From an uncultured Dongia sp. (GTDB lineage: Bacteria > Pseudomonadota > Alphaproteobacteria > Dongiales > Dongiaceae), in contig NZ_CAKZGO010000004.1 in the NCBI RefSeq assembly GCF_936916975.1, positions 434,001 through 498,000 of the forward strand: a DNA stretch of 64,000 bases, given 5' to 3'. The notes beneath the pieces are model-generated. The model was not told where the DNA came from, made no database searches, and saw only the letters and a program-made list of their open reading frames with translations. The translations under genes and the position numbers were made by a program. Below are positions 1-64,000 of this stretch, in pieces (position 1 is the first letter of the stretch; every line of letters starts with the position of its first letter).

Positions 1-1
1 C

Positions 2-1546
2 GCGGTCTATGTCGTGAATGCGGGCCTCATCAGCGGGCAGACGGATGATGCGATCTACCGCACGGTCGATCTCAACCATGACGGCGATGCGAACGACGCC
101 GGCGAAGCGACGCGCTGGGTCAATCTGCAGTCGCTCAACGTCAAATCATCCGCCTTCGATCTGTCCTTCGTGGGCGACGTCGCCTATCTCGCCGACACCA
201 ACGGCACGGATGCGGACACAGTCTATCGCCTGGAAGACAAGAACCATAACGGCGTGATCGATAGTGGCGAAGCACAGGTCTTCATCGCCGACGGTAACGC
301 GTTCGGCGCGCCGATCGACTTCGCCCTGGCGACGCAGGACGGCAGCGTGCTGACCTGGGATTTCACCGCGGTGGGTGGTGAGTCGCGCGTGTTCCGCCTC
401 ACCGATCTCAACGACAGCGGCACCATCGACGATGCCGGTGAAGTCAAGGAAGTCTGGAATACCAGCTTCCTGCCGGCAGGCTTCGGCAACTCGGTAGGTT
501 TCTCGATCGCGGCCGATGAGAATGGCGATCTCGCCGTCACCTCGAACAGCGGCACGGCCACCGAGCGCAATGTCGTGCACCTTTCCGACCTCAACAACGA
601 TGGCGATTATATGGATGCCGGCGAGACCGTCATCTTCACGTCGAATTCGCTGGATCCCGATGTCGGCCAGCGCCCCCGCTCCGTTGCCTTCTATAACGAT
701 GGCACCCTGCCCGCCAACCCGAACACCTATCATGAGGGCGGCAACGCGGTGTTCTTTGCGAGCGGCCTCAAGATCACGGACGCCGATTCAAAGTATATCG
801 GCGGCGCCGTCATCAAGATCACCGGCGGCCTCGATCCCGACCATGACCTGCTGTCGGTCGATCTCGCGCGCTGCAGCAACATCAAGGTGAGCTATGACGA
901 GGATACGGGCACGCTGACCCTGAAGGGCCTCGCGAGTGCCGCGGATTACCAGAACCTGCTGCAGAGCCTGCAATTCGACAGCCGTGTCGACAATCCCGAT
1001 GAAAGCCTGCGGCATATCTCGATCACCGTGCAGGATGAACGGGGCGCTGCCGGCAGCAGCATCACGCTCAGCACGACGATCGGTGTTGAGGCGGATGATA
1101 TCCACACAATCTTCGGCACGGATCGCGGTGATCGCATCACCGGCCATGCCTATGGCGAACAGATCCTGGGTGGCGATGGTGGCGATACCATCACCGGCAA
1201 GGGCGGACATGATCGGCTGTTCGGCGAAGACGGCAACGACACCGTGCGCGGTGGGGCCGGGAACGACTTGCTGTCAGGTGGTGCCGGTTACGACACGCTG
1301 GAAGGCGGCAAGGGCAATGATCACTTCCTGTTCAGCGACAAATCGGGCACCGATGTCATCACCGATTTCGACGTATTCCAGGACGAGATCGATTTCGAGG
1401 GCGTCACCTATAAGGGCGTTGCCATCAACTCCCTTGCGGAGGCCGCCGATGCTGCCGATTCCTATGGCAAGTTTGGGACGATCTTCCACTTCGATAACAA
1501 CGCGACCTTGATCGTGATCGAGCAGAACGGTCACGCGATCGTTTGA
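2..1546 (+). CDS. RTX calcium-binding secreted protein, 5'-truncated by window edge
   Basis: The reading frame is open from the first bases, so the start lies upstream of the window. About 510 residues are visible. The N-terminal part has four units of about 60-70 residues, each ending in an EF-hand-like loop (DLNHDGDANDAGE, DKNHNGVIDSGE, DLNDSGTIDDAGE, DLNNDGDYMDAGE), which looks like a propeller with calcium loops. A cadherin-like stretch follows (about residues 255-350). Then come RTX nonapeptides GGxGxD (about 375-435) and a C-terminal segment VITDFDVFQDEIDFEGV typical of type I secreted proteins. The role is inferred to be extracellular and calcium-dependent. No secretion genes are next to it. 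A hairpin terminator follows. Confidence 0.85.
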   Translation, partial: AVYVVNAGLISGQTDDAIYRTVDLNHDGDANDAGEATRWVNLQSLNVKSSAFDLSFVGDVAYLADTNGTDADTVYRLEDKNHNGVIDSGEAQVFIADGNAFGAPIDFALATQDGSVLTWDFTAVGGESRVFRLTDLNDSGTIDDAGEVKEVWNTSFLPAGFGNSVGFSIAADENGDLAVTSNSGTATERNVVHLSDLNNDGDYMDAGETVIFTSNSLDPDVGQRPRSVAFYNDGTLPANPNTYHEGGNAVFFASGLKITDADSKYIGGAVIKITGGLDPDHDLLSVDLARCSNIKVSYDEDTGTLTLKGLASAADYQNLLQSLQFDSRVDNPDESLRHISITVQDERGAAGSSITLSTTIGVEADDIHTIFGTDRGDRITGHAYGEQILGGDGGDTITGKGGHDRLFGEDGNDTVRGGAGNDLLSGGAGYDTLEGGKGNDHFLFSDKSGTDVITDFDVFQDEIDFEGVTYKGVAINSLAEAADAADSYGKFGTIFHFDNNATLIVIEQNGHAIV

Positions 1547-1593
1547 TTCGCCGACCATCTCTTCTCCCAGGCGATAGGGCTTCGTGGCGATAG

Positions 1594-1632
1594 CGCGGCG
1601 CTGCCGGATTCTGATCCGGTAGCGCCGCGTTT
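1594..1632 (+). terminator. Intrinsic-type terminator after the RTX gene
   Basis: A 16-bp stem (1594-1609 with 1614-1629, one G-T pair) closes on a TCTG loop and is followed by TTT. It sits 47 bases after the RTX stop codon. Confidence 0.6.
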
Positions 1633-1794
1633 CCATTTGGGCCGCATTAACCCAAGGAGAGCGCAAAAGGGCCGGAAGCAAGCTTCCCATGGATGCCAGC
1701 GGCAGTCACAAGGCTCTTGAGCTTTTGCGTGACCCGATTCTCCGCTTCTGCTAGACGGGGTTAAGCGGTTCGAATGGTCGGGAGTTGGGGCACG

Positions 1795-3054
1795 ATGGTT
1801 GCCATGTCACAAAACGGTATCAAGATCACGGTGCAGAAATTCCCGCCGCCCTTGCCGCTGGTCTGGGCCTGCCTGCCCGATGGCGGCGATCAGGTGACCA
1901 GGCTGCACAAGGTGCATTACCGGGCCATCTGGCGCAGCCGCAATTTGCTGGGCGCGCTGGAGATGATGGCGCTGTTTCTGCTGTGGCCCTTCCTGCTGTT
2001 CCCGCGCATCCGCCAGGCGACGCGGCGCAACGGCGCGATGATCGAGCAGCGCACCGGCAAGAGCCGCCTGCGACAGATGTGGGAGCAACTGGTCCTCGCC
2101 GCCAAATTCGGCATCCGGCCGGACTTTTACTACAAGATGGAGTTCTTTCTGCCTGAGCGCCTGCAGCTCGCCGGCGGCTATGTGCATCGCTACGCCACCA
2201 AGGATTCGCTCTACCGCCTGCTCAAGCCGGATGGTGTGGGCCTGTCGCCCCTTACCGACAAGGTCGGCTTTGCGCGCTATTGCGAAGAACGCGACCTCAA
2301 GGTGGCGCCGATCATCGCCGCCTTGCAGGGCGGGCAGATCGTTGGCCCCTTCAACGGCCTGCCGCCGATTGATCTCTTCATCAAGCGCACCCGCGGCCGC
2401 GGCGGTAGCGGGGCGGAATTGTGGACCTATGCCGATGGCCGCTATCATACGCGGGAGGGTCTCGACCTCGATGCCGATGCGCTGCTGGCGCGGGTTACCG
2501 AACTGTCGAAGCGCGAACCCTATCTGGTGCAGGAGCGGCTGGTGAACGATGCGGCCCTGCGCGATCTTTGCCAGGGGGCGCTCGCCACGGTGCGCATGGT
2601 CAGCGCCATCAACGAACAAGGCGAGCCGGAAGCGATCCGCGCCGTCTTTCGCATGCCGAGCCGGGCCGAGAGCATCGTCGACAATTACCATGCCGGCGGC
2701 ATCGCCGCGGCCATTGACCTTGCCACCGGCGAGCTAGGCTCAGCCACGGATATGGGCCTGGCGCCGAGCCTCGGCTGGGTCGATGTGCATCCGATCTCCG
2801 GGGCGCAGATCAAGGGCCGCGTCCTGCCGCGCTGGCCGGAGATGCTGGCCTTGGTGCTGCGCGCCCATGGCCAGTTCGCCGACCGCGCCATCATCGGCTG
2901 GGATGTGGCACTCACCGACCAGGGGCTCGTGATTGTCGAAGGCAATGCCGCCTCCGACACCGATATCATCCAGCGCTGCCACCGCGCGCCCCTGAGCCAG
3001 TCGCGCTATCCCGAACTGATGAACTGGCATCTCACCAAACTAGGCCGGATGTAA
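1795..3054 (+). CDS. Sugar-transfer-associated ATP-grasp family protein
   Basis: About 419 residues. It resembles the ATP-grasp family associated with sugar transfer (ATPgrasp_ST type). An ATP-binding region IKRTRGRGGSGAELW lies near residue 200 and the metal/ATP motif GWDVALTDQGLVIVEGN near residue 368. The N-terminal third is basic, with a hydrophobic stretch MALFLLWPFLLF that may attach it to the membrane. The ATG at 1795 is chosen because GGGAG (1780-1784) sits 10 bases upstream; ATGs at 1774 and 1804 are alternatives. Family members are thought to ligate or modify carboxylates in cell-surface polysaccharide loci, but no glycosyltransferases are adjacent, so the substrate is unknown. Confidence 0.75.
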   Translation: MVAMSQNGIKITVQKFPPPLPLVWACLPDGGDQVTRLHKVHYRAIWRSRNLLGALEMMALFLLWPFLLFPRIRQATRRNGAMIEQRTGKSRLRQMWEQLVLAAKFGIRPDFYYKMEFFLPERLQLAGGYVHRYATKDSLYRLLKPDGVGLSPLTDKVGFARYCEERDLKVAPIIAALQGGQIVGPFNGLPPIDLFIKRTRGRGGSGAELWTYADGRYHTREGLDLDADALLARVTELSKREPYLVQERLVNDAALRDLCQGALATVRMVSAINEQGEPEAIRAVFRMPSRAESIVDNYHAGGIAAAIDLATGELGSATDMGLAPSLGWVDVHPISGAQIKGRVLPRWPEMLALVLRAHGQFADRAIIGWDVALTDQGLVIVEGNAASDTDIIQRCHRAPLSQSRYPELMNWHLTKLGRM

Positions 3055-3066
3055 GGACCCGCCCGT

Positions 3067-3477
3067 TCACATCGGCTTTTCGCAATTGACCATCCAGGGT
3101 ATGCCGAACTTGTCCTGGAGCATGCCGAAGCGCTGCGCCCAGAAGGTCTCGGCGATCGGCATCGTGACCTTGCCGCCGGCTGACAGCGCCTCGAACAGGC
3201 GGTCGGCCTCGGCCGGCGCGTCGACCACGAGCGAGACCGTCATGCCCTTGGTCTCGACATGCTCGTCGGTATAGGCATCGGACGCCATCAGCACCTGATC
3301 ACCGAGCACGATACGGGCGTGCGCGATGCGACCGCGGATGCCGGCCGGCGTATCGGCGGCCATCGGCGTGTCGGCATAGCTCATCATCATGGCGACCTGC
3401 GTGCGCAGGCATTTGGCGTAGAATTCCATCGCCTGTTTGCAGTCGCCATTGAAGGTCAGATAGGGATTGATCTTCAT
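3067..3477 (-). CDS. VOC family protein (PhnB/glyoxalase-like)
   Basis: 136 residues from the ATG at 3477, which is preceded by GGAG; another ATG lies directly upstream at 3480 and the open frame extends to 3546. The start MKINPYLTFNGDCKQAMEFYAKCL and the end FGMLQDKFGIPWMVNCEKPM are typical of PhnB-like vicinal oxygen chelate proteins. These are small metal-binding enzymes, or proteins without demonstrated activity. The conserved GDQVLMASDA strand is present. It lies just downstream of a DUF1428 gene on the same strand, so the two are probably cotranscribed. The substrate is unknown. Confidence 0.8.
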   Translation of the reverse strand: MKINPYLTFNGDCKQAMEFYAKCLRTQVAMMMSYADTPMAADTPAGIRGRIAHARIVLGDQVLMASDAYTDEHVETKGMTVSLVVDAPAEADRLFEALSAGGKVTMPIAETFWAQRFGMLQDKFGIPWMVNCEKPM

Positions 3478-3559
3478 CATCGTCTCCATGTGGGTTTTAT
3501 CGCACGCGAAATCCTGCCGAAATCCGGCAGACAGAATGAAATTCATGAGGTCAGCGAGG

Positions 3560-3916
3560 TCAGGCGCTCACCAAGACCTCGAAGCCGCCATAAGTCATGC
3601 GCTTCATATCGAACGGCATGCTGCTCATATCCATGCCGGCGAGCCGCGGATCCTTGATCACTTTGGCGTTGACCTTGTCGCGGTGAGCGCGGGATTTGAA
3701 CACGATCCAGGAGAACACCACCGTCTCGCCGCGCTTCATCTTGGTCAGGCGCGGAAAGGGCAGGCCGTATTTGATGTCCAGATTCTCGCCAACGCATTCA
3801 CGCACCTCGAGGGCGCCATGCTCGCGCCAGATCTTCGCGGCCTTCGACGCCAGGCGACGATAGGCGGGCAGGTTCTTCTTGAGAATGGGCAGCACATAGC
3901 CATCGACATAACGCAT
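3560..3916 (-). CDS. DUF1428 family protein (YbaA-like)
   Basis: 118 residues. The sequence MRYVDGYVLPILKKNLPAYRRLASKAAKIWREHGALE followed by MKRGETVVFSWIVFKSRAHRD matches the DUF1428 family, small ferredoxin-fold-like dimeric proteins of unknown function. DUF1428 and PhnB-like VOC genes are often neighbours of SigJ/ECF41-type sigma factors, and such a sigma factor lies 0.7 kb away here. The 197-base gap upstream (3917-4113) holds its promoter and that of the divergent DUF1772 gene. Confidence 0.8.
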   Translation of the reverse strand: MRYVDGYVLPILKKNLPAYRRLASKAAKIWREHGALEVRECVGENLDIKYGLPFPRLTKMKRGETVVFSWIVFKSRAHRDKVNAKVIKDPRLAGMDMSSMPFDMKRMTYGGFEVLVSA

Positions 3917-4113
3917 CGCTTCCTCCGACTTTTCTGAGCGCGGCTATGCGCATCCTGGTCGGAAGCCTGCCGCTGGTTAACAAAAGGTTGATATCAACAT
4001 ATTGACCGGTTGTCAAATCTTGCGGATCCTCGGTCTTGCGCACCCCTTGGCGGGATGCCCGACTTTCTCATATCTTGGCCCACCGCCGGTCGTGGCGGCC
4101 ATGGAGATATGCA

Positions 4114-4602
4114 ATGCTTCAGAATTTGGTTTGCCACTTCGCCTTCATTGCGGCGCTGGGGGCAGGTCTTATCGCCGGCGCCTTCTTCGCCTTTTCAAAC
4201 TTTGTCATGCGCGCGCTGGGTCGCCTGCCGGCGCCCCACGGCATCGCCGCGATGCAGTCGATCGACATCGTGGTGATCAACCCGGTCTTCCTCGGTGTGT
4301 TCATGGGGACGGCGGGCGTTGGCGCGTTGTTGGCCGTCCTCGCCTGTCTCAGCTGGACGACACCCGGCAGCGCCTACCTGCTGGCGGCCGGCGCACTTTA
4401 CATCGTGGGGACGTTCCTCGTCACCATGATCCGCAACGTGCCGCTCAATAATGAGCTGGCGGCCGTGGCGCCTGACAGCAGCGAGGGGGCGGCCCTATGG
4501 ACGCGCTATCTGAGCGACTGGGTCTTCTGGAATCACGTGCGGACTGTGGCCGCCTTGCTCAGTTGCGGCGGTTACATCCTCGCCATCAGCAGCCTGGTCT
4601 AG
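4114..4602 (+). CDS. DUF1772 family membrane protein (anthrone-oxygenase-like)
   Basis: 162 residues. The ATG at 4114 is chosen because GGAG (4103-4106) lies 7 bases upstream; longer frames lack a ribosome site. It has four predicted membrane helices (about residues 8-30, 50-75, 82-105, 140-160). The motifs AGAFFAFSNFVMRALGRLP, IVVINPVFLGVFMGTA and WNHVRTVAALLS are typical of DUF1772. Family members include fungal anthrone oxygenases, but bacterial members are uncharacterised. It converges on the sigma factor gene, overlapping its end by 4 bases. Confidence 0.8.
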   Translation: MLQNLVCHFAFIAALGAGLIAGAFFAFSNFVMRALGRLPAPHGIAAMQSIDIVVINPVFLGVFMGTAGVGALLAVLACLSWTTPGSAYLLAAGALYIVGTFLVTMIRNVPLNNELAAVAPDSSEGAALWTRYLSDWVFWNHVRTVAALLSCGGYILAISSLV

Positions 4603-5471
4603 GCACCCTGATGCTGCAGATGGCGGAGCTTGTCGGGGTTGCGCACGATGTAGATGGCCGTGATCCTGCCGTCTTCGATGGCAAAGGCCATGGTCTGCAA
4701 AGTCTCGCCGATTTCGATGGTGACGTAGCCCGGCAGACCGTCGATGTCGCCCTGATAGAGGATCTGCGGTGTCGCAAAGCCAGGCAGGCGCGCAAATCCG
4801 CCAAAGACATGCAACACCTTCTCGATGCCTTCGAGCGGCACGCCGGCAGCCGGTTTCTTGCCCCCGCCATCGGAATAGACGATGACATCATTGGCCAGCA
4901 CCTTGCGCAGTCCCGCCATGTCACCCTGGCGCGCGGCGGTGAAAAAGGCGGCGGCGATGTCGCGCCCCTGCTCCGCCGAGACCGGAAAGCGGGGCTTGGC
5001 GGCTTGCACATGGCTGCGCGCCCGTGTCGCCAATTGCCGGCAGGCCGCGGGGTCCCGCTCGATCGCCTGCCCGACGTCATCGAATCCCATGCCGAACACG
5101 TCATGGAGCAGGAAGGCCGCGCGCTCCAAGGGTGAGAGGCGTTCCAGCGCCATCATCAAAGCGAGGGTCAAATCATCAGCATCGTCTTCCGCCGCCTGTT
5201 CCACGAGCGGTTCCGGAACCCAGGGACCGATATAGGTTTCCCGCTGCACCCGCGCCGATTTCAGATGATCGAGGCAGAGCCGCGTCACCACCTTGGCAAG
5301 GAATGCCTGCGCGTTCGCGACAACGCTGCGATCGGTCTGATGCCAGCGCAGATAGGCTTCCTGCACCATGTCCTCGGCCTCCGCCACCGAGCCCAGCATG
5401 CGATAGGCGACGCGGACCAGCCGCGCGCGATGCGGGGCAAAAGTGGCGGCGGAGTCCTGAGGTGCGCTCAT
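4599..5471 (-). CDS. ECF41-type sigma factor with fused SnoaL-like C-terminal domain
   Basis: 290 residues. Region 2 (HRARLVRVAYRMLGSVAEAEDMVQEAYLRW) and region 4 (LERLSPLERAAFLLHDVFGMGFDDVGQ) are followed by a SnoaL-like domain of about 120 residues. Three signature segments of group ECF41 are present: the linker WVPEPL, the SDGGGK loop and the C-terminal NPDKL. In this group the fused domain replaces a separate anti-sigma factor and tunes activity. The ATG (5471) overlaps the TGA of the AhpD-like gene (ATGA), so translation is coupled. An ECF41-type promoter precedes the operon, which implies autoregulation. Confidence 0.9.
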   Translation of the reverse strand: MSAPQDSAATFAPHRARLVRVAYRMLGSVAEAEDMVQEAYLRWHQTDRSVVANAQAFLAKVVTRLCLDHLKSARVQRETYIGPWVPEPLVEQAAEDDADDLTLALMMALERLSPLERAAFLLHDVFGMGFDDVGQAIERDPAACRQLATRARSHVQAAKPRFPVSAEQGRDIAAAFFTAARQGDMAGLRKVLANDVIVYSDGGGKKPAAGVPLEGIEKVLHVFGGFARLPGFATPQILYQGDIDGLPGYVTIEIGETLQTMAFAIEDGRITAIYIVRNPDKLRHLQHQGA

Positions 5472-5911
5472 GATTTTGGGTGCGGCGTCTGGAAGGCGAC
5501 GTTGATGCGGTTCCAAGCATTGATCGTGGTGATCGCCAGGGTCAGCTGCACTTGTTCCTCCGGGGTGAATTGCGCCTGCAGGGCCTGGAAATCGGTGTCA
5601 GAGACGGGCGCGTTGTTGACGTTGGTCACGGCCTCGGTCCAGGCCAGGGCAGCGCGTTCACGCTCACTATAAAGCGGCGATTCGCGCCAGGCACTCAGCA
5701 AATAGAGGCGCATTTCTGTCTCGTCATGAGCACGGGCGTCCTTGGCATGCATGTGCAGGCAGAAGGCGCAGCCATTGATCTGCGAGGCGCGCATCTCGAT
5801 GAGGCAGAGAAGGCTGTGTTCGAGACCGGATTTCTGTACATGGCCGCTGAAGTCGAGCAGCGCCTGCATGTCCTTGGGGGCTGCCTGGAAGGAATTGAGA
5901 CGGGCTTTCAT
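5468..5911 (-). CDS. Carboxymuconolactone decarboxylase/AhpD-like protein
   Basis: 147 residues from the ATG at 5911, preceded by AGGAAA. The AhpD-type redox site is seen as C48-AF-C51 followed by H53 and H55 (NGCAFCLHMHAKDAR), in a helical fold of the carboxymuconolactone decarboxylase superfamily. This is the usual partner of ECF41 sigma factors. Its likely role is peroxidase-like or thiol-redox chemistry on an unknown substrate. It is the first gene of a two-gene operon with the sigma factor. Confidence 0.88.
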   Translation of the reverse strand: MKARLNSFQAAPKDMQALLDFSGHVQKSGLEHSLLCLIEMRASQINGCAFCLHMHAKDARAHDETEMRLYLLSAWRESPLYSERERAALAWTEAVTNVNNAPVSDTDFQALQAQFTPEEQVQLTLAITTINAWNRINVAFQTPHPKS

Positions 5912-5948
5912 GGTCGTTTTCCTGCGTTTGGGTGGGATACGCAGATAA

Positions 5949-5975
5949 GACGAGCGGGCCATGGCGCGTGTGACA
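5949..5975 (-). promoter_or_regulatory. ECF41-type promoter: TGTCACA-N16-CGTC
   Basis: On the minus strand, TGTCACA (5975-5969) is followed by exactly 16 bases and CGTC (5952-5949). This equals the published consensus for ECF41 targets. It lies about 38 bases before the start of the AhpD-like gene, so the predicted leader is about 30 bases. The encoded sigma factor is the obvious reader. Confidence 0.85.
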
Positions 5976-5989
5976 TGGGTGCAAAAAAT

Positions 5990-6625
5990 TCAGCGTGCCC
6001 GGCGGAAGGTGAGGTTGATGCGCTGCGCGCCGAGTTCCGGATGCGATCCGTCCTTCAAGGGCGCCACCCCGTGATAGCGCAGGCGCGACGGCCCGCCCCA
6101 GACCACGACATCGCCGTGAAAGAGCGGGATGCGGCGTTGCTTGTCGCTGCGACCCATCCCACCCCACAGGAAGGTCGCCGGCAATCCCAGGGACACGGAG
6201 ACGATCGGCTGGGTGAAATCCCCCTCATCCTTGTCCTGGTGCAAGGTGAGGCGCGTGCCGGGTTCATAGCGGTTGACCAGGCAGACGTCCGACCGGAAGT
6301 CGGGGAATCCGGCAGCTTGGGCGGCAGAAACGGCGAGGTGCAGGAACTCGGGAGGCATCGGCGGCCAGGCGTGCTTGGTCTCAGGGTCCAGCGGATCGTA
6401 GCGATAGCCGCTGCGGTCGGACACCCAGCCATAGGCACCGCAATTGGTCATGGCGACGGACATGCGGAAGCCGCCGGGTGTGATCAGATGCCGGAAGGGA
6501 GAAGCGACCGCGATTCCTCTGACGGCAGCCAGCAGGGCCGGCGCGGTATCGAGGGCGAAGCCACGCAGCAGCATGGCACCCTCATCCAGGGCTTCAACCG
6601 GCTCGGCAAACAGATCGGCGTTCAT
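5990..6625 (-). CDS. alkB: Alpha-ketoglutarate-dependent DNA repair dioxygenase AlkB
   Basis: 211 residues, close to the E. coli protein. It reverses 1-methyladenine and 3-methylcytosine damage by oxidative demethylation. The iron ligands are visible as H129 and D131 (LTLHQDKDE) and H185 (RYHGVAPL). The 2-oxoglutarate arginines are R202 and R208 (QRINLTFRRAR). The substrate-contact segment NRYEPGTRL is conserved. It is the last gene of an operon with an Ada variant and a second 2OG oxygenase, 9 bases after the latter. Confidence 0.95.
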   Translation of the reverse strand: MNADLFAEPVEALDEGAMLLRGFALDTAPALLAAVRGIAVASPFRHLITPGGFRMSVAMTNCGAYGWVSDRSGYRYDPLDPETKHAWPPMPPEFLHLAVSAAQAAGFPDFRSDVCLVNRYEPGTRLTLHQDKDEGDFTQPIVSVSLGLPATFLWGGMGRSDKQRRIPLFHGDVVVWGGPSRLRYHGVAPLKDGSHPELGAQRINLTFRRAR

Positions 6626-6634
6626 GACAGGACT

Positions 6635-7321
6635 TCATTGCGCATCGTGAAAGATGATCCCGAGCGTGTGGCGATGTCCAGCACGCAGGCGGCTGACGCC
6701 ATGGCGCAGATTGACGCGGTAGGGACCCCGCGTGCCCTGCACCGGCCGGTGATGGACCGCAAAGACGACCGCGTCGCCTTTCTGCAAGGACACGACCGTC
6801 GGGCGCGATTGCTGGCGCGGGCGCTGTTCGGTGAGGACGAATTCGCCACCGGTGAAATCCGCTCCGGGTTGCGACAGCAGGACGGCGATCTGCAGTGGAA
6901 AGGCGAGCGCCCCGTAAAGATCCTGGTGCAGGCAATTATAATCTCCGGCCTGGTAGCGCAGGAGGAGCGGCGTCGGTCGCGTCTGGCCGGCGTCATGGCA
7001 TTGCCGGATGAAATCGGCATGCAGCGCGGGATAGCGCAGATCCAATCCCATCGTCTCGTTCCAGCGATCGGCAATCGGCGCCAGATGAGGATAGATGCTT
7101 TGCCGCAGATCTTTGACCAGCGGCGGCAACGGATAGCTGAAATATTTGTATTCACCGCGGCCGAAGCCATGTCGTTCCATCACCACGCGGCTGCGATAGC
7201 GGTCGGCCATATCGTAGCCGGCGACCAAAGCATCACAGGCATCGGCTGTCAGAAAGCCCGGCAGAACGGCATGGCCCTGGGCATCAAGGTCCATGCCGAT
7301 GGCCGGCCAATCCAAATCCAT
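6635..7321 (-). CDS. 2OG-Fe(II) oxygenase of the alkylation-repair operon, function unknown
   Basis: 228 residues from the ATG at 7321, which lies 2 bases after the ada stop. Iron ligands H132 and D134 (NCLHQDLYG) and H207 (LRHGVSRL) are present, with the conserved end RHTLGIIFHDAQ. The core FPLQIAVLLSQPGADFTGGEFVL is that of prolyl-4-hydroxylase/2OG-oxygenase-type folds, and the protein is not similar to AlkB outside the fold. Its position between ada and alkB suggests a role in alkylation damage, possibly oxidative demethylation of another lesion. This is inferred from context only. Confidence 0.8.
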   Translation of the reverse strand: MDLDWPAIGMDLDAQGHAVLPGFLTADACDALVAGYDMADRYRSRVVMERHGFGRGEYKYFSYPLPPLVKDLRQSIYPHLAPIADRWNETMGLDLRYPALHADFIRQCHDAGQTRPTPLLLRYQAGDYNCLHQDLYGALAFPLQIAVLLSQPGADFTGGEFVLTEQRPRQQSRPTVVSLQKGDAVVFAVHHRPVQGTRGPYRVNLRHGVSRLRAGHRHTLGIIFHDAQ

Positions 7322-7323
7322 GG

Positions 7324-8076
7324 TCAACGCCGGGCTTCCCGCGCCAGGAGCTTTTCCTTCCGCGCGACGCCCCAGCGATAGCCTGAGAGCGCACCGTCGC
7401 CACGCAGCACGCGGTGGCACGGCACCGCGACCGCGACAGCATTGGCACCACAAGCGGCTGCCACCGCCCGCACTGCCTGCGGTGCCTCGATGCGCCGCGC
7501 GACCTCACCATAGCTTGCCGTCTCACCCGCCGGGATCTGCTGCAACGCCTGCCACACCTGATGCTGGAAGTCGGTGCCGCGCAGGTCCAGCGGCAACGTA
7601 AAAGACTGCGCCGGATCGGCAATCAAGACAGCAGCCTTGGCAAATTGATCGGCAAGGCCAGCATTATCGGCCAGCAGCAGTGCTTGCGGAAATCGATGTT
7701 TGAGATCGGTCGAAAGTTCCACGACATTGTCGCCGAGCAGCAGAGCGCAGATACCCTGCTGCGACACGGCCAACAGCATGGTGCCCAACGCGCTGGGGCC
7801 GGTGGCATAGCGTATCGTCTCGTGTTCCGCATCCGGCTTGCAGCGTTTGCAGGGACGGAAGCCTGCTTCCTCGGCAGCCAACCGGGTCTCATGGAAGGCA
7901 ACATTCTCCGGCCGTGCCGGACGCGCCTTGCAAGAAGGCCGGCAATAGACGCCGCTAGTCTTGACGGAATAATAGAAGCCGCCATCGGCCGACGCGTCAC
8001 GCGCGAGCACGGCCTGCCAGCGGGGATCGGCGAGCGTATCGGCGGCACGTTGCGCCTGGTTCTTGGAGCGGATCAT
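7324..8076 (-). CDS. ada: Ada variant: methylphosphotriester domain fused to O6-methylguanine methyltransferase, lacking the AraC HTH
   Basis: 250 residues. The N-terminal Ada zinc domain has C45, C49, C76 and C79 (GVYCRPSCK, FRPCKRCKPD), where C45 would accept the methyl group. The chain then goes almost directly into the methyltransferase domain, with active C220 in the motif VPCHRVLRG followed by SGYRWGVARKEKLL. E. coli Ada is 354 residues; the missing part corresponds to its AraC-type DNA-binding domain. The ATG at 8076 is preferred because AAGGAAC (8082-8088) precedes it; a GTG at 8091 is the alternative. It is the first gene of the operon ada-oxygenase-alkB. How the operon is induced without the HTH is open. 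Confidence 0.9.
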   Translation of the reverse strand: MIRSKNQAQRAADTLADPRWQAVLARDASADGGFYYSVKTSGVYCRPSCKARPARPENVAFHETRLAAEEAGFRPCKRCKPDAEHETIRYATGPSALGTMLLAVSQQGICALLLGDNVVELSTDLKHRFPQALLLADNAGLADQFAKAAVLIADPAQSFTLPLDLRGTDFQHQVWQALQQIPAGETASYGEVARRIEAPQAVRAVAAACGANAVAVAVPCHRVLRGDGALSGYRWGVARKEKLLAREARR

Positions 8077-8255
8077 CACTGTTCCTTTCACGGATGGATG
8101 TCATGCCGGATATGTAGCGCCGGCATCAGCTCCCGGCGCTCCGCTTCTTGCGCAACATCCACCGCGAAATCGATCAGACCCTCTCAAGGCCCTGATTGCC
8201 GAGGGTCTCAGTGGGGTGTGAGGTCGTCCCATAAGGCGGGTAAACAGGGCTGCCA

Positions 8256-8270
8256 TTAAGATGTCTTTAA
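8256..8270 (+). promoter_or_regulatory. CtrA-type box TTAA-N7-TTAA upstream of a chemoreceptor gene
   Basis: TTAAGATGTCTTTAA matches the alphaproteobacterial CtrA recognition pattern. It lies 97 bases before the likely chemoreceptor start. CtrA commonly controls motility and chemotaxis genes in this class, so the location makes sense, but binding is not shown. Confidence 0.45.
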
Positions 8271-8367
8271 GTTTTTCCGGACAATATCCCTATCGTTGTT
8301 CTGCCAACTGTCTACGATTCACCATTCATTTCGTGAAACGGCACTCGCCTCACTTATGAGAGATCCC

Positions 8368-10473
8368 ATGTCCAATGTGGTTCGCGCTTCCGGCCTGTCG
8401 ATCAAAACGATCCTGACGGGTGTCTTCGGCGCCGTGGCACTTCTGCTCGTGGCAAGCTCCGGCTGGTCGCTCTGGCATGGCTGGCGAAACTATGAAATTG
8501 CCAGGCATATCGAGGAAACCAGCGCCATCGACAAGCTGGTCTTCCAGGCCATGCAGGCCCTGCGCGACGATCGCAGCGGCCTCAACCGCGCGATGCTGTC
8601 GGAAGAACCGATCGATGCCGAAGGCCGCCAGGATCTCGACAAGGCCTATAAGAATGCAGCCACGAAATTGGCCACCGCGCTTGCGGCGATTGCCGGCGGC
8701 GATCTGCCGGATCGCGATCAATGGCTCGCCAGATTGCAGCAGGGTGCGGCGAAATATGACGGCCTCTACAGCCAAGGCTTGGCATCGCTCGACACACCCT
8801 TCGCCGAGCGCAACATGGATCTGCGCAAGGAATATTACGGTTACGCTGCCGATTTCGTTGACGACCTGAGCGAAGCTTCAGCCGATTTCGCAGGCTCCAT
8901 CCGCCTGGTCGATCCGGTGATCGATCAATTGCTGGCCGCACGCAGCCTGAGCTGGATCGTGCGCGATCAGGACTCCACCTTCCGCCGCCAGATCGAAGAC
9001 GCGCTGATCGCGGGCGAACTCACGCAAGGGGCCAAGGAAAAGGCCATCGACGCCAACGGCCGCGTGGAAACCGCCTGGGACATGTTGCTGAGCGTCCTCG
9101 ATGCCAGCGAGACGCGCACTGAAGTACAGGAAGCGATTGCTGGCATCAAACAAGGCTATTTCGCGGAATTTGCGCCCAAGCGCGATGAGATCTTCGAGAA
9201 GCTGGTGGCCGGTGAAAAGCTCGCCATGACCTCGAAGGAGTGGCGCGAATTTTCGAAGCCGCCCTCCGACCTGCTCAAAGGTTTCGTCGTCCTCGTGGTT
9301 GACATCGCCCAGACCCATGCCGCTGAAAGGACCGCTGCCTATCGCACCGGCCTGATGATGGATGCACTGCTGGTTCTCGCGGCCCTGCTGTTGTGCGGTC
9401 TCGGCCTCTATGTCGTCGGTCGCCGCGTGGTGCGCCCGATTTCCAACTTGACCACGGCCATGTCGGCTTTGGCGCAAGGCAATATTTCGGTCGAGGTGCC
9501 GGGTCTCGACCACAAGGATGAAATCGGCGCGATGGCCGCGGCGGTCGAGGTGTTCAAGGAAAATGCCGTCGAACGTCAGCGGCTGGAAGCCGCACAACAG
9601 GCCGAGCTCGCGGCGCGCCAGCAACGCGCCAAGACGGTCGAGGCATTGATCAGCACCTTCGATGATCAGATCAAGGACGTGCTCAACACCGTGACCGGCG
9701 CTGCCAGCCAATTGAATGGCACGGCGCAGGAAATGAGTGGTGCTGCCGCCGACAGCGCGGAAAAGGCAACTGCCGTTGCCGCCGCCTCGGAAGAAGCCAG
9801 CGCCAATGTGAAGACCGTTGCCGCCGCAGCCGGCGAGCTGACCAAATCGACCCACGAGATTGGCCAGCAGGTCACCATGTCGCAAAGCATTGCGCGCCAG
9901 GCGGTGACGGAGGCCGAACGCACCAACGGCACGGTGGCCGGCCTGGTCGAAACCGCGGCCAAGGTAGGGGAGGTGGTCGAGCTCATCAACTCGATCGCCT
10001 CGCAGACCAACCTCCTCGCCCTCAATGCGACGATCGAAGCGGCCCGTGCCGGCGATGCCGGCAAGGGCTTCGCCGTGGTGGCATCCGAGGTGAAAAACCT
10101 TGCCACCCAGACGGCGCACGCGACCGAGCAGATCGCCCGGCAGATCCAGGCCATGCAAGCGGTGAGCGGCGATGCTGCCAACGCCATCAAGGGCATCGGC
10201 AGCACCATCGTCCGTATCGATGAAATCGCCGGCGCGATTTCGGCGGCGGTCGAGGAGCAGAATGTTGCGACCGCCGAGATTGCCGGCAATGTCCAGCAGG
10301 CGGCCCGCGGCACCGAGGAAGTGTCCGGCAACATCGTCCAGGTCAACGAAGCGGCATCCCGCACCGGCGCCTCGGCCGATCAAGTGCTCTCGGCGGCACT
10401 GGACCTCACCCAGCAGGCCGAGACGATGCGCAGCATGGTGCTGAAATTCCTGGCCGAGATGCGCGCCGCCTGA
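8368..10473 (+). CDS. Methyl-accepting chemotaxis protein
   Basis: About 701 residues from the ATG at 8368 (ATG at 8356 is possible). Membrane helix 1 is near residues 12-36, followed by a periplasmic helical sensor of about 290 residues and membrane helix 2 at about 329-350. A HAMP domain ([22 protein letters not shown], then [17 protein letters not shown]) and a long coiled-coil signalling domain follow. The conserved hairpin tip [21 protein letters not shown], which binds CheA/CheW, starts near residue 541. The ligand is unknown. No CheR-docking pentapeptide is seen at the C terminus (KFLAEMRAA). No other chemotaxis gene is nearby. Confidence 0.93.
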
Positions 10474-10547
10474 TCGCTGAGAACCCCTTGCCCGGATCGT
10501 CTGAATGAGCAACGTTCTGAGCGTGCCATTTCGGGCGAGGGAAACAG

Positions 10548-11462
10548 ATGGACCGGATCGACGCCATGCGCGTCTTTGTGACGGCCTTGGATGAAGGCAG
10601 TCTGGCGGCGGCCGGGCGAAAGCTCGGTCATTCGCCTGCTGCCGTGACGCGGGCCATCGGCTTCCTTGAAAAACATGTCGGGACGGAATTGCTCCATCGC
10701 TCCACGCGATCGATCCGCCTCAGTGAGGCGGGTGAGCGTTACGCCGCCGCCTGTCGCCGGGTGCTGGCCGAACTTGAAGAGGCCGATCTGCTGGCGGCCG
10801 GCGACGCGGCAGCACCGCGCGGGCTCCTCACACTTACTGGGCCGCTGGCCAGTGGCGCCCGTGTGCTGCGCCCGATCCTGGACGAATTCCTGGATGCCCA
10901 TCCGGAGGTAAAGGCGCGGCTGCATCTGCTCGACCGCAAGGTATCGCTCATCGACGAGGGGATCGATGTCGCGATGCGGATCGCCCATCTCCCAGATTCC
11001 AGCCTGATCGCGCAGCGCGTCGGCGAAGTACGGCGTGTCGTGGCCGCGGCCCCCAATTATCTGGCAGCCCGGCCGAAGATCACATCACCGTCGGACCTTG
11101 TCGATCATCAATGCATCGCCATGACGGTATTCGGGGCCGACAATTGGACCTTCCCGCATGCCAAGCCGGGCAGTCCGGCGCAGCTTGTCAATGTTGAGCC
11201 GCGGCTGGTGGTGAACACGGTCGAAGCTGCGGTCGCATCGGCGGTCGAAGGGCATGGGTTGACCCGCGTTTTCTCATATCAGGTCGCCGACGAAGTTCGC
11301 GATGGGCGGTTGGTCTTGGTACTTGCCGATCCGCCGGCGTCAGCCATGCCGGTGCATCTCCTGACACCGGAAGGCCGCCTGTCTGTGCCGAAGGTCCGCG
11401 CCTTTTTCGATTTCGCCGTACCGCGGCTGAAAGCCGAGCTGGCGCGGATTTCGCAGCTTTAG
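10548..11462 (+). CDS. LysR family transcriptional regulator
   Basis: 304 residues. The N-terminal winged helix-turn-helix is MDRIDAMRVFVTALDEGSLAAAGRKLGHSPAAVTRAIGFLE with the wing HRSTRSIRLSEAGERY. The rest is a substrate-binding-type effector domain. It belongs to the CrgA/DsdC-like LysR group in which neighbours are often oxidoreductases or transporters. Its stop codon overlaps that of the convergent tautomerase gene by 4 bases. The target is unknown; the tautomerase and SDR genes on the opposite strand are candidates. Confidence 0.88.
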   Translation: MDRIDAMRVFVTALDEGSLAAAGRKLGHSPAAVTRAIGFLEKHVGTELLHRSTRSIRLSEAGERYAAACRRVLAELEEADLLAAGDAAAPRGLLTLTGPLASGARVLRPILDEFLDAHPEVKARLHLLDRKVSLIDEGIDVAMRIAHLPDSSLIAQRVGEVRRVVAAAPNYLAARPKITSPSDLVDHQCIAMTVFGADNWTFPHAKPGSPAQLVNVEPRLVVNTVEAAVASAVEGHGLTRVFSYQVADEVRDGRLVLVLADPPASAMPVHLLTPEGRLSVPKVRAFFDFAVPRLKAELARISQL

Positions 11463-11674
11463 CCTTTTTCCGCCTGCTGCTTGCGGTAGTCTTCGACCGG
11501 CAGGCCGCCGACACCCCAATCTTCCAGCTCGACCTCGTCGATCACGACGAAGGTCGCCGCCAGTGGCTTGTTGAGGACGTCGAGCAACAGCTGGCTCACC
11601 CCTTTGATGATCGCGGCTTTCTGCGCGCGCGTCGTCCCGCCTTCGCGGGTGATCTTGATATTGACGTAAGGCAT
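11459..11674 (-). CDS. 4-oxalocrotonate tautomerase family protein
   Basis: 71 residues. After removal of Met the chain starts with the catalytic proline (MPYVNIKITREGG). The beta-alpha-beta tautomerase unit ends VEDYRKQQ. Members isomerise enol/keto acids using Pro1; the substrate here is unknown. It lies 27 bases after an SDR gene on the same strand and is probably cotranscribed with it. Confidence 0.85.
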   Translation of the reverse strand: MPYVNIKITREGGTTRAQKAAIIKGVSQLLLDVLNKPLAATFVVIDEVELEDWGVGGLPVEDYRKQQAEKG

Positions 11675-11701
11675 CTCGAATTCCTTTGTTAGCTGGGCGT
11701 C

Positions 11702-12439
11702 TTAGCTGGCAATCTGCCACTGCCCGGCATGGGCGCCGCCATCGACATGCAGGATTTCGCCGGTGACGAAGGCAGCCTGATCAAGATAAAGCACGGCGTC
11801 AACGATCTCGGCCGCCTCACCCAACCGCCCCATCGGCTGCAGTTTGGCAAGGAAGACCCGGTCAGCCTGTTCGTTCATCGGCGTCCGGATGATGCCGGGC
11901 GACACCGCATTCACGCGAATGCCCTTGGTCGCATATTCGGTGGCGAGCGACTTAGTGATCGCCGCGAGCCCGCCTTTGCTCAGCGCCGCCAAGCCCGTCG
12001 GCAGGACGCCGAGCGGCTGATCGACCAGGCTCGTCGTCATATTGACAATATGACCACTGCCCTGCTGCAGCATCTGGCGCGCAACGCGTTGCGTAATGTG
12101 GAAGAAGCCGGCGACGTTGACTGACATGACGGCGTTGAAATCGTCGGCGGTGTAATCGGTGAACGGCTTGCCGATGAAGATGCCGGCATTGTTGACAAGG
12201 GTGTCGATGCGGCCAAAACGCTCAAGCGCACGCGCCACCAACTGATCAGCCACTGCGGGATCGGCAATGTCGCCGGCGATGCTGAGAATATCGGGATCGG
12301 TGCTGGGCTTCAGGCTGCGCGAATTGGCGACAACGCGATGGCCTTGGGCACGGAATCCCTCGACCAAAGCGGCGCCGATGCCCTGCGAGGCACCGGTAAT
12401 GACGATGACTTTCTGAGACACTTTCTGAGACTGGGCCAT
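11702..12439 (-). CDS. SDR family oxidoreductase lacking the catalytic tyrosine
   Basis: 245 residues from the ATG at 12439 (AGGAAAG about 9 bases upstream); the frame upstream of this is probably not translated. The cofactor motif GASQGIG (16-22), NNAG (83-86) and the end SPGIIRTPM are classical SDR. At the active site S137 and K155 are present, but the YxxxK tyrosine position is A151 (LAALSKGG). The same substitution is seen in some divergent SDR subgroups. Activity may therefore be altered. It precedes a tautomerase gene. Confidence 0.85.
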   Translation of the reverse strand: MAQSQKVSQKVIVITGASQGIGAALVEGFRAQGHRVVANSRSLKPSTDPDILSIAGDIADPAVADQLVARALERFGRIDTLVNNAGIFIGKPFTDYTADDFNAVMSVNVAGFFHITQRVARQMLQQGSGHIVNMTTSLVDQPLGVLPTGLAALSKGGLAAITKSLATEYATKGIRVNAVSPGIIRTPMNEQADRVFLAKLQPMGRLGEAAEIVDAVLYLDQAAFVTGEILHVDGGAHAGQWQIAS

Positions 12440-12633
12440 TGTGATTGCTTTCCTTGCTAGACGCGGCTTGCGTCGGTCCCGAACAGATAGGGGCATAAGC
12501 ACTCCGGCCGGAAGGCCTGCCGGCCGCAAGGCAGCCTTCCGCGGGACGGCATAATCAGCATAGCCCTGGAACCGGGCGCCCAGTTGCGGGTTCATGGAAC
12601 GGACCGATCTGCGTCTTACGCGGGAGGGGTGTC

Positions 12634-13002
12634 ATGCGCTGGATTGCCGCCGTTATCATCACATTGCTGTGGCTGTTGCCGATCGCCATTGGTTTCCTGG
12701 CCTTGCCCGCTTCGGCCGGCGGGCGCCTGGATCTGGCACCAGCTGTCTGGGCCGACTATCAGATCTATTTGAAAAATCTAGGTTCTGACGAGGCCTATTA
12801 TGCCGTGACGACCGATGGCCTGGGTGGTGCGCCATCGGGCTGCAGCCTGATTAAATGCCTGCCGAATGCCGGCGGCAAGACGGGGGCCACGGAGGCGGAA
12901 GCACTCAAGCGCTGCCAGGATGTTTCGCCGCCCAGCCGCACTTGCGTGATCTTTGCCAAGGGCGCCGACATCGTCATCGATTACGAGATGCGCCCCTATT
13001 GA
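12634..13002 (+). CDS. Small secreted or membrane-anchored protein, unknown function
   Basis: 122 residues with a strong ribosome site GGGAGGGG 5 bases before the ATG. Residues 1-28 form a signal peptide ending near PASAGG. The mature part has four cysteines (CSLIKC, then RCQD and TCVIF) that could form two disulfides in the periplasm. The segment EAEALKRCQDVSPPSRTCVIFAKG loosely recalls DUF4189-type secreted proteins, but I do not assign it. It is flanked by a divergent SDR gene and a convergent dioxygenase-family gene. Confidence 0.7.
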   Translation: MRWIAAVIITLLWLLPIAIGFLALPASAGGRLDLAPAVWADYQIYLKNLGSDEAYYAVTTDGLGGAPSGCSLIKCLPNAGGKTGATEAEALKRCQDVSPPSRTCVIFAKGADIVIDYEMRPY

Positions 13003-13005
13003 CGA

Positions 13006-13413
13006 TCAGGGTGTGAGGGTGGGCGTGGTGTTGGGCACCCGCGCATCTTCCGCCTCGGTAGAGTCCGACAGCATTTCCTCATTCAGGATCGGCAGGATTT
13101 CGCCCAGCCATACGCCATGGCTGAGGTGATCAGTCCGTTCGCGCCCGGTATTCGGGTGGACGAGGATTGCAAGACCCTGACGGTTCAGCATCAGCCATGG
13201 CACCAGCTGCGCAAACGTCGCCACGTCGAAACTGATTTGATACATGGCGCGGGCATGGGGGCCTATCAGCCGGTCGTAAACCCGCCCCAATGAGACACTG
13301 AAGCGTTCCGCAATCTGATCGCGCAAGGTCAGCGCGATCGCGCGCTGTTCCGGGCCGTCAAAATAGATATGCGCGTGATAGCTGGCGATCTCGGCGATGG
13401 GATGCGGTGCCAT
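13006..13413 (-). CDS. DOPA 4,5-dioxygenase family protein
   Basis: 135 residues. Histidine-rich motifs of the family are visible: YHAHIYFDGPEQ, GPHARAMYQ, and ILVHPNTGRERTDHLSHGVWLGE. These bind non-haem iron in extradiol cleavage of catechols. Bacterial members are often without a known substrate. It lies 6 bases after a LysE-type exporter gene on the same strand and is likely in one operon with it. Confidence 0.85.
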   Translation of the reverse strand: MAPHPIAEIASYHAHIYFDGPEQRAIALTLRDQIAERFSVSLGRVYDRLIGPHARAMYQISFDVATFAQLVPWLMLNRQGLAILVHPNTGRERTDHLSHGVWLGEILPILNEEMLSDSTEAEDARVPNTTPTLTP

Positions 13414-13419
13414 GACGCC

Positions 13420-14031
13420 TCAGCGCGCCGCCACGGCCACGGCAACGCCGGCCATGACACCGCCAGTGGCGCGGTTGACCAGCCTCATCTGCTTAGGCGA
13501 TGCCACGAAACGGCGCGCCCGCGCGGCGAGCAGCGCATAGCCCATCATGATCGCGCTCAGGATGACAGCCATCAGCAGGCAAAGCTCAAGGATGGCAAGG
13601 CCGCTCATGTCTTCCAGAGCCACGACCTGCGGCAGGATCGCGAGGAAGAACACCATCGTCTTCGGATTACCGAGCGTCATGGAAAGGCCGCCGGCCGCCA
13701 GGCGCAGGCCCTCGCCTTTCACATAGACCTGTTCCTCAGGTGAGGTTGCGGGCGCCCGCCACAACTTCCAGGCCAGGAACAGCAGATAGGCAGCACCCGC
13801 ATACTTGATGACCGTGAAGACCAGATAGAAATTCTGCGCCAGCACCGCAAGACCGCTCACCACCAGGCCGAACCAGACCAGATCGCCGGCGACCATGCCG
13901 AGGATGAAGGCCAAGGTGCGCCTGTGGCCGGTCGCCATGGCGCGCGCGATCACCGCGGCGACGCCCGGACCGGGTGTCACCACAGCCAGCGCATAAATGC
14001 CGGCAAAAATGAGAAGGGCCATAGGGGTCAT
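13420..14031 (-). CDS. LysE family amino acid/metabolite exporter
   Basis: 203 residues from the ATG at 14031 with GGAG 7 bases upstream. It has six predicted membrane helices and the family motif VVTPGPGVAAVIARAMATGHRRTLAFILGMVAGD near the N terminus, then LGNPKTMVFFLAILP. It is expected to export amino acids or related compounds by proton exchange; the substrate is unknown. It is the first gene of a pair with a DOPA-dioxygenase-family gene, and divergent from a cyclase gene 43 bases away. Confidence 0.88.
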   Translation of the reverse strand: MTPMALLIFAGIYALAVVTPGPGVAAVIARAMATGHRRTLAFILGMVAGDLVWFGLVVSGLAVLAQNFYLVFTVIKYAGAAYLLFLAWKLWRAPATSPEEQVYVKGEGLRLAAGGLSMTLGNPKTMVFFLAILPQVVALEDMSGLAILELCLLMAVILSAIMMGYALLAARARRFVASPKQMRLVNRATGGVMAGVAVAVAAR

Positions 14032-14073
14032 GAACAAGCTCCAGCGAAAATTCTGGCCCTGTTTTAGAACAAA

Positions 14074-14898
14074 ATGGCGCTGAGATCGACACAAGATCGG
14101 CAAACCTCTATTTTGGCCGGAACGACCACTTCCAGGGAATCGGCCTTGACCACCAGCCTTGAGCGCAAGCTAACCAATATTCTCTCGGCCGATGTCTATG
14201 GCTATAGCCGACTGATGGGGCAGGACGAGCCTGGAACTCTCGCCCTGCTCAACACCTATCGTGATGCCATGGCGGGGGCGATTGCCACCCATCGCGGTCG
14301 CATCGTCAGTGCAGCCGGCGATCACGTGCTGGCCGAATTCGCCAGCGTCGTCCTGGCAGTCGAATGCGCGGTGGCGATCCAGCGTGACTTGGCCGAGCGG
14401 AACGCCACTCTTTCCGCAGAGCGACAGATGTGGTTCCGCATCGGCCTCAATCTCGGCGACGTCATCGTCGAGAAGGACGATCTTTATGGCGAGGGCGTCA
14501 ATATCGCGGCACGCCTGCAGGCCTTGGCGGAGCCGGGCGGCATCCTCATTTCCGGAACGGTCTTCGATCACGTCAAGGACAAGCTGGCGCTCGGTTTCGA
14601 TGCGCTGGGGCCACAGCGCCTGAAGAACATTGCCGGCGATGTCGCGGCCTACCGCGTGCTGCTGCAATCAGGCACAGCGGCTGCGCCCGCGCCACGTCCC
14701 GCGGAAAGCGCCGACACCGGAAAGATCGATACGCGCAAGCACCGCTTTTATGTGAGTGCCGCACGCACGGCGGCGATCGTCGTCTTCCTGCTGGCGATCA
14801 ACCTGTTTTCCTATGCTGGCGATTTGTGGTTTCAATGGCCGGCGCTGGTGATTGTCTTCGTCTTTGTCCTGCGCACGACATGGATCTTCCGGCATTGA
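14074..14898 (+). CDS. Class III adenylate/guanylate cyclase with C-terminal two-helix membrane segment
   Basis: 274 residues if the ATG at 14074 is used; it has no clear ribosome site, so a later TTG near the catalytic domain is possible. The cyclase domain has metal aspartates D40 (LSADVYGYS) and D83 (AAGDHVLAEF), and N143/R147 (GEGVNIAARLQ) that stabilise the transition state. Residues about 210-274 form a two-helix unit resembling the 2TM domain (KHRFYVSAARTAAIVVFLLAINLFSYAGD). So the catalytic domain precedes the membrane part. It probably makes cAMP, consistent with the CRP-type sites elsewhere in the window. Confidence 0.82.
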   Translation: MALRSTQDRQTSILAGTTTSRESALTTSLERKLTNILSADVYGYSRLMGQDEPGTLALLNTYRDAMAGAIATHRGRIVSAAGDHVLAEFASVVLAVECAVAIQRDLAERNATLSAERQMWFRIGLNLGDVIVEKDDLYGEGVNIAARLQALAEPGGILISGTVFDHVKDKLALGFDALGPQRLKNIAGDVAAYRVLLQSGTAAAPAPRPAESADTGKIDTRKHRFYVSAARTAAIVVFLLAINLFSYAGDLWFQWPALVIVFVFVLRTTWIFRH

Positions 14899-14983
14899 CG
14901 GAAAGGCGACGCCGGAACCGAGCCTCGCCATAATCGTTGATTACACCTGACAGAACCACATCTTGCGGAAGCCCACCGGCCGA

Positions 14984-15586
14984 ATGTCCAATCCCCTAAA
15001 AATCATCAGTTGGAATCTGTGGCATCGCGGCGGCGCGGTGCTGGGTGATCTGGCAGCCCTCGTTGAGGCGGAAAGGCCGGATCTCCTGCTGATGCAGGAG
15101 GCGAAGCAGCCGCTCGAAGCCCTCCCCCATTTCGTCGGTGGTCATTTCCACTGGCAGGAAATGCAGCGGCGCGTCTATGGCCTCGCCTTCTGGTCGCCGC
15201 ATGCCCTGGAGGAAGCGCATTCGATCCCGCTGCCCAGCTCGCCTTTGCCGATCCGGGTTCCACCGCGTTTGGCGCAGCTGCTGAAATTCGACGGCATCTG
15301 GTTTGCCAATGTGCATCTGTCGCATGGCCAGATGCTCAACCGGCGGCAATTGGCAACCATCGGCCAGGCGACTACCGGCCCCACAGTGATTATCGGCGAT
15401 TGCAATGCCGTAGGGCGCATCGTCCTGCCCGATTTTACCGAAGTGGGGCCGCGCGATCCGACCCACAAGCTGCGCACACGGCTCGATCGCTGTCTGGTCC
15501 GTGGCCTCAGTTGTACCGCTGCACGTGTGCTGGCGCGGGGGCCGTCGGACCATCATCCGATCGAGGTGCTGCTGTCTCGCAGCTGA
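14984..15586 (+). CDS. Endonuclease/exonuclease/phosphatase family protein
   Basis: 200 residues from the ATG at 14984. Motifs of the fold are SWNLWHRGG, LLLMQEAK (metal Glu), FANVHLSHGQ, VIIGDCNAVG (catalytic Asp) and the terminal PSDHHPI (Asp-His). The family comprises metal-dependent phosphodiesterases acting on DNA, RNA, lipids or nucleotides, and the specificity cannot be read here. It is shorter than ExoIII (268 residues). It ends one base before the convergent cardiolipin-synthase-like gene. Confidence 0.82.
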   Translation: MSNPLKIISWNLWHRGGAVLGDLAALVEAERPDLLLMQEAKQPLEALPHFVGGHFHWQEMQRRVYGLAFWSPHALEEAHSIPLPSSPLPIRVPPRLAQLLKFDGIWFANVHLSHGQMLNRRQLATIGQATTGPTVIIGDCNAVGRIVLPDFTEVGPRDPTHKLRTRLDRCLVRGLSCTAARVLARGPSDHHPIEVLLSRS

Positions 15587-17002
15587 TCAAAGATAGGGCA
15601 TGAACAACCGCGCAGCACGGTCGCGCAAGCGGATGAGGAACGGGCGCTGCCTCAACCGCTTCAGGGTATAGGCGCGGCCCTTTTTCCTTTCGATCTCGGC
15701 TTCGATCACGCTGGCAAAAGCGCGGTCATATACTTCGAGATTGATTTCGAAATTGAGCCGCATGCTGCGCACGTCCCAATTGGCGCTGCCGACCAGGGAC
15801 CAGCGGCCATCGACGGTAAGTAGCTTGGAGTGCTCGAACGGCTTGGGCGCCCGCCAAATACGGCCACCAGATGAGAGGAACGGCTCGACATGCGCTCTGG
15901 TCGCCCAGTCGATGATGGTGTGATCGGAATCTGCCGGAATCGCGACGTCGACCGCAACACCGCGCATCGCGGCAAGCGAGAGGGCCGTCAGCAGACGGTC
16001 TTCGGGGAGAAAATAGGGTGTGACGATCTTGATCGATTGCCGCGCGGCGCTGATCGCCTGCAGGAATATAAATTCGATGTTGTCGATATCCTTGTCCGGA
16101 CCGGAGGTGATGATGCGGGCATCGGCACGGCCGACCGGTGCCAGGGGCGGGAACCAGGCGTTCCCCTTCAACTCTTCCCCGGTCGTGAAGATCCAATCGG
16201 CGGCGAAGGCCTCCATGATCTGCGCCACAACCGGGCCCTCGATCTGAAAATGCTCATCGCGGATCGGTTCCTTCGGCTTCTCTTTCAGCAGATTCCCGAC
16301 ACAAATATTGATGCCGCCCATGAACGCGATCGTCCCATCCACCACCAGGATTTTCTTGTGGCTGCGTAGATTGAGAAACGCCATGTGCCAGGGCACGAAG
16401 GAATGCATGAACCGCGCGACCTTGATGCCTTCGCGCTTCAGCCGGCCAAAGACCGGCGCGTAGATATAGCCGCTGCCGACGCCATCGACGATGACGCGGA
16501 TATCGACCTTGCGCGCCTTCGCCTCGACCAATGCCTCGACGAACGGTTTGCCGGCGGCGTCATTGGTGAAGATATAGCTGGAAAGTGCGATGCTGGTCTG
16601 GGCGCTCGCGATCGCCGCCAGCATCGCGGGGTAGGCTTCATCCCCATTGCGCAGCAATTTGACGCTGTTACCGGGCTGGGTCGGGCGGTTCGAGATTTTG
16701 CCCACCGCGCGTTGCAACGGCGCCAGGTAATCCCGTCTGGGCGTTGATTCGGCATAGGCGTGTTCATGCAAAGCACGTCGGCGGCGGCGGATGCGGAAGG
16801 CCTTGCGCTGCACGCGGTTGACGCCGAACACGGCATAAAGAACGCTGCCGATGACCGGCGACAGCCAGGCCAGCCCCATCCAGCCGGCGGCCGACCGCAC
16901 ATCTCGCTTATAGATCAGGACATGGAAGGTGACCGCGACCGCAAGGACCACGTGAATGATGGTGAGCCATTGGCGCGCGAGGAAATCGAGCCCGTCATTC
17001 AT
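15587..17002 (-). CDS. Phospholipase D-family cardiolipin synthase
   Basis: 471 residues from the ATG at 17002. Two N-terminal membrane helices (about residues 12-30 and 38-60) precede two PLD domains. Both HKD motifs are complete: SHKKILVVDGTIAFMGGINI and EHSKLLTVDGRWSLVGSANW. This layout is that of bacterial Cls enzymes, which join two phosphatidylglycerols to make cardiolipin at the inner membrane. It follows a small membrane protein gene by 16 bases on the same strand, so they are likely cotranscribed. Confidence 0.9.
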   Translation of the reverse strand: MNDGLDFLARQWLTIIHVVLAVAVTFHVLIYKRDVRSAAGWMGLAWLSPVIGSVLYAVFGVNRVQRKAFRIRRRRRALHEHAYAESTPRRDYLAPLQRAVGKISNRPTQPGNSVKLLRNGDEAYPAMLAAIASAQTSIALSSYIFTNDAAGKPFVEALVEAKARKVDIRVIVDGVGSGYIYAPVFGRLKREGIKVARFMHSFVPWHMAFLNLRSHKKILVVDGTIAFMGGINICVGNLLKEKPKEPIRDEHFQIEGPVVAQIMEAFAADWIFTTGEELKGNAWFPPLAPVGRADARIITSGPDKDIDNIEFIFLQAISAARQSIKIVTPYFLPEDRLLTALSLAAMRGVAVDVAIPADSDHTIIDWATRAHVEPFLSSGGRIWRAPKPFEHSKLLTVDGRWSLVGSANWDVRSMRLNFEINLEVYDRAFASVIEAEIERKKGRAYTLKRLRQRPFLIRLRDRAARLFMPYL

Positions 17003-17018
17003 GCGCGGTGCACCGACT

Positions 17019-17366
17019 TCAGGCGAACCAATGCGGGCGACGATCGGCCAGCCAGTTGATGAAACGGTACAAGCCACGCCGCAGGATCGGCACGTCGACG
17101 GAGAGCAGCAGGATTCCGAGCGGCAGCATCCAGAGGCCCAGCACAGGCAGGAAGCCCAGCATGCCACCGGGGATGAGGCAGATCGCGACGGGCACACGCA
17201 CCCAAACAGCCCCCGGCTTGAGCATGCGGCGCACGGTGCGCGCCGCCCAATCGGGCAAGCGCGAGATCAGTTTCTCGATGTTGCGTTCCGCACGCGCCGC
17301 CGCATCCGCCCTGGTCGTGGATGGGCGCGCGGACAATGCTTTTGGCGGGCACGTTTGCTGGTTCAT
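17019..17366 (-). CDS. Small membrane protein, unknown function
   Basis: 115 residues. The N-terminal half is hydrophilic and helical (ADAAARAERNIEKLISRLPDWA). The C-terminal half holds two adjacent hydrophobic segments with the motif VAICLIPGGMLGFLPVLGLWMLPLGILLLSVD. Proteins with this GGxLGFLPVLGxWMLPLG pattern are common in Alphaproteobacteria and have no assigned function. It sits upstream of the cardiolipin-synthase-like gene in the same direction, which may point to membrane-lipid biology. Confidence 0.75.
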   Translation of the reverse strand: MNQQTCPPKALSARPSTTRADAAARAERNIEKLISRLPDWAARTVRRMLKPGAVWVRVPVAICLIPGGMLGFLPVLGLWMLPLGILLLSVDVPILRRGLYRFINWLADRRPHWFA

Positions 17367-17508
17367 GGAGGCCGGAAATCCTTACGATATGTGGCGGCAT
17401 AACGGCCTTTCGACGGATCGGTTCCGGGCGACGGAGTCCGACGCCAGTTGAACTTCGCACGAATTAGCTTAGATATGGGCGGCCCCGGACGTGGTCTTGA
17501 GCGATGTT

Positions 17509-17784
17509 ATGCGTAATCCGAAAGAGCCATCATATTGTTTCGTCTACATTCTAGGATGCCGGACGGCGCGTGGCTACCGGACCTATGTCGGCTGGACGTT
17601 GGATCTGGAGCGGCGTCTGGCGCAACATAATAACGGGACAGGGGCCAAGTCGACTCGTGGCGGCGCCTGGACATTGCTTTATACTGAGCAGTACGAAACC
17701 CGGCGTGAGGCGATGAGCCGGGAATGGCATTTGAAGCGTGACCGGAATTTCAGGCGCAGCATCAGGCCGGAAAAAGAATGCTGA
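17509..17784 (+). CDS. GIY-YIG nuclease family protein (UPF0213-like)
   Basis: About 91 residues from the ATG at 17509; a GTG at 17491 is an alternative. The GIY-YIG core appears as FVYILGCRTARGYRTYVGWTLDLERRLAQHNNG, with the catalytic Arg in ERRLAQH and the conserved Glu in YETRREAMSREWHLK. Single-domain proteins of this group (YhbQ-like) are chromosomal and not tied to introns. Their cellular role is poorly defined; DNA repair has been proposed for relatives. Confidence 0.85.
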   Translation: MRNPKEPSYCFVYILGCRTARGYRTYVGWTLDLERRLAQHNNGTGAKSTRGGAWTLLYTEQYETRREAMSREWHLKRDRNFRRSIRPEKEC

Positions 17785-17813
17785 ATTGAGTTAGTCGGGG
17801 AAGAGGAAAGATC

Positions 17814-17999
17814 ATGATCGATACAGTCGAGGCTTATGACACAGCCGCAGCGGAGTTAGTCGCACGCTATCGCGACAGCGCCTTGCAGATTGCCAAGAGC
17901 CGTGTCGCGCAATTCGAAGGTGCGGGCGACTGGAAGATGCATCGCCGCTCGCTCATGGTTCTCACCGCAGTCGAGCGGTTGATGGAGCAGCCGCGCTGA
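17814..17999 (+). CDS. Small helical protein, unknown
   Basis: 61 residues with a strong ribosome site AGAGGAAAG 5 bases before the ATG, which supports a real gene. The sequence is alpha-helical and charged (YDTAAAELVARYRDSALQIAKSRVAQFE, then DWKMHRRSLMVLTAVERLM) and has no membrane segment. I do not recognise a family. It stops one base before the GTG start of a GNAT acetyltransferase gene, so the two are probably translated together. Confidence 0.65.
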   Translation: MIDTVEAYDTAAAELVARYRDSALQIAKSRVAQFEGAGDWKMHRRSLMVLTAVERLMEQPR

Positions 18000-18000
18000 C

Positions 18001-18585
18001 GTGCGCCAACTTGAGCCGATTGAAACCGCGCGACTGATCATCCGCAATTGGGAACCGCGCGACCGCGCGCCCTATGCCGAATTTCTCAGCGACCCGGTCT
18101 TGCGCAAATATTTCCGCAGCGTGATCGATGTCGAAACCGCCAATCGATGGATCGATGGCTATGTCGAAGAATTGGCGACGACCCAATTCGGCTGGCGCGC
18201 TGTCGAACGAAAATCAGATGGAGCCTTGATTGGCGATGCCGGCATCGGCTTGATCGACGAACCCAGCCGCGCCGTGATGCATGGCAGCCCGCTGGTCGAA
18301 GCCGGCTGGACCATCGGGCGCGCCTTTTGGGGCCAGGGCTATGCGACCGAGGCGGCCGCCGCCTGCCTCCATCATGCCTGGACCCATCAGGGCCTGACCG
18401 AGGTGGTCGCCGCCGCGCACCAGGACAATGTCGCCTCGCACCGGGTCATGGAAAAGATCGGTATGCGGCGCGATCCGGATGGGGATTTCGAGGATCCGCG
18501 CTTTGCCGAGGGCCACTGGCTGCGACCCCATCTGCTCTATCGGATCAGCAATCCCGGCATTACTGGCGCCGAAACACCACGCTGA
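18001..18585 (+). CDS. GNAT family N-acetyltransferase (RimJ-like)
   Basis: 194 residues. The GTG start lies one base after the stop of the upstream small gene; GGAG is 13 bases upstream, so initiation may depend on coupling. The opening ETARLIIRNWEPRDRAPYAEFLSDP and the acetyl-CoA loop GRAFWGQGYATEAAAACLHHAW are typical of the RimJ/RimL-like group, as is the end MEKIGMRRDPDGDFEDPRF. It acetylates an amino group of a protein or small molecule; the substrate is unknown. Its 3' end overlaps the convergent DUF938 gene by 26 bases. Confidence 0.88.
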   Translation: MRQLEPIETARLIIRNWEPRDRAPYAEFLSDPVLRKYFRSVIDVETANRWIDGYVEELATTQFGWRAVERKSDGALIGDAGIGLIDEPSRAVMHGSPLVEAGWTIGRAFWGQGYATEAAAACLHHAWTHQGLTEVVAAAHQDNVASHRVMEKIGMRRDPDGDFEDPRFAEGHWLRPHLLYRISNPGITGAETPR

Positions 18586-19162
18586 GGTTATTCGCTGGCA
18601 TTTCAACCACTTGCGGGTTCGAGAAGCCGTGCGCCAGCGCCAGATCGACGACCTTTTCCAGATCCCTGACACCCCATGCCGGATTTTGAGCCTGCAGCTG
18701 TCGGTGGAAGGCCTCGTTGCTGGGCGCCGTATGGCCCCCTTGCCGCTGATAGGGGCCATAGAGATAGAGCGGGGCACCCGGCTTCAACGCCGCCTGCGCG
18801 CCTCGCATCAGCCCCTCGGCCGAGGCCCAGGGGGAGATATGGATCATGTTGATGCAGACGATGGCATCCGCCGCCGTCACCGGCCAGGGCTGCTCGGTGG
18901 TCTCGAGCCGCAGCGGCGGCAATATGTTGGGTATGCCACTGGAGGCGACCCAGGCCGCGATGCTGCGCAGGCTGTCGACCATGGGATCGGTCGGCTGGAA
19001 GGTGAGATCGGGCAGATGGCGCGCAAAATGGATGACATGTTCACCGCTGCCACTGGCGATCTCCAGCACCGTTCCACTCTTTGGCAGGACATCGCGCAAC
19101 ACATTTAGAATGGGATCGCGATTGCGCTGTGTCGCCGGCGCAAACAGACGTGGGTCGGTCAT
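18560..19162 (-). CDS. DUF938 family SAM-dependent methyltransferase
   Basis: 200 residues. The sequence LFAPATQRNRDPILNVLRDVLPKSGTVLEIASGSGEHVIHFARHLPDL has the SAM motif I (LEIASGSGEH), and INMIHISPWASAEGLMRGAQAAL is characteristic of DUF938. The substrate is unknown. Its ATG (19162) shares a base with the TGA of the upstream hydrolase-OsmC gene (TGATG), so the pair forms a coupled operon. Confidence 0.87.
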   Translation of the reverse strand: MTDPRLFAPATQRNRDPILNVLRDVLPKSGTVLEIASGSGEHVIHFARHLPDLTFQPTDPMVDSLRSIAAWVASSGIPNILPPLRLETTEQPWPVTAADAIVCINMIHISPWASAEGLMRGAQAALKPGAPLYLYGPYQRQGGHTAPSNEAFHRQLQAQNPAWGVRDLEKVVDLALAHGFSNPQVVEMPANNLSVVFRRQ

Positions 19163-20355
19163 CAGCTTTGCCTCGCTTCCGCTGTCGCGATCCGGGCGCC
19201 ATTCGTCAGCGTCTTGTGCACCGGACATTTTTCGGCGATCTCGATCATGCGGGCGCGCTGCGCGTCATCGACATCACCAGCAATCGTGATTGCGCGCGTG
19301 AAGAGGTCCGGCGGGCTCTGATCCTTATCCTTCTGGTGCGCGACGCTGACGCGCAGATGGTCGACCGGCCAGCCTTTCTGCTGCGCATACATGCGCAAGG
19401 TCATGGTGGTGCAGGCACCGAGTGCTGCGGCCAGGATGTCAAAAGGTGCTGGACCGGAGCCAAGGCCACCGGCCGAGACCGGTTCGTCGGCGATGAAGCG
19501 GGTGCCAGCCGCCTTCACCACCACCTGGAACTTGCCGCCGCCGGTTTCTTCGACGACCACTTGGTCGGTCGGCATTTCCTCGGCCAGTTCCTGGTCGTTG
19601 CCCAGATAGCGCGAGGCCCAGGCAGCAATGACGTCGGCTGCATAAGCGGCATCAGAGGGCCGCGTCAGCAGATGATCGGCATCGGCCAGCGAAACATAGC
19701 TTTTGGGGTGCTTCGCTGCCTGGAAGATGGCACCGGCATTCTCCGCGCCCACGGTCTGGTCGATCGGCGAATGCAGGATCAGCAGCGCGCGGTGCAATTG
19801 CGCGATGCGGCTTTTCTGATCGTGCTTTTCGAGATCGTCGATGAAAGACCGGCGCATGTTGAAGGGTCGCCCACCGAGATCGACCGTCGCCTCGCCCTGA
19901 TCCATGAGGGTCGCCAGACCCTCGCCGAATTGCGCCTTCACATGCTGGACATCGAAGGGCGCCCCGATCACGGCCACCGCCGTGACGCTGGGCAGATCGC
20001 CGGCCGCCGCCAGAACGGCAGCACCGCCCAGGCTGTGGCCGATGAGCAGTTTCGGCGCCATGTTCTGGCGCGCCATTTCCTGCACCGCGCCGATGAGGTC
20101 CCGGACATTGCCGCTGAAGGTGCTGTCGGCAAAATCGCCCTCGCTCTCGCCAAGCCCGGTGAAGTCGAAGCGCAGCACAGCGATGCCGCGCTGGGTAAGC
20201 GACCGGGCGATGCGCACGGCGGCGATCGATTGCTTGGTACAGGTGAAACAATGCGCAAACAGCGCAAAGGCACGCGGTGAGCCATCCGGCAGATCAAGCC
20301 GTCCGGAGAGCTGATGCCCGTCAGCACTTTTGAAATCGAACGATTCGGTCGCCAT
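19162..20355 (-). CDS. Bifunctional alpha/beta hydrolase-OsmC family protein
   Basis: 397 residues in two domains. Residues 1-250 are an alpha/beta hydrolase with nucleophile elbow GHSLGG, an acid in HSPIDQTV and His in DADHLL. Residues 265-397 are an OsmC/Ohr domain with both redox cysteines (ALGACTTMTLRMYA and EKCPVHKTL). The OsmC part would reduce organic hydroperoxides, and the hydrolase may release or act on the same lipids. This fusion recurs in proteobacteria and its substrate is unknown. It is coupled to a DUF938 methyltransferase gene. Confidence 0.9.
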   Translation of the reverse strand: MATESFDFKSADGHQLSGRLDLPDGSPRAFALFAHCFTCTKQSIAAVRIARSLTQRGIAVLRFDFTGLGESEGDFADSTFSGNVRDLIGAVQEMARQNMAPKLLIGHSLGGAAVLAAAGDLPSVTAVAVIGAPFDVQHVKAQFGEGLATLMDQGEATVDLGGRPFNMRRSFIDDLEKHDQKSRIAQLHRALLILHSPIDQTVGAENAGAIFQAAKHPKSYVSLADADHLLTRPSDAAYAADVIAAWASRYLGNDQELAEEMPTDQVVVEETGGGKFQVVVKAAGTRFIADEPVSAGGLGSGPAPFDILAAALGACTTMTLRMYAQQKGWPVDHLRVSVAHQKDKDQSPPDLFTRAITIAGDVDDAQRARMIEIAEKCPVHKTLTNGARIATAEARQS

Positions 20356-20384
20356 CGCCTATCTCCTCGAAATCGCAGCCCCGA

Positions 20385-21626
20385 CTATACAGCAACCTGC
20401 TGCATCTGGGCGCGCCGCAGCAGCAACCACAGGGCAATGCCCATATTGACGAGGTTCCAGGCGATGCCATTGAGAAAGGCCACCTGATAGGAACCGGTCA
20501 GATCGTAGATGATCCCGGACAGCCAGCCGCCCAGCGCCATGCCGACCACCGTCGCCATCAAGACCATGCTGACGCGGATGCCGGCCTGATGCGCCGGGAA
20601 GTAATCCCGCACGATGAGGGCGTAGCTGGGCACGATGCCGCCTTGGCTGAGACCGAACAGCGCCGAGACGATGTAGAGGGAGGTCAGGCCATCGAACGGC
20701 AGATAGAAGATGAGCGCCAGGCATTGCAGCGTGGAACCGAGGATGAGGGTGCCGAGGCCACCGATACGGTCGGCGATCATGCCGGAAGCGAGCCTGCTCA
20801 CGACACCCATGAACAGCATGATCGAGAGCATTTCCGCCCCCCGCGCCGCGCCGTAGCCGAGGTCCCCACAATACGCGACCATATGCACCTGCGGCATCGA
20901 CATGGCAACGCAGCAGGCAATGCCGGCGAACATCAACACGCCCTGCAGATAGCCAGGCGCCGTCTTGTGCATGGCGGAGGCCGCAACCCGCGTCCGTTTG
21001 CCGTCCGCCGTGCGGCCGACCACCTGCGGGCGTCGCCGCATCAGCAAAGACAGCGGCAGCATGGTGACGATGCAAATGATGCCGATACCGGTATAGGCCT
21101 GGCGCCAGCCGTAATTCTCGATCGCATGTTGCAGCAAGGGCGGCCAGATGGCACCGGCGAGGTAATTGCCGCTGGCACAGATGGCGACCGCGATACCGCG
21201 CTGGCGTTGGAACCAAAGCGACACATCGGCCACCAGCGGTCCGAAGGTCGCGGAACTGCCCAGCATGCCGATGAGCAGCGCCTGCGCCAGAATGAACTGC
21301 CAGTAATTCTGCGCAAAGGCTGCCGCCACAAAGCCGATCCCCAGCATGCAGGTGCCGAGCAGCAGGGGCACCATGATGCCGCGGCGATCGGCGAGGCGCC
21401 CCATCATGATGCCGCCGACGGCAAAGCCGATCATCGTCGCGGTATAGGGGAATGAGGCACCACCCCGGCCGAGCGCGAATTCCTGCTCGATGGTGGGCAG
21501 CACGACGACCGCGGACCACAGGCCGATGCCGCCGATGGTGGCAATCACCAGGGCGACCAGCAACCGTCCCCAAGCATAGCGGCTGTCCGGCACCTCCATG
21601 GTGCTGCCGCCCGATTGATGATCCAT
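20385..21626 (-). CDS. MFS transporter (oxalate/formate antiporter or monocarboxylate-like group)
   Basis: About 413 residues with 12 predicted membrane helices; starts at 21626 (MDHQSGG) or 21599 (MEVPDSRYAW) fit. The loop 2-3 motif GRLADRRGIMVPLLLG and the repeat in the second half (ASGMIADRIGGLGTLILG) are typical MFS. The layout and the sequence ATFGPLVADVSLWFQRQRGIAVAICASGNYLAGAIWPPLLQ fit the group of oxalate/formate- and monocarboxylate-type carriers. The substrate is unknown. It is divergent from dadA. Confidence 0.82.
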   Translation of the reverse strand: MDHQSGGSTMEVPDSRYAWGRLLVALVIATIGGIGLWSAVVVLPTIEQEFALGRGGASFPYTATMIGFAVGGIMMGRLADRRGIMVPLLLGTCMLGIGFVAAAFAQNYWQFILAQALLIGMLGSSATFGPLVADVSLWFQRQRGIAVAICASGNYLAGAIWPPLLQHAIENYGWRQAYTGIGIICIVTMLPLSLLMRRRPQVVGRTADGKRTRVAASAMHKTAPGYLQGVLMFAGIACCVAMSMPQVHMVAYCGDLGYGAARGAEMLSIMLFMGVVSRLASGMIADRIGGLGTLILGSTLQCLALIFYLPFDGLTSLYIVSALFGLSQGGIVPSYALIVRDYFPAHQAGIRVSMVLMATVVGMALGGWLSGIIYDLTGSYQVAFLNGIAWNLVNMGIALWLLLRRAQMQQVAV

Positions 21627-21803
21627 GTTCCGCGCGCCCCCGGCTGATTGCCCCAGCTGATTGTTGGGTCTTGGTAGCGGAAGCGCCGGGATGCGACAAT
21701 TCATTCCACCGCATGGCAGTCATGTTGCGATCTGGGCTATTGCGGCATGATGGGCTAGAAGTTGCCTGGAGGAATGTACCGGTACATTTGGGAGAGCAGA
21801 AAC

Positions 21804-23054
21804 GTGAAGATCGTCGTCTTGGGCAGCGGCGTCATCGGCGTTGCCACGGCCTACTTCCTGGCGCTCGACGGGCATGAGGTGATTGTGCTCGACCGCCAGA
21901 ACGGCCCGGCGCTGGAGACCAGCTTTGCCAATGCCGGCGAAGTCTCGCCCGGCTATTCGGCGCCCTGGGCCGCCCCCGGCATTCCGTTGAAGGCGCTGAA
22001 ATGGCTGTTCATGCGCCATCGGCCGCTCGTGATCTGGCCCAAGCTCGATCCCGCCATGTGGCTGTGGGGCCTGCGCATGCTCCGCAACTGCACCGCCGCG
22101 CGCTATGCGCACAACAAGGGCTTGATGCTGCCCATTGCCCATTATAGCCGCGATGTGCTGGCAGCACTCCGCAACGAGACCGGCATCGACTACGACGCAC
22201 GTATGCAGGGCACGCTGCAGCTCTTCCGGCTGGCAAAGCAGATGGATGGCATCGCTGCCGACACACAGGTGCTGGCCGAAGCCGGCATTCCCTATGAAGT
22301 GCTGGATATCGAGGGCTGCCTGAAGGTCGAGCCGGGCCTGCGGCATGTGCGAGAGAAGTTCGTCGGTGGTCTGCGCCTGCCCAAGGATGAGACCGGTGAC
22401 TGTTTCAAATTCACGCAAGCGCTGCGCACATTTGCCGAAGCGGCCGGTGCACAGTTTCGCTACAACGTCGAAATCGAGAGCGTGACCCACGATGGCGGCA
22501 GGATCAGCGGTGTGCGGACGACAGGCGGCGTTGTCACCGGCGACGGCTATGTGGTGGCGCTGGGCAGCTATTCGCCGCGCCTGCTCTCGCCGCTCGGCCT
22601 GCGCGTGCCGATCTATCCGGTGAAGGGTTACTCGCTGACCCTGCCGGTGACAGCAGACATGAGCGCCCCGCAATCCACCGTGATGGACGAGACGCATAAG
22701 GTCGCGATCACGCGGCTGGGCGATCGCATTCGTGTGGGTGGGACAGCGGAACTCGCCGGCTACAATCTCACTCTGCGCGAAGGACGGCGCGGCACCCTCA
22801 CCCATGTGGTGAGCGATTTGTTCCCTCAAGGCGGCGACGTGTCGAAGGCTGAATTCTGGTGCGGCCTGCGGCCGATGACGCCGGACGGCCCGCCGATCAT
22901 CGGCCCGACGCGCTATCCCAACCTCTATCTCAACACCGGCCACGGCACCTTGGGCTGGACCATGGCCTGCGGCTCAGGCCGCGTCATGGCTGACATGATC
23001 TCCGGCCGGAAGCCGGAGATCGATATCAGCGGATTGGGAATTGAGCGCTATTAG
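21804..23054 (+). CDS. dadA: D-amino acid dehydrogenase, FAD-dependent
   Basis: 416 residues from a GTG at 21804 with GGGAGAG upstream, giving the family start [26 protein letters not shown] with its FAD-binding GxGxxG. The segments [28 protein letters not shown] and [15 protein letters not shown] match DadA of enteric bacteria closely. It oxidises D-alanine and other D-amino acids to 2-oxo acids at the inner membrane, passing electrons to quinone. The usual partner racemase (dadX) is not adjacent. Confidence 0.93.
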
Positions 23055-23069
23055 GGCGGCTGGGCAGCC

Positions 23070-23582
23070 TTATTCCTTGTACGGCATGGCACCCAAGTAA
23101 TCCTTCTTGCCGACGTCAACGCCGTTATGGCGCAGGATCGCGTAGGCGGTCGTGATGTGGAAATAGAAATTCGGCACGGCGTGCTGAATGAGAAATTCCT
23201 CACCCGACAGGCTCTTGCCCTGCCAGCGCGGCTGCGAAATGCGGCGGGTGGCGGACTCGGCAAAATCGGCCGGGGTCAGTTTCTGCAGGATGGCGATGGT
23301 GCTGGCAATGCGCGCCTTGATCTCATCCACTGTCTTCTCGTCGTCCGGGAAGGTCTGCGCGGCGGCTTCCTTGCCGATGAGACGTGCTGCACCCAGATTG
23401 GCCGTGTCGCAGGCGATCTGGATCTGGCGCAGCAGGTTGAACTGGTCAGGTGCCAGGCGCGCATTCAGCAGCACATCCATGTCGATCTTCTTCGGCTCGG
23501 CATAGGTCGCCGCCTTGTCGAGGATGGCGCTGAGATTGGTGAGCATCTTGGAAAACTGCGAGACGACGATTTGATGGATCAT
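23070..23582 (-). CDS. DUF1993 family protein
   Basis: 170 residues from the ATG at 23582, with AGAGGGA before it. The pattern MIHQIVVSQFSKMLTNLSAILDKA, NARLAPDQFNLLRQIQIACDTA and IPNFYFH-like AVPNFYFHITTAYAILRHNGV is typical of DUF1993. The family is a predicted four-helix bundle of the DinB-like type, with conserved histidines that may bind metal. The function is unknown. It converges on dadA with a 15-base gap. Confidence 0.85.
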   Translation of the reverse strand: MIHQIVVSQFSKMLTNLSAILDKAATYAEPKKIDMDVLLNARLAPDQFNLLRQIQIACDTANLGAARLIGKEAAAQTFPDDEKTVDEIKARIASTIAILQKLTPADFAESATRRISQPRWQGKSLSGEEFLIQHAVPNFYFHITTAYAILRHNGVDVGKKDYLGAMPYKE

Positions 23583-23727
23583 GGCTGGTTCCCTCTGGCT
23601 ATGAATTTGGCGGCAGTCGAATGGCGGGAGAGATAGCCTATTCCAAGGATGTTGGTGGAGAAATTCGACGAGCTCGAATGACCCCAGGGTGCACAAGGAG
23701 AAAAATCACGCCGCGCATCAAACGCCG

Positions 23728-24654
23728 TCACGCCAAATCCACGCCCATATGTTCCGCCGCATGCGCGACCACGAAATCGATGAAGAGGCGGGTCCTGACA
23801 GGCAGCGCACCGCTACCGGCTGCGGCCCCTAAGAAGACTGCGTGGATTTCTTCGAGTTCGAGCGCCTCGAAGGCCGCAAGGATCTGCACCAGACGCCCGG
23901 CCGCCAGATCCTTGGCGACATGATACTGGGCGAGGCGCGCAATGCCGAGGCCGCTTAGTGCCAGTTCGCGCAGGGTCTCGCCATTGTTGACGATGATATT
24001 GCCCAGCATCGGCACGGCATGCCTGGCGCCGTTCTCCTCAAAGCTCACCTCATTGACACTGCGTCGGAAATTGAAGTTGAGGCAATTGTGCTGGGCCAGA
24101 TCCGCCGGCCGTCGTACGGGTGCATGCTGTTTCAAATAGAAGGGGGCCGCCACCATCAACCGCGGGCTGCTGCCGATCTTGCGCTTCAGCAGCCGCGAGT
24201 CTTTCAGGGGCCCGACGCGAATTGCGACGTCGGTACGCTCGGCCAGGATGTCGACAATATCATCGGTGAGATTGAGATCGATCGTCACCCCTGGATGGAT
24301 GCCGAGAAATTTCGCCAGGATCGGCAGCAGCACATGAGTGCCGAACGGCACCGTGGTGTTGATGCGGATGCGGCCGCGTGGCGCCAGTGCATTCTGGCCG
24401 ATGTTGCTCTCGGCATCGTCGATCTCGGCAAGGATGGCGCGGGCGCGTTCGTAATAGGCATCGCCCTCGGCGCTCGGCCGCAGGCTGCGGGTGGAACGCA
24501 GGAAAAGAATGACGCCAAGCCGCTGCTCCAGCCGGCCAATCAATTTGGCGACGGCGGAGGGGGTCAGGGTCAATTGTCGGGCAGCCGCGGAAAAGCTGCC
24601 GGTTTCATAAACCCGGACAAAGATCTCCATTTCGCCCGACTTGTTGCCCAGCAT
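23728..24654 (-). CDS. LysR family transcriptional regulator
   Basis: 308 residues. The N-terminal HTH (EMEIFVRVYETGSFSAAARQLTLTPSAVAKLIGRLEQRLG) is followed by a periplasmic-binding-like effector domain. It faces an MFS exporter and an aldo-keto reductase gene across 120 bases, the usual layout in which a LysR protein controls the divergent genes. An inverted repeat ATAAG-N7-CTTAT lies just before its start. Confidence 0.88.
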   Translation of the reverse strand: MLGNKSGEMEIFVRVYETGSFSAAARQLTLTPSAVAKLIGRLEQRLGVILFLRSTRSLRPSAEGDAYYERARAILAEIDDAESNIGQNALAPRGRIRINTTVPFGTHVLLPILAKFLGIHPGVTIDLNLTDDIVDILAERTDVAIRVGPLKDSRLLKRKIGSSPRLMVAAPFYLKQHAPVRRPADLAQHNCLNFNFRRSVNEVSFEENGARHAVPMLGNIIVNNGETLRELALSGLGIARLAQYHVAKDLAAGRLVQILAAFEALELEEIHAVFLGAAAGSGALPVRTRLFIDFVVAHAAEHMGVDLA

Positions 24655-24674
24655 GCTATTACCGAATTTGTTTC

Positions 24675-24691
24675 ATAAGTAATGTTCTTAT
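24675..24691. promoter_or_regulatory. Inverted repeat in the lysR/MFS divergent region
   Basis: ATAAG (24675-24679) and CTTAT (24687-24691) form a short dyad with a 7-base spacer, 20 bases before the LysR gene start and 84 bases before the transporter start. It is a possible operator for this LysR protein, by position only. Confidence 0.35.
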
Positions 24692-24774
24692 CCGAACTAT
24701 AGTCCAAAGTAGCGACAAGGGCCATGTTGCGATGCAACGGCCCATCTTGGGCCCTTTTGCACAGGAATGTGATC

Positions 24775-25944
24775 ATGCCCGCCGCTCTCTTCGCCCTCAC
24801 CGCCGGTGCCTTCGGCATCGGCACCACGGAATTCGTCATCATGGGGCTGCTGATGGAAATCAGCGGCGATTTCCATGTCTCCATCGCCAGCGCCGGCATG
24901 CTGATCAGCGGTTATGCGCTCGGCGTGCTGGTCGGCGCGCCGATCATGACGGCACTGACCGCCGCCTGGCCGCGGAAACGCGTGCTGCTCGGCCTCATGG
25001 TCCTCTTTACGGTAGGCAATCTCGCCTGTGCGCTGGCGCCCGATTACAACACGCTGATGGCGGCACGCGTCGTCACCGCCTTTGCCCATGGCGCGTTTTT
25101 CGGCGTGGGTTCGGTGGTCGCGACATCGCTGGTTCCGCGCGAGAAGCAGGCGAGCGCCATCGCCATCATGTTCACCGGGCTCACCGCCGCCAACATTCTC
25201 GGCGTGCCGTTCGGCACTTGGCTGGGCCAGGCTTTCGATTGGCGCGCCACCTTCTGGGCCGTGAGCGTGATCGGCACCGTCGCCACCATCGCGACTGCGA
25301 TCCTGGTCCCCGCGAAAGATGACGTCGCCGGGCCGCGGTTGAAAGACGAAATGCGCGCCGTGATGCGGCCGCAGGTATTGCTGGGCTTCCTCATCACCGT
25401 GCTCGGTTTCGGCGGTGTCTTCGCGGCCTTCACCTATATCGCGCCGGTCCTCACGCAGGTGACAGGGCTGCCCTCCAGCTGGGTGGCACCGATCCTGCTG
25501 CTGTTCGGCGGTGGCCTGGTCGTCGGCAATCTGGTCAGCGGCAAACTCTCCGACCGCGCACTCATGCCGACGCTGGTCGGCAGCCTCGTCTTGCTGGCCG
25601 TGCTGTTGCTCGCCATGACCTGGGCCAGCCAGAACACGGTTACCGCCATCATCGGCGTGGGTCTGCTGGGTGCCGCCGGCTTTGCCACCGTGCCGCCGCT
25701 GCAACTCCGCGTCCTGGGCCAGGCAAAAGGCGCGCCCAACATGGCGTCCGCGCTTAACATCGGCGCCTTCAATCTCGGCAATGCGATCGGTGCCTGGCTA
25801 GGTGGCGTCGCGATCGACGCCGGTCTCGGTCTTGTCTCTGTTTTCTGGATCGGATCTCTGATAACCGTCGCCGGATTGATAGTCACCTTGATCAGCTGGC
25901 GCCTCGACGCCCGCGCTGAATCGGCCGTTCTCGCCGCGGCCTAA
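24775..25944 (+). CDS. MFS transporter, DHA1 family (AraJ/YdhP-like efflux permease)
   Basis: 389 residues from the ATG at 24775, with AGGAA 8 bases upstream. It has twelve predicted helices and the signature FALTAGAFGIGTTEFVIMGLLMEIS of the arabinose-efflux/DHA1 group, plus GYALGVLVGAPIMTALTAAWPRKRVLLGLM in loop 2-3. It is expected to export a drug or sugar-like compound by proton antiport. It is followed 23 bases later by an aldo-keto reductase gene and is likely controlled by the divergent LysR regulator. Confidence 0.87.
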   Translation: MPAALFALTAGAFGIGTTEFVIMGLLMEISGDFHVSIASAGMLISGYALGVLVGAPIMTALTAAWPRKRVLLGLMVLFTVGNLACALAPDYNTLMAARVVTAFAHGAFFGVGSVVATSLVPREKQASAIAIMFTGLTAANILGVPFGTWLGQAFDWRATFWAVSVIGTVATIATAILVPAKDDVAGPRLKDEMRAVMRPQVLLGFLITVLGFGGVFAAFTYIAPVLTQVTGLPSSWVAPILLLFGGGLVVGNLVSGKLSDRALMPTLVGSLVLLAVLLLAMTWASQNTVTAIIGVGLLGAAGFATVPPLQLRVLGQAKGAPNMASALNIGAFNLGNAIGAWLGGVAIDAGLGLVSVFWIGSLITVAGLIVTLISWRLDARAESAVLAAA

Positions 25945-25967
25945 CCGACCCATTGAGGAGAATTTCC

Positions 25968-26795
25968 ATGATTCATGTCAACGCTGGCGGCGCCAGCATC
26001 CCGGCCCTCGGCTTCGGCGTCTTCCGTGTCAGCGAGCCGGATACCGCACGCATGGTGAAGCACGCGCTGCATATCGGCTATCGCCATATCGACACGGCGC
26101 AGATCTATGGCAATGAGGCGGCGGTGGGCAATGGCATCAAGGCGTCCGGCGTGGCGCGGTCCAGCATCTTCCTCACCACCAAGGTCTGGGTGAAGAATTT
26201 CAAACCCGCCGATTTCGCCCGCTCGGTCGATGAAAGCCTCAAGAAGCTGCAGACCGATCATGTCGATCTGCTGCTGCTGCATTGGCCGAGCAAGGATGTG
26301 CCTTTGGCCGAGCAGATCGCCAGCCTCAATGCCGTGCAAAAGGCCGGCAAGGTCAAGCATGTCGGCGTCAGCAACTACAACCGCGCCTTGATGGCCGAAG
26401 CCGTCAAGCTCAGCGCCACCCCCATCGTCACCAACCAGGTCGAATATCATCCCTATCTCGATCAGACGCCGCTGCTGACAGCCGCAAAGGCAGCCGGCAT
26501 CAGCGTCACCGCTTATTACGCCATGGCCGATGGCAAGGTGCCGACAGAGCCTCTCTTGCAGGAGATCGGCGGGCGGCACGGCAAGAGTGCCGCCCAGGTT
26601 ACCTTGCGCTGGATCCTGCAACAGGGCCTCGTCGCCCTGTCGAAGACCGTGAGCGAAGCCCGCGCGGCCGAGAATCTCGACATCTTCGATTTTTCGCTGA
26701 CTGCCGACGAGATGGCTGCCATTCATGGCCTTGCCAACAAGAACGGCCGTATCGTCAGTCCAGATGGCCTGGCCCCGGTCTGGGATGCTGCGTGA
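25968..26795 (+). CDS. Aldo/keto reductase
   Basis: 275 residues from the ATG at 25968, after GAGGAGAAT. The catalytic tetrad is visible as D42 and Y47 (DTAQIYGNE), K72 (LTTKVW) and H105 (LLLHWPSKD). The C-terminal NADPH region is SKTVSEARAAENLDIFDFSL. It is of the 2,5-diketo-gluconate-reductase-like subgroup and reduces aldehydes. It forms an operon with the upstream exporter. Its 3' end overlaps the convergent AraC gene by 41 bases. Confidence 0.9.
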   Translation: MIHVNAGGASIPALGFGVFRVSEPDTARMVKHALHIGYRHIDTAQIYGNEAAVGNGIKASGVARSSIFLTTKVWVKNFKPADFARSVDESLKKLQTDHVDLLLLHWPSKDVPLAEQIASLNAVQKAGKVKHVGVSNYNRALMAEAVKLSATPIVTNQVEYHPYLDQTPLLTAAKAAGISVTAYYAMADGKVPTEPLLQEIGGRHGKSAAQVTLRWILQQGLVALSKTVSEARAAENLDIFDFSLTADEMAAIHGLANKNGRIVSPDGLAPVWDAA

Positions 26796-27663
26796 TGTGC
26801 CGCCAATGACCGGGGGTCAGGCCATAGCTGCGCTTGAATTGGCGGGTGAAATGACTTTGGTCGGCGAAACCGGCGCCTAAGGCAGCGTCGGCCAGCCCCT
26901 GCCCCGCCGTCATCAAACGCCGGGCCTGCTCAAGCCGCCGCATGATCAGATAATTGTAGGGCGAGGTGCCGAAGATATGGCGGAACTGACGCGCCAGCGT
27001 GAATCGATCGAGTCCGCTGATTTTTTCGAGAGTCTCTGACGCCACGATTTCAGCGCTATGGGCGTCGAGAAACTGGCGGACGAGATCTGCCTGCCGATGA
27101 GCCGTTTTCGGCGGCCGCCCCCGGATGGGCCGGCGTGCCGACGGATCGTTGGCCAGCAAGGCGTCGGCCAGCGCCACCGTTACATTGTCGGCCGCCAACT
27201 CCTCCAGCGGCCGGTCGATTTCACCCAGTGCCAGCGTGAGGGCGGCAACAAGGCGCGGTTCGCGCGAGACCGCCTCACGCAGGAACGGCAGATGGCGCGC
27301 TCGCCCGTCCAGCGCCGCCGCGACAAGATGCGGCGCCAGATAGATCATGCGATATCGGAAGCCGCCTTCGACGCCGGCGCGGCCGTTATGCGCTTCGTCC
27401 GGGTGCAGCACCATCACCTGGCCGGCGGCACTGTCCTGACGGGCGCCGCGATAATCGAAGCTCTGCACGCCGGACAGCGTGAGACCCAGAGCATAGGTAT
27501 CATGGCGATGATCGTCATAGGCATGGCCGGTGAAATGCGCTTCCAGTCGCTCGATGCCGGGGGCCGAATGGGCGAATGTCACCCAATCACCCGTCGCATT
27601 TCCGCAGGATCGTTCAAGACCCGCAGGTTCCGGCTTGGCTATTTTCCGGCCCATGACAGACAT
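26755..27663 (-). CDS. AraC family transcriptional regulator
   Basis: Up to 302 residues; the start is uncertain because the first ATG (27663) overlaps the divergent gene. The N-terminal half is a cupin-type sensor (HAYDDHRHDTYALGLTLSGVQSF). The C-terminal half has two helix-turn-helix units ending DAALGAGFADQSHFTRQFKRSYGLTPGHWR. The family is activated by a small effector bound to the cupin. Its target may be the divergent DUF2000 gene. Confidence 0.88.
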   Translation of the reverse strand: MSVMGRKIAKPEPAGLERSCGNATGDWVTFAHSAPGIERLEAHFTGHAYDDHRHDTYALGLTLSGVQSFDYRGARQDSAAGQVMVLHPDEAHNGRAGVEGGFRYRMIYLAPHLVAAALDGRARHLPFLREAVSREPRLVAALTLALGEIDRPLEELAADNVTVALADALLANDPSARRPIRGRPPKTAHRQADLVRQFLDAHSAEIVASETLEKISGLDRFTLARQFRHIFGTSPYNYLIMRRLEQARRLMTAGQGLADAALGAGFADQSHFTRQFKRSYGLTPGHWRHITQHPRPGPGHLD

Positions 27664-28081
27664 GCCTCAACGTTTCGACACCAAGATCGCGATCATCCTG
27701 CGCGAGGATCTCGCCACCTGGCAGAAGCTGAACGTCGCCAGTTTCCTGGCGGGTGGCTTGCCCGGATCCTATCCGGAACTGCCGGGGGAATTCTACCGCG
27801 ACGGATCGGGCCGGCACTACGGCAAACTCATCCGCCAGCCGATCCTGATCTTCGCGGCCAGCGCCGCGGAACTCACCCGCACCCGTCAACGTGCCGGCGA
27901 CCGCAATCTGCAGGTATCGATCTACACGAAAGAGCTCTTTGCCACCGGCAACGACCAGGATAACCGCGCTGCCGTCGCGGCGGTGGCGACCGAAGCCCTC
28001 GACCTCGTCGGCCTCGCCATCCATGCCGACCGCAAAGAGGTCGACAAGGTGGTCAAGGGATTACGGCTGCACGGCGATTGA
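27653..28081 (+). CDS. DUF2000 family protein
   Basis: 142 residues from the ATG at 27653 (a second ATG at 27662). The sequence RFDTKIAIILREDLATWQKLNVASFLAGGLPG and LIRQPILIFAASAAELTRTRQRA are typical of DUF2000, a family related in fold to peptidyl-tRNA hydrolase 2 but without known function. Its start region overlaps that of the divergent AraC gene, so the promoter of each lies within or near the other. Its 3' end overlaps the convergent XRE regulator by 21 bases. Confidence 0.83.
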   Translation: MTDMPQRFDTKIAIILREDLATWQKLNVASFLAGGLPGSYPELPGEFYRDGSGRHYGKLIRQPILIFAASAAELTRTRQRAGDRNLQVSIYTKELFATGNDQDNRAAVAAVATEALDLVGLAIHADRKEVDKVVKGLRLHGD

Positions 28082-28885
28082 GCGCCGGAGAATATCTGCC
28101 GTCGCCGCATCGGCTGGTAGAAAGGTCTCAAGGGCGATTTCCGAGAGCGTCACGTCAACCGGCGTCCCGAACACCATGGTTGTGCTGAGGAAGGACAGCA
28201 CGCCCAACTTGGTGCGCAGACGCAGCGGCACGGCGATGACGGCATCCGATGCGACGTTTGCGACATCATTGGCAGGTGCCGGATAGGTCAACAGTTCCGC
28301 CAGCAGATCTTCCAGCACGGCATCATGGGTGAGCGCGATCTGGCGCTTCAGGCGGTCCAGCAGATGATGTCGCCATTCGCCCAGGTTGACGATGTTGGGT
28401 GCCACACCTTGCGGGTGCAGGCTAAGGCGCAACACATTCACCGGTGCCGCGAGAAGATCGGGTGCGGCACCCTCGATCAGCGGCGCCAGCATGCCGTTTG
28501 CCGCTACCAATTGCCAATGCCGGTCGATGGCAAGCGCCGGATAGGGCTCATGCGCCTTCAAGAGCGCGTCAATCGCGGCACGCGCCGGCGCCATCGCCGG
28601 ATCATCCAATCCGCGTTCGGGATAGAGCGGCGCAAAGCCTGCCGCCAGCAGCAGCAGATTGCGATCGCGCAGCGGAATCTCCAGCCGCTCGGCCAGGCGC
28701 AGCACCATGTCGCGGCTGGGTGCCGCGCGGCCGGTCTCCAGGAAGGAGAGATGCCGCGTCGAGATCTCCGCGTCCAGGGCAAGATCCAACTGGCTCAGGC
28801 GTCGATGCTGGCGCCAATGGCGCAGATGATCGCCGGCGCTGCGTAATGTGGAAGATGTGGTCTGGGTTTGCATGGGATGGATCAT
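28061..28885 (-). CDS. XRE family regulator with MmyB-like ligand domain
   Basis: 274 residues. The helix-turn-helix is at the N terminus (LRHWRQHRRLSQLDLALDAEISTRHLSFLETGRAAPSRD). The C-terminal domain (YPALAIDRHWQLVAANGMLAPLI, then NVLRLSLHPQGVAPNIVNLGEWRHHLL) is the PAS-like MmyB domain thought to bind a fatty acid or similar ligand. Such regulators usually sit divergent from a small SnoaL-like or oxidoreductase gene, as here. Confidence 0.88.
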   Translation of the reverse strand: MIHPMQTQTTSSTLRSAGDHLRHWRQHRRLSQLDLALDAEISTRHLSFLETGRAAPSRDMVLRLAERLEIPLRDRNLLLLAAGFAPLYPERGLDDPAMAPARAAIDALLKAHEPYPALAIDRHWQLVAANGMLAPLIEGAAPDLLAAPVNVLRLSLHPQGVAPNIVNLGEWRHHLLDRLKRQIALTHDAVLEDLLAELLTYPAPANDVANVASDAVIAVPLRLRTKLGVLSFLSTTMVFGTPVDVTLSEIALETFLPADAATADILRRSIAVQP

Positions 28886-28989
28886 AGCGTGTCGAAAATT
28901 TCGCCGCCATTACCTGCCACGTAATCGACCGGCTGCACGCGGATCGCCAAATTCCCCCTGTTGAACACGCTGACCTTTGGAGGAATGAG

Positions 28990-29361
28990 ATGATCAATGC
29001 CCAGGAACTGGCCGAAACCTACATCGCCTGCTGGAATGAAACCGATATCGACCGCCGTCGCGCCTTGCTCGAAACCAACTGGTGCGCAGATGCACTCTAT
29101 GTCGATCCCTTGATGAAGGGAGAGGGCCGGCACGAGATCGACGCCCTCATCGCGGCGGTGCATGCGCGCTTCCCCGGCCACAGCTTCACCCTGAAGGCGG
29201 GTGCCGAAGCGCATAATGACCGGCTGCGTTTTTCGTGGGCGCTTGGCTCAAACGGCGACCGCGCTGCCGCGCCCATCGCGCATGGCACCGACTTCGCGGT
29301 GATCGACGCCGATGGCCGCATCGCCAGCGTGACCGGCTTTCTCGATCAGGTGGCTACCTAG
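28990..29361 (+). CDS. SnoaL-like (NTF2 fold) protein
   Basis: 123 residues with the ribosome site GGAGGAAT before the ATG. The pattern ELAETYIACWNETDIDRRRALLETNWCADALYVDPLMKGEGRHEIDALIAAVHARFPGHS cut into its usual helices and strands fits the nuclear-transport-factor-2-like SnoaL group, small enzymes or ligand-binding proteins. It is divergent from the MmyB-type regulator and its likely target. Confidence 0.85.
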   Translation: MINAQELAETYIACWNETDIDRRRALLETNWCADALYVDPLMKGEGRHEIDALIAAVHARFPGHSFTLKAGAEAHNDRLRFSWALGSNGDRAAAPIAHGTDFAVIDADGRIASVTGFLDQVAT

Positions 29362-29372
29362 CGCAGGCAGGT

Positions 29373-30503
29373 TCAGGCCGCGTGTTGCGCCTTTTTCAGG
29401 CGCAGCACGCGGAGCCGGCTCTCGACATCTTCCTTGTTGAGGTAAGCGCCGGCGAGGCGGCGATAGCCGCTATAGGCATCGCGCGCATGGAGCAGGCGCC
29501 AATTGTCGAACAGGACCAGGGAACCCGGCGCCAGGCGGCGGCGGTATTGCAACGCGCGGTCGTTGGCGTGGCGCGCGAAGGTCGCATAGGCTTCCTGGAA
29601 CAGCGCCATGCGCGCAGGCTCCAGCGCGAAGGGCGCGCGGTCGAGATTGTTGAAGCTGACCTGCGCCAAACGACCCGTCACATCCTCGCGCAGCAGGGGT
29701 CTCCGCGCCATCAGGTGGATGCCTTTCTCATGGTCGATATACTGGCCCGGCACGTCGATCTCCGTGAGGACCCGATAGAGCTCCGGTGTTTCGCGCGCCA
29801 TGATTTCGGCGATCCTGAAGCCGTCGACGAACACATTCTCGCCACCGACGCCGTCGAACGCCAGGCAATGGAACATCTGATAGCCCGGCGCATCGAAGCT
29901 ATAGGTGCCGTCGGTATGCGGCCCGATCGCCAGCGTCGTATAGGCCGTATCCTTGTGCTCCATATTGGCGGTGAAATCCCAGTAGCCGCCGAAGATGGTT
30001 TTGCGGATATAGGAGATGCGCGTCGCCACCGCCTTGGTCGCTTCCGGCGTCGCAGGGGTTTCCTCGACAAAGCAGAAGCCGAAGCGCTCGATCTTCTCAA
30101 GATAGCTTTCCAGCATCAGATCGTCGCCCATCAGGGCGTCGTAATTCACCTGCGGGAAATCGGCCGAAATCTCGGCGTCGTTCCACGTGCTGATCTCGCT
30201 GGTAAGCAGGCCCACGGGCTGGAGGCTTGCCGTCAATTCCGCAGCGGCATAATGACTGACATGGCCATCCGGCCAGGTGAGCATGAGCATCCTGCCGTCC
30301 TCCCCAAGTTCGAGGGCCGCCACGCGCAAATCCTGCGGCAGGGCGAAGGTGTCGAGCAGGCGCTGCTGCGTGTCGGGATGCCGGCACTGGGCGCAGGCGC
30401 AATGGTCGCGCAGCCAGGCATGCGTAAAGACGTGGGCGCCACTCGCCGCGAACACGATTTCGATGCCGGCGCGCGTGGCGCCAGCGTGGGTGATATGGGT
30501 CAT
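29373..30503 (-). CDS. Gamma-butyrobetaine/trimethyllysine dioxygenase family protein
   Basis: 376 residues. The N-terminal zinc-binding DUF971-like domain has C35, C37, C40 and H42 (LRDHCACAQCRHPDTQQR). The TauD-like domain carries H196 and D198 (GPHTDGTYSF) and H339 (LLHARDAYSGYRRLAGAYLN) as iron ligands. This two-domain layout is shared by gamma-butyrobetaine hydroxylase (last step to carnitine) and trimethyllysine dioxygenase. Which reaction applies cannot be read from the sequence. A BetI-like regulator is divergent with a dyad between them, consistent with quaternary-amine metabolism. Confidence 0.85.
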   Translation of the reverse strand: MTHITHAGATRAGIEIVFAASGAHVFTHAWLRDHCACAQCRHPDTQQRLLDTFALPQDLRVAALELGEDGRMLMLTWPDGHVSHYAAAELTASLQPVGLLTSEISTWNDAEISADFPQVNYDALMGDDLMLESYLEKIERFGFCFVEETPATPEATKAVATRISYIRKTIFGGYWDFTANMEHKDTAYTTLAIGPHTDGTYSFDAPGYQMFHCLAFDGVGGENVFVDGFRIAEIMARETPELYRVLTEIDVPGQYIDHEKGIHLMARRPLLREDVTGRLAQVSFNNLDRAPFALEPARMALFQEAYATFARHANDRALQYRRRLAPGSLVLFDNWRLLHARDAYSGYRRLAGAYLNKEDVESRLRVLRLKKAQHAA

Positions 30504-30537
30504 GATGGGGCCTCCCCTGCAAAATATCGCTTAGTCT

Positions 30538-30557
30538 TATTATACGTATGTATAATA
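30538..30557. promoter_or_regulatory. Palindromic operator candidate between the dioxygenase and BetI-like genes
   Basis: TATTATAC and GTATAATA form perfect 8-base arms around GTAT. It lies 35 bases from the dioxygenase start and 94 bases from the regulator start. TetR-family repressors bind such dyads, so the neighbouring regulator is the likely ligand. Confidence 0.6.
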
Positions 30558-30650
30558 CTCAAGAGGAATTTCAGTTTGGGGCCAAAATTGGTTCGGACTT
30601 GGGCCCAGAGCGTATTAGTATTGGTTCGGGATTATCTGGGGACACAGCGC

Positions 30651-31349
30651 GTGACGGACAAAGAACCTAAGTTTACCCGTGACTTACCTGAGTCGCGGCG
30701 GCGTCAGCTGATCGAGGCGACTGCGCGAAGTCTGGCGCGGCATGGCCTCGATGGGACGACTGTGCGCGTGGTGGCGGCCGAAGCCGGCGTCTCACCCGGC
30801 CTGGTGCGGCATCATTTTGCCGGCATGCACGACCTCATTGCCGAGACCTATCGCTGGACCGGCAAGGAGGTCGAGAAGGCCCTGCGTGCGGCGCTCACCG
30901 CGGCACCAGACCATCCGGAAGCGCAGTTGCGCGCGTTCGTCGATGCGAGCTTTTCGGCGCCGCTGCTGGATCCCGACCTCTTGGGCGTGTGGCTCACCTT
31001 CTGGAGCCTGACCCGCACGGACCCGGAAATCCACGCCATCCACGGCAAGGTCTATGCCGATTACCGCAAGCGCCTGCAGCGCTACCTCAGCGGCATCGCC
31101 GAGCATGAAAAACTCGACCTCGATGTGCGCTTGGCGGCGTTGGCCTTTACCGCGCTCCTCGACGGCCTGTGGCTCGAACACTGCCTCGATCCCAGCACCT
31201 TCACGGCGATCGAAGCCTGCCAGATCGCCCATGACTGGGTGGATACGTTCAAGGCCGGCCGCTTCATGGCCCGTGCGAAGGCCGATGGGGCACGGGCGGA
31301 CGGCGCAAAACCGCAGATGATCGCGGTGCCCGAAGCGAAAGCCGGCTAG
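30651..31349 (+). CDS. TetR family regulator, BetI-like
   Basis: 232 residues from the GTG at 30651 (MTDKEPKFTRDLPESRRRQLIEATARSLARHGLDGTTV), with GGGGA upstream. The HTH is VRVVAAEAGVSPGLVRHHFAGMHDLIAETYR. The core sequence LLDPDLLGVWLTFWSLTRTDPEIHAIHGKVYADYRKRL is very close to BetI, the choline-responsive repressor of betaine synthesis. No bet genes are adjacent; the divergent carnitine-pathway-type dioxygenase is the probable target. The frame stays open far upstream, but that part runs antisense to the dioxygenase and is not coding. Confidence 0.85.
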   Translation: MTDKEPKFTRDLPESRRRQLIEATARSLARHGLDGTTVRVVAAEAGVSPGLVRHHFAGMHDLIAETYRWTGKEVEKALRAALTAAPDHPEAQLRAFVDASFSAPLLDPDLLGVWLTFWSLTRTDPEIHAIHGKVYADYRKRLQRYLSGIAEHEKLDLDVRLAALAFTALLDGLWLEHCLDPSTFTAIEACQIAHDWVDTFKAGRFMARAKADGARADGAKPQMIAVPEAKAG

Positions 31350-31362
31350 CATCCTCTTGTTC

Positions 31363-31381
31363 TAATACGTGACGCGTATTA
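31363..31381. promoter_or_regulatory. Inverted repeat in the higBA promoter
   Basis: TAATACG and CGTATTA form 7-base arms around TGACG, ending 10 bases before the toxin start and overlapping an AT-rich stretch (TATTATATATAA) that may be the -10 region. It is positioned as an autoregulatory site for the HigA antitoxin. Confidence 0.55.
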
Positions 31382-31391
31382 TATATAACGT

Positions 31392-31670
31392 ATGATCAAG
31401 TCGTTTCGCGACAAGGAAACGGAAGCACTTTGGCTTAACGGCAATTCACGTCGCCACGGCGCGATTGCCAGGGTAGCGCTGCGCAAGCTTTACATGTTGC
31501 ATGTCGCTGAATCGCTCGACGATCTCCGGGTACCGCCGGCAAATCGGCTTGAGGCATTGAAGGGGAAGTGGTCAGGCTGGTTTAGCATCAGGATCAACGA
31601 CCAGTGGCGCATCGTGTTCCGCTGGCAAGGAAAAGAGCCCATGGACGTGGGTATCGTCGACTATCACTAG
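31392..31670 (+). CDS. higB: HigB-type toxin (RelE superfamily mRNA interferase)
   Basis: 92 residues. MIKSFRDKETEALWLNGNSRR at the start and LEALKGKWSGWFSIRINDQWRIVFRW near the end are typical of the HigB/RelE fold. The toxin cleaves mRNA at the ribosome. It precedes its antitoxin by 9 bases, the usual reversed order for higBA. It is complete and likely functional. Confidence 0.92.
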   Translation: MIKSFRDKETEALWLNGNSRRHGAIARVALRKLYMLHVAESLDDLRVPPANRLEALKGKWSGWFSIRINDQWRIVFRWQGKEPMDVGIVDYH

Positions 31671-31679
31671 GAGGCACGC

Positions 31680-31970
31680 ATGAAACCAATCGTCATTCAT
31701 CCCGGCGAAATTCTGCTGGAAGAATTCATGCGGCCGTTGGATCTCAGTGCCAACGCGCTAGGCCTCGCCCTGCATGTGCCAGCCAATCGCATTCTTGCCA
31801 TCACCAAAGGCAAGCGTGCTATTTCGGCAGACACCGCGCTGCGCCTCGCACGCTATTTCGGCACGACGGCAGAGTTCTGGCTTAACCTGCAGGCACTGTT
31901 CGACCTCAAGAAAGCGAGTGTCGAGGAAGGGCCGCGCATCCGCCAGGAAGTCCGCCCGCGCGCGGCCTGA
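31680..31970 (+). CDS. higA: HigA-type antitoxin (XRE family)
   Basis: 96 residues. The start IHPGEILLEEFMRPLDLSANALGLALHVPANRI holds the helix-turn-helix, followed by DTALRLARYFGTTAEFWLNLQALFDL, the signature of the HigA addiction-module family. It neutralises HigB and represses the operon. Its ribosome site is GGAGG in the 9-base gap. It converges on truA with a 9-base gap. Confidence 0.93.
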   Translation: MKPIVIHPGEILLEEFMRPLDLSANALGLALHVPANRILAITKGKRAISADTALRLARYFGTTAEFWLNLQALFDLKKASVEEGPRIRQEVRPRAA

Positions 31971-31979
31971 TAAAGCCGG

Positions 31980-32717
31980 CTAATACACCACGCGGGTGAG
32001 GTAGAGGCCATCGGGCGGTGCGGTCGGGCCACCGACGGCGCGGTCGCGGGCATCGAGCGCGCGGGTCACGTCATCGGCCGACCATTTCCCCTCGCCGACC
32101 AGGCGCAAGGTGCCCACCATGTTGCGCACCTGATGATGCAGGAAGGAACGCGCCTCGGCGATCACCTGGATCTCCTCGCCTTGGCGCATCACGTCCAAGC
32201 GGTCGAGTGATTTTACCGGCGATTTTGCCTGGCAGGGTGCCGCGCGAAAGGTCGTGAAATCGTGATGGCCGACGAGACGTTGGGCAGCTTCATGCATGGC
32301 ATCGGCATCGAGCGGCACGCTCACCAGCCAGGCATGGCCGCGATCGATGGCGAGTGGCGCGCGGCGATTGACGATCCGGTAGAGATAGGCGCGCCCCACC
32401 GCCGAAAAGCGCGCATGGAAATCGCCCACCGCAATGCTGCATTCGGTGACCGAGACCGGATGCGGCCGAACATGAAAATTGATCGCCGCCATCAGGCGCT
32501 GTGGGTCGATTTCCTTGGCAATGTCGACATGTGCTACCTGCGCCAGGGCATGAACGCCGGCATCGGTGCGGCCGGCGCCATAGACCAGGCAATCTTCCTG
32601 CACCGTCGCGCGCACGGCATCTTCCAGTGCCAGCTGCACGGACAGGCCGTTGTCCTGACGCTGCCAACCGACGAAGGGCCCGCCGTCATATTCGAGTGTC
32701 AGGCGATAGCGGGTCAT
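31980..32717 (-). CDS. truA: tRNA pseudouridine(38-40) synthase TruA
   Basis: 245 residues. The catalytic aspartate is D52 in [14 protein letters not shown], and the opening [18 protein letters not shown] and the end [17 protein letters not shown] are diagnostic. It modifies uridines 38-40 of the anticodon stem. Its ATG overlaps the fmt TGA by four bases (ATGA), so it is the last gene of a def-fmt-truA operon. Confidence 0.97.
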
Positions 32718-33622
32718 GTGAGTTGCGTTCCTGCCGGCAGCTTCTGGCCACGCAGGAAATCAGCCCCCGACATCGGTTTCTTGCCGGCCTTCTGCAGCAA
32801 GGTGAGACGCAGCGCGCCCTGCCCGCAGGCGATGGTGAGCGCATCATCCAGCGCCATGCCGGGCGCGCCCGATTTGGCGATCACATCAGCCGCCAGCAGC
32901 TTCAATCGCGCACCATCGGGCAAGAGGCACCAGGCACCAGGCACCGGCGCAAAGGCGCGGATCTGACGCTCCAATTGCGCCGCATCCTTCAACCAGTCGA
33001 TCTGCGCCTCGGCGGGCGAAATCTTCGCGGCATAGGTGACGCCTTCGTCCGGCTGCGGGACCGCCGGCGGCAAGGGTGCGGCGAGGATTTCGACAATCAG
33101 CCGCGCGCCCATCTCGGCCAAGGCATCATGCAACTCTCCGGCCGTCGTCTTGGCGCTGATCGGCAGCGCTTCCCGCTGCAGCATGGCGCCGGTATCGAGC
33201 CCTGTATCCATCTGCATGATCGTGATGCCGGTCCGCGCATCGCCCGCCAAGATCGCCCGCTGGATGGGAGCAGCACCCCGCCAGCGCGGCAACAGAGAGG
33301 CATGGATGTTGAGGCAACCGAGGCGGGGTGCCACGAGAACAGCCGGCGGCAGGATGAGACCATAGGCCGCCACCACCGCGACATCGGCATTGAGCGCTGC
33401 AAAATCTGCCCTGGCCTCCGCGGTTTTCAACGAGACGGGCGTCCGCACCTCTAGGCCGTGGCTTTCAGCCAGGAGCTGAACCGGCGATTTGCGCAGATCC
33501 TGGCCACGCCCGGCCGGTCGTGGCGGCTGGCTGTAGACGGCGACCAATTCATGCCCGGCCGTGATAAGCGCGCCAAGCGCCAGCGCGGCAAAATCCGGCG
33601 TGCCCATGAAGATGATGCGCAT
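32714..33622 (-). CDS. fmt: Methionyl-tRNA formyltransferase
   Basis: 302 residues, close to the usual length. [19 protein letters not shown] begins the formyltransferase domain, and the catalytic motif [21 protein letters not shown] plus the SLLPxxRG loop are intact. The C-terminal tRNA-binding domain is present. It formylates initiator methionyl-tRNA. It starts 17 bases after def and overlaps truA. Confidence 0.97.
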
Positions 33623-33639
33623 GGATGGCTTGGCAGTCG

Positions 33640-34167
33640 TCAGGCCGGGACGCCGCCGGCGCCCGTCTTCTTGGCCTTCAGCAATTTGCGCAGGATGATG
33701 TTGCGCTTCAGCGATGTCAGGTGATCGATGAAGAGCACACCTTCAAGATGATCGATCTCGTGCTGGATGCAGGTGGCGAGCAAGCCCTCGGCATCGAGCT
33801 CGCGCTGGACGTTGTTCTCGTCGAGATATTTCACCCGGCAAGCGGCCGGCCGTACCACATCGGCATAATGTTCCGGCACCGAGAGACAGCCTTCATTGTA
33901 TTCTGCATCGTCGTCCGACACCCAGACGATTTCCGGATTGGCCATGCGCAAGGGTGCCGGCGCCTCGTCCTCGCCGGCGAGGTCGAGCACGATGACGCGC
34001 TTCAGCACGCCGACCTGGGGTGCCGCGAGGCCGATGCCGGGGGCGATATACATCGTCTCCAGCATGTCATCCATCAGCTGGCGAATCTCGGCATCCACCG
34101 CTGCCACCGGCAGCGATTTCTTGGCGAGCCGTGGGTCCGGCGCAACGAGGATCGGTAACTGGGCCAT
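33640..34167 (-). CDS. def: Peptide deformylase
   Basis: 175 residues. All three active-site motifs are intact: [10 protein letters not shown] (44-53), EGCLSVP with metal ligand C94, and QHEIDHLEG with H136, E137 and H140. It removes the formyl group from nascent proteins, complementing Fmt in the same operon. It is the first gene; its promoter must lie in the 156 bases shared with the divergent rmuC. Confidence 0.97.
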
Positions 34168-34323
34168 GATCTTTTCGTCTGGTCTGTCACTGCAGGGTCG
34201 AGGATGGGCGCTTTCGCGCTTTACCTATGGATTCCGCGGGCTATCGTCAAGCAAGGAGGGGTGGGTTTCTACCCCGATTCGGCCCCGGCACCCGGTCCGG
34301 GGCCCAAATCCAAGGAATTCGTC

Positions 34324-35427
34324 ATGGAATCGAGCCCAATGCTGCTGGCGCTCCTCGGCCTCATCGCCCTCTTGCTGGTGGCGGTATTGGTCGTGGTCTG
34401 GCGCACCCAGCGGCCGGTGCCGCCCCCCGTCCTCGATCCCCGGCTCGACCAGCTGGCCGGGCAGCTGCAATCCCTCTCCGCCTCCCAGACCGCCGCCCAA
34501 TCGGCCCTCGACCAGCGCCTGGAGCAGCGGCTGGGGCTTTTGGCAGACCGGGTGCAGGAGCGCCTGGCCCTCTCGGCGACAGAGGCCGGGCAGTCTTTGG
34601 GCGAACTCAAGGAGCGCCTCGCCGTCATCGACGCTGCGCAGAAAAACATCGCCGAACTGTCGACCCGCATGGTCAGCCTCCAGGATATCCTTTCCAACAA
34701 GCAGGCGCGCGGCGCCTTCGGCGAGGTGCAATTGGCCGACATCGTCCGCACTGTGATGGCGCCGATCAACTATGAATTCCAGGCAACGCTGACCGGCGGC
34801 AAGCGGGTCGATTGCCTGTTGAAGCTGCCCAACCCGCCGGGGCCGATCGGCATCGATTCCAAATTTCCGCTGGAATCCTACCGTGCCATCCGCGATGCGC
34901 AAGATGATGCTGCTTTGGTGCTGGCACGGCGGGAATTTTCCGCGGCCATCCGTCTGCATGTCAAAGCCATCGCCGAAAAATACATCGTGCCGGGCGAGAC
35001 GGCGGATTCGGCCCTGATGTTCGTTCCCTCCGAAGCGGTTTATGCCGAGGTGCACGCGAACTTTCCCAATCTGGTCGAGGAAGCAGGCCGTGTCCGCGTC
35101 TGGATCGTCTCGCCCACCACCTTGATGGCGACGCTCACCACCATGCGCGCGGTTTTGAAGGATGTGCGCATGCGCGAACAGGCACATGTCATCCAGGCAA
35201 AGGTCGGCGAACTCGCCAAGGATCTCGACCGGCTGGACACCCGCGTCGGCAAGTTGCAGCAGCATTTCGACCAGGCAGTCGACGATGTGCGCCAGATCCG
35301 CATCTCCACCGACAAGGCGCTGAAAAAGGCCGACGATATCGAAAGCGTCGGCCTGGAAGCGCCCGAAGTGGTCCCAGAATCGGTCACTGCAGTGGTGGCA
35401 AGTCCAGTCCTTGACGCAAAGGCTTAA
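34324..35427 (+). CDS. rmuC: DNA recombination protein RmuC homologue
   Basis: 367 residues from the ATG at 34324, with AAGGAAT 8 bases upstream. An N-terminal membrane helix (about residues 6-26), a coiled-coil (about 38-115) and the RmuC nuclease-like domain follow. The core segments GAFGEVQLADIV, LLKLPNPPGPIGIDSKFPLE and VWIVSPTTLMATLTTMRAV are diagnostic. RmuC limits inversions between repeats and is related to restriction-type nucleases. It is divergent from the def operon. Confidence 0.92.
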   Translation: MESSPMLLALLGLIALLLVAVLVVVWRTQRPVPPPVLDPRLDQLAGQLQSLSASQTAAQSALDQRLEQRLGLLADRVQERLALSATEAGQSLGELKERLAVIDAAQKNIAELSTRMVSLQDILSNKQARGAFGEVQLADIVRTVMAPINYEFQATLTGGKRVDCLLKLPNPPGPIGIDSKFPLESYRAIRDAQDDAALVLARREFSAAIRLHVKAIAEKYIVPGETADSALMFVPSEAVYAEVHANFPNLVEEAGRVRVWIVSPTTLMATLTTMRAVLKDVRMREQAHVIQAKVGELAKDLDRLDTRVGKLQQHFDQAVDDVRQIRISTDKALKKADDIESVGLEAPEVVPESVTAVVASPVLDAKA

Positions 35428-35556
35428 TGCGCGCGACACCGGTTTTGCTTGAATCGCCGCGCAAGTCCCCTACATTCCTGTGACAAATGGTTGCAGGCTT
35501 GGGTTCTGGATCACCCCCGCCTGATTGTCAGCCGCACAGTTCTGGGGGGAAGCGCC

Positions 35557-36519
35557 ATGGGTACCTTTGCGATCTTTGTCATCGTCCTGATGGTCGTCGC
35601 CATCCTGCTCGTCTTCATGGGCATCAAATCGGTGCCGCAGGGACGCGAATGGACCATCGAGCGTTTCGGCCGCTATACCCACACCCTGCGCCCTGGCCTC
35701 AATTTCATTATCCCCTTCGTCGACCGCGTCGGCGCCAAGATCAACATGATGGAATCGGTGCTCGACGTGCCGACGCAGGAAGTCATCACCAAGGACAACG
35801 CCATGGTGAGTGTCGATGGCGTGGTGTTCTATCAGGTGCTGGATGCGGCCAAATCGGCTTATGAAGTGAACGATCTCGAAAACGCCGTCCTCAACCTCAC
35901 CATGACCAATATCCGCACCGTGATGGGCGGCATGGACCTCGATGAGCTGCTGTCGCTGCGCGACAAGATCAACGCGCAGCTCCTCCATGTGGTCGATGAC
36001 GCGACCCAGCCCTGGGGCATCAAGGTGACGCGCATCGAGATCAAGGACATCGCACCGCCGAAGGATCTGGTGGAAAGCATGGGCCGGCAGATGAAGGCCG
36101 AGCGCGACAAGCGCGCCTCGATCCTCGAAGCCGAAGGCCTGCGCCAGGCCGCCATTCTGAAAGCCGAGGGCCAGAAGATCTCCAACATCCTCAAGGCCGA
36201 GGGCGAACGCGAAGCCGCCTTCCGCCAGGCCGAAGCCCGCGAACGCGCGGCAGAAGCAGAGGCCAAGGCCACAGAGATGGTGTCGACCGCCATCGGCAAG
36301 GGTGACATCCAGGCGATCAACTATTTCCTCGGCCTCAAATATACCGAGGCCCTGCAAGCGATCGCCTCTGCCCCCAATCAGAAGGTCATCCTGATGCCGC
36401 TCGAAGCCAGCAATGTCATCGGCGCGTTGGGCGGCATCGCCGAGCTGGCCAAGAGTGCCTTGAGTGATCAGGCCGCTGCCGCCCCGCGGCGCGGCAGTGT
36501 GCCCAACAACCAGTCCTAA
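35557..36519 (+). CDS. qmcA: SPFH-domain protein, paraslipin/QmcA type
   Basis: 320 residues from the ATG at 35557, after GGGGGAAG. One N-terminal membrane helix is followed by an SPFH/band-7 domain ([27 protein letters not shown], then [16 protein letters not shown]-like [20 protein letters not shown]) and a long alanine/glutamate-rich coiled-coil (about residues 190-250). Such proteins form membrane-microdomain scaffolds. It sits 12 bases before an NfeD-family gene, the standard partner. Confidence 0.92.
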
Positions 36520-36531
36520 GAGCACAGCGCC

Positions 36532-36987
36532 ATGAGCGATATCGGCTTCACCTTCCAGCTTGAATTCTGGCATTGGATGATTCTGGCTGCGGCCCTGGCC
36601 GGGATTGAGATCCTCACCCCCGGCTTCTTCTTCCTGTGGCTGGGGGGTGCGGCGCTGGTCACCGGCATCGTGGCGCTTATCCTGCCGTCACTCACCTGGG
36701 AGAACCAGGTGCTGGTCTTTGCCGTGCTGAGCGCCGCCTCGGTGCTGGGCTGGTACAAATTCCGCGGCCATTTCACGACGCCCAGCAATGATTCGACGCT
36801 CAACCGCCGTGGCGAACAGCTGCTGGGGCGCAGCGCCACGCTTTCCGAGCCGATCATCAATGGCCGCGGTCAGATCAGGATCGACGACACGGTCTGGCGC
36901 TGCGAGGGCCCGGACCTGGCGGCCGGCACCCAGGTCAAGGTCGTCGCCATGCGTGGCGCCATGGTTGCCGTGGAAAAAGCGGGCTGA
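36532..36987 (+). CDS. NfeD family membrane protein
   Basis: 151 residues. Three membrane helices (about residues 12-75) precede a C-terminal OB-fold domain (LLGRSATLSEPIINGRGQIRIDDTVWRCEGPDLAAGTQVKVV). This short YbbJ-like form lacks the protease domain of long NfeD proteins. It is in an operon with the paraslipin gene and probably helps it assemble in the membrane. Confidence 0.9.
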   Translation: MSDIGFTFQLEFWHWMILAAALAGIEILTPGFFFLWLGGAALVTGIVALILPSLTWENQVLVFAVLSAASVLGWYKFRGHFTTPSNDSTLNRRGEQLLGRSATLSEPIINGRGQIRIDDTVWRCEGPDLAAGTQVKVVAMRGAMVAVEKAG

Positions 36988-37170
36988 TAGCGGTCTTAAA
37001 ATCCGTTCTATTGCCGGTCATTCATCACTTTTAAACGTTCTCCCGACCATCCTGCAGGATATCCATCGCCGTGGCGCCACCCACGGCGGTTGATTTCTGT
37101 CAATTTTCTGCGGGTCGATCACGGGGCCTGATCCGCGTCAAAAGCATAGAATCAGGGAAAGAGCGAAAAC

Positions 37171-37953
37171 GTGAAAGTCACCGGAGCGAATATCGACGAG
37201 CTGACCCAGAAGGCCGAACTGGAGTTCCACGACGAGGCTACCACCCGCTTTGCCGACATGAATCGCCTGCTGGACCAGATCGCCGAGACCGGCGCCAGCG
37301 ACGAATTGGTGTCGGAACTGCTGGGTCATGCCCACAATCTGCGCATCACCGGCAGTTCTTTCGGCTTCCCCGTCATTACGCTCATTGCCCAGCGACTGGA
37401 AGCCTATCTCAACGATTTGACGCAATGGTCGGACAACACCCAGCGCGACGTGCAGGAATTTGCCGATATCGTCGGCGAAATGCTGGAACGCAAATCGCAG
37501 CCCGACGATGAAGAGATCGCCAAGCTGGTGCGCGCCCTGCCCAATCAGGTCAGCCGCACTTTTTCGCCCGGCGATGTCGAGATTCGCAATGTCGAGATCC
37601 TGCTGATCACGCCGGCCCGGTCGGTCGCCAAGATTCTCGCCAAGCAGATCATGGCCTGCGGCTTCCGCGTCAATGCCGTGCAGGATCCGATCGAGGGCCT
37701 CACCACCGCCATGCGCCTGCGCCCCGACATGGTGATCACGTCGCAGGTCATGAAAGGCCTCAATGGTGTCGACCTCATCCGCGCCTTGAAGGCGATGGAA
37801 GGCACCGAGAAGATCCCCTGCGCCGTCCTCACCAGCCAGGAACTCGATGCCGCAGCTTTCAGCAGATTGCCCGATGGCAGCCAGGTACTGCGTGCCGGGG
37901 GCAATTTCGCCGACGACTTTGCCAAGGTGATAACGCAGCTGGGCCTGGGCTGA
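37171..37953 (+). CDS. Hpt-like domain fused to a degenerate receiver domain
   Basis: 260 residues from the GTG at 37171, with GGGAAAGAG upstream. Residues about 15-110 look like a histidine phosphotransfer bundle, with H55 in AHNLRITGSSFGF. Residues about 140-258 look like a receiver fold (VEILLITPARSVAKILAKQIMACGFRVNAVQDPIEGLTTA), but the acidic pair is missing, the phosphoacceptor position is S191 (MVITSQVMKGLNGVDL) and the conserved lysine is absent. So the receiver is probably a protein-interaction module. A PAS_5 gene follows 7 bases later in the same direction if the GTG is used. Partner kinases are not in the window. Confidence 0.7.
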   Translation: MKVTGANIDELTQKAELEFHDEATTRFADMNRLLDQIAETGASDELVSELLGHAHNLRITGSSFGFPVITLIAQRLEAYLNDLTQWSDNTQRDVQEFADIVGEMLERKSQPDDEEIAKLVRALPNQVSRTFSPGDVEIRNVEILLITPARSVAKILAKQIMACGFRVNAVQDPIEGLTTAMRLRPDMVITSQVMKGLNGVDLIRALKAMEGTEKIPCAVLTSQELDAAAFSRLPDGSQVLRAGGNFADDFAKVITQLGLG

Positions 37954-37996
37954 GCACCGGGTGGCGTTTCCGGCCAGCATCGCCGTCAACCCGCTC

Positions 37997-38476
37997 ATGG
38001 CGGAGCCAACGATTACCCTCGATATCTCGCTCGATGAGGCGGCGTCACAGCGCGTGAGCACGTTCGACGTCTATTGGCGCTCGAAATGCCGTGACAGGAA
38101 GCTGCCCGCCCGTTGCGACATCGATCCCGCCGAAATCAAGCCCTTGCTGCCCAATCTGTTGATTGCCGATATCGAAACCGCGCCGTTCCGCGTGCGCTAT
38201 CGCCTCGACGGATCGGAGACCGCCGGTATCAACGGATCACTGACCAACCAATATCTCGACCAACTCGACCAGCAGCCACCCGATTTGCGCGCGGCGCTGA
38301 CCGTTGCCTATCAGACCAGCGTCAGCGAACGCCGGCCCGTCTACAGCCGCCATTACGTGCTGCTGAAATCCGGCCTGAAATGGCCCGCTACCGCCGGCAT
38401 CTGGCCGCTCGCCAACGACAATGACGGCGAGATCACCCGCTGCGTGGCGCTCGAGGATTATCCCGAGCTGCCGTGA
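37997..38476 (+). CDS. PAS_5 family protein
   Basis: About 159 residues from the ATG at 37997; a GTG at 37961 would give 171. Neither has a clear ribosome site. The pattern FDVYWRSKCRDRKLPARCDIDPAEIKPLLPNLLIADIE followed by FRVRYRLDGSET is the PAS_5 (DUF1488-neighbour type) family common in Rhodospirillales and rhizobia, single sensory-type PAS domains with unknown ligands. It probably forms an operon with the Hpt/receiver gene. Confidence 0.78.
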   Translation: MAEPTITLDISLDEAASQRVSTFDVYWRSKCRDRKLPARCDIDPAEIKPLLPNLLIADIETAPFRVRYRLDGSETAGINGSLTNQYLDQLDQQPPDLRAALTVAYQTSVSERRPVYSRHYVLLKSGLKWPATAGIWPLANDNDGEITRCVALEDYPELP

Positions 38477-38585
38477 CAGCTTCGCCTATCAATCGCCGAT
38501 GCATCTCATCTCACTCTTTGCTTGTCGGAAGCGCCGCCCGCTTGCTAGCTTCACCACCTGAGTAGCCGCCACCTGAACGAGTACC

Positions 38586-39392
38586 GTGACCGACATGCCG
38601 AAGCTGGACCTGAAGGGCATCAGCCTGAAGGCATTGTGGTCACCGTTGCAAGAATGGCGCCTGTTGCTGCGTTGCGCAGCTCTACCGGCGCTGCTTTATC
38701 TGTTTCTCATCACCGGCTGCCAATTCATGTTCCCGGCAGCGCTGTCGTACACCCTGCCCGGTCAAGGCACCTTCTTCCTTTGGTCCTTTCTGGAGACGGG
38801 GCCGATGCTCCTCTTCGAATGGCGCTGGCTGTCGGCGCTCTGGCACGGCGAGGCGCGAGGCAGTACGGGTGTTCCCATGCCCTCAACCTGGTGGCGATAC
38901 ATTGCGTTGTTCGGCATGCTCGAGATTCTCTATCAGACTATCCTCGCCGGACCGGATCTTGTCCGCATGGGATTGTTCGATACCCTGCCGAATGGCCGGG
39001 CGGCTGAGAGCAGCGTAAATCTCGCCTTTGCGTTCATCGAAATGACGGTCATAGCGGGTTACGTCTGGGTATTCGCCCGATTGCTGGTCTGGAACGCAGC
39101 CGTTATCGACCGACGCAGCATCATTGGTCCAGTGCCGATCTGGCAGCTGACGCGCGGTCATGCCTGGCGCATCACGTGCCTCGTGTTTCTCATGACCCTT
39201 CCCCTCGTCGCGGTGAACTGGCTGATCGAGTGGTTGGTCGCCGAGCTATCTATCGGCGAGCTTCCCTATCTGCCCATGCTCTACGACCTGCCGATGACGA
39301 TTTACGGCTACGCTGTCTTTGGCGCGGCTTCGCTGCTGATCTACAGCCATCTGACCCAACACCACATTGATCGCAGCGTCGATGTATTTTGA
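38586..39392 (+). CDS. Multi-pass membrane protein, unknown function
   Basis: 268 residues from the GTG at 38586, or 265 from the ATG at 38595. About six hydrophobic helices are visible (near residues 28-50, 62-82, 103-122, 146-172, 195-215, 235-255). There is no enzyme motif that I recognise. The order of helices and the segment WQLTRGHAWRITCLVFLMTLPLVAVNWLIEW resemble alphaproteobacterial proteins of unknown function related to YciC-like integral proteins. It stands alone between a PAS gene and fadD. Confidence 0.65.
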   Translation: MTDMPKLDLKGISLKALWSPLQEWRLLLRCAALPALLYLFLITGCQFMFPAALSYTLPGQGTFFLWSFLETGPMLLFEWRWLSALWHGEARGSTGVPMPSTWWRYIALFGMLEILYQTILAGPDLVRMGLFDTLPNGRAAESSVNLAFAFIEMTVIAGYVWVFARLLVWNAAVIDRRSIIGPVPIWQLTRGHAWRITCLVFLMTLPLVAVNWLIEWLVAELSIGELPYLPMLYDLPMTIYGYAVFGAASLLIYSHLTQHHIDRSVDVF

Positions 39393-39548
39393 GACAATAT
39401 TACTGTCTTAATTTCGACTATAGCCACCTTATCTCGGTCATTAACCATTCCTTTGCCTTAATGCCCGGAGAATGCTTTTAATAATTGGGGTTGATCCGCG
39501 GCATCTCGGGGGAGAAGCGGTTGGTGCCGCGCGGTCGCTAGGAGGGTC

Positions 39549-41288
39549 ATGAGCGACACGCCTTTACAGGCCACTGGGTTAAAGGGCGCTGGGTCGGGCG
39601 GTGCGGCCAAGCCGTGGATGGCCAGCTATCCGCCGGACGTGGATGCGGTGACGCCGATCGTGGCGAAGCCCGTCTATGCGCTGCTCGACGACACGGCCGC
39701 CCTCTATCCCGCCAATGATTGCGTCGACTTCCTCGACAAGCATTACAGCTACGCTGAAATCAAGCGCGAGAGCGATAAGGTCGCCAAGGGTCTGCAGCGC
39801 GTGGGGCTGAAGCCCGGCATGCGTTTGGGGCTCTTCCTGCCCAACTGTCCCTATTTCGTCATCTTCTACCACGGTGCCTTGAAGGCGGGCGCCTGCCTCG
39901 TCAACTTCAACCCGCTTTACGCGGAGCCGGAGATCGAGCGCCAGATCGCCGACGCAGAGGTCGATTTCATGGTGACGCTGGATGTCACCCAATTGCTGCC
40001 CAAGCTCGATGCGGTGCTGGCGAAATCACGGGTGAAATCGGTCATCGTCTGCCCGATGGCGCATCAGCTGCCCTTCCCGAAAAACGTGGTCTATCCCTTC
40101 GTGATGCGCAGCACCCATGCGCGCATGCATGTCGACAGCCGTCACATCGCCTATAAGGATCTGGTCGACAATGACGGCGTCTATGCGCCCGTCGAGATCG
40201 ACCCGGCGCGCACCGTGGCGCTGCTGCAATATACCGGCGGGACGACGGGTGTGCCCAAGGGTGCCATGCTCAGCCACGCCAATGTCTATATCAACGCCAT
40301 CCAGTCGAAGCGCTGGTTCTATACCGTGGACAGCCCGCAGGCGAAGACCATCGGCGTGTTGCCCTTGTTCCATGCCTTCGCGATGACCTGCGTCATGAAT
40401 TGGACGCTGGCGGTCGGTGGTTGCATGATCCTGGAACCGAAATTCGACACGCTGAAATTGCTGCGCCTGGTGCATCGCAAGCGGCCGACAGCCTTGGTGG
40501 GCGTCCCCACGCTGTTCAACGCGCTGCTCAACTTTCCGCAGTTCAAGGATTTCGATCTCTCTTCTATCGTCTTTGCCATTTCCGGCGGTGCGCCATTGCC
40601 CGCCGAAGTCAGGAAGAAGTTCGAAGCGGAAAGCGGCTGCCGCCTCATCGAAGGCTATGGCCTCTCGGAAGCGTCACCGGTCTGCAGCTGCAACCCGGTC
40701 CATACCGGCGGCAAGACCGGCTCGATCGGCCTGCCCTATCCCTTCACCACCTGCGAGATCGTGTCGCTGGATGACCACAAGACCCGCATGCCCGTCGGCG
40801 AAAAAGGCGAGATCTGTTTTCGCGGGCCACAGGTCATGCTGGGCTACTGGAAGCGCCCCGACGCCACAGATGAGGTGATCATTGATGGCTGCCTGCATAC
40901 CGGCGATGTCGGCCATATCGATGAAGAGGGCTTCGTCTTCATCACCGACCGCCTAAAGGAGATGATCAACGCCTCGGGCTTCAAGGTCTATCCGCGCGTC
41001 ATCGAGGAGGCGATCTATGAGCACAAGGCCGTCAAGGAATGCGCCGTCATCGGCATCGACGATCCCTATCGCGGGCAGAACATCAAGGCGTTCATCGTCC
41101 TGAAGGATGGCGAAAGCTGCACCCAGGAAGCGCTCGATACCTTCCTTGACAGTCGAATTTCCAAGATCGAGAAGCCGCGTTTCTATGAATTCCGCACCGA
41201 TCTGCCCAAGAGCATCATCGGCAAAATCCTGAAGAAAAATCTGGTGGACGAGGAAAAAGCCCGCGCCGCCGTAAAGGAGAGCACGTGA
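39549..41288 (+). CDS. fadD: Long-chain fatty acid-CoA ligase
   Basis: 579 residues with ribosome site AGGAGGG. The AMP-binding motif LLQYTGGTTGVPKGAMLSHAN and the downstream motifs GYGLSEASPVCSCNP, HTGDVGHIDEEGFVFITDRLKEMINASGFKVYPRVIEE and KSIIGKILKKNL show a complete acyl-adenylating enzyme. It activates fatty acids to acyl-CoA. It is the first gene of a beta-oxidation operon and shares a base with the thiolase start (TGATG). Confidence 0.93.
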   Translation: MSDTPLQATGLKGAGSGGAAKPWMASYPPDVDAVTPIVAKPVYALLDDTAALYPANDCVDFLDKHYSYAEIKRESDKVAKGLQRVGLKPGMRLGLFLPNCPYFVIFYHGALKAGACLVNFNPLYAEPEIERQIADAEVDFMVTLDVTQLLPKLDAVLAKSRVKSVIVCPMAHQLPFPKNVVYPFVMRSTHARMHVDSRHIAYKDLVDNDGVYAPVEIDPARTVALLQYTGGTTGVPKGAMLSHANVYINAIQSKRWFYTVDSPQAKTIGVLPLFHAFAMTCVMNWTLAVGGCMILEPKFDTLKLLRLVHRKRPTALVGVPTLFNALLNFPQFKDFDLSSIVFAISGGAPLPAEVRKKFEAESGCRLIEGYGLSEASPVCSCNPVHTGGKTGSIGLPYPFTTCEIVSLDDHKTRMPVGEKGEICFRGPQVMLGYWKRPDATDEVIIDGCLHTGDVGHIDEEGFVFITDRLKEMINASGFKVYPRVIEEAIYEHKAVKECAVIGIDDPYRGQNIKAFIVLKDGESCTQEALDTFLDSRISKIEKPRFYEFRTDLPKSIIGKILKKNLVDEEKARAAVKEST

Positions 41289-42424
41289 TGAAAGACGCTG
41301 TCATTGTGGGCTATCAGCGCTCACCCTTCCACTTCGCCAACAAAGGTGCCCTGATCAAGGTGCGGCCGGACGATCTCGCCGCCGCGGTGGTAAAATCGCT
41401 GATGGCCAAGACCGGCGTGGAGGCCAAGGATATCGAAGACCTGCTGCTGGGCTGCGCCTTCCCCGAAGGCGAGCAGGGCTTCAACGTGGCGCGCCTCGTC
41501 GCCATGATCGCCGAGTTGCCGCAATCAGTGGCTGGCGCCACCATCAACCGTTTCTGCGGTTCCTCCATGCAGAGCATCCACATGGCAGCCGGTGCGATCG
41601 CGCTTGGCGCCGGTGACGCGTTCCTGTGCGGTGGTGTGGAAAGCATGACCCGCGTGCCCATGCTGGGCTTCAACCCGATGCCCAACCCGGCGCTCAACGA
41701 CCGCCTGCCGGCTGCCTATATCTCGATGGGCACCACCGCCGAGAACGTCGCCAACAAATACAAGATCAGTCGCGCCGAGCAGGAGGCCTTTGCGGTCGCC
41801 AGTCAGAACAAGGCCAGTGCCGCCCGGGCCGCCGGCAAGTTGAAGGACGAGATCGTCCCCATCCAGGCTGGCAAGGAACTGGTCAGCGAAGACGGCACCA
41901 TCCGCGACGGCACCACCACGGAGGCCCTCGCGGGCCTGAAGCCGGCGTTTGATGCCAACGGATCGGTCACCGCCGGCACCTCCTCGCCGCTGACCGATGG
42001 CTCCGCCTTCACCCTCGTCACCTCGGCCGATTACGCCAAGGCGCACGGCTTGAAAGTGCTGGCGAAGATCCGCGCCGTGTCGGTCGCCGGCTGCGCGCCG
42101 GAGATCATGGGCATCGGGCCGGTGGCGGCGACACAGAAGGCGCTGAAGCGGGCCGGTCTCACCATCGACGACATCGACATCATCGAGCTTAACGAAGCCT
42201 TCGCGTCGCAGTCGCTGGCCTGCATCCGCGATCTCAAGATCGACATTGCCAAGGTTAATCTGGATGGCGGCGCCATTGCGCTGGGGCACCCGCTGGGTGC
42301 GACCGGCGCCCGCATCACCGGCAAGGCGGCCTCGCTCTTGAAGCGCGAGGGCAAGAAGTTCGCCTTGGCCACGCAATGCATCGGCGGCGGTCAGGGCATC
42401 GCCACCATCCTGGAGGCGGTGTGA
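41288..42424 (+). CDS. fadA: Acetyl-CoA acyltransferase (3-ketoacyl-CoA thiolase)
   Basis: 378 residues from the ATG at 41288, which overlaps the fadD stop. Catalytic residues are C90 (NRFCGSSMQS), the histidine in GHPLGATGARI and the second cysteine in TQCIGGGQG. It cleaves 3-ketoacyl-CoA to acetyl-CoA and a shortened acyl-CoA. It is coupled on both sides by TGATG junctions, so fadD, thiolase and the next gene are translated together. Confidence 0.95.
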   Translation: MKDAVIVGYQRSPFHFANKGALIKVRPDDLAAAVVKSLMAKTGVEAKDIEDLLLGCAFPEGEQGFNVARLVAMIAELPQSVAGATINRFCGSSMQSIHMAAGAIALGAGDAFLCGGVESMTRVPMLGFNPMPNPALNDRLPAAYISMGTTAENVANKYKISRAEQEAFAVASQNKASAARAAGKLKDEIVPIQAGKELVSEDGTIRDGTTTEALAGLKPAFDANGSVTAGTSSPLTDGSAFTLVTSADYAKAHGLKVLAKIRAVSVAGCAPEIMGIGPVAATQKALKRAGLTIDDIDIIELNEAFASQSLACIRDLKIDIAKVNLDGGAIALGHPLGATGARITGKAASLLKREGKKFALATQCIGGGQGIATILEAV

Positions 42425-44751
42425 TGGCCATCAACAAGGCCTGCGTCATCGGCGCGGGGGTGATGGGGGCCGGCATCGCCGCCCAGATCGCCAATGCCGG
42501 CGTGCCGGTACTCCTTCTCGACATCGTGCCGAAAGAAGGTAGCGACCGCTCGGCCATCGCCAAAGGCGCCATCGAGAAATTGCAGAAGGCCGATCCGGCG
42601 CCACTCATGTCGAAAGCCGCCGTGAAGCTGATCACCCCCGGCAATATCGAGGACGATCTCGATCAACTGGGCGATGTCGATTGGGTAGTCGAGGCGATCA
42701 TCGAACGGCTGGACCTCAAGCAAGGCCTCTATCACAAGCTGGAAGGCAAAAGGAAGAAGGGCTCGATCCTGTCCTCCAACACCTCGACCATTCCCTTGAA
42801 GACCTTGGTCGAGGGCATGCCGGAAACCGTGCAGTCCGATTTCTGCATCACCCATTTCTTCAACCCGCCGCGCTATATGCGCCTCCTGGAGATCGTGGGT
42901 GGCGCTAAGACACGGCCGGAGGTCATCAAGAACATCAGCGATTTCGGCGACCGCATGCTGGGCAAGACCATCGTCCATGCCAAGGATACGCCGGGCTTTG
43001 TCGGTAACCGCATCGGCGTCTTCTGGATGCAGGCCGCCGTCACCGCAGCACTTGATCTCGACCTCACCGTGGAAGAAGCCGACGCCATCATGGGCCGCCC
43101 GATCGGCGCGCCCAAGACCGGCCTGTTTGGCCTGCTCGATCTGGTCGGTCTCGACCTCATGCCGCATGTCGACAAGAGCATGGCGAGCCTGCTCAAACCT
43201 GACGACGCCTATATGAAATTGCGCCGTCCTTGGCCGCTCTTGGAGAAGATGATTGCCGACGGTTATACCGGCCGCAAGGGCAAGGGCGGTTTCTACCGGC
43301 TCAACACCGAGGGCGGCAAGAAGGTCAAGGAATCCGTCAGCCTCAAGACGGGTTCTTACGCGCCCAGCGATCGCGCGCGGCTCGATTCAGCCGACGCCGC
43401 CAAGGGCGGCCTGAAAACGCTCGTCAGCCATGCCGACAAAGGCGGGCAATATGCCTGGCGCGTACTCTCATCCCTGCTCTCTTACGCGGCCTCGCTCGTG
43501 CCGGAGATCGCCGAGGATGTGGTGGCAATCGATCAAGGCATGAAGACAGGCTACAATTGGAAGCGCGGCCCCTTCGAGATGATCGACCAGATGGGTGCTG
43601 CGTGGTTTGCCGAAAAGCTCGCCGCCGAAAAACTGCCTGTGCCGCCTTTCCTCACCATTGCTGCGAAGGCTGGCGGCTTCTACCGCGTGGCGAATGGCCA
43701 GATCGAACATCTCAAACCCGATGGCAGCTACACCAAGCTCATACGCCCCGACGGCGTGCTGCTGCTTTCCGACATCAAGTTGGGCGCCAAGCCGATCATC
43801 AAGAACGGCTCCGCCTCGTTGTGGGATATCGGCGATGGCGTTGCCTGCCTCGAATTCCACAGCAAGATGAATGCGCTGGATCCCGACAGCCTCGCCTTGG
43901 TCAAGCAGTCGATTGATCACGTGGGCAAGAAGATGAAGGCCCTCGTCATTCATAATGAGGCCGAGAATTTCTCCGTCGGCGCCAATATCGGCTTGGCGCT
44001 GTTTGCCGCCAACATCGCGATGTGGCCGATGATCGACGACATGATCGCGACCGGCCAATCCGCCTACAAGGCGGTGAAGTTCGCACCGTTCCCTGTGGTC
44101 GGCGCACCCAGCGGCATGGCGCTCGGCGGTGGCTGTGAGGTGCTGCTGCATTGCGCGTCGATCCAGGCGCACGCGGAAACCTATATGGGCCTCGTGGAAG
44201 TCGGCGTCGGCCTCATCCCAGGTTGGGGCGGCTGCAAGGAGATGCTGCTGCGCTTCCAACCCAATAGCCGCGACCCCAAGGGCCCGATGCCCCCTGTCGG
44301 CCAGGCTTTCGAAACAATCTCGCTCGCCAAGGTCGCGAAGTCCGCAGCGGAAGCCAAGGAGATGCGTTTCCTGCGCCCCCATGACGCCATCAGCATGAAC
44401 CGCGACCGCCTGCTGTTCGACGCCAAGGCGAAAGCACTTGCGATGCTGGCAGCCGGTTATCAGCCACCGACCGCGCAGGAGCTGCGCCTACCCGGCCCCA
44501 CCGGCCGCACGGCGCTGAAGCTCGCGGTCGAAGGCTTTGCCCTGCAGGGCAAGGCGCTGCCGCACGATGTCACGGTGTCCGATGCGCTGGCCGTCGTGCT
44601 GTCCGGCGGCAAGACCGACATCACGGAACTGGTGACCGAAGACCAACTTTCGAAGCTCGAAAAGAACGCCTTCATGTCATTGCTGCACACCGGCCCGACT
44701 CTTGCCCGCATGGAACATATGCTGGGCACCGGCAAGCCGCTCAGGAATTGA
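42424..44751 (+). CDS. fadN: 3-hydroxyacyl-CoA dehydrogenase/enoyl-CoA hydratase, FadN-type domain order
   Basis: 775 residues from the ATG at 42424, overlapping the thiolase stop. The NAD-binding dehydrogenase domain comes first (KACVIGAGVMGAGIAAQIANAG, catalytic His in CITHFFNPPRYMRLLEIV). The hydratase/crotonase domain is C-terminal (GMALGGGCEVLLHC, ETYMGLVEVGVGLIPGWGG). This order is that of Bacillus FadN, the reverse of E. coli FadB. It performs the two middle steps of beta-oxidation. Confidence 0.94.
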   Translation: MAINKACVIGAGVMGAGIAAQIANAGVPVLLLDIVPKEGSDRSAIAKGAIEKLQKADPAPLMSKAAVKLITPGNIEDDLDQLGDVDWVVEAIIERLDLKQGLYHKLEGKRKKGSILSSNTSTIPLKTLVEGMPETVQSDFCITHFFNPPRYMRLLEIVGGAKTRPEVIKNISDFGDRMLGKTIVHAKDTPGFVGNRIGVFWMQAAVTAALDLDLTVEEADAIMGRPIGAPKTGLFGLLDLVGLDLMPHVDKSMASLLKPDDAYMKLRRPWPLLEKMIADGYTGRKGKGGFYRLNTEGGKKVKESVSLKTGSYAPSDRARLDSADAAKGGLKTLVSHADKGGQYAWRVLSSLLSYAASLVPEIAEDVVAIDQGMKTGYNWKRGPFEMIDQMGAAWFAEKLAAEKLPVPPFLTIAAKAGGFYRVANGQIEHLKPDGSYTKLIRPDGVLLLSDIKLGAKPIIKNGSASLWDIGDGVACLEFHSKMNALDPDSLALVKQSIDHVGKKMKALVIHNEAENFSVGANIGLALFAANIAMWPMIDDMIATGQSAYKAVKFAPFPVVGAPSGMALGGGCEVLLHCASIQAHAETYMGLVEVGVGLIPGWGGCKEMLLRFQPNSRDPKGPMPPVGQAFETISLAKVAKSAAEAKEMRFLRPHDAISMNRDRLLFDAKAKALAMLAAGYQPPTAQELRLPGPTGRTALKLAVEGFALQGKALPHDVTVSDALAVVLSGGKTDITELVTEDQLSKLEKNAFMSLLHTGPTLARMEHMLGTGKPLRN

Positions 44752-44777
44752 TGAGGCAATGAGACTGCGCCACACAT

Positions 44778-44901
44778 CCCCCTCTCCCTTACCCTCCCCC
44801 ACCATGGGGGGAGGGAATTCGTGCCAGTTTGAACGCATTCGTTTCAGCGCGCAGGATCGGACTCCCACCCCCCAACGGGGGGGAGGGTTGGGGAGAGGGG
44901 G
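44778..44901. repeat. GC-rich intergenic repeat with terminal inverted repeats
   Basis: Pyrimidine-rich CCCCCTCTCCC-TT-ACCCTCCCCC (44778-44800) is mirrored, with two mismatches, by GGGGGAGGG-TT-GGGGAGAGGGGG at 44878-44901. Inside, each end also folds on itself (CCCTCCCCCACCATGGGGGGAGGG and CCCACCCCCC-AAC-GGGGGG). It fills most of the 176-base gap between the fadN-type gene and the acyl-CoA dehydrogenase gene. A related but distinct element lies at 57267-57394. Confidence 0.7.
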
Positions 44902-44927
44902 AGCGGCCGCACAAAAGGAACGAACCC

Positions 44928-46715
44928 ATGCCCGCCTATAAAGCACCCCTGCGCGATATCCAGTTTGTGCTGACTGAATTGCTGCAGCTGGAAAACCTGC
45001 CGCAGCAGATTCCCGATTTCGTCGAGGCGACGCCGGACCTCGTGGCAGCGGTGCTCGAAGAGGCGGCGAAGTTCTGCGAGAACGAATTGCAGCCGCTCAA
45101 TCATGAGGGCGATGAAGAAGGCTGCCATTACGACAAGGGCGTCGTCACGACGCCGAAAGGCTTCAGGCAAGCCTACACCAAATTCATCGAAGGCGGCTGG
45201 ACCAGCCTGCCCTGCGATCCGGCCTATGGCGGGCAAGGCCTGCCCAAGCTGGTCAATTTCGCGGTCGAGGAAATGATCTGCTCGGCCAATCTCTCCTTCG
45301 GCATGTATCCCGGCCTCTCCAACGGCAATTACAACGCCATCCACGCCCATGGCAGTGACGAGCAGAAGGCGCTCTATCTGCCGAAGCTGGTCGATGGCAG
45401 CTGGACCGGCACGATGTGCCTTACTGAACCGCAATGCGGCACCGATCTTGGCCTGTGCAAGACGCGGGCGGAAGCCAATGCCGATGGCTCCTACAAACTT
45501 TACGGCACCAAGATCTTCATTTCGGCCGGCGAACATGATCTGGCTGAGAACATCATCCATCTGGTGTTGGCGCGGTTGCCCGATGCGCCTTCCGGCATCC
45601 GCGGCATCTCGCTCTTCATCTGCCCGAAATTCCTGCCCGACAAGGACGGCAAGCCCGGCGCCCGCAATCCCGTCGTCTGCGGCTCGATCGAAAAAAAGAT
45701 GGGCATCAAGGCGTCCTCCACCTGCGTCATGAATTTCGACGGCGCGCAAGGCTGGCTGGTCGGCCGGCCACATAAGGGCATGTCGGCCATGTTCACCATG
45801 ATGAACACAGCGCGCCTCGCCGTCGGCATGCAGGGTCTCGGCATCGCCGAGGCCGCCTATCAGGGTGCGGTCACCTATGCCCGCGACCGCTTGCAGATGC
45901 GCGCCCTCACCGGTGCCAAATTCCCGGACAAGCCCGCCGATCCCATCATCGTGCACCCGGATGTGCGGCGCATGCTGCTCACCATCCGCAGCCTCAACGA
46001 AGGCTGCCGCGCCTTGGCCTATTGGGTCGGCCGCGAGCTCGACGTCTCCATCCATCATCCCGACCCGGAGAAGCGCCAGGAGGCCGACGATTTCGTGGCC
46101 CTGCTGACGCCGGTGGTGAAATCCTTCCTCACCGACCATGGCTTCAACGCCGCCAATCTCGGTGTGCAGATCTATGGCGGCCATGGCTATATCCGCGAAT
46201 GGGGCATGGAGCAGCTGGTGCGCGATGCGCGCATCACGCAGATCTACGAAGGCACCAACGGTATCCAGGCGCTGGATCTGGTCGGGCGCAAACTGCCGAC
46301 CGGTACCGGCCGCCTCGCCCGCCGCTTCTTCCATCCGGTGAGCGAGTATATCGAGACAGCGAGTGAAAACCCGGAGATGGCGGAATTCGTCCTGCCGCTC
46401 GCCAAGGCCTTTGCCAAACTGCAGCAGGCAACGGCTTGGCTGGCACAAGCCGGCCTCTCAAACCCCAACGAAGCGGGTGCCGCCGCCACCGATTACCAGC
46501 GCCTCTTCGCGCTTGTGGCGCTGGCCTATATGTGGTGCCGCATGGTCGAGATCGCATTGGCGAAGAAGAACGAGGACAGCGATGGCTTCTACGCCGCCAA
46601 GGTGATGACCGCGCGCTTTTACTTCGCGCGGCTGCTGCCTGAATCAAATTCGCTGTTTACGACATTGATGGCGGGATCTGACTCGCTGATGGCGATGCCG
46701 GCAGAGGCTTTTTGA
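44928..46715 (+). CDS. Acyl-CoA dehydrogenase, DmdC-type with extra C-terminal domain
   Basis: 595 residues from the ATG at 44928, with AAAAGGAA 8 bases upstream. The opening YKAPLRDIQFVLTELLQLENLPQQIPDFVEATPDLVAAVLEEAAKF is typical of the 600-residue acyl-CoA dehydrogenases that include 3-methylmercaptopropionyl-CoA dehydrogenase. FAD contacts appear in MCLTEPQCGTDLGLCKT, and the catalytic Glu is in QIYEGTNGIQALDLVGRK. A C-terminal helical domain (about residues 470-595) is the extra unit. It performs the first oxidation of the same pathway as the upstream genes, so fatty acids are the likely substrate here. Confidence 0.92.
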   Translation: MPAYKAPLRDIQFVLTELLQLENLPQQIPDFVEATPDLVAAVLEEAAKFCENELQPLNHEGDEEGCHYDKGVVTTPKGFRQAYTKFIEGGWTSLPCDPAYGGQGLPKLVNFAVEEMICSANLSFGMYPGLSNGNYNAIHAHGSDEQKALYLPKLVDGSWTGTMCLTEPQCGTDLGLCKTRAEANADGSYKLYGTKIFISAGEHDLAENIIHLVLARLPDAPSGIRGISLFICPKFLPDKDGKPGARNPVVCGSIEKKMGIKASSTCVMNFDGAQGWLVGRPHKGMSAMFTMMNTARLAVGMQGLGIAEAAYQGAVTYARDRLQMRALTGAKFPDKPADPIIVHPDVRRMLLTIRSLNEGCRALAYWVGRELDVSIHHPDPEKRQEADDFVALLTPVVKSFLTDHGFNAANLGVQIYGGHGYIREWGMEQLVRDARITQIYEGTNGIQALDLVGRKLPTGTGRLARRFFHPVSEYIETASENPEMAEFVLPLAKAFAKLQQATAWLAQAGLSNPNEAGAAATDYQRLFALVALAYMWCRMVEIALAKKNEDSDGFYAAKVMTARFYFARLLPESNSLFTTLMAGSDSLMAMPAEAF

Positions 46716-46945
46716 GTCATTTGAATCACTTAACTTGCAGTCATGAATCTTAAGCGATTTTAAGGGTGTGCGCCTATCTCGTCCGTATCTCACAAGCCTG
46801 TGACTCATTGACCGAATCGCGTCTTTTAAGTCACAGGCGCCTCACAGCTGAGACATCCTAGTCACAACGGAACTGTCGCATTTTGCGGGCATTCTGCCTG
46901 CACGGTGATGCAGCGACTCGGCATCAAGGGAAATCATTCCGACTC
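46641..46945. promoter_or_regulatory. Cluster of nine GANTC (CcrM) sites in and before an intergenic control region
   Basis: GANTC occurs at 46641, 46680, 46714, 46723, 46745, 46802, 46814, 46915 and 46941. Seven lie within 232 bases, where about one is expected at this GC content. CcrM methylates GANTC in Alphaproteobacteria, and clusters mark cell-cycle-controlled promoters. The region also holds several TTAA cores (46730, 46750, 46760, 46826) and a long dyad (46796-46838). Confidence 0.6.
46796..46838. repeat. 10-base inverted repeat around a 23-base spacer
   Basis: GCCTGTGACT (46796-46805) and AGTCACAGGC (46829-46838) are exact reverse complements. It lies about 153 bases before the start of the secreted-protein gene. 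It may be a protein-binding dyad or form a hairpin; no T-tract follows, so a terminator is unlikely. Confidence 0.6.
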
Positions 46946-46990
46946 CTTTGGCTGAAGTCGTCATTACCCGAACGGGACGGGATACATCAG

Positions 46991-47779
46991 ATGACGCAAT
47001 TTTCCGCTTCGGCGGCAGGGAAAACCTGCGCCGCCGCACTGGTAGCACTTGGCCTGGCTTCAGCCGGAACACTGCTGGGCGCCAAGACCGCTGTGGCCGG
47101 CATGGACGAAGGTTCGCTCGGCTATCGTTTCGGTACGACGCTGACGCAGTTCAAGAACATGAAGCTGCCCTTTGCCGATATGCCCAAGGGTGCCACGGTG
47201 AAATGCGGCGACGATCCCGACCTGCGCAACCGCATGGTCGGTTACGTCGCCCGCGACGAGGCGCGCTATGAGAGCGTCGGCATCCTGACCTGCCGTGTCG
47301 TGGCGCCCGATCCCGCCAACAACGATTGGTGGCGCCCGGTCGAATTCGAGATCAACGGTGTCAAGGCGCGGCTGCGCTTCGACTTCATGCAGGTGGCCGA
47401 ATCCCATAGTGATGAGGCGCAGGTCACCCAGGTCAGCATGGACGAGACCGGCTTCAGCGACGCGCTCTATGGCGGCAACGATATCAGCGGCGGTGGCAGC
47501 AGTTACGCCTTGGTGGCGGCCCATGTCAGCCCGGTGCGCGCCAAAGACGGCTACAAGCTGCTGGCCGGCCTCAATCAGCGCCTCGGTGAATCGACCGTGA
47601 AGAAGGACCGGGTCGAAATCGCCCCCGGCATTTCGTTCAATATGCCGGTTCCCACCTGGCAGCGTGGCAACGTCACTGTTGCCGCCTGGGATCCCACCGA
47701 ACTCGGCCATTACGACGTTGTCTTTACCATGACCAGCGCCCGCGACACCCTGCGCGCCAAGCTGGACGATATCGAATAG
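46991..47779 (+). CDS. Predicted secreted protein, unknown function
   Basis: 262 residues from the ATG at 46991; the frame upstream is open but has no better start. A signal peptide (residues 1-37, AAALVALGLASAGTLLGAKTAVAG) is followed by a beta-rich mature part with two cysteines (VKCGDDPD and ILTCRVV), which could form one disulfide. I recognise no family. It stands alone after the beta-oxidation operon, and its upstream region is dense in GANTC sites, so it may be cell-cycle controlled. Confidence 0.72.
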   Translation: MTQFSASAAGKTCAAALVALGLASAGTLLGAKTAVAGMDEGSLGYRFGTTLTQFKNMKLPFADMPKGATVKCGDDPDLRNRMVGYVARDEARYESVGILTCRVVAPDPANNDWWRPVEFEINGVKARLRFDFMQVAESHSDEAQVTQVSMDETGFSDALYGGNDISGGGSSYALVAAHVSPVRAKDGYKLLAGLNQRLGESTVKKDRVEIAPGISFNMPVPTWQRGNVTVAAWDPTELGHYDVVFTMTSARDTLRAKLDDIE

Positions 47780-47944
47780 GCATCACGGCGGCCCAGCCCC
47801 GGCGATTTGGGCGCGTTTGGTTAATGGCGTAACGCGCCTGGATTGCCGCAATCCCTACAATACCGGGTAGAAGCGACGATTGCCCTCATCCAGCCAACGC
47901 GGTAAAAAGGGCCAAATACCAACTGCCTTGCTGGAGATCTCGCC

Positions 47945-48172
47945 ATGGCCAATCCGACCGGGTCGCTCAACGACCAGATTCTCGCCAACCGCCAGAAGAC
48001 CTGGAACGGTCTTGGCCGCCTGCTCTTCTGGGGCACGATCTATGCCGTCCTGCTGGCGCTGATCACGGCGCTCCATGCAGTGTTCGGCCCGTCCTGGGGC
48101 CTCAGCTTCCCGTCGGGCATCGCGATCGTAGTCGGCTTCGGGGTGGTTGTCGCCGCGGCCATGCGCGGCTGA
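47945..48172 (+). CDS. Small two-helix membrane protein, possibly aa3 oxidase subunit IV-like
   Basis: 75 residues. The N-terminal part NDQILANRQKTWNGLGRLLFWGTIYAVLLALI resembles the short helix-plus-membrane pattern of bacterial aa3-type cytochrome c oxidase subunit IV, though no oxidase genes are nearby. A second hydrophobic segment (FPSGIAIVVGFGVVVAAAM) ends the chain. GGAG lies 9 bases before the ATG. A bidirectional terminator follows. Confidence 0.6.
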   Translation: MANPTGSLNDQILANRQKTWNGLGRLLFWGTIYAVLLALITALHAVFGPSWGLSFPSGIAIVVGFGVVVAAAMRG

Positions 48173-48192
48173 CGCCGGGTTTCAAACAAAGA

Positions 48193-48229
48193 AAAACGGC
48201 GCCGCAATCGCTCGCGGCGCCGTTTTCTT
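48193..48229. terminator. Bidirectional terminator between a small membrane gene and ndk
   Basis: A 13-bp perfect stem (48193-48205 with 48214-48226, core GGCGCCGC/GCGGCGCC) has A-tracts on the left and T-tracts on the right, so it can stop transcription from both convergent genes. Confidence 0.85.
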
Positions 48230-48244
48230 TTGGATTAACCAAAC

Positions 48245-48667
48245 TCAGCTGACGATGTCGGTGCCGGCGAAGAAGTAGGCGATCTCGATGGCGGCGTTCT
48301 CGGGGCTGTCCGACCCATGGACCGAATTGGCCTCGATCGATTCCGCAAATTCCTTGCGGATCGTGCCGGCTGCGGCATTGGCCGGGTTGGTGGCGCCCAT
48401 GATGTCGCGGTTCTTCAAGACTGCGCCTTCGCCTTCCAGCACCTGGACGACGACCGGGCCGGAGGTCATGAACTTCACCAGATCGCCGTAGAACGGGCGG
48501 GCCGCGTGGACTTCATAGAACTTCTTGGCCTGGGCTTCAGACATCTGGATGCGGCGCTGGGCCACGATCTTGAGACCGGCTTCTTCGAATTTGGCGTTGA
48601 TCTTGCCGGTCAGGTTGCGGCGGGTGGCGTCCGGCTTAATGATCGAGAAAGTACGTTCGATGGCCAT
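48245..48667 (-). CDS. ndk: Nucleoside diphosphate kinase
   Basis: 140 residues from the ATG at 48667, with TGAGGA 6 bases upstream. The phosphorylated histidine is H117 in NSVHGSDS, and [26 protein letters not shown] and [22 protein letters not shown] are standard. It transfers phosphate between nucleoside triphosphates and diphosphates. It is monocistronic, between a terminator and the divergent ABC-F gene. Confidence 0.97.
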
Positions 48668-48828
48668 GATTGTCCTCATTTCACAGATAATGGGCGCAGA
48701 CGAAATGCGCGCTGCCCCTTGGCGGAATTCGGGCTGGCTTATATACAACTCAGCCGCACTGCACAACTGAACCCCGGCTTTCCCCGGTTTCACCGCCCTG
48801 CGCCGTTTGAAAAAGTAGCTAGAACAAT

Positions 48829-50745
48829 ATGTTAACTATTTCCAACCTGACCTATCGCATCGCCGGCCGCGAGATCCTGGCCAATGCCAGCGTGTCCGTG
48901 TCGGCCGGGCACCATGCCGGATTGGTCGGGCGCAACGGCGCCGGCAAGTCCACTTTGCTGAAATTGATCTCCGGCGATCTCCATATGGATTCCGGCACCA
49001 TCGACGTGCCGCGCAACTGGCGTATCGGCCGGCTCGAGCAGGAAATGAAGGAGCAGGGCCGCAGCCTGCTGAACTGCGTGCTGGCCGCTGATACCGAGCG
49101 CATGTCGCTGCTGGCGGAAGCGGAGCATGCCACCGACCCCAACCGCATTGCCGAGATCCATGGCCGCCTGGTCGACATCCAGGCCCATAGCGCTGAATCG
49201 CGCGCCGCGGAAATCCTGGCCGGCCTGGGCTTTGATTCGGCAGCGCAGCAGCGCCCGTTGAGCGATTTCTCCGGTGGCTGGCAGATGCGTGTGGCGCTGG
49301 CAGCCCAGCTCTTCTCGGCCCCGGATTTGATGCTGCTCGACGAGCCCACCAACCATCTCGATCTCGAAGCAACCTTGTGGCTGGAGAGCTATCTCAAGAA
49401 CTATCCCGGCACGATCCTGCTGGTCAGCCATGACCGCGATCTCCTCAACAAGGTCGTCAACCGCATCATCCATCTGTCGCGCGGCGGCATGATCTCCTAT
49501 GCCGGCGGCTACGATGATTTCGAGAGCATGCGCCGTCTGCGCATGGAGCAGGATATGGCGATGGCGTCCAAGGTCGACGCCCAGCGCAAGCATATGCAGG
49601 CCTTCGTCGACCGCTTCCGCTACAAGGCCTCAAAAGCCCGCCAGGCACAGTCGCGCCTGAAGATGATCGCCAAGCTGCAGCCGATCGCGCTGGTGGCCGA
49701 CGAGAAGGGCATCAATATCTCCTTCCCGCAACCCGAAGCCTTGGCCCCGCCGCTCATCACGATCGATCATGTCTCGGTCGGCTACGAGCCGGGCAAGCCG
49801 ATCCTGAAAAATCTCGATCTCCGCCTCGATCCAGATGACCGCATCGCGTTGTTGGGCTCGAATGGCAACGGCAAATCGACCTTCATCAAGCTGCTCGCCG
49901 GCAAGCTGGCACCGATGACCGGCGACATGCGCAAATCATCCAAGCTGCGGGTGGGCTACTTTGCCCAGCACCAGACCGATGAACTGGATGTCGAGGCGAC
50001 ACCGATCGAGGTCATGGCCCGCGCCGCCCCGGATCTGCTGCCTGACAAGCGCCGTGCGCATCTCGGTCGCTTCGGCATCGGCCAGGATCAGGCCAACACC
50101 AAAGTCTCGCGACTGTCGGGCGGCGAGAAGGCGCGTTTGCTGCTCGCCCTCATGAGTCGTCAGGCGCCCAACATCCTGCTGCTGGACGAACCCTCGAACC
50201 ATCTCGACATCGACAGCCGCCAGGCGCTGGTCGAGGCGATCAACGAGTTCGAAGGTGCGGTCATCATCATCAGCCACGATCCCAACCTCATTGAGCTCAC
50301 CGCCGACCGGCTGTGGCTGGTGAAGGATGGGGCGGTGAAGACTTTCGACGGCGACATGGACGATTACCGCCGCCAGATCATCAGCGAACGCCGCGAAAAG
50401 AACCGCAGCGAGAAGCGCGGCGCCCTGCCGGAGAAGGCCTCGGCGCCGAAGGCCGCGGCGGCCCATGCTGCAGCACCCGCGAAGAACGCCCCCAAGGCAC
50501 AGGTGCCGCAGCATAATGCGAAGAAGGCAGCGCTCTCGCCGGAACGCAAGAAAGCGCTCTCCGGCGCCGAGACGGCCATCTCGAAGTTGACCCAGGCCCT
50601 CGATATCATCGAGGCGAAGCTCTCCAGCCCCGCCCTCTATAACGGCCCCTCGCCCGAACTCGCCACCTGGCAGACCAAGCATGCCGAGGTGAAGAAGAAA
50701 CTCGCCGAGGCCGAGGAAACCTGGCTGGAACTCAGCGCGGGGTAA
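48829..50745 (+). CDS. ABC-F family ATPase (YheS/Uup-like)
   Basis: 638 residues with two ATP-binding cassettes and no membrane part. Walker A motifs are [13 protein letters not shown] and [13 protein letters not shown]; signatures are [15 protein letters not shown] and [15 protein letters not shown]; both Walker B sites ([12 protein letters not shown] and [12 protein letters not shown]) are intact. The interdomain linker [27 protein letters not shown] is the ribosome-reaching arm of ABC-F proteins. The C-terminal tail is a coiled-coil. It probably acts on translation; resistance is not implied. Confidence 0.93.
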
Positions 50746-50760
50746 GCACGCCTTCCGCTT

Positions 50761-50778
50761 CTGTGAACCCGTTCACAG
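50761..50778. promoter_or_regulatory. CRP-type palindrome before the first RTX gene
   Basis: CTGTGAAC-CC-GTTCACAG is a perfect 18-base palindrome containing TGTGA-N6-TCACA, the CRP consensus. It ends 87 bases before the RTX start. The same pattern recurs before the second RTX gene. Confidence 0.7.
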
Positions 50779-50865
50779 CGGCAGTGAACCGAACCTGCCA
50801 CCTTCATCCTGACGCGGCACAGGTGACCTCCACCCGAGGTACCGCCGCCTCGGATGGAGGATGGC

Positions 50866-52179
50866 ATGTTCATCACCCTGTTTGAGCTCAACCGGAAGCC
50901 CAGCATCGGCTTTGATATCTTCTGGCGCCATTTCGGCACGGAGGATGACGATTTCCTGGTCGCCAAGACATGGACCATGGTCGATTCCCTGCTCGGCGGT
51001 GGCGGTGACGATGTGCTGCGCGCCGATGACGACTACGCCTTCATCGTCGGTGGCTCCGGCAACGATTCGGCAATCGGCAGCGACCAGGCGGACGACATCT
51101 TCGGCGATGCTGGCTCCTTCCTAGCTGTCCCGCTCGGCGCCGGCTTCATCCTTGACGATGAAGGGCCCGCCGGCAATGACCGGCTGGTCGGCGGCTGGGG
51201 CAACGACCTCATTCTCGGCGAAGGCGGCAACGACACCATCTTCGGCGGCTATTCCAGTGACGTGTCCTTCGATCCCAATTTCCCACCCAGCGACGACGAC
51301 CGCATTTCCGGCGGCTTCGGCAATGACGAAATCCACGGCGGGCGCGGCAACGACTATATCGAGGGCAATGAGGATAACGATCAGATCTTCGGCGATTCCG
51401 GCCATGACGAGATCCATGGCGGCGACGGTCGCGATTTTGTCGATGGTGGCAGCGGCAATGATCTCATCACCGGCGGCCTTGGGTCGGATTTCCTGCATGG
51501 CGGGTCCGGCAATGACGAGATGTTCGGCAATGACGGCTTCGACATCATGAATGGCGATTCCGGCAATGACGAGATGGATGGCGGCGACGGCAATGACGCC
51601 ATGGATGGCGGCAGCGGCAACGACACCATGCATGGCCGCGAAGGTAATGACGATCTGGACGGAGCCGCCGGCAATGACACGATGCGCGGCGGCGATAATG
51701 ACGATTTCATGACCGGCGGCGACGGCAACGACTCGCTCTTTGGCGATGACGGCTTCGACATCCTCTTCGGCGACGATGGCCGCGACACTCTGAATGGCGG
51801 GGCCGGCAATGACCGCCTCAATGGCGGTGATGGCAACGACGCCCTTTATGGCAGCGAGGGCCGCGATACGCTGCACGGCAATGATGGCAACGACGTGCTC
51901 TTCGGCGGCCTTGGCGTCGATGACCTGTTCGGCGATGCCGGCGCCGATATCTTCACGGCAGGCGGCGACACAGCGCGCGATTTCAATGCCCAGGATGGTG
52001 ACCGCATCGATCTTCGCGGTACCAATGTCGACAATTTCGCCGACTTCCTCGCCGATCACGCGATCCAGATGGGCAATGATCTCGGCATCCTCGCCGCGTT
52101 CGACAATGGCGAGAACTTCTTCATGACCATCAAGAGCACCGATCTCGACACAATGCGCAGCGGCGATTTCCTGTTCTGA
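50866..52179 (+). CDS. RTX calcium-binding protein, first of a tandem pair
   Basis: 437 residues from the ATG at 50866, with GGAGG 5 bases upstream. A short N-terminal part ([24 protein letters not shown]) with no signal peptide is followed from about residue 40 by many RTX nonapeptides (GGxGNDxIxG type) forming calcium-binding parallel beta-rolls. The C terminus ends [20 protein letters not shown], a terminal hydrophobic motif typical of type I secretion substrates. It is therefore expected to leave the cell by an ABC exporter and fold with calcium. No exporter genes lie in the window. Confidence 0.88.
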
Positions 52180-52205
52180 CCTGATCTCCCTCCCCTTGGG
52201 GAGGC

Positions 52206-52265
52206 AAGGCGGTGTCCCCGGTTGATGCCCCCCGCAACCGGTGCGGCACCGCCTTCTGCTTTTTG
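52206..52265 (+). terminator. Terminator after the first tandem RTX gene
   Basis: AAGGCGGTG (52206-52214) pairs with CACCGCCTT (52247-52255), with an inner CCGGTTG/CAACCGG stem, followed by CTGCTTTTT. Confidence 0.7.
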
Positions 52266-52291
52266 GCCGGGCAATCGGGGTTCATTTCCCT

Positions 52292-52307
52292 TGTGAACGG
52301 CTTCACA
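52292..52307. promoter_or_regulatory. CRP-type palindrome before the second RTX gene
   Basis: TGTGAA-CGGC-TTCACA contains TGTGA-N6-TCACA, as before the first RTX gene. It ends 67 bases before the start codon. A second shared block, CACC(G/T)TCATCC, lies 22 bases downstream of the first palindrome and 11 bases downstream of this one. Confidence 0.7.
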
Positions 52308-52374
52308 TCACGCATGGCACCGTCATCCCACTTCTTTTCCATACGGGCCGCTCCGGCCCTTCCTGGAGGACGAC

Positions 52375-53724
52375 ATGAAACGGAACCGGATTATCGAGAA
52401 TGGCGTCTATTGGTCCAGCACGCAGCTTGGCTCGTCGGCCAATGAAACCTTGCGCGCCGCCACCTGGTGGCTGGACGACCGCCTGTTCGGCGGAACCGGC
52501 AATGACACGCTGATCGCAGATGGTGATTACGCCTTGCTGGTGGGTGGCGCCGGCAATGACGACATCCGCGGCAGCGAACATGGCGACGACATCTACGGCG
52601 ACGACGCGAGCAGCGGTGAAGTCGGCTGGGATGGACCGGCCCTCATCCCCACCTCGACCAATGACGGCAATGACCGCATCGTCGGCGGTTGGGGCAACGA
52701 CGCCATCAATGGCGGCGGTGGTGACGACGTCATCTACGGCGCCTTCGACAAGCCGGTGGCGATCCAGGCCGGCACGACATATGACGATGACGACCGAATC
52801 TCGGGTGCCAGCGGCAATGACATCATCTATGGCGGTGGCGGCAATGACGAGATCGTCGGCGGCAACGATTTCGACTCGCTTTACGGCGAAGCCGGCAATG
52901 ACCGGATTCTCGGCGGGTCGGAACGCGACTTCATCGATGGCGGCAGCGGCAATGACCTGCTCTTCGGCGAAGGTGGCGACGACACTATCAATGGCGGGTC
53001 AGGTCACGATCTGATCGACGGCGAAGACGGCAATGACGACATCCATGGCGGCAGCGGCAACGATACGATCTATGCCGGCACCGGGTTCAACAGTCTCTTT
53101 GGCGATGCCGGCGATGATCTGATTCTGGGGAGCGAAGGCGATTGGATCGACGGCGGCGACGGCAACGACGAAATTATCGCCGGCAATGGCCTCGATTTTC
53201 TCTTCGGCGGTGCTGGCAATGACGACATCTCGGCCAATAACGGCAACGACCGTCTCAGCGGCGAGGACGGCAATGATGTGCTCGACGGCGGCAACGGCAA
53301 CGATTTGCTGAACGGCGGCGACGGGAACGACCGGCTGTTCGGCGTCAACGAAGATGACAAGCTTTTCGGTGGCGACGGGAACGACCGGTTGGATGGTGGC
53401 GCCGGCAGCGACGAACTCCATGGCGGCGAAGGCAACGACACGCTCTTTGGTGGGCAGGGCACCGATCATCTGTTTGGCGATGCAGGTGCCGATGTCTTTC
53501 TGGCCGGCGGCGATATCATCGAGGATCTCAATCTGGTGGAGGGCGACCGGCTTGATTTCCGCGGCACCACCGTCGATAGCTTCAACGACCTACTCACCAA
53601 TCACGCCTTTCAGAACGGCGCCGATATCGGCATCCTCGCCACCAATGACAGCGGCGGCGCCTTCCTGTTGACCATCAAGAATACTGATCTCGACAACCTG
53701 CGCGCCAGCGACGGCATCTTCTGA
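52375..53724 (+). CDS. RTX calcium-binding protein, second of a tandem pair
   Basis: 449 residues with GGAGGACGAC before the ATG. It is a paralogue of the preceding gene: an N-terminal cap (MKRNRIIENGVYWSSTQLG) without a signal peptide, then RTX nonapeptides throughout, and the same C-terminal motif FLLTIKNTDLDNLRASDGIF. It is predicted to be secreted by a type I system and to bind calcium. The N-terminal caps differ between the two proteins while the repeats and tail are shared, suggesting duplication followed by divergence of the cap. Confidence 0.88.
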   Translation: MKRNRIIENGVYWSSTQLGSSANETLRAATWWLDDRLFGGTGNDTLIADGDYALLVGGAGNDDIRGSEHGDDIYGDDASSGEVGWDGPALIPTSTNDGNDRIVGGWGNDAINGGGGDDVIYGAFDKPVAIQAGTTYDDDDRISGASGNDIIYGGGGNDEIVGGNDFDSLYGEAGNDRILGGSERDFIDGGSGNDLLFGEGGDDTINGGSGHDLIDGEDGNDDIHGGSGNDTIYAGTGFNSLFGDAGDDLILGSEGDWIDGGDGNDEIIAGNGLDFLFGGAGNDDISANNGNDRLSGEDGNDVLDGGNGNDLLNGGDGNDRLFGVNEDDKLFGGDGNDRLDGGAGSDELHGGEGNDTLFGGQGTDHLFGDAGADVFLAGGDIIEDLNLVEGDRLDFRGTTVDSFNDLLTNHAFQNGADIGILATNDSGGAFLLTIKNTDLDNLRASDGIF

Positions 53725-53738
53725 TCGGACGTTCGATC

Positions 53739-53785
53739 AACGCTTCCCTCTCTCCTCAGCGGGATGAGGGAAGCGTTCCATTTTA
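53739..53785. terminator. Terminator between the second RTX gene and the EAL gene
   Basis: AACGCTTCCCTC (53739-53750) pairs with GAGGGAAGCGTT (53766-53777), followed by CCATTTTAAT. It lies between convergent genes and may serve both. Confidence 0.75.
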
Positions 53786-53804
53786 ATGCTAGAACGAGAT
53801 CGTA

Positions 53805-55682
53805 CTATTCCGCGGCCTTGCGCTGCTTCTGCGGCAACTCGGTCCGGGTGCGCAGATCGGGCATGGACCAAAGCGCAGCCAAATCGGCGCGCGGCATGGG
53901 TTTGCCCAGCAGATAGCCCTGGGCCTGGTCGCAATCTTCGTTCTGCAGCCAGGCAAGCTGGGCCGCCGTTTCGACACCCTCTGCCGTGACGGTGATGCGC
54001 AACGAACGGCCGAGCGCGATGACGGCACGCACGATCGACATTGAATCGGCGTTCTCGCCCATCGCCCAGATGAAGGAGCGATCGACCTTGATCTTGTCGA
54101 AAGGGAAGCGCTGCAGATAGCTTAAGGACGAGAAGCCGGTGCCGAAATCATCGAGCGAGATGCGGATGCCGGCGGCCTTCAGATCGCGCAAGATCGCCAG
54201 CGTCCGCTCGGTATCCTCGATAAGGACGCCTTCGGTGATCTCAAGCTCCAGGCGCTGCGGCGCAAGGCCGGTCTCCGCCAGGATGGCCAGAATCTGCTGG
54301 GCAAGATCCGACTGACGGAACTGGATCGGCGACAGGTTGACGGCGACGATCTTGTCAGCGGGCCAGGTCGCGGCCTCGATGCAGGCCGTGCGCAGCACCC
54401 AGGCACCCAGCTGCATGATGAGGCCGCATTCTTCGGCCAGCGGAATGAAGTCAGCGGGCGAGATGGGCCCGCGTTCCGGATGCCGCCAGCGCAGCAGCGC
54501 CTCGCATCCCAGCACGGTCAGTTTTTCGCAATCGACCAGCGGCTGGTAATGAAGCTCCAATTGATCGGCCGCCAGGGCCTGGCGTAGATCGCGCTCCAGA
54601 TGGCGGCGCTCCTGCTGGCGCAGATCCATTTCCGATTCGAAGAAGCGGAAGCCACCGCCGCCGGCCGTTTTGGCGCGGCTGAGCGCGGTGTCGGCGGCAC
54701 GCAGCAATTCGTCGCCGCTGGCACCATCGCTGGGATGAAGGGCGATGCCGACGCTGGTGCCGATGACGATATGGTGGCCGCAGATCTCAAAGGGCTGGGC
54801 CAAGGCCTTCACCAGGCGATCGGCCATCACGGCAGGACCGTCGGGGTGAGAGAGGCCAACCTGGATGAACGCGAATTCGTCAGCGCCGAGACGCGCCACG
54901 GTATCGTCGGCGCGGATCGAATCGGTCAGGCGCGCAGCAACCTGGCGCAGCAATTCGTCGCCGATTTCCGGTCCCAACAGATCGTTGACCGGCTTGAAGC
55001 GGTCGAGATTGAGGCACAGGACAGCGACCGTGGTGCCGCTGCGCTTGGCCCGCGCCATCGCCTGGGCCAGCCGGTCGCGGAACAGATTGCGGTTGGGCAA
55101 GGCGGTGAGCGCATCATGATGCGCCATGTGGGCGATGCGTTCTTCGGCGGCCTTGCGCTCGCGGATGTCGCGGACGGCGATGACGCGGGCGTCGCCATTC
55201 TCGAACGGCATGGTGCGGGCGTGGATCTCGACCGGGATAGCGCTGCCATCGGCATGGCGCAGATTGATTTCCAGCGGGCCTTCGCCCAGGTCAGGCGTCT
55301 CGCCCCGCCCCAATGCCGCGAGCGTTGCGCGGAGATGGTCGTGGCTGGCCGGGGTGCAGATGTCGAAGAGGCTACGGCCGAGCAGCAGTTCCTGTGGCCA
55401 GCCCAGGATGGCGGCCATGGCGGTGTTGGCGTCGATGACGATGCCATCGCGGTGAATGACCAGGCCTTCAAAGGTGGCGTCGGCCAATTGGCGAAAGCGT
55501 GCCTCGCTTGTCCGTAGTCTGGCTTCGCTGTCGCGGAGGGCCGCCGCTTCCGCCGTCGCCCGCGCCGCACGCGGCAGCAGGTGCAGAACTGCATAACCAA
55601 GGCCGCCGATGGCCAGAAGTGCCATGAGGGCCATCGTCAGCAGAACCGGGTGCTCGGCGATTGTCTCGAGGACGCGCAGCAT
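53805..55682 (-). CDS. PAS-GGDEF-EAL protein, probable c-di-GMP phosphodiesterase
   Basis: About 625 residues from the ATG at 55682. One N-terminal membrane helix (MALMALLAIGGLGYAVLHLL) precedes a PAS domain (FRQLADATFEGLVIHRDGIVIDANTAM), a GGDEF domain and an EAL domain. The GGDEF site reads LGADEF (second Gly to Ala), so cyclase activity is doubtful. The EAL site is intact (CEALLRWRHP, then DDFGTGFSSLSYL), so it should degrade c-di-GMP. The signal is sensed by PAS or the membrane. A terminator follows. Confidence 0.88.
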   Translation of the reverse strand: MLRVLETIAEHPVLLTMALMALLAIGGLGYAVLHLLPRAARATAEAAALRDSEARLRTSEARFRQLADATFEGLVIHRDGIVIDANTAMAAILGWPQELLLGRSLFDICTPASHDHLRATLAALGRGETPDLGEGPLEINLRHADGSAIPVEIHARTMPFENGDARVIAVRDIRERKAAEERIAHMAHHDALTALPNRNLFRDRLAQAMARAKRSGTTVAVLCLNLDRFKPVNDLLGPEIGDELLRQVAARLTDSIRADDTVARLGADEFAFIQVGLSHPDGPAVMADRLVKALAQPFEICGHHIVIGTSVGIALHPSDGASGDELLRAADTALSRAKTAGGGGFRFFESEMDLRQQERRHLERDLRQALAADQLELHYQPLVDCEKLTVLGCEALLRWRHPERGPISPADFIPLAEECGLIMQLGAWVLRTACIEAATWPADKIVAVNLSPIQFRQSDLAQQILAILAETGLAPQRLELEITEGVLIEDTERTLAILRDLKAAGIRISLDDFGTGFSSLSYLQRFPFDKIKVDRSFIWAMGENADSMSIVRAVIALGRSLRITVTAEGVETAAQLAWLQNEDCDQAQGYLLGKPMPRADLAALWSMPDLRTRTELPQKQRKAAE

Positions 55683-55836
55683 GCAGGCCTTCTCTGGAAC
55701 CCCCGACGGTCCGTCCCCCGGGGTAGACCACCCCATTAACTTCTGGGTGGTCCTGCCTTATAGGCCGGAGAGTCTGAATCAGAGATTAACGGCAGCATAC
55801 TATGGTGTGTGGCTCTAGGATTAACTGATCATCCGG

Positions 55837-56700
55837 TCAGAGTCGGATAAAGGGTATGCCCAGCGCCGCCTGGATGAATGTTCCAAGGATCACCGCCAGC
55901 AGGCCGGCAGACACCCCCAGGACGATCCTGCGGGCGCGTCGCGGCAGAAAGCGGTCAGTGGCCCAGCCGACGGCCGGCAGGACCTGCATGACATGGGTGG
56001 CGAAGAAATGCGGCACGCGCAGATCGCCGCCGGTGGTCGACCAGCCGAGCAGCGGCAGGCCGCCGGCATCGCTGAGATCGCCCCCGATCCAATGGCCGGG
56101 CGGCAGGCCGAGCGCTTCGGGGATGGCGCCGGACCCCATGATGCCGGCCGTGAGCAAGGTTGCCACCCCGCCCATGGTCAGGCCCAGGCCGGCGCCCAGC
56201 CGCAGGCCTGGGCCAAGCTGGGGCCGTGGCGCCTTGAGGATCAGCGCCCCGAGCAGGAAGGCCACCACCACCAGCACGACTGCACCCACCCCCATGACCT
56301 GATAGAGCGCAGATTCCAGCGCGGTACCGTCATTGAAATGCGAGGCCCGGCCACGCGCGGCCTGCAGGGCGATGTAGCCGATCTCGTAAAGCGCCGCGAT
56401 GCCGGACAGGCTGAAGGCATTGCGCAGGAAGCGGCCGCTGCGCGGCACCGGCGCCACCAGATTGACCAGCACGGCCAGCGTCGCAAAATGGAGTGCCAGC
56501 GAGATCTCGAATTTGATCGGCTTCACCCAGACACTGATGCCGTTGAGCAGGCGCGGATCGGTCTGCAGCAGCAACAGGCTGGCCGGCAGCAGGACCAACA
56601 TCATCAACGTCATCTGCCAGGCGATGATACGCGGTCGCAGGGTGGTATTGCTTTCGCCGATCTGGGTCGTCGCGGGTGTCGACAGCATGGACATGATCAT
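55837..56700 (-). CDS. Multi-pass membrane protein, second gene of the ABA4-like operon
   Basis: 287 residues from the ATG at 56700, which overlaps the upstream TGA by four bases (ATGA), so the pair is coupled. About eight hydrophobic helices are seen. Distinct loops include WVKPIKFEISLALHFATLAVLVNLV and RVPHFFATHVMQVLPAVGWATDRFLP, with conserved-looking histidines at membrane faces. I do not recognise the family. Its coupling to an ABA4-like gene suggests a joint membrane function. Confidence 0.75.
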   Translation of the reverse strand: MIMSMLSTPATTQIGESNTTLRPRIIAWQMTLMMLVLLPASLLLLQTDPRLLNGISVWVKPIKFEISLALHFATLAVLVNLVAPVPRSGRFLRNAFSLSGIAALYEIGYIALQAARGRASHFNDGTALESALYQVMGVGAVVLVVVAFLLGALILKAPRPQLGPGLRLGAGLGLTMGGVATLLTAGIMGSGAIPEALGLPPGHWIGGDLSDAGGLPLLGWSTTGGDLRVPHFFATHVMQVLPAVGWATDRFLPRRARRIVLGVSAGLLAVILGTFIQAALGIPFIRL

Positions 56701-57155
56701 GACCCTAAACTCCCTGCGTCGCGTTGGCGGGGGGTGCCGCGGGCGCCCATCATCGCGTAGCCCAACAGCAGGCCGAGCGGCCCGAACATGAAGGTGGCAC
56801 CCAGGATCGGCGCCTGCAGGATGCGGTGCAAGTTGATCTGGGTCGCACGCTCGGCGATCCACAACCCCACGAACAGATCGAAGGCCAGGTAATGCAGCCA
56901 GCCTGCGAGCAGCACCGGATCGCTGGCAAACAGCGCGCGCACCGCAGTAATTGAATCGAAACCACCGCCCTCGACCTGGAAGAAATAGCCGAGGATCAAG
57001 GAGACATAGGCCAAGGCCAGCAAGGTAAGAAGGCCGTAGCGCAGGCCGGCCAAGAGCCAGGGCCAGCGCGGCAGCAGGATCAAAGCAAGCCAGCCGGCCA
57101 TCGCAAGGCTGTTGCCGATGCCAAAGAGCGATTCCCAATTCACATTCGGGCTCAC
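56697..57155 (-). CDS. ABA4-like (DUF4281) membrane protein
   Basis: 152 residues from the GTG at 57155, chosen because GGAG lies 6 bases upstream; a TTG at 57173 would add 6 residues. Four membrane helices and the motif LAGWLHYLAFDLFVGLWIAERA followed by FMFGPLGLLLGYAMM match the ABA4/DUF4281 family. The plant member acts in neoxanthin synthesis; bacterial members have no known role. It is the first gene of a two-gene operon, divergent from a TetR gene, with a long inverted repeat between. Confidence 0.82.
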   Translation of the reverse strand: MSPNVNWESLFGIGNSLAMAGWLALILLPRWPWLLAGLRYGLLTLLALAYVSLILGYFFQVEGGGFDSITAVRALFASDPVLLAGWLHYLAFDLFVGLWIAERATQINLHRILQAPILGATFMFGPLGLLLGYAMMGARGTPRQRDAGSLGS

Positions 57156-57175
57156 AGCGGTCTCCAGTGTCAATG

Positions 57176-57220
57176 TTGACAGTGACTAGATCTTCTAATC
57201 ACGCATCTAGCCACTGTCAA
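57176..57220. promoter_or_regulatory. Long inverted repeat between the ABA4-like operon and a TetR gene
   Basis: TTGACAGTGACTAGAT (57176-57191) and ATCTAGCCACTGTCAA (57205-57220) are 16-base arms with one mismatch around 13 bases. The left end starts with TTGACA. It lies 20 bases upstream of the ABA4-like start and is placed as an operator of the divergent TetR regulator. Confidence 0.6.
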
Positions 57221-57266
57221 GATATAGTTTGACCGGAATGCGGCGAACGCGGTATGAGCGACTATC

Positions 57267-57394
57267 CCCTCCCCCTTCAGGGGGAGGGCAGTCGGCGAAG
57301 GCCGACATTCGTCGGTGGGGTGGGGGCGATGTCAGTCAAGCTCTTGCAAAGCCTTCACCCATGCCCTCACCTAACCTCCCCCTGAAGGGGGAGG
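57267..57394. repeat. Intergenic palindromic repeat pair
   Basis: A 10-base-arm palindrome CCCTCCCCCT-TC-AGGGGGAGGG (57267-57288) and a 9-base-arm palindrome CCTCCCCCT-GA-AGGGGGAGG (57375-57394) are in mirror orientation around about 86 bases. It lies between the TetR regulator's start and the operator-like repeat. It resembles, in composition, the element at 44778-44901 but differs in sequence. Confidence 0.7.
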
Positions 57395-57411
57395 AACCAC
57401 GTCAGAAGCAC

Positions 57412-57996
57412 ATGCCCAAGAAGGCGAGCTATCATCACGGCAATCTGCGCGCGGCCTTGCTGGCGGCGGCGCTCGATATTCTGGAGACGGAAGGCCTGCA
57501 CGCCCTTACCTTGCGTAAGGTTGCGGCCAAAGCGCGCGTCTCACATGCCGCACCCGCGCATCACTTCCCCAATCTGAAGGCGCTGCAGACGGCGCTGGCG
57601 GTGATCGCGTTTGAGCGCTTCTCAGAATCGATGGCCGCGGCCCGCGAGCGCGCCAAGAAAGATCCAGCAACGCAGGTCCGCGCTGCGTCTGACGGCTATC
57701 TCAGCTTTGCGCGCGCCAATCCGGCGCTGTTCCGCCTGATGTTCCAGGAGAACCAACTTGACTGGTCGGACCCGAGTCTGAAACAGGCGGGCGAGGCAAG
57801 CTTCCGCCATCTGGTCGAGATCACGGCGCCACTCGCCGATCAGCTTGGCCTCAAAACCCAGCAAGAGCGGCAGGAATTGGAGCGGCTGGTCTGGTCCTCG
57901 GCCCATGGCTTTGCGCATCTTCACACCGATGGCAAGATGGAGACCGCCTCGCCGCCGGATTTGGCGCGCTTCCTGTTGCCGCGCAAAACCAAGTAG
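57412..57996 (+). CDS. TetR family transcriptional regulator
   Basis: 194 residues from the ATG at 57412. The HTH region is YHHGNLRAALLAAALDILETEGLHALTLRKVAAKARVSHAAPAHHFPNLKAL. The C-terminal domain (SDGYLSFARANPALFRLMFQENQLDW) is of the WHG/TetR_C type. It is divergent from the ABA4-like operon and probably represses it. A 128-base repeat element lies just upstream of its start, so its own promoter is probably before or within the repeat. Confidence 0.88.
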   Translation: MPKKASYHHGNLRAALLAAALDILETEGLHALTLRKVAAKARVSHAAPAHHFPNLKALQTALAVIAFERFSESMAAARERAKKDPATQVRAASDGYLSFARANPALFRLMFQENQLDWSDPSLKQAGEASFRHLVEITAPLADQLGLKTQQERQELERLVWSSAHGFAHLHTDGKMETASPPDLARFLLPRKTK

Positions 57997-58005
57997 CCGC
58001 GGCGA

Positions 58006-59205
58006 TCAACCGGTGAACAGTTCCAGCTGCCATTCCATTTCGGCGGTGGTCAGCGGATAGTCTGTCCCGCCGCGCGGATTCAAGGCTTGGTGCGGCGGAA
58101 TGCCGGCGATCTTCAATTGCAGTTGCAGCGCCTGGCGCATGCTGAGCTTCGCCTTCCACGCCAGCGCCGTCACCGCCTTGGCGCTCATCGACCCCAGGAT
58201 CTTCTTCACGACCACGGCATTGAGCCCGGCGTCGCGGCCTAGGGCTGCCATCACCGGTTCGCGCTTGCCGCCGGCGATGGCGGCGTTCATGGCATCCTCG
58301 TCGCCGACTGCCGGCGTCGCGTGATTCTTGCCGGCATCCTTCTGCTTGGTTTCGGCGGCAAGGCGTTTCTTCACCGTCTTCGCCACCGCCTTGGCGGTCG
58401 CCTTGTCGAGATCGGGCCGCGCGGTGAGGAGGTCGAACAGCGACGACGACACAAAATCGGCGAGACGTTTGATCGCATTCATCGGCAGGAGCGGCCGCTT
58501 GACCAGTGGTTCCTGCCATTCCTCGATCGAGGGTGCCTTGTCGAGAATGAGATCCAGCGTTTCCTCGCGGATCTGGGCGCTCTTGTTGTTGAGAAGCCCG
58601 GTGATGGTTTCGGTCTCTTCCGGTACATCGACTGCGGCGGCGACGATCGCATCAGCCAACCGGTCGCCCACCCGGCGACGCTTGGCGATCGCGGTCAGGG
58701 CGCCGCGGATCGGACCGCTGCTGATGATCTCCATGAGATCGTCATCGGTCAGGATTGGTGAATATTGCAGGACCGGTCCAGCGACCTTGATCTCAAGATC
58801 GCGTGCCAGCTCCTGAATGATATGCGCCGGCGCATCGGTGAGGTCTTTCAAGGCCTCAGCCACGATGCGGCGCACTTTCAAGGCATGGTCGCGCGCCAGT
58901 GTTTCCAGCACCTCGATCGTGAGGTCGCGGATCTGCGTGCGCGCTTCCTGCGACAATTGCGGGGCCAGGCGGGCGATCTTCTGCGCCAGCAATTCACGCA
59001 CCCCGATATCCGTATCGCGCGCCAGCAGCAGATCGGCCTGGCGCGGCGTCGTCTCGTTGCCGGCGATAACGCGGCGCACATCGGCCGATTTGTCCTCGGC
59101 CAGGAAATAGAGGATCTCCGGCCGCAGATCGCTGCGGGCGGCAAGGGCCCGTCGTTGCGCGTCGGAACCTGCGGCTGCCAGGCGTTTTGCCTCTTCGTAT
59201 TCCAT
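58006..59205 (-). CDS. DUF2336 domain-containing protein
   Basis: 399 residues, all helical, of HEAT-like repeats: RRALAARSDLRPEILYFLAEDKSADVRRVIAGNETTPRQADLLLARDTD is the usual start of DUF2336. The C-terminal part is basic and ends ALNPRGGTDYPLTTAEMEWQLELFTG. The family is found mainly in Alphaproteobacteria and is of unknown function, often near cell-cycle or c-di-GMP genes. It follows the GGDEF gene by 2 bases, so the two are cotranscribed. Confidence 0.85.
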   Translation of the reverse strand: MEYEEAKRLAAAGSDAQRRALAARSDLRPEILYFLAEDKSADVRRVIAGNETTPRQADLLLARDTDIGVRELLAQKIARLAPQLSQEARTQIRDLTIEVLETLARDHALKVRRIVAEALKDLTDAPAHIIQELARDLEIKVAGPVLQYSPILTDDDLMEIISSGPIRGALTAIAKRRRVGDRLADAIVAAAVDVPEETETITGLLNNKSAQIREETLDLILDKAPSIEEWQEPLVKRPLLPMNAIKRLADFVSSSLFDLLTARPDLDKATAKAVAKTVKKRLAAETKQKDAGKNHATPAVGDEDAMNAAIAGGKREPVMAALGRDAGLNAVVVKKILGSMSAKAVTALAWKAKLSMRQALQLQLKIAGIPPHQALNPRGGTDYPLTTAEMEWQLELFTG

Positions 59206-59207
59206 CG

Positions 59208-60899
59208 CTAATCCACCACCACGTAGCTGCCCTTGCCGCCATGCTTGATGCGGTACATGGCTTCGTCAGCCCGCGCCATCAGCGCATCGAGCGAATCCGA
59301 ATCGTCATGGCGCAGCATGGCGATGCCGATGGAAAAGCCGAGCGGCTTCTCACAGCCGGGTGCAAAGCGCGCCAGGTCTTTCGCGGCTGCCTGCAAGGCT
59401 TCCGCCTTGGCCACGGCTTCGGCGCGGTCGACTTCTTCCAGCCAGGCCACGAATTCGTCGCCGCCGAGCCGGCCGACAGGATCGCGCACCCGCATCTGCG
59501 TGCGCAGGATTTCGGCCGTCGCGACCAGCACCGCATCGCCCTGGGCATGGCCGAAGCGGTCGTTGATCTGCTTGAAATTATCGAGATCGACATAGATGAG
59601 GGCGCCGCCGCGACGTTCGTGGCGCGCCCGCTCGACCGACCGCGCCAAGGTGCCTTCGAAACCGCGCCGGTTGAGCAGGCCCGTGAGCGCGTCCGTGGTG
59701 GAGAGATGCTGGAGCTGCTCATGGCCCTTCAACTGCTCGATGAGGACCGCCAGTTGTTCGGCAAGCTCGCCCAGCAGGAAGAGATCGTCGGCCAGCCAAT
59801 CGCCCCGCGCAATATCGCGCCACAGCAACAGTGCGCCGACCTTGCGGCCTTCGTGGCGGCACAGGAAGGCAAGGCCGATGCGCTGGCCATCCTGGCTGAT
59901 GGCGACACCTTCCGGCGCGTGCATCGCCGCCTGGATCAGGATCGGATCGGCCGGCGTCGCATGCCCACCCAGATTTTCCAGGATGTCCCCCGAGGAACCA
60001 TCACCCGCTGCGAAGCGGCCGACGCTGCCGATCTCCGCACCCACCGCCTGGATGGCCGTGTTGAGCGCCGTGGCGATGGCGGCCGACGGTTCAATGGTCC
60101 GGCGGAGCGAGCGCAGCAGATGCACCACCAGCCTTTCGCGGTGACGCGCCTCGGCCAGTTCCGTCTCACGTGCCTTCTGCGCCGTGATATCGCGCGCCAG
60201 GCCGCGCGCGCCGCGGAACGGGCCGTCTTGTGCCAGTGGTTGGCCCTGGACCAGGAGACAGATCGGCCGGTCACCCTCGGCCCGCATCCAAATCTCGGTG
60301 CCGCCATGGGCGCCCAACGCAGTTGGAGCAAAAGCATCGCCGGCGTCCTCGGCCAGGGCAAATTCCTGCGGCTTCCTGCCGATGAGCTCGCTGGGCGCAT
60401 AGCCCATGGCGAGCGGCCCGGAGACGAAGGCGAAGGCGCCATCGGCATCCACTTCCCAGGTGAAATCCGCCGCCGCCTCGATCAGGTCCTTGAAGCGCTG
60501 GCGGGAATCGATGAGGGCACCACGCAAGGCGCGCTCCAGGCTGATATCGCGGGCGAGCAGCAAAACACCGCCGCCCATGGTGCCCGCACAGGGTAGCAGC
60601 GACAGATCGAAGGACAGGGTCTTGCCGTCGCCGCCAGGCAGCTCCAGCGCCGCGAGGCGCGCGGATGTGCCGGCCCTGGCTGCCTGCAGCGCAGCGGTGA
60701 ATTCCTGGGGCGGCGCACCCAGCAGATTGATGAGCGGCCCGGCCGCGTCATTGGCCGCCACCACCTCGTCCACCACCCCCAGCAGTAAAGCCGGGTTGCG
60801 ATCCGTGGCAAAGGGGCCTCCCGGGGCAAACAGCGACGCCGCCGCCGCGAGCGGGGTTGCTTGGTCCGTGGGCATGGGTGGGGCAATCTTGGCCATCAT
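59208..60899 (-). CDS. PAS-GAF-GGDEF diguanylate cyclase
   Basis: 563 residues with no membrane helix. A PAS-like N-terminal part, a second PAS (RFKDLIEAAADFTWEVDADGAFAFVSGPLAMGYAPSELIGRK), a GAF-like domain (about residues 260-390) and a GGDEF domain follow. The active site RLGGDEFVAWL is intact, and the allosteric I-site RVRD lies exactly five residues before GGDEF. It should make c-di-GMP with product inhibition. It is the first gene of a pair with a DUF2336 gene. Confidence 0.92.
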   Translation of the reverse strand: MMAKIAPPMPTDQATPLAAAASLFAPGGPFATDRNPALLLGVVDEVVAANDAAGPLINLLGAPPQEFTAALQAARAGTSARLAALELPGGDGKTLSFDLSLLPCAGTMGGGVLLLARDISLERALRGALIDSRQRFKDLIEAAADFTWEVDADGAFAFVSGPLAMGYAPSELIGRKPQEFALAEDAGDAFAPTALGAHGGTEIWMRAEGDRPICLLVQGQPLAQDGPFRGARGLARDITAQKARETELAEARHRERLVVHLLRSLRRTIEPSAAIATALNTAIQAVGAEIGSVGRFAAGDGSSGDILENLGGHATPADPILIQAAMHAPEGVAISQDGQRIGLAFLCRHEGRKVGALLLWRDIARGDWLADDLFLLGELAEQLAVLIEQLKGHEQLQHLSTTDALTGLLNRRGFEGTLARSVERARHERRGGALIYVDLDNFKQINDRFGHAQGDAVLVATAEILRTQMRVRDPVGRLGGDEFVAWLEEVDRAEAVAKAEALQAAAKDLARFAPGCEKPLGFSIGIAMLRHDDSDSLDALMARADEAMYRIKHGGKGSYVVVD

Positions 60900-61032
60900 G
60901 GTCAGGAGATTGCCTTTTCCATGATTAATACCATGTTAAGCCGCCGCTCCCGCTTGCGAGGGGCCCGCTCAGGCCATAAGGTCCGGTCCAGGAAATCTTG
61001 CGCGCTCAGGTCGCGGAAAGTCGTTGGCAGTT

Positions 61033-61728
61033 ATGTCGTTAGATGGGGCAAAACCGGTCGGTACCTGGATTTTCGATCTCGACAACACGCTCTATCCTGC
61101 GTCCTGCCGGCTGTTCGACCAGGTGCAAATCCGCATCCGTCAATATATCCGGGAAAATCTGGGGCTTTCCGAGACGGAAGCCCTGGCCCTGCAGAAACGC
61201 TACTTCCAAGAGCATATGACGACCTTGCGTGGCCTCATCGTCAATGACGGGATCGACCCCCACCACTTCCTCGATTTCGTGCACACGATCGATCTCACCG
61301 CACTTAGTCCCGATCCGACGCTGGACCGGGCGATCGCGAACCTGCCCGGCCGCAAGGTGATCTTCACCAACGGCTCCGTGCCCCACGCGACACGGGTCAT
61401 GGAGCGGGTCGGGATCGGCCATCATTTCGAGGCGATCTTCGATATCGTCGCCTCGGATTTTGTGCCCAAGCCCGACCTCAGCGTCTATCAGCGCCTGTGC
61501 GACATGTATCGGATCGACCCGGCAACGGCCGTCATGATCGACGACATGCCGCGCAATCTCGCCCCCGCCCATCAGCTCGGCATGACCACGGTGCTGGTCA
61601 AGACCGATGACGAATGGACAGGGCCCGAGATCGACCCATCCTTCATCCATCACGTGACCGAGGACCTCGCCGGTTTCCTGGCACCCTATGGCACGCCCAA
61701 GCATTCCAATCTGGAGATCAAGCTATGA
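61033..61728 (+). CDS. Pyrimidine 5'-nucleotidase-like HAD hydrolase
   Basis: 231 residues from the ATG at 61033. HAD motif I is [11 protein letters not shown], motif [19 protein letters not shown], motif [15 protein letters not shown], and motif [26 protein letters not shown]. The Ser/Thr-type cap and the start match the bacterial pyrimidine 5'-nucleotidase (SDT1/PPM1-like) group that dephosphorylates UMP or related metabolites. It overlaps dapD by four bases (ATGA), so it is translated with the lysine genes. Confidence 0.9.
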
Positions 61729-62576
61729 GTGATTTGGCCACCACTATCGACGCCGCCTGGGAAAAGCGGACCGAGATCAGTTCCGCGACCAAAGGCGAGG
61801 TGCGCGATGCGGTCGGCCAGGCGCTGGCCAAGCTCGATGACGGGTCCCTGCGCGTCGCGGAAAAGATCGGCGGCAAATGGCAGACCAATCAGTGGCTGAA
61901 GAAAGCCGTGCTGCTGTCCTTCCGCCTGAACGATTCCTATCTCATCCCCGGTGGCGGCGACTTCCCCGGCACCGGTCCCGGCGCTTGGTACGACAAGGTG
62001 CCCTCAAAATTCGCCGGCTGGGGTGAGAACCGCTTCAAGGCGGCGGGCTTCCGCGCCGTCCCCGGCGCCATCGTGCGGCAGAGCGCCTATATCGCCCCCA
62101 GCGTCGTCCTGATGCCGAGCTTCGTCAATGTCGGCGCCTATGTCGATTCCGGCACCATGGTCGATACCTGGGTGACCGTCGGCTCCTGCGCGCAGGTTGG
62201 CAAGAACTGCCACATCTCCGGCGGCGTCGGATTGGGCGGTGTCTTGGAGCCGCTGCAGGCGGGCCCGGTGATCATCGAGGATGATTGCTTCGTCGGCGCC
62301 CGCTCGGAAGTGGTCGAGGGCGTCGTCGTCGAGACCGGCTCGGTCATCTCCATGGGCGTCTTCATCGGCGCCTCCACCAAGATCATCGACCGCGCCACCG
62401 GCGAAGTGCATTACGGCCGTGTCCCGGCCTATTCCGTCGTCGTGCCGGGCTCGCTGCCGGGGAAGCCGCTGCCGGACGGGACGCCCGGCCCCAGCCTCTA
62501 TTGCGCGGTCATCATCAAGCGGGTCGACGAGAAGACCCGTTCGAAGACCTCGATCAACGATCTGCTGCGGGATTGA
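61725..62576 (+). CDS. dapD: 2,3,4,5-tetrahydropyridine-2,6-dicarboxylate N-succinyltransferase
   Basis: 283 residues from the ATG at 61725. A short N-terminal helical domain precedes a left-handed beta-helix of hexapeptide repeats ([17 protein letters not shown]-like [41 protein letters not shown] cut into turns). The key segments [12 protein letters not shown] and VVPGSLPGK are those of DapD. It succinylates tetrahydrodipicolinate on the route to meso-diaminopimelate and lysine. It is followed at once by dapE. Confidence 0.96.
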
Positions 62577-62581
62577 GCATC

Positions 62582-63727
62582 TTGGATCCGGTCGCCCTCG
62601 CACAAGGCATGATCCAGCGTCCTTCGGTGACCCCGAAGGACGAAGGGGCGCTTAGCGTGCTCGAGGCCGCCTTGGCGCCGGTGGGATTCACCAATCACCG
62701 CCTGCCCTTTGCGGCGCCGGGGACGGTCGAGATCCAGAACCTTTATGCACGCCTGAGCGGCGACCGGCCGGGCCGCAACATCTGCTTTGCCGGCCATACC
62801 GATGTCGTCCCCGTGGGCCGCGTCGAAAGCTGGACCGTCGATCCCTTCGGCGGCGAGATCGTGAACGGCCAGCTCTATGGCCGCGGTGCCGCCGACATGA
62901 AAAGCGCCATCGCCGCCTTCGCCGCCGCGGCAGCGCGCTTCGTGGAAAAGCGCCAGGGCAAGTTCGCCGGCGCCATTTCGCTGCTGATCACCGGCGATGA
63001 GGAAGGCCCGGCGGTCAACGGCACCAAGCCGGTGCTTGATTGGCTGCAGGAGAAGGGCGAAAAGCTCGACGCCTGCATCGTCGGCGAACCGACCAATCCG
63101 ACCAAGCTCGGCGAGATGGCGAAGATCGGCCGGCGCGGCAGCTTTACCGGCCGCCTCACCGTGCACGGCATCCAGGGCCATTCCGCCTATCCGCATCTCG
63201 CCGACAATCCCATTCATCGCCTTTCAAGCATGATCGCGGCTTTGACCGAACCCCTGGACAATGGCTCGGCGCATTTCCCGGCAACCAGCCTGCAATTCGT
63301 GACGGTCGATGTCGGCAATCCCGCCAACAACGTCATCCCCGCCGAAGCGAAGGCGGTGTTCAACTCGCGCTTCAACGATCTGCACACCGCACAGAGCCTG
63401 GAGGCGGAGATCCGCAGGCGCCTCGATACCGTCGGTGGCCGCTATGATCTCACCTGCGAATGCTCCGGCGAATCCTTCCTGACACCGCCGGGCGATCTCT
63501 CAGCGTTGCTGGTCGCAGCCGTGAAGGCCGAGACCGGCTTGACGCCGGAGCTCTCCACCACCGGCGGCACCTCCGACGCGCGCTTCATCAAGAATTTCTG
63601 CCCGGTGATCGAATTCGGCCTCGCTGGCGCCACCATGCACAAGGTCGACGAGCATGTGCCGGTGGCCGATATCATTGCCCTCAGCCGGATTTATGAACGC
63701 GTGCTAGACGCCTATCTTGATGCCTAG
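62582..63727 (+). CDS. dapE: Succinyl-diaminopimelate desuccinylase
   Basis: 381 residues if the TTG at 62582 is used, which gives [22 protein letters not shown] in line with other DapE N termini; a TTG at 62573 overlapping the dapD stop and an ATG at 62609 are alternatives. Zinc ligands lie in [22 protein letters not shown] and [12 protein letters not shown], and the family end [15 protein letters not shown] is present. It removes succinate from N-succinyl-diaminopimelate. It overlaps the next gene by 8 bases. Confidence 0.95.
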
Positions 63728-64000
63728 CTGGATCGAGGCGCAGGCGGCATTGAGCGGATTGGGGCGCCTGCTGCGCTTCGATGCCACCTTTGCGCAATGG
63801 TTCGACCGTTCACCGGCCGGCTCGTTGCGGTCGTTCGGCCTGATGATTCCGATGGTTCCGCTGTTCCTGATCCTGCGCTTCACCGAAGGCGATATCGCAC
63901 CCGATGCGATCGCCTTTCGAATCATCAGCGTCACCTTGATCAACTATGCGCTCAGCTGGGTGATGTTCCCGCTGATCCTGATTGTCATCGGCCGCGCGAT
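63720..64000 (+). CDS. Membrane protein, 3'-truncated by window edge
   Basis: The first 93 residues are visible from the ATG at 63720, which overlaps the dapE stop by 8 bases. A basic helical start ([29 protein letters not shown]) is followed by hydrophobic segments ([13 protein letters not shown] and [19 protein letters not shown]). A protein of this sort commonly follows dapE in Rhodospirillales genomes; the function is unknown. Translational coupling to dapE is likely. Confidence 0.7.

Follow-up and report, generated by a model that had tools for sequence, protein, structure and literature searches.

A probable ECF41 sigma factor module in an uncultured Dongia sp. and the covariation of a region 2.4 residue with the first -10 base

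Analysis of a 64,000-nucleotide stretch of DNA from an uncultured Dongia sp. (contig NZ_CAKZGO010000004.1, positions 434,001 to 498,000; the whole stretch is referred to as the window) identified an exact ECF41-type promoter in front of a gene for an AhpD-like carboxymuconolactone decarboxylase (CMD) and the gene for a sigma factor of the ECF41/SigJ subfamily. We consider it very probable that this is a canonical ECF41 module, whose factor reads TGTCACA-N16-CGTC and drives both the CMD gene and its own gene, with Asp68 reading the C of the -10 element. The locus is a standard ECF41 module and ordinary in itself, its promoter, gene order and regulation being of the kind that Wecke et al. (2012; PMC3426412) had described before; it adds one more such module and is useful as an anchor. 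Comparison with loci from other bacteria revealed covariation between the residue at position 68 and the base that opens the -10 element, and we think it likely that throughout the ECF41 family this region 2.4 residue sets that base, an acidic residue selecting C, and Asn, Ser or Thr selecting T or G.

The features of the locus are as follows.

5949..5975, minus strand: ECF41-type promoter, with the -35 element TGTCACA at 5975-5969, a 16-base spacer and the -10 element CGTC at 5952-5949
5468..5911, minus strand: AhpD-like CMD gene, 147 aa, with its ATG at 5911 (PF02627, TIGR00778)
4599..5471, minus strand: ECF41/SigJ-subfamily sigma factor, 290 aa, with sigma2, a WVPEPL linker, sigma4 and a SnoaL-like C-terminal domain
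5268..5270, minus strand: codon of Asp68, in the last sigma2 helix (region 2.4), which covaries with the first -10 base
5990..6625, minus strand: alkB (2OG-Fe(II) DNA demethylase; NF011930 above cut-off), a neighbour whose listing does not imply membership of the system

The promoter and the CMD-sigma gene pair

The minus-strand letters 5975-5949 (TGTCACACGCGCCATGGCCCGCTCGTC) comprise TGTCACA, 16 bases and CGTC with 0 mismatches, exactly as the original prediction had claimed. The distance of 38 bases that it gave from the promoter to the AhpD-like gene is actually 37 bases, from CGTC to the ATG at 5911. This was the single match to TGTCACA-CGTC with spacers of 15-18 in the whole window, in which 0.08 were expected, and at least one match occurred in 8 of 100 shuffles. 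When up to 2 mismatches were allowed the window contained 6 matches versus 14.7 expected, and for this reason no degenerate site was used. Transcription likely starts near G5942, which would produce a 5' leader of ~31 nt; the leader lengths reported by Wecke et al. are 31 and 32 nt in their Table 5 and 22/23 bp in their main text (PMC3426412).

The CMD protein matched PF02627 with an E value of 2.2e-18 and TIGR00778 (ahpD_dom) above its cut-off. A longer open reading frame for this gene begins with an ATG at 5962, within the promoter spacer, so that the longer form could not be made from the ECF41 promoter. The coupling of the AhpD-like gene to the sigma factor gene that had been predicted takes the form of an ATGA overlap at 5471-5468, shared by the TGA of the CMD gene (5470-5468) and the ATG of the sigma gene (5471-5469), and the two genes would form a two-gene operon.

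Pfam searches of the seven neighbouring proteins (eight including the sigma factor) identified no anti-sigma gene. Besides CMD, the neighbours were alkB, Oxygenase-NA, ada, an anthrone-oxygenase-like gene, a VOC-type gene and DUF1428. The combination of a CMD, oxidoreductase or epimerase neighbour with no anti-sigma gene, which is typical of ECF41, was therefore found here, with the CMD gene overlapping the sigma gene.

The alkB stop codon and the -35 element are 14 nt apart, and ada (7324 to ~8091), Oxygenase-NA and alkB constitute a minus-strand row at 5990-8091 of the window that leads straight into the ECF41 operon. The Ada-like protein has Ada_Zn_binding and a methyltransferase DNA-binding domain with no AraC-type HTH in Pfam, and so may not be an activator. 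The ada-alkB gene order was also present in one same-genus relative, represented by two entries (L006/L031). We considered this row as a part of the system and rejected it, as AlkB was identified only at the window's own place (L002, L005) and in L006/L031; with flanks of up to 1500 bases searched for L005-L030, the ada-alkB order is genus-level at most. On the other side, the DUF1428, VOC/glyoxalase-type and anthrone-oxygenase-like genes (3067-4602) adjoin the sigma gene, and the same set lies behind the sigma gene in L031.

Identity of the sigma factor

All three of the ECF41 marks that had been claimed for the protein, WVPEPL, SDGGGK and NPDKL, are present in it. Sigma70_r2 and Sigma70_r4_2 were both above their Pfam cut-offs and no Pfam sigma3 model matched the protein, which fits the sigma2/sigma4-only plan of ECF41 factors. 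The linker between these domains reads WVPEPL in the window and WLPEP in most of the rows of our alignments (A1 and A2, 32 rows each, hand-picked from the collected loci), and is thus of the WLPEP type that characterizes the family. The ECF41 C-terminal motifs are named DGGGR and NPDKL. Neither name was found in the text of PMC3426412. The window protein has the corresponding C-terminal extension of ~100 aa, SnoaL-like and with conserved motifs (SDGGGK and NPDKL), in which G202-204, P279, K281 and L282 were invariant in 32 aligned rows.

The fused SnoaL domain of the original prediction is supported by structure and fell short by profile. The SnoaL_2 profile matched the C-terminal piece weakly (E 0.001, 20.1 bits versus a cut-off of 27), below the Pfam threshold. 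The predicted model of the sigma factor (mean pLDDT 86.8) matched Mycobacterium tuberculosis SigJ (5xe7) with TM 0.73-0.77 over 295 alignment columns, the next structure being S. tsukubaensis SigG1, followed by shorter ketosteroid-isomerase and limonene-epoxide-hydrolase folds. The ketosteroid-isomerase-type matches appear to cover the C-terminal half of the model.

Curated family models, a test of our own choosing outside the published ECF41 definition, gave 376.5 bits for NF007214 (SigJ; cut-off 271) and 312.9 bits for TIGR02957 (SigX4), just under its cut-off of 323.25. SigJ 5xe7 was also the top sequence match among solved structures (E 5e-44). It belongs to the same subfamily and has the same overall fold as the window factor, but comes from a different host and has 33-34% identity to it in the structural alignment. 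Only one such sigma factor was identified in the whole genome (E up to 1e-5).

Relationship to published ECF41 loci

The ECF41 loci of Bacillus licheniformis (ydfG) and Rhodobacter sphaeroides (RSP_0606) have the same TGTCACA-n16-CGTC promoter and a CMD target, and share with the window the WLPEP-type linker motif, the C-terminal extension and the lack of an anti-sigma gene (PMC3426412). In ~1/3 of ECF41 loci the gene of the COE group (carboxymuconolactone decarboxylase, oxidoreductase or epimerase) precedes the sigma gene in the same orientation, and the promoters respond to their own factor, as determined for the factors of two species (PMC3426412). The window has this promoter in front of its COE gene, a further feature of ECF41 membership. 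It differs from the loci of Wecke et al. in its ATGA gene overlap and in the ada/alkB row directly upstream, both of which are known here from sequence. The -10 element of the B. licheniformis promoter is TGTT, unlike the CGTC of the window (PMC3426412).

The published model has the sigma factor direct transcription of the COE gene and also, where the two genes are co-transcribed, of its own gene (PMC3426412, PMC8999054). Given this model and the gene order in the window, we infer positive autoregulation without an anti-sigma factor. RNA polymerase with the window sigma factor would bind TGTCACA-N16-CGTC and transcribe the putative operon, first the CMD/AhpD-like enzyme gene and then the sigma gene, and the factor would thereby raise its own level. 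The fused SnoaL-like domain is thought to restrain the factor until a signal is received, and Asp68 would recognize the opening C of the -10 element, either directly or almost so. The deletion of the C-terminal domain that was proposed as a test of the original prediction had already been performed with the factors of two species by Wecke et al.: partial truncation increased activity ~20-fold for the B. licheniformis factor (in B. subtilis, a species that they state to lack ECF41 factors) and ~120-fold for the R. sphaeroides factor, and removal of the full domain abolished activity (PMC3426412). These authors knew of no inducing signal (PMC3426412).

Conservation of the promoter position

To place the promoter in a wider setting we used 105 loci, 26 of which were from the window's own and related genomes (window included) and 79 from named contigs; L001-L004 and the duplicate L031 were left out of these counts. 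In 67 of the 105 loci, the window among them, TGTCACA-N16-[CT]GTC occurred in the sense direction in the 1500 bases that precede the sigma gene, and in one locus it occurred there in the antisense direction. Spacers of 15 and 17 added 3 and 4 sites, respectively, and spacers of 8-14 and 18-25 gave 0-10 sites each, the 10 being for spacer 11. Where there was enough flanking sequence (65 N16 sites), T was the base before the -10 element in 85% and the second base behind that element in 65%; the TCGTCTT of the window fits both preferences. The motif was not matched at L008, a same-genus relative with CMD and sigma genes.

The conservation of position was important as counts of the motif in whole genomes were uninformative. 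The genome search for TGTCACA-N16-CGTC suggested in the original prediction found no enrichment, with 4 exact matches versus 8 for the reversed pattern at spacers 14-18 (4 versus 7 at spacers 15-17), and two same-genus genomes that lack an ECF41 match still had the motif 2 and 3 times. The motif being at chance level in genomes, its bare occurrence proves little, and it is position and conservation that carry the case: by arithmetic from the genome's own rate, the 100 bp in front of any one chosen gene should contain a match ~4 times in 100,000.

Exact matches across the 7 genomes of the genus, the window's own included, numbered 17 and were spread over 6 of these genomes. Of the matches, 5 (L002, L113, L118, L122 and L123) precede genes of ECF41 modules and one (L001) precedes an ArsR-like gene. 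In one relative (G004) the ECF41 pair is split over two contigs, the sigma gene on C24 (L118) and the CMD gene on C22 (L113), and both halves keep the exact motif, the promoter at L118 lying directly before the sigma gene. The presence of the motif at both places is as expected for a trans-acting regulator. At L001, in the window's own genome (C3:61495-61522), the motif has a 17-base spacer and lies 23 nt before a gene for an ArsR-type regulator fused to a low-molecular-weight phosphatase domain (ArsR-LMWPc).

Residue 68 covaries with the first -10 base

In the discovery set of 105 loci residue 68 was Asp in 68 of 68 loci whose -10 element began with C and Asn in 11 of 11 whose element began with T. 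This count accepted only sites whose -10 element opens with C or T, a restriction that makes a clean split more likely, and 26 of the 105 loci had no [CT] site, several of these showing Asn, Ser or Thr together with G. Later counts left the base open, using the pattern TGTCAC[AG]-N16-nGT[CT]. In 120 new loci, drawn from the phylum to which the genome of L066 (titled Anaerolineales) belongs, from the class of the window and from the genomes that contain six named loci, Asp occurred with C 42 times and with T once, and Asn with T 13 times, with G twice and with C 0 times; with control spacers of 13, 14, 18 and 19 the sites numbered 0 to 6 per spacer. In 29 loci from the class of L101 (Neobacillus) there were 24 Asp-C and 2 Glu-C sites, and 40 lower-ranked, hand-chosen Bacilli loci had 12 Asp-C, 1 Asp-T and 12 Asn-T. 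The 105 discovery and 120 new loci were de-duplicated by shared sequence, with the best-scoring sigma factor used where a locus had several, and the 69 Bacilli loci were counted without de-duplication. Loci beyond the automatic set were hand-chosen (40 + 40 from match listings and all 25 of the genome G096).

Over all 294 loci, C was the first -10 base at 143 of the 145 sites with Asp or Glu and at 0 of the 46 with Asn, Ser or Thr (36 T, 10 G). A strict site was present at 186 loci and absent from the stretch searched at the remaining 108. Of the two exceptions, both with Asp and a T site, L228 has that site 1354 bases past the sigma gene, as well as GGTCACA-N16-CGTC at -179, and L334 has it 854 bases before the sigma gene. 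Column 68 explained 93% of the C/not-C entropy, with the next best column at 42% (136 loci).

These data comprise 191 sites that are readable without experiment, and a near-perfect link between one residue and one base that is simple to try in a reporter strain. The link allows the -10 base to be predicted from the protein. If the proposed rule is true, the exchange of one residue should retarget a factor from CGTC to TGTC, partial insulation would be expected between loci that differ in this residue, paralogues of a single genome among them, and a structural suggestion as to who reads that C becomes a predictive rule for the whole family.

Structural reading of residue 68

In the predicted model residue 68 falls in the last sigma2 helix (residues 54-77), and it aligns with D79 of SigL. 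Lin et al. suggested a possible contact of SigL residues 78-82 with the C-G pair just upstream of the -10 element (PMC6372665), and by their numbering the covarying base here is that C. The SigL and SigH open-complex structures are comparable to our system in that the 78-82 stretch of SigL contains D79, the equivalent of residue 68; what differs is that our evidence is a family-wide covariation of the C with the D79-equivalent residue. Li et al. reported a bond between SigH N92 and the template base of the adjacent G:C pair, and stated that SigJ has Arg where SigH has N88 (PMC6411747). As the SigJ alignment shows this Arg to be R64 of the window factor, residue 68 would match SigH N92. Chemically, the amino group of C could donate a hydrogen bond to Asp or Glu, and T or G could accept one from Asn, Ser or Thr.

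A general code for the residue-base specificity of ECF factors was described by Todor et al. (2020, PNAS), as cited in PMC8103513, and is similar in pairing sigma2 residues with -10 bases. The pair of residue 68 and first base was not named in the literature titles and abstract openings searched, a search outside which most subscription papers lie, and its novelty is unproven.

Alternative explanations

One alternative is that the motif in the window is there by chance and that the operon depends on a housekeeping promoter or on transcription continuing from the ada-Oxygenase-NA-alkB genes upstream on the same strand. The excess of reversed-pattern matches in the genome is compatible with chance, and read-through would be in keeping with the distance of 14 nt from alkB to the motif, with the lack of a terminator-like site in that gap in our terminator scan, and with the retention of the gene order in the same-genus relative (L006/L031). 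Against this, the promoter position is kept in many relatives that have no alkB matches upstream, and the -10 base tracks sigma residue 68 across phyla. A sigma-70 scan of 3000-9000 with a crude consensus detected one site, at 7946 on the plus strand, and nothing before the CMD gene. Read-through could supplement the ECF41 promoter rather than replace it, and we consider this alternative very unlikely. To the idea that the factor controls a wider regulon here, for example the ArsR-LMWPc fusion gene, we give hardly any weight. The motif at L001 is exact and sensibly positioned, and the G004 CMD gene, on a different contig from its sigma gene, indicates that targets away from the sigma gene occur. 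However, no relative of the ArsR-like gene was detected at any of the 16 remaining motif loci in the own and same-genus genomes (~1500 bases per side for most), one of the four matches in the window's own genome is inside a long reading frame and one is antisense to one, and Wecke et al. identified no target outside the COE locus (PMC3426412). A wider regulon shared by the genus was rejected as well, 5 of the 17 matches preceding ECF41-module genes and the ArsR-like gene having no relative detected at the other matches.

The covariation itself could reflect lineage alone, with no contact between residue 68 and the base. Many of the loci are related, and the raw counts therefore overstate independence: on a quickly built tree of these 186 loci, made with column 68 left out and carrying one kind of support value, the residue class changes at least 13 times, which is far from 186 events. 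Nevertheless, in nine independent contrasts on starred branches of this tree the base followed the residue in 8.8 on average and never went in the opposite direction (median sign-test p 0.004), a smaller tree of 136 loci having provided 6 such pairs. In addition, no other sigma column comes near column 68, SigL D79 lies in the stretch that Lin et al. suggest is near this base and its neighbour (PMC6372665), and SigH N92, which by our alignment would be the matching position, touches the neighbouring base pair (PMC6411747). Lineage alone is consequently an unlikely explanation, and we favour the reading in which residue 68 specifies the first -10 base. For the window, the prediction that promoter and regulator identify each other is well supported by the SigJ/ECF41 subfamily score, the match to the SigJ structure, the conserved promoter and the pairing of Asp68 with C.

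ECF41 loci with other residues or targets

The TGTT promoter of B. licheniformis leads the rule to predict Asn at the position of residue 68; this locus was sought by its promoter string among the collected loci and was not found. The genome of Nonomuraea deserti (G096, the source of L096) had 25 matches to the window sigma factor (E up to 1e-25), and a strict site was nearby in 3 (L177, L180 and L189) of the 24 kept besides L096; there may be several promoter classes inside one family. Six Nonomuraea loci (L096, L097, L099, L103, L105 and L110) have Asn, Ser or Thr at residue 68, and in these TGTCACG-N16-GGTT occurs in the sense direction 38-64 bp past the aligned end of the sigma gene. In a group with Asn68 (L035, L036, L037, L039, L043 and L045) the TGTC promoter precedes a non-CMD gene of 111-131 aa whose product contains the stretch IRHxPGF.
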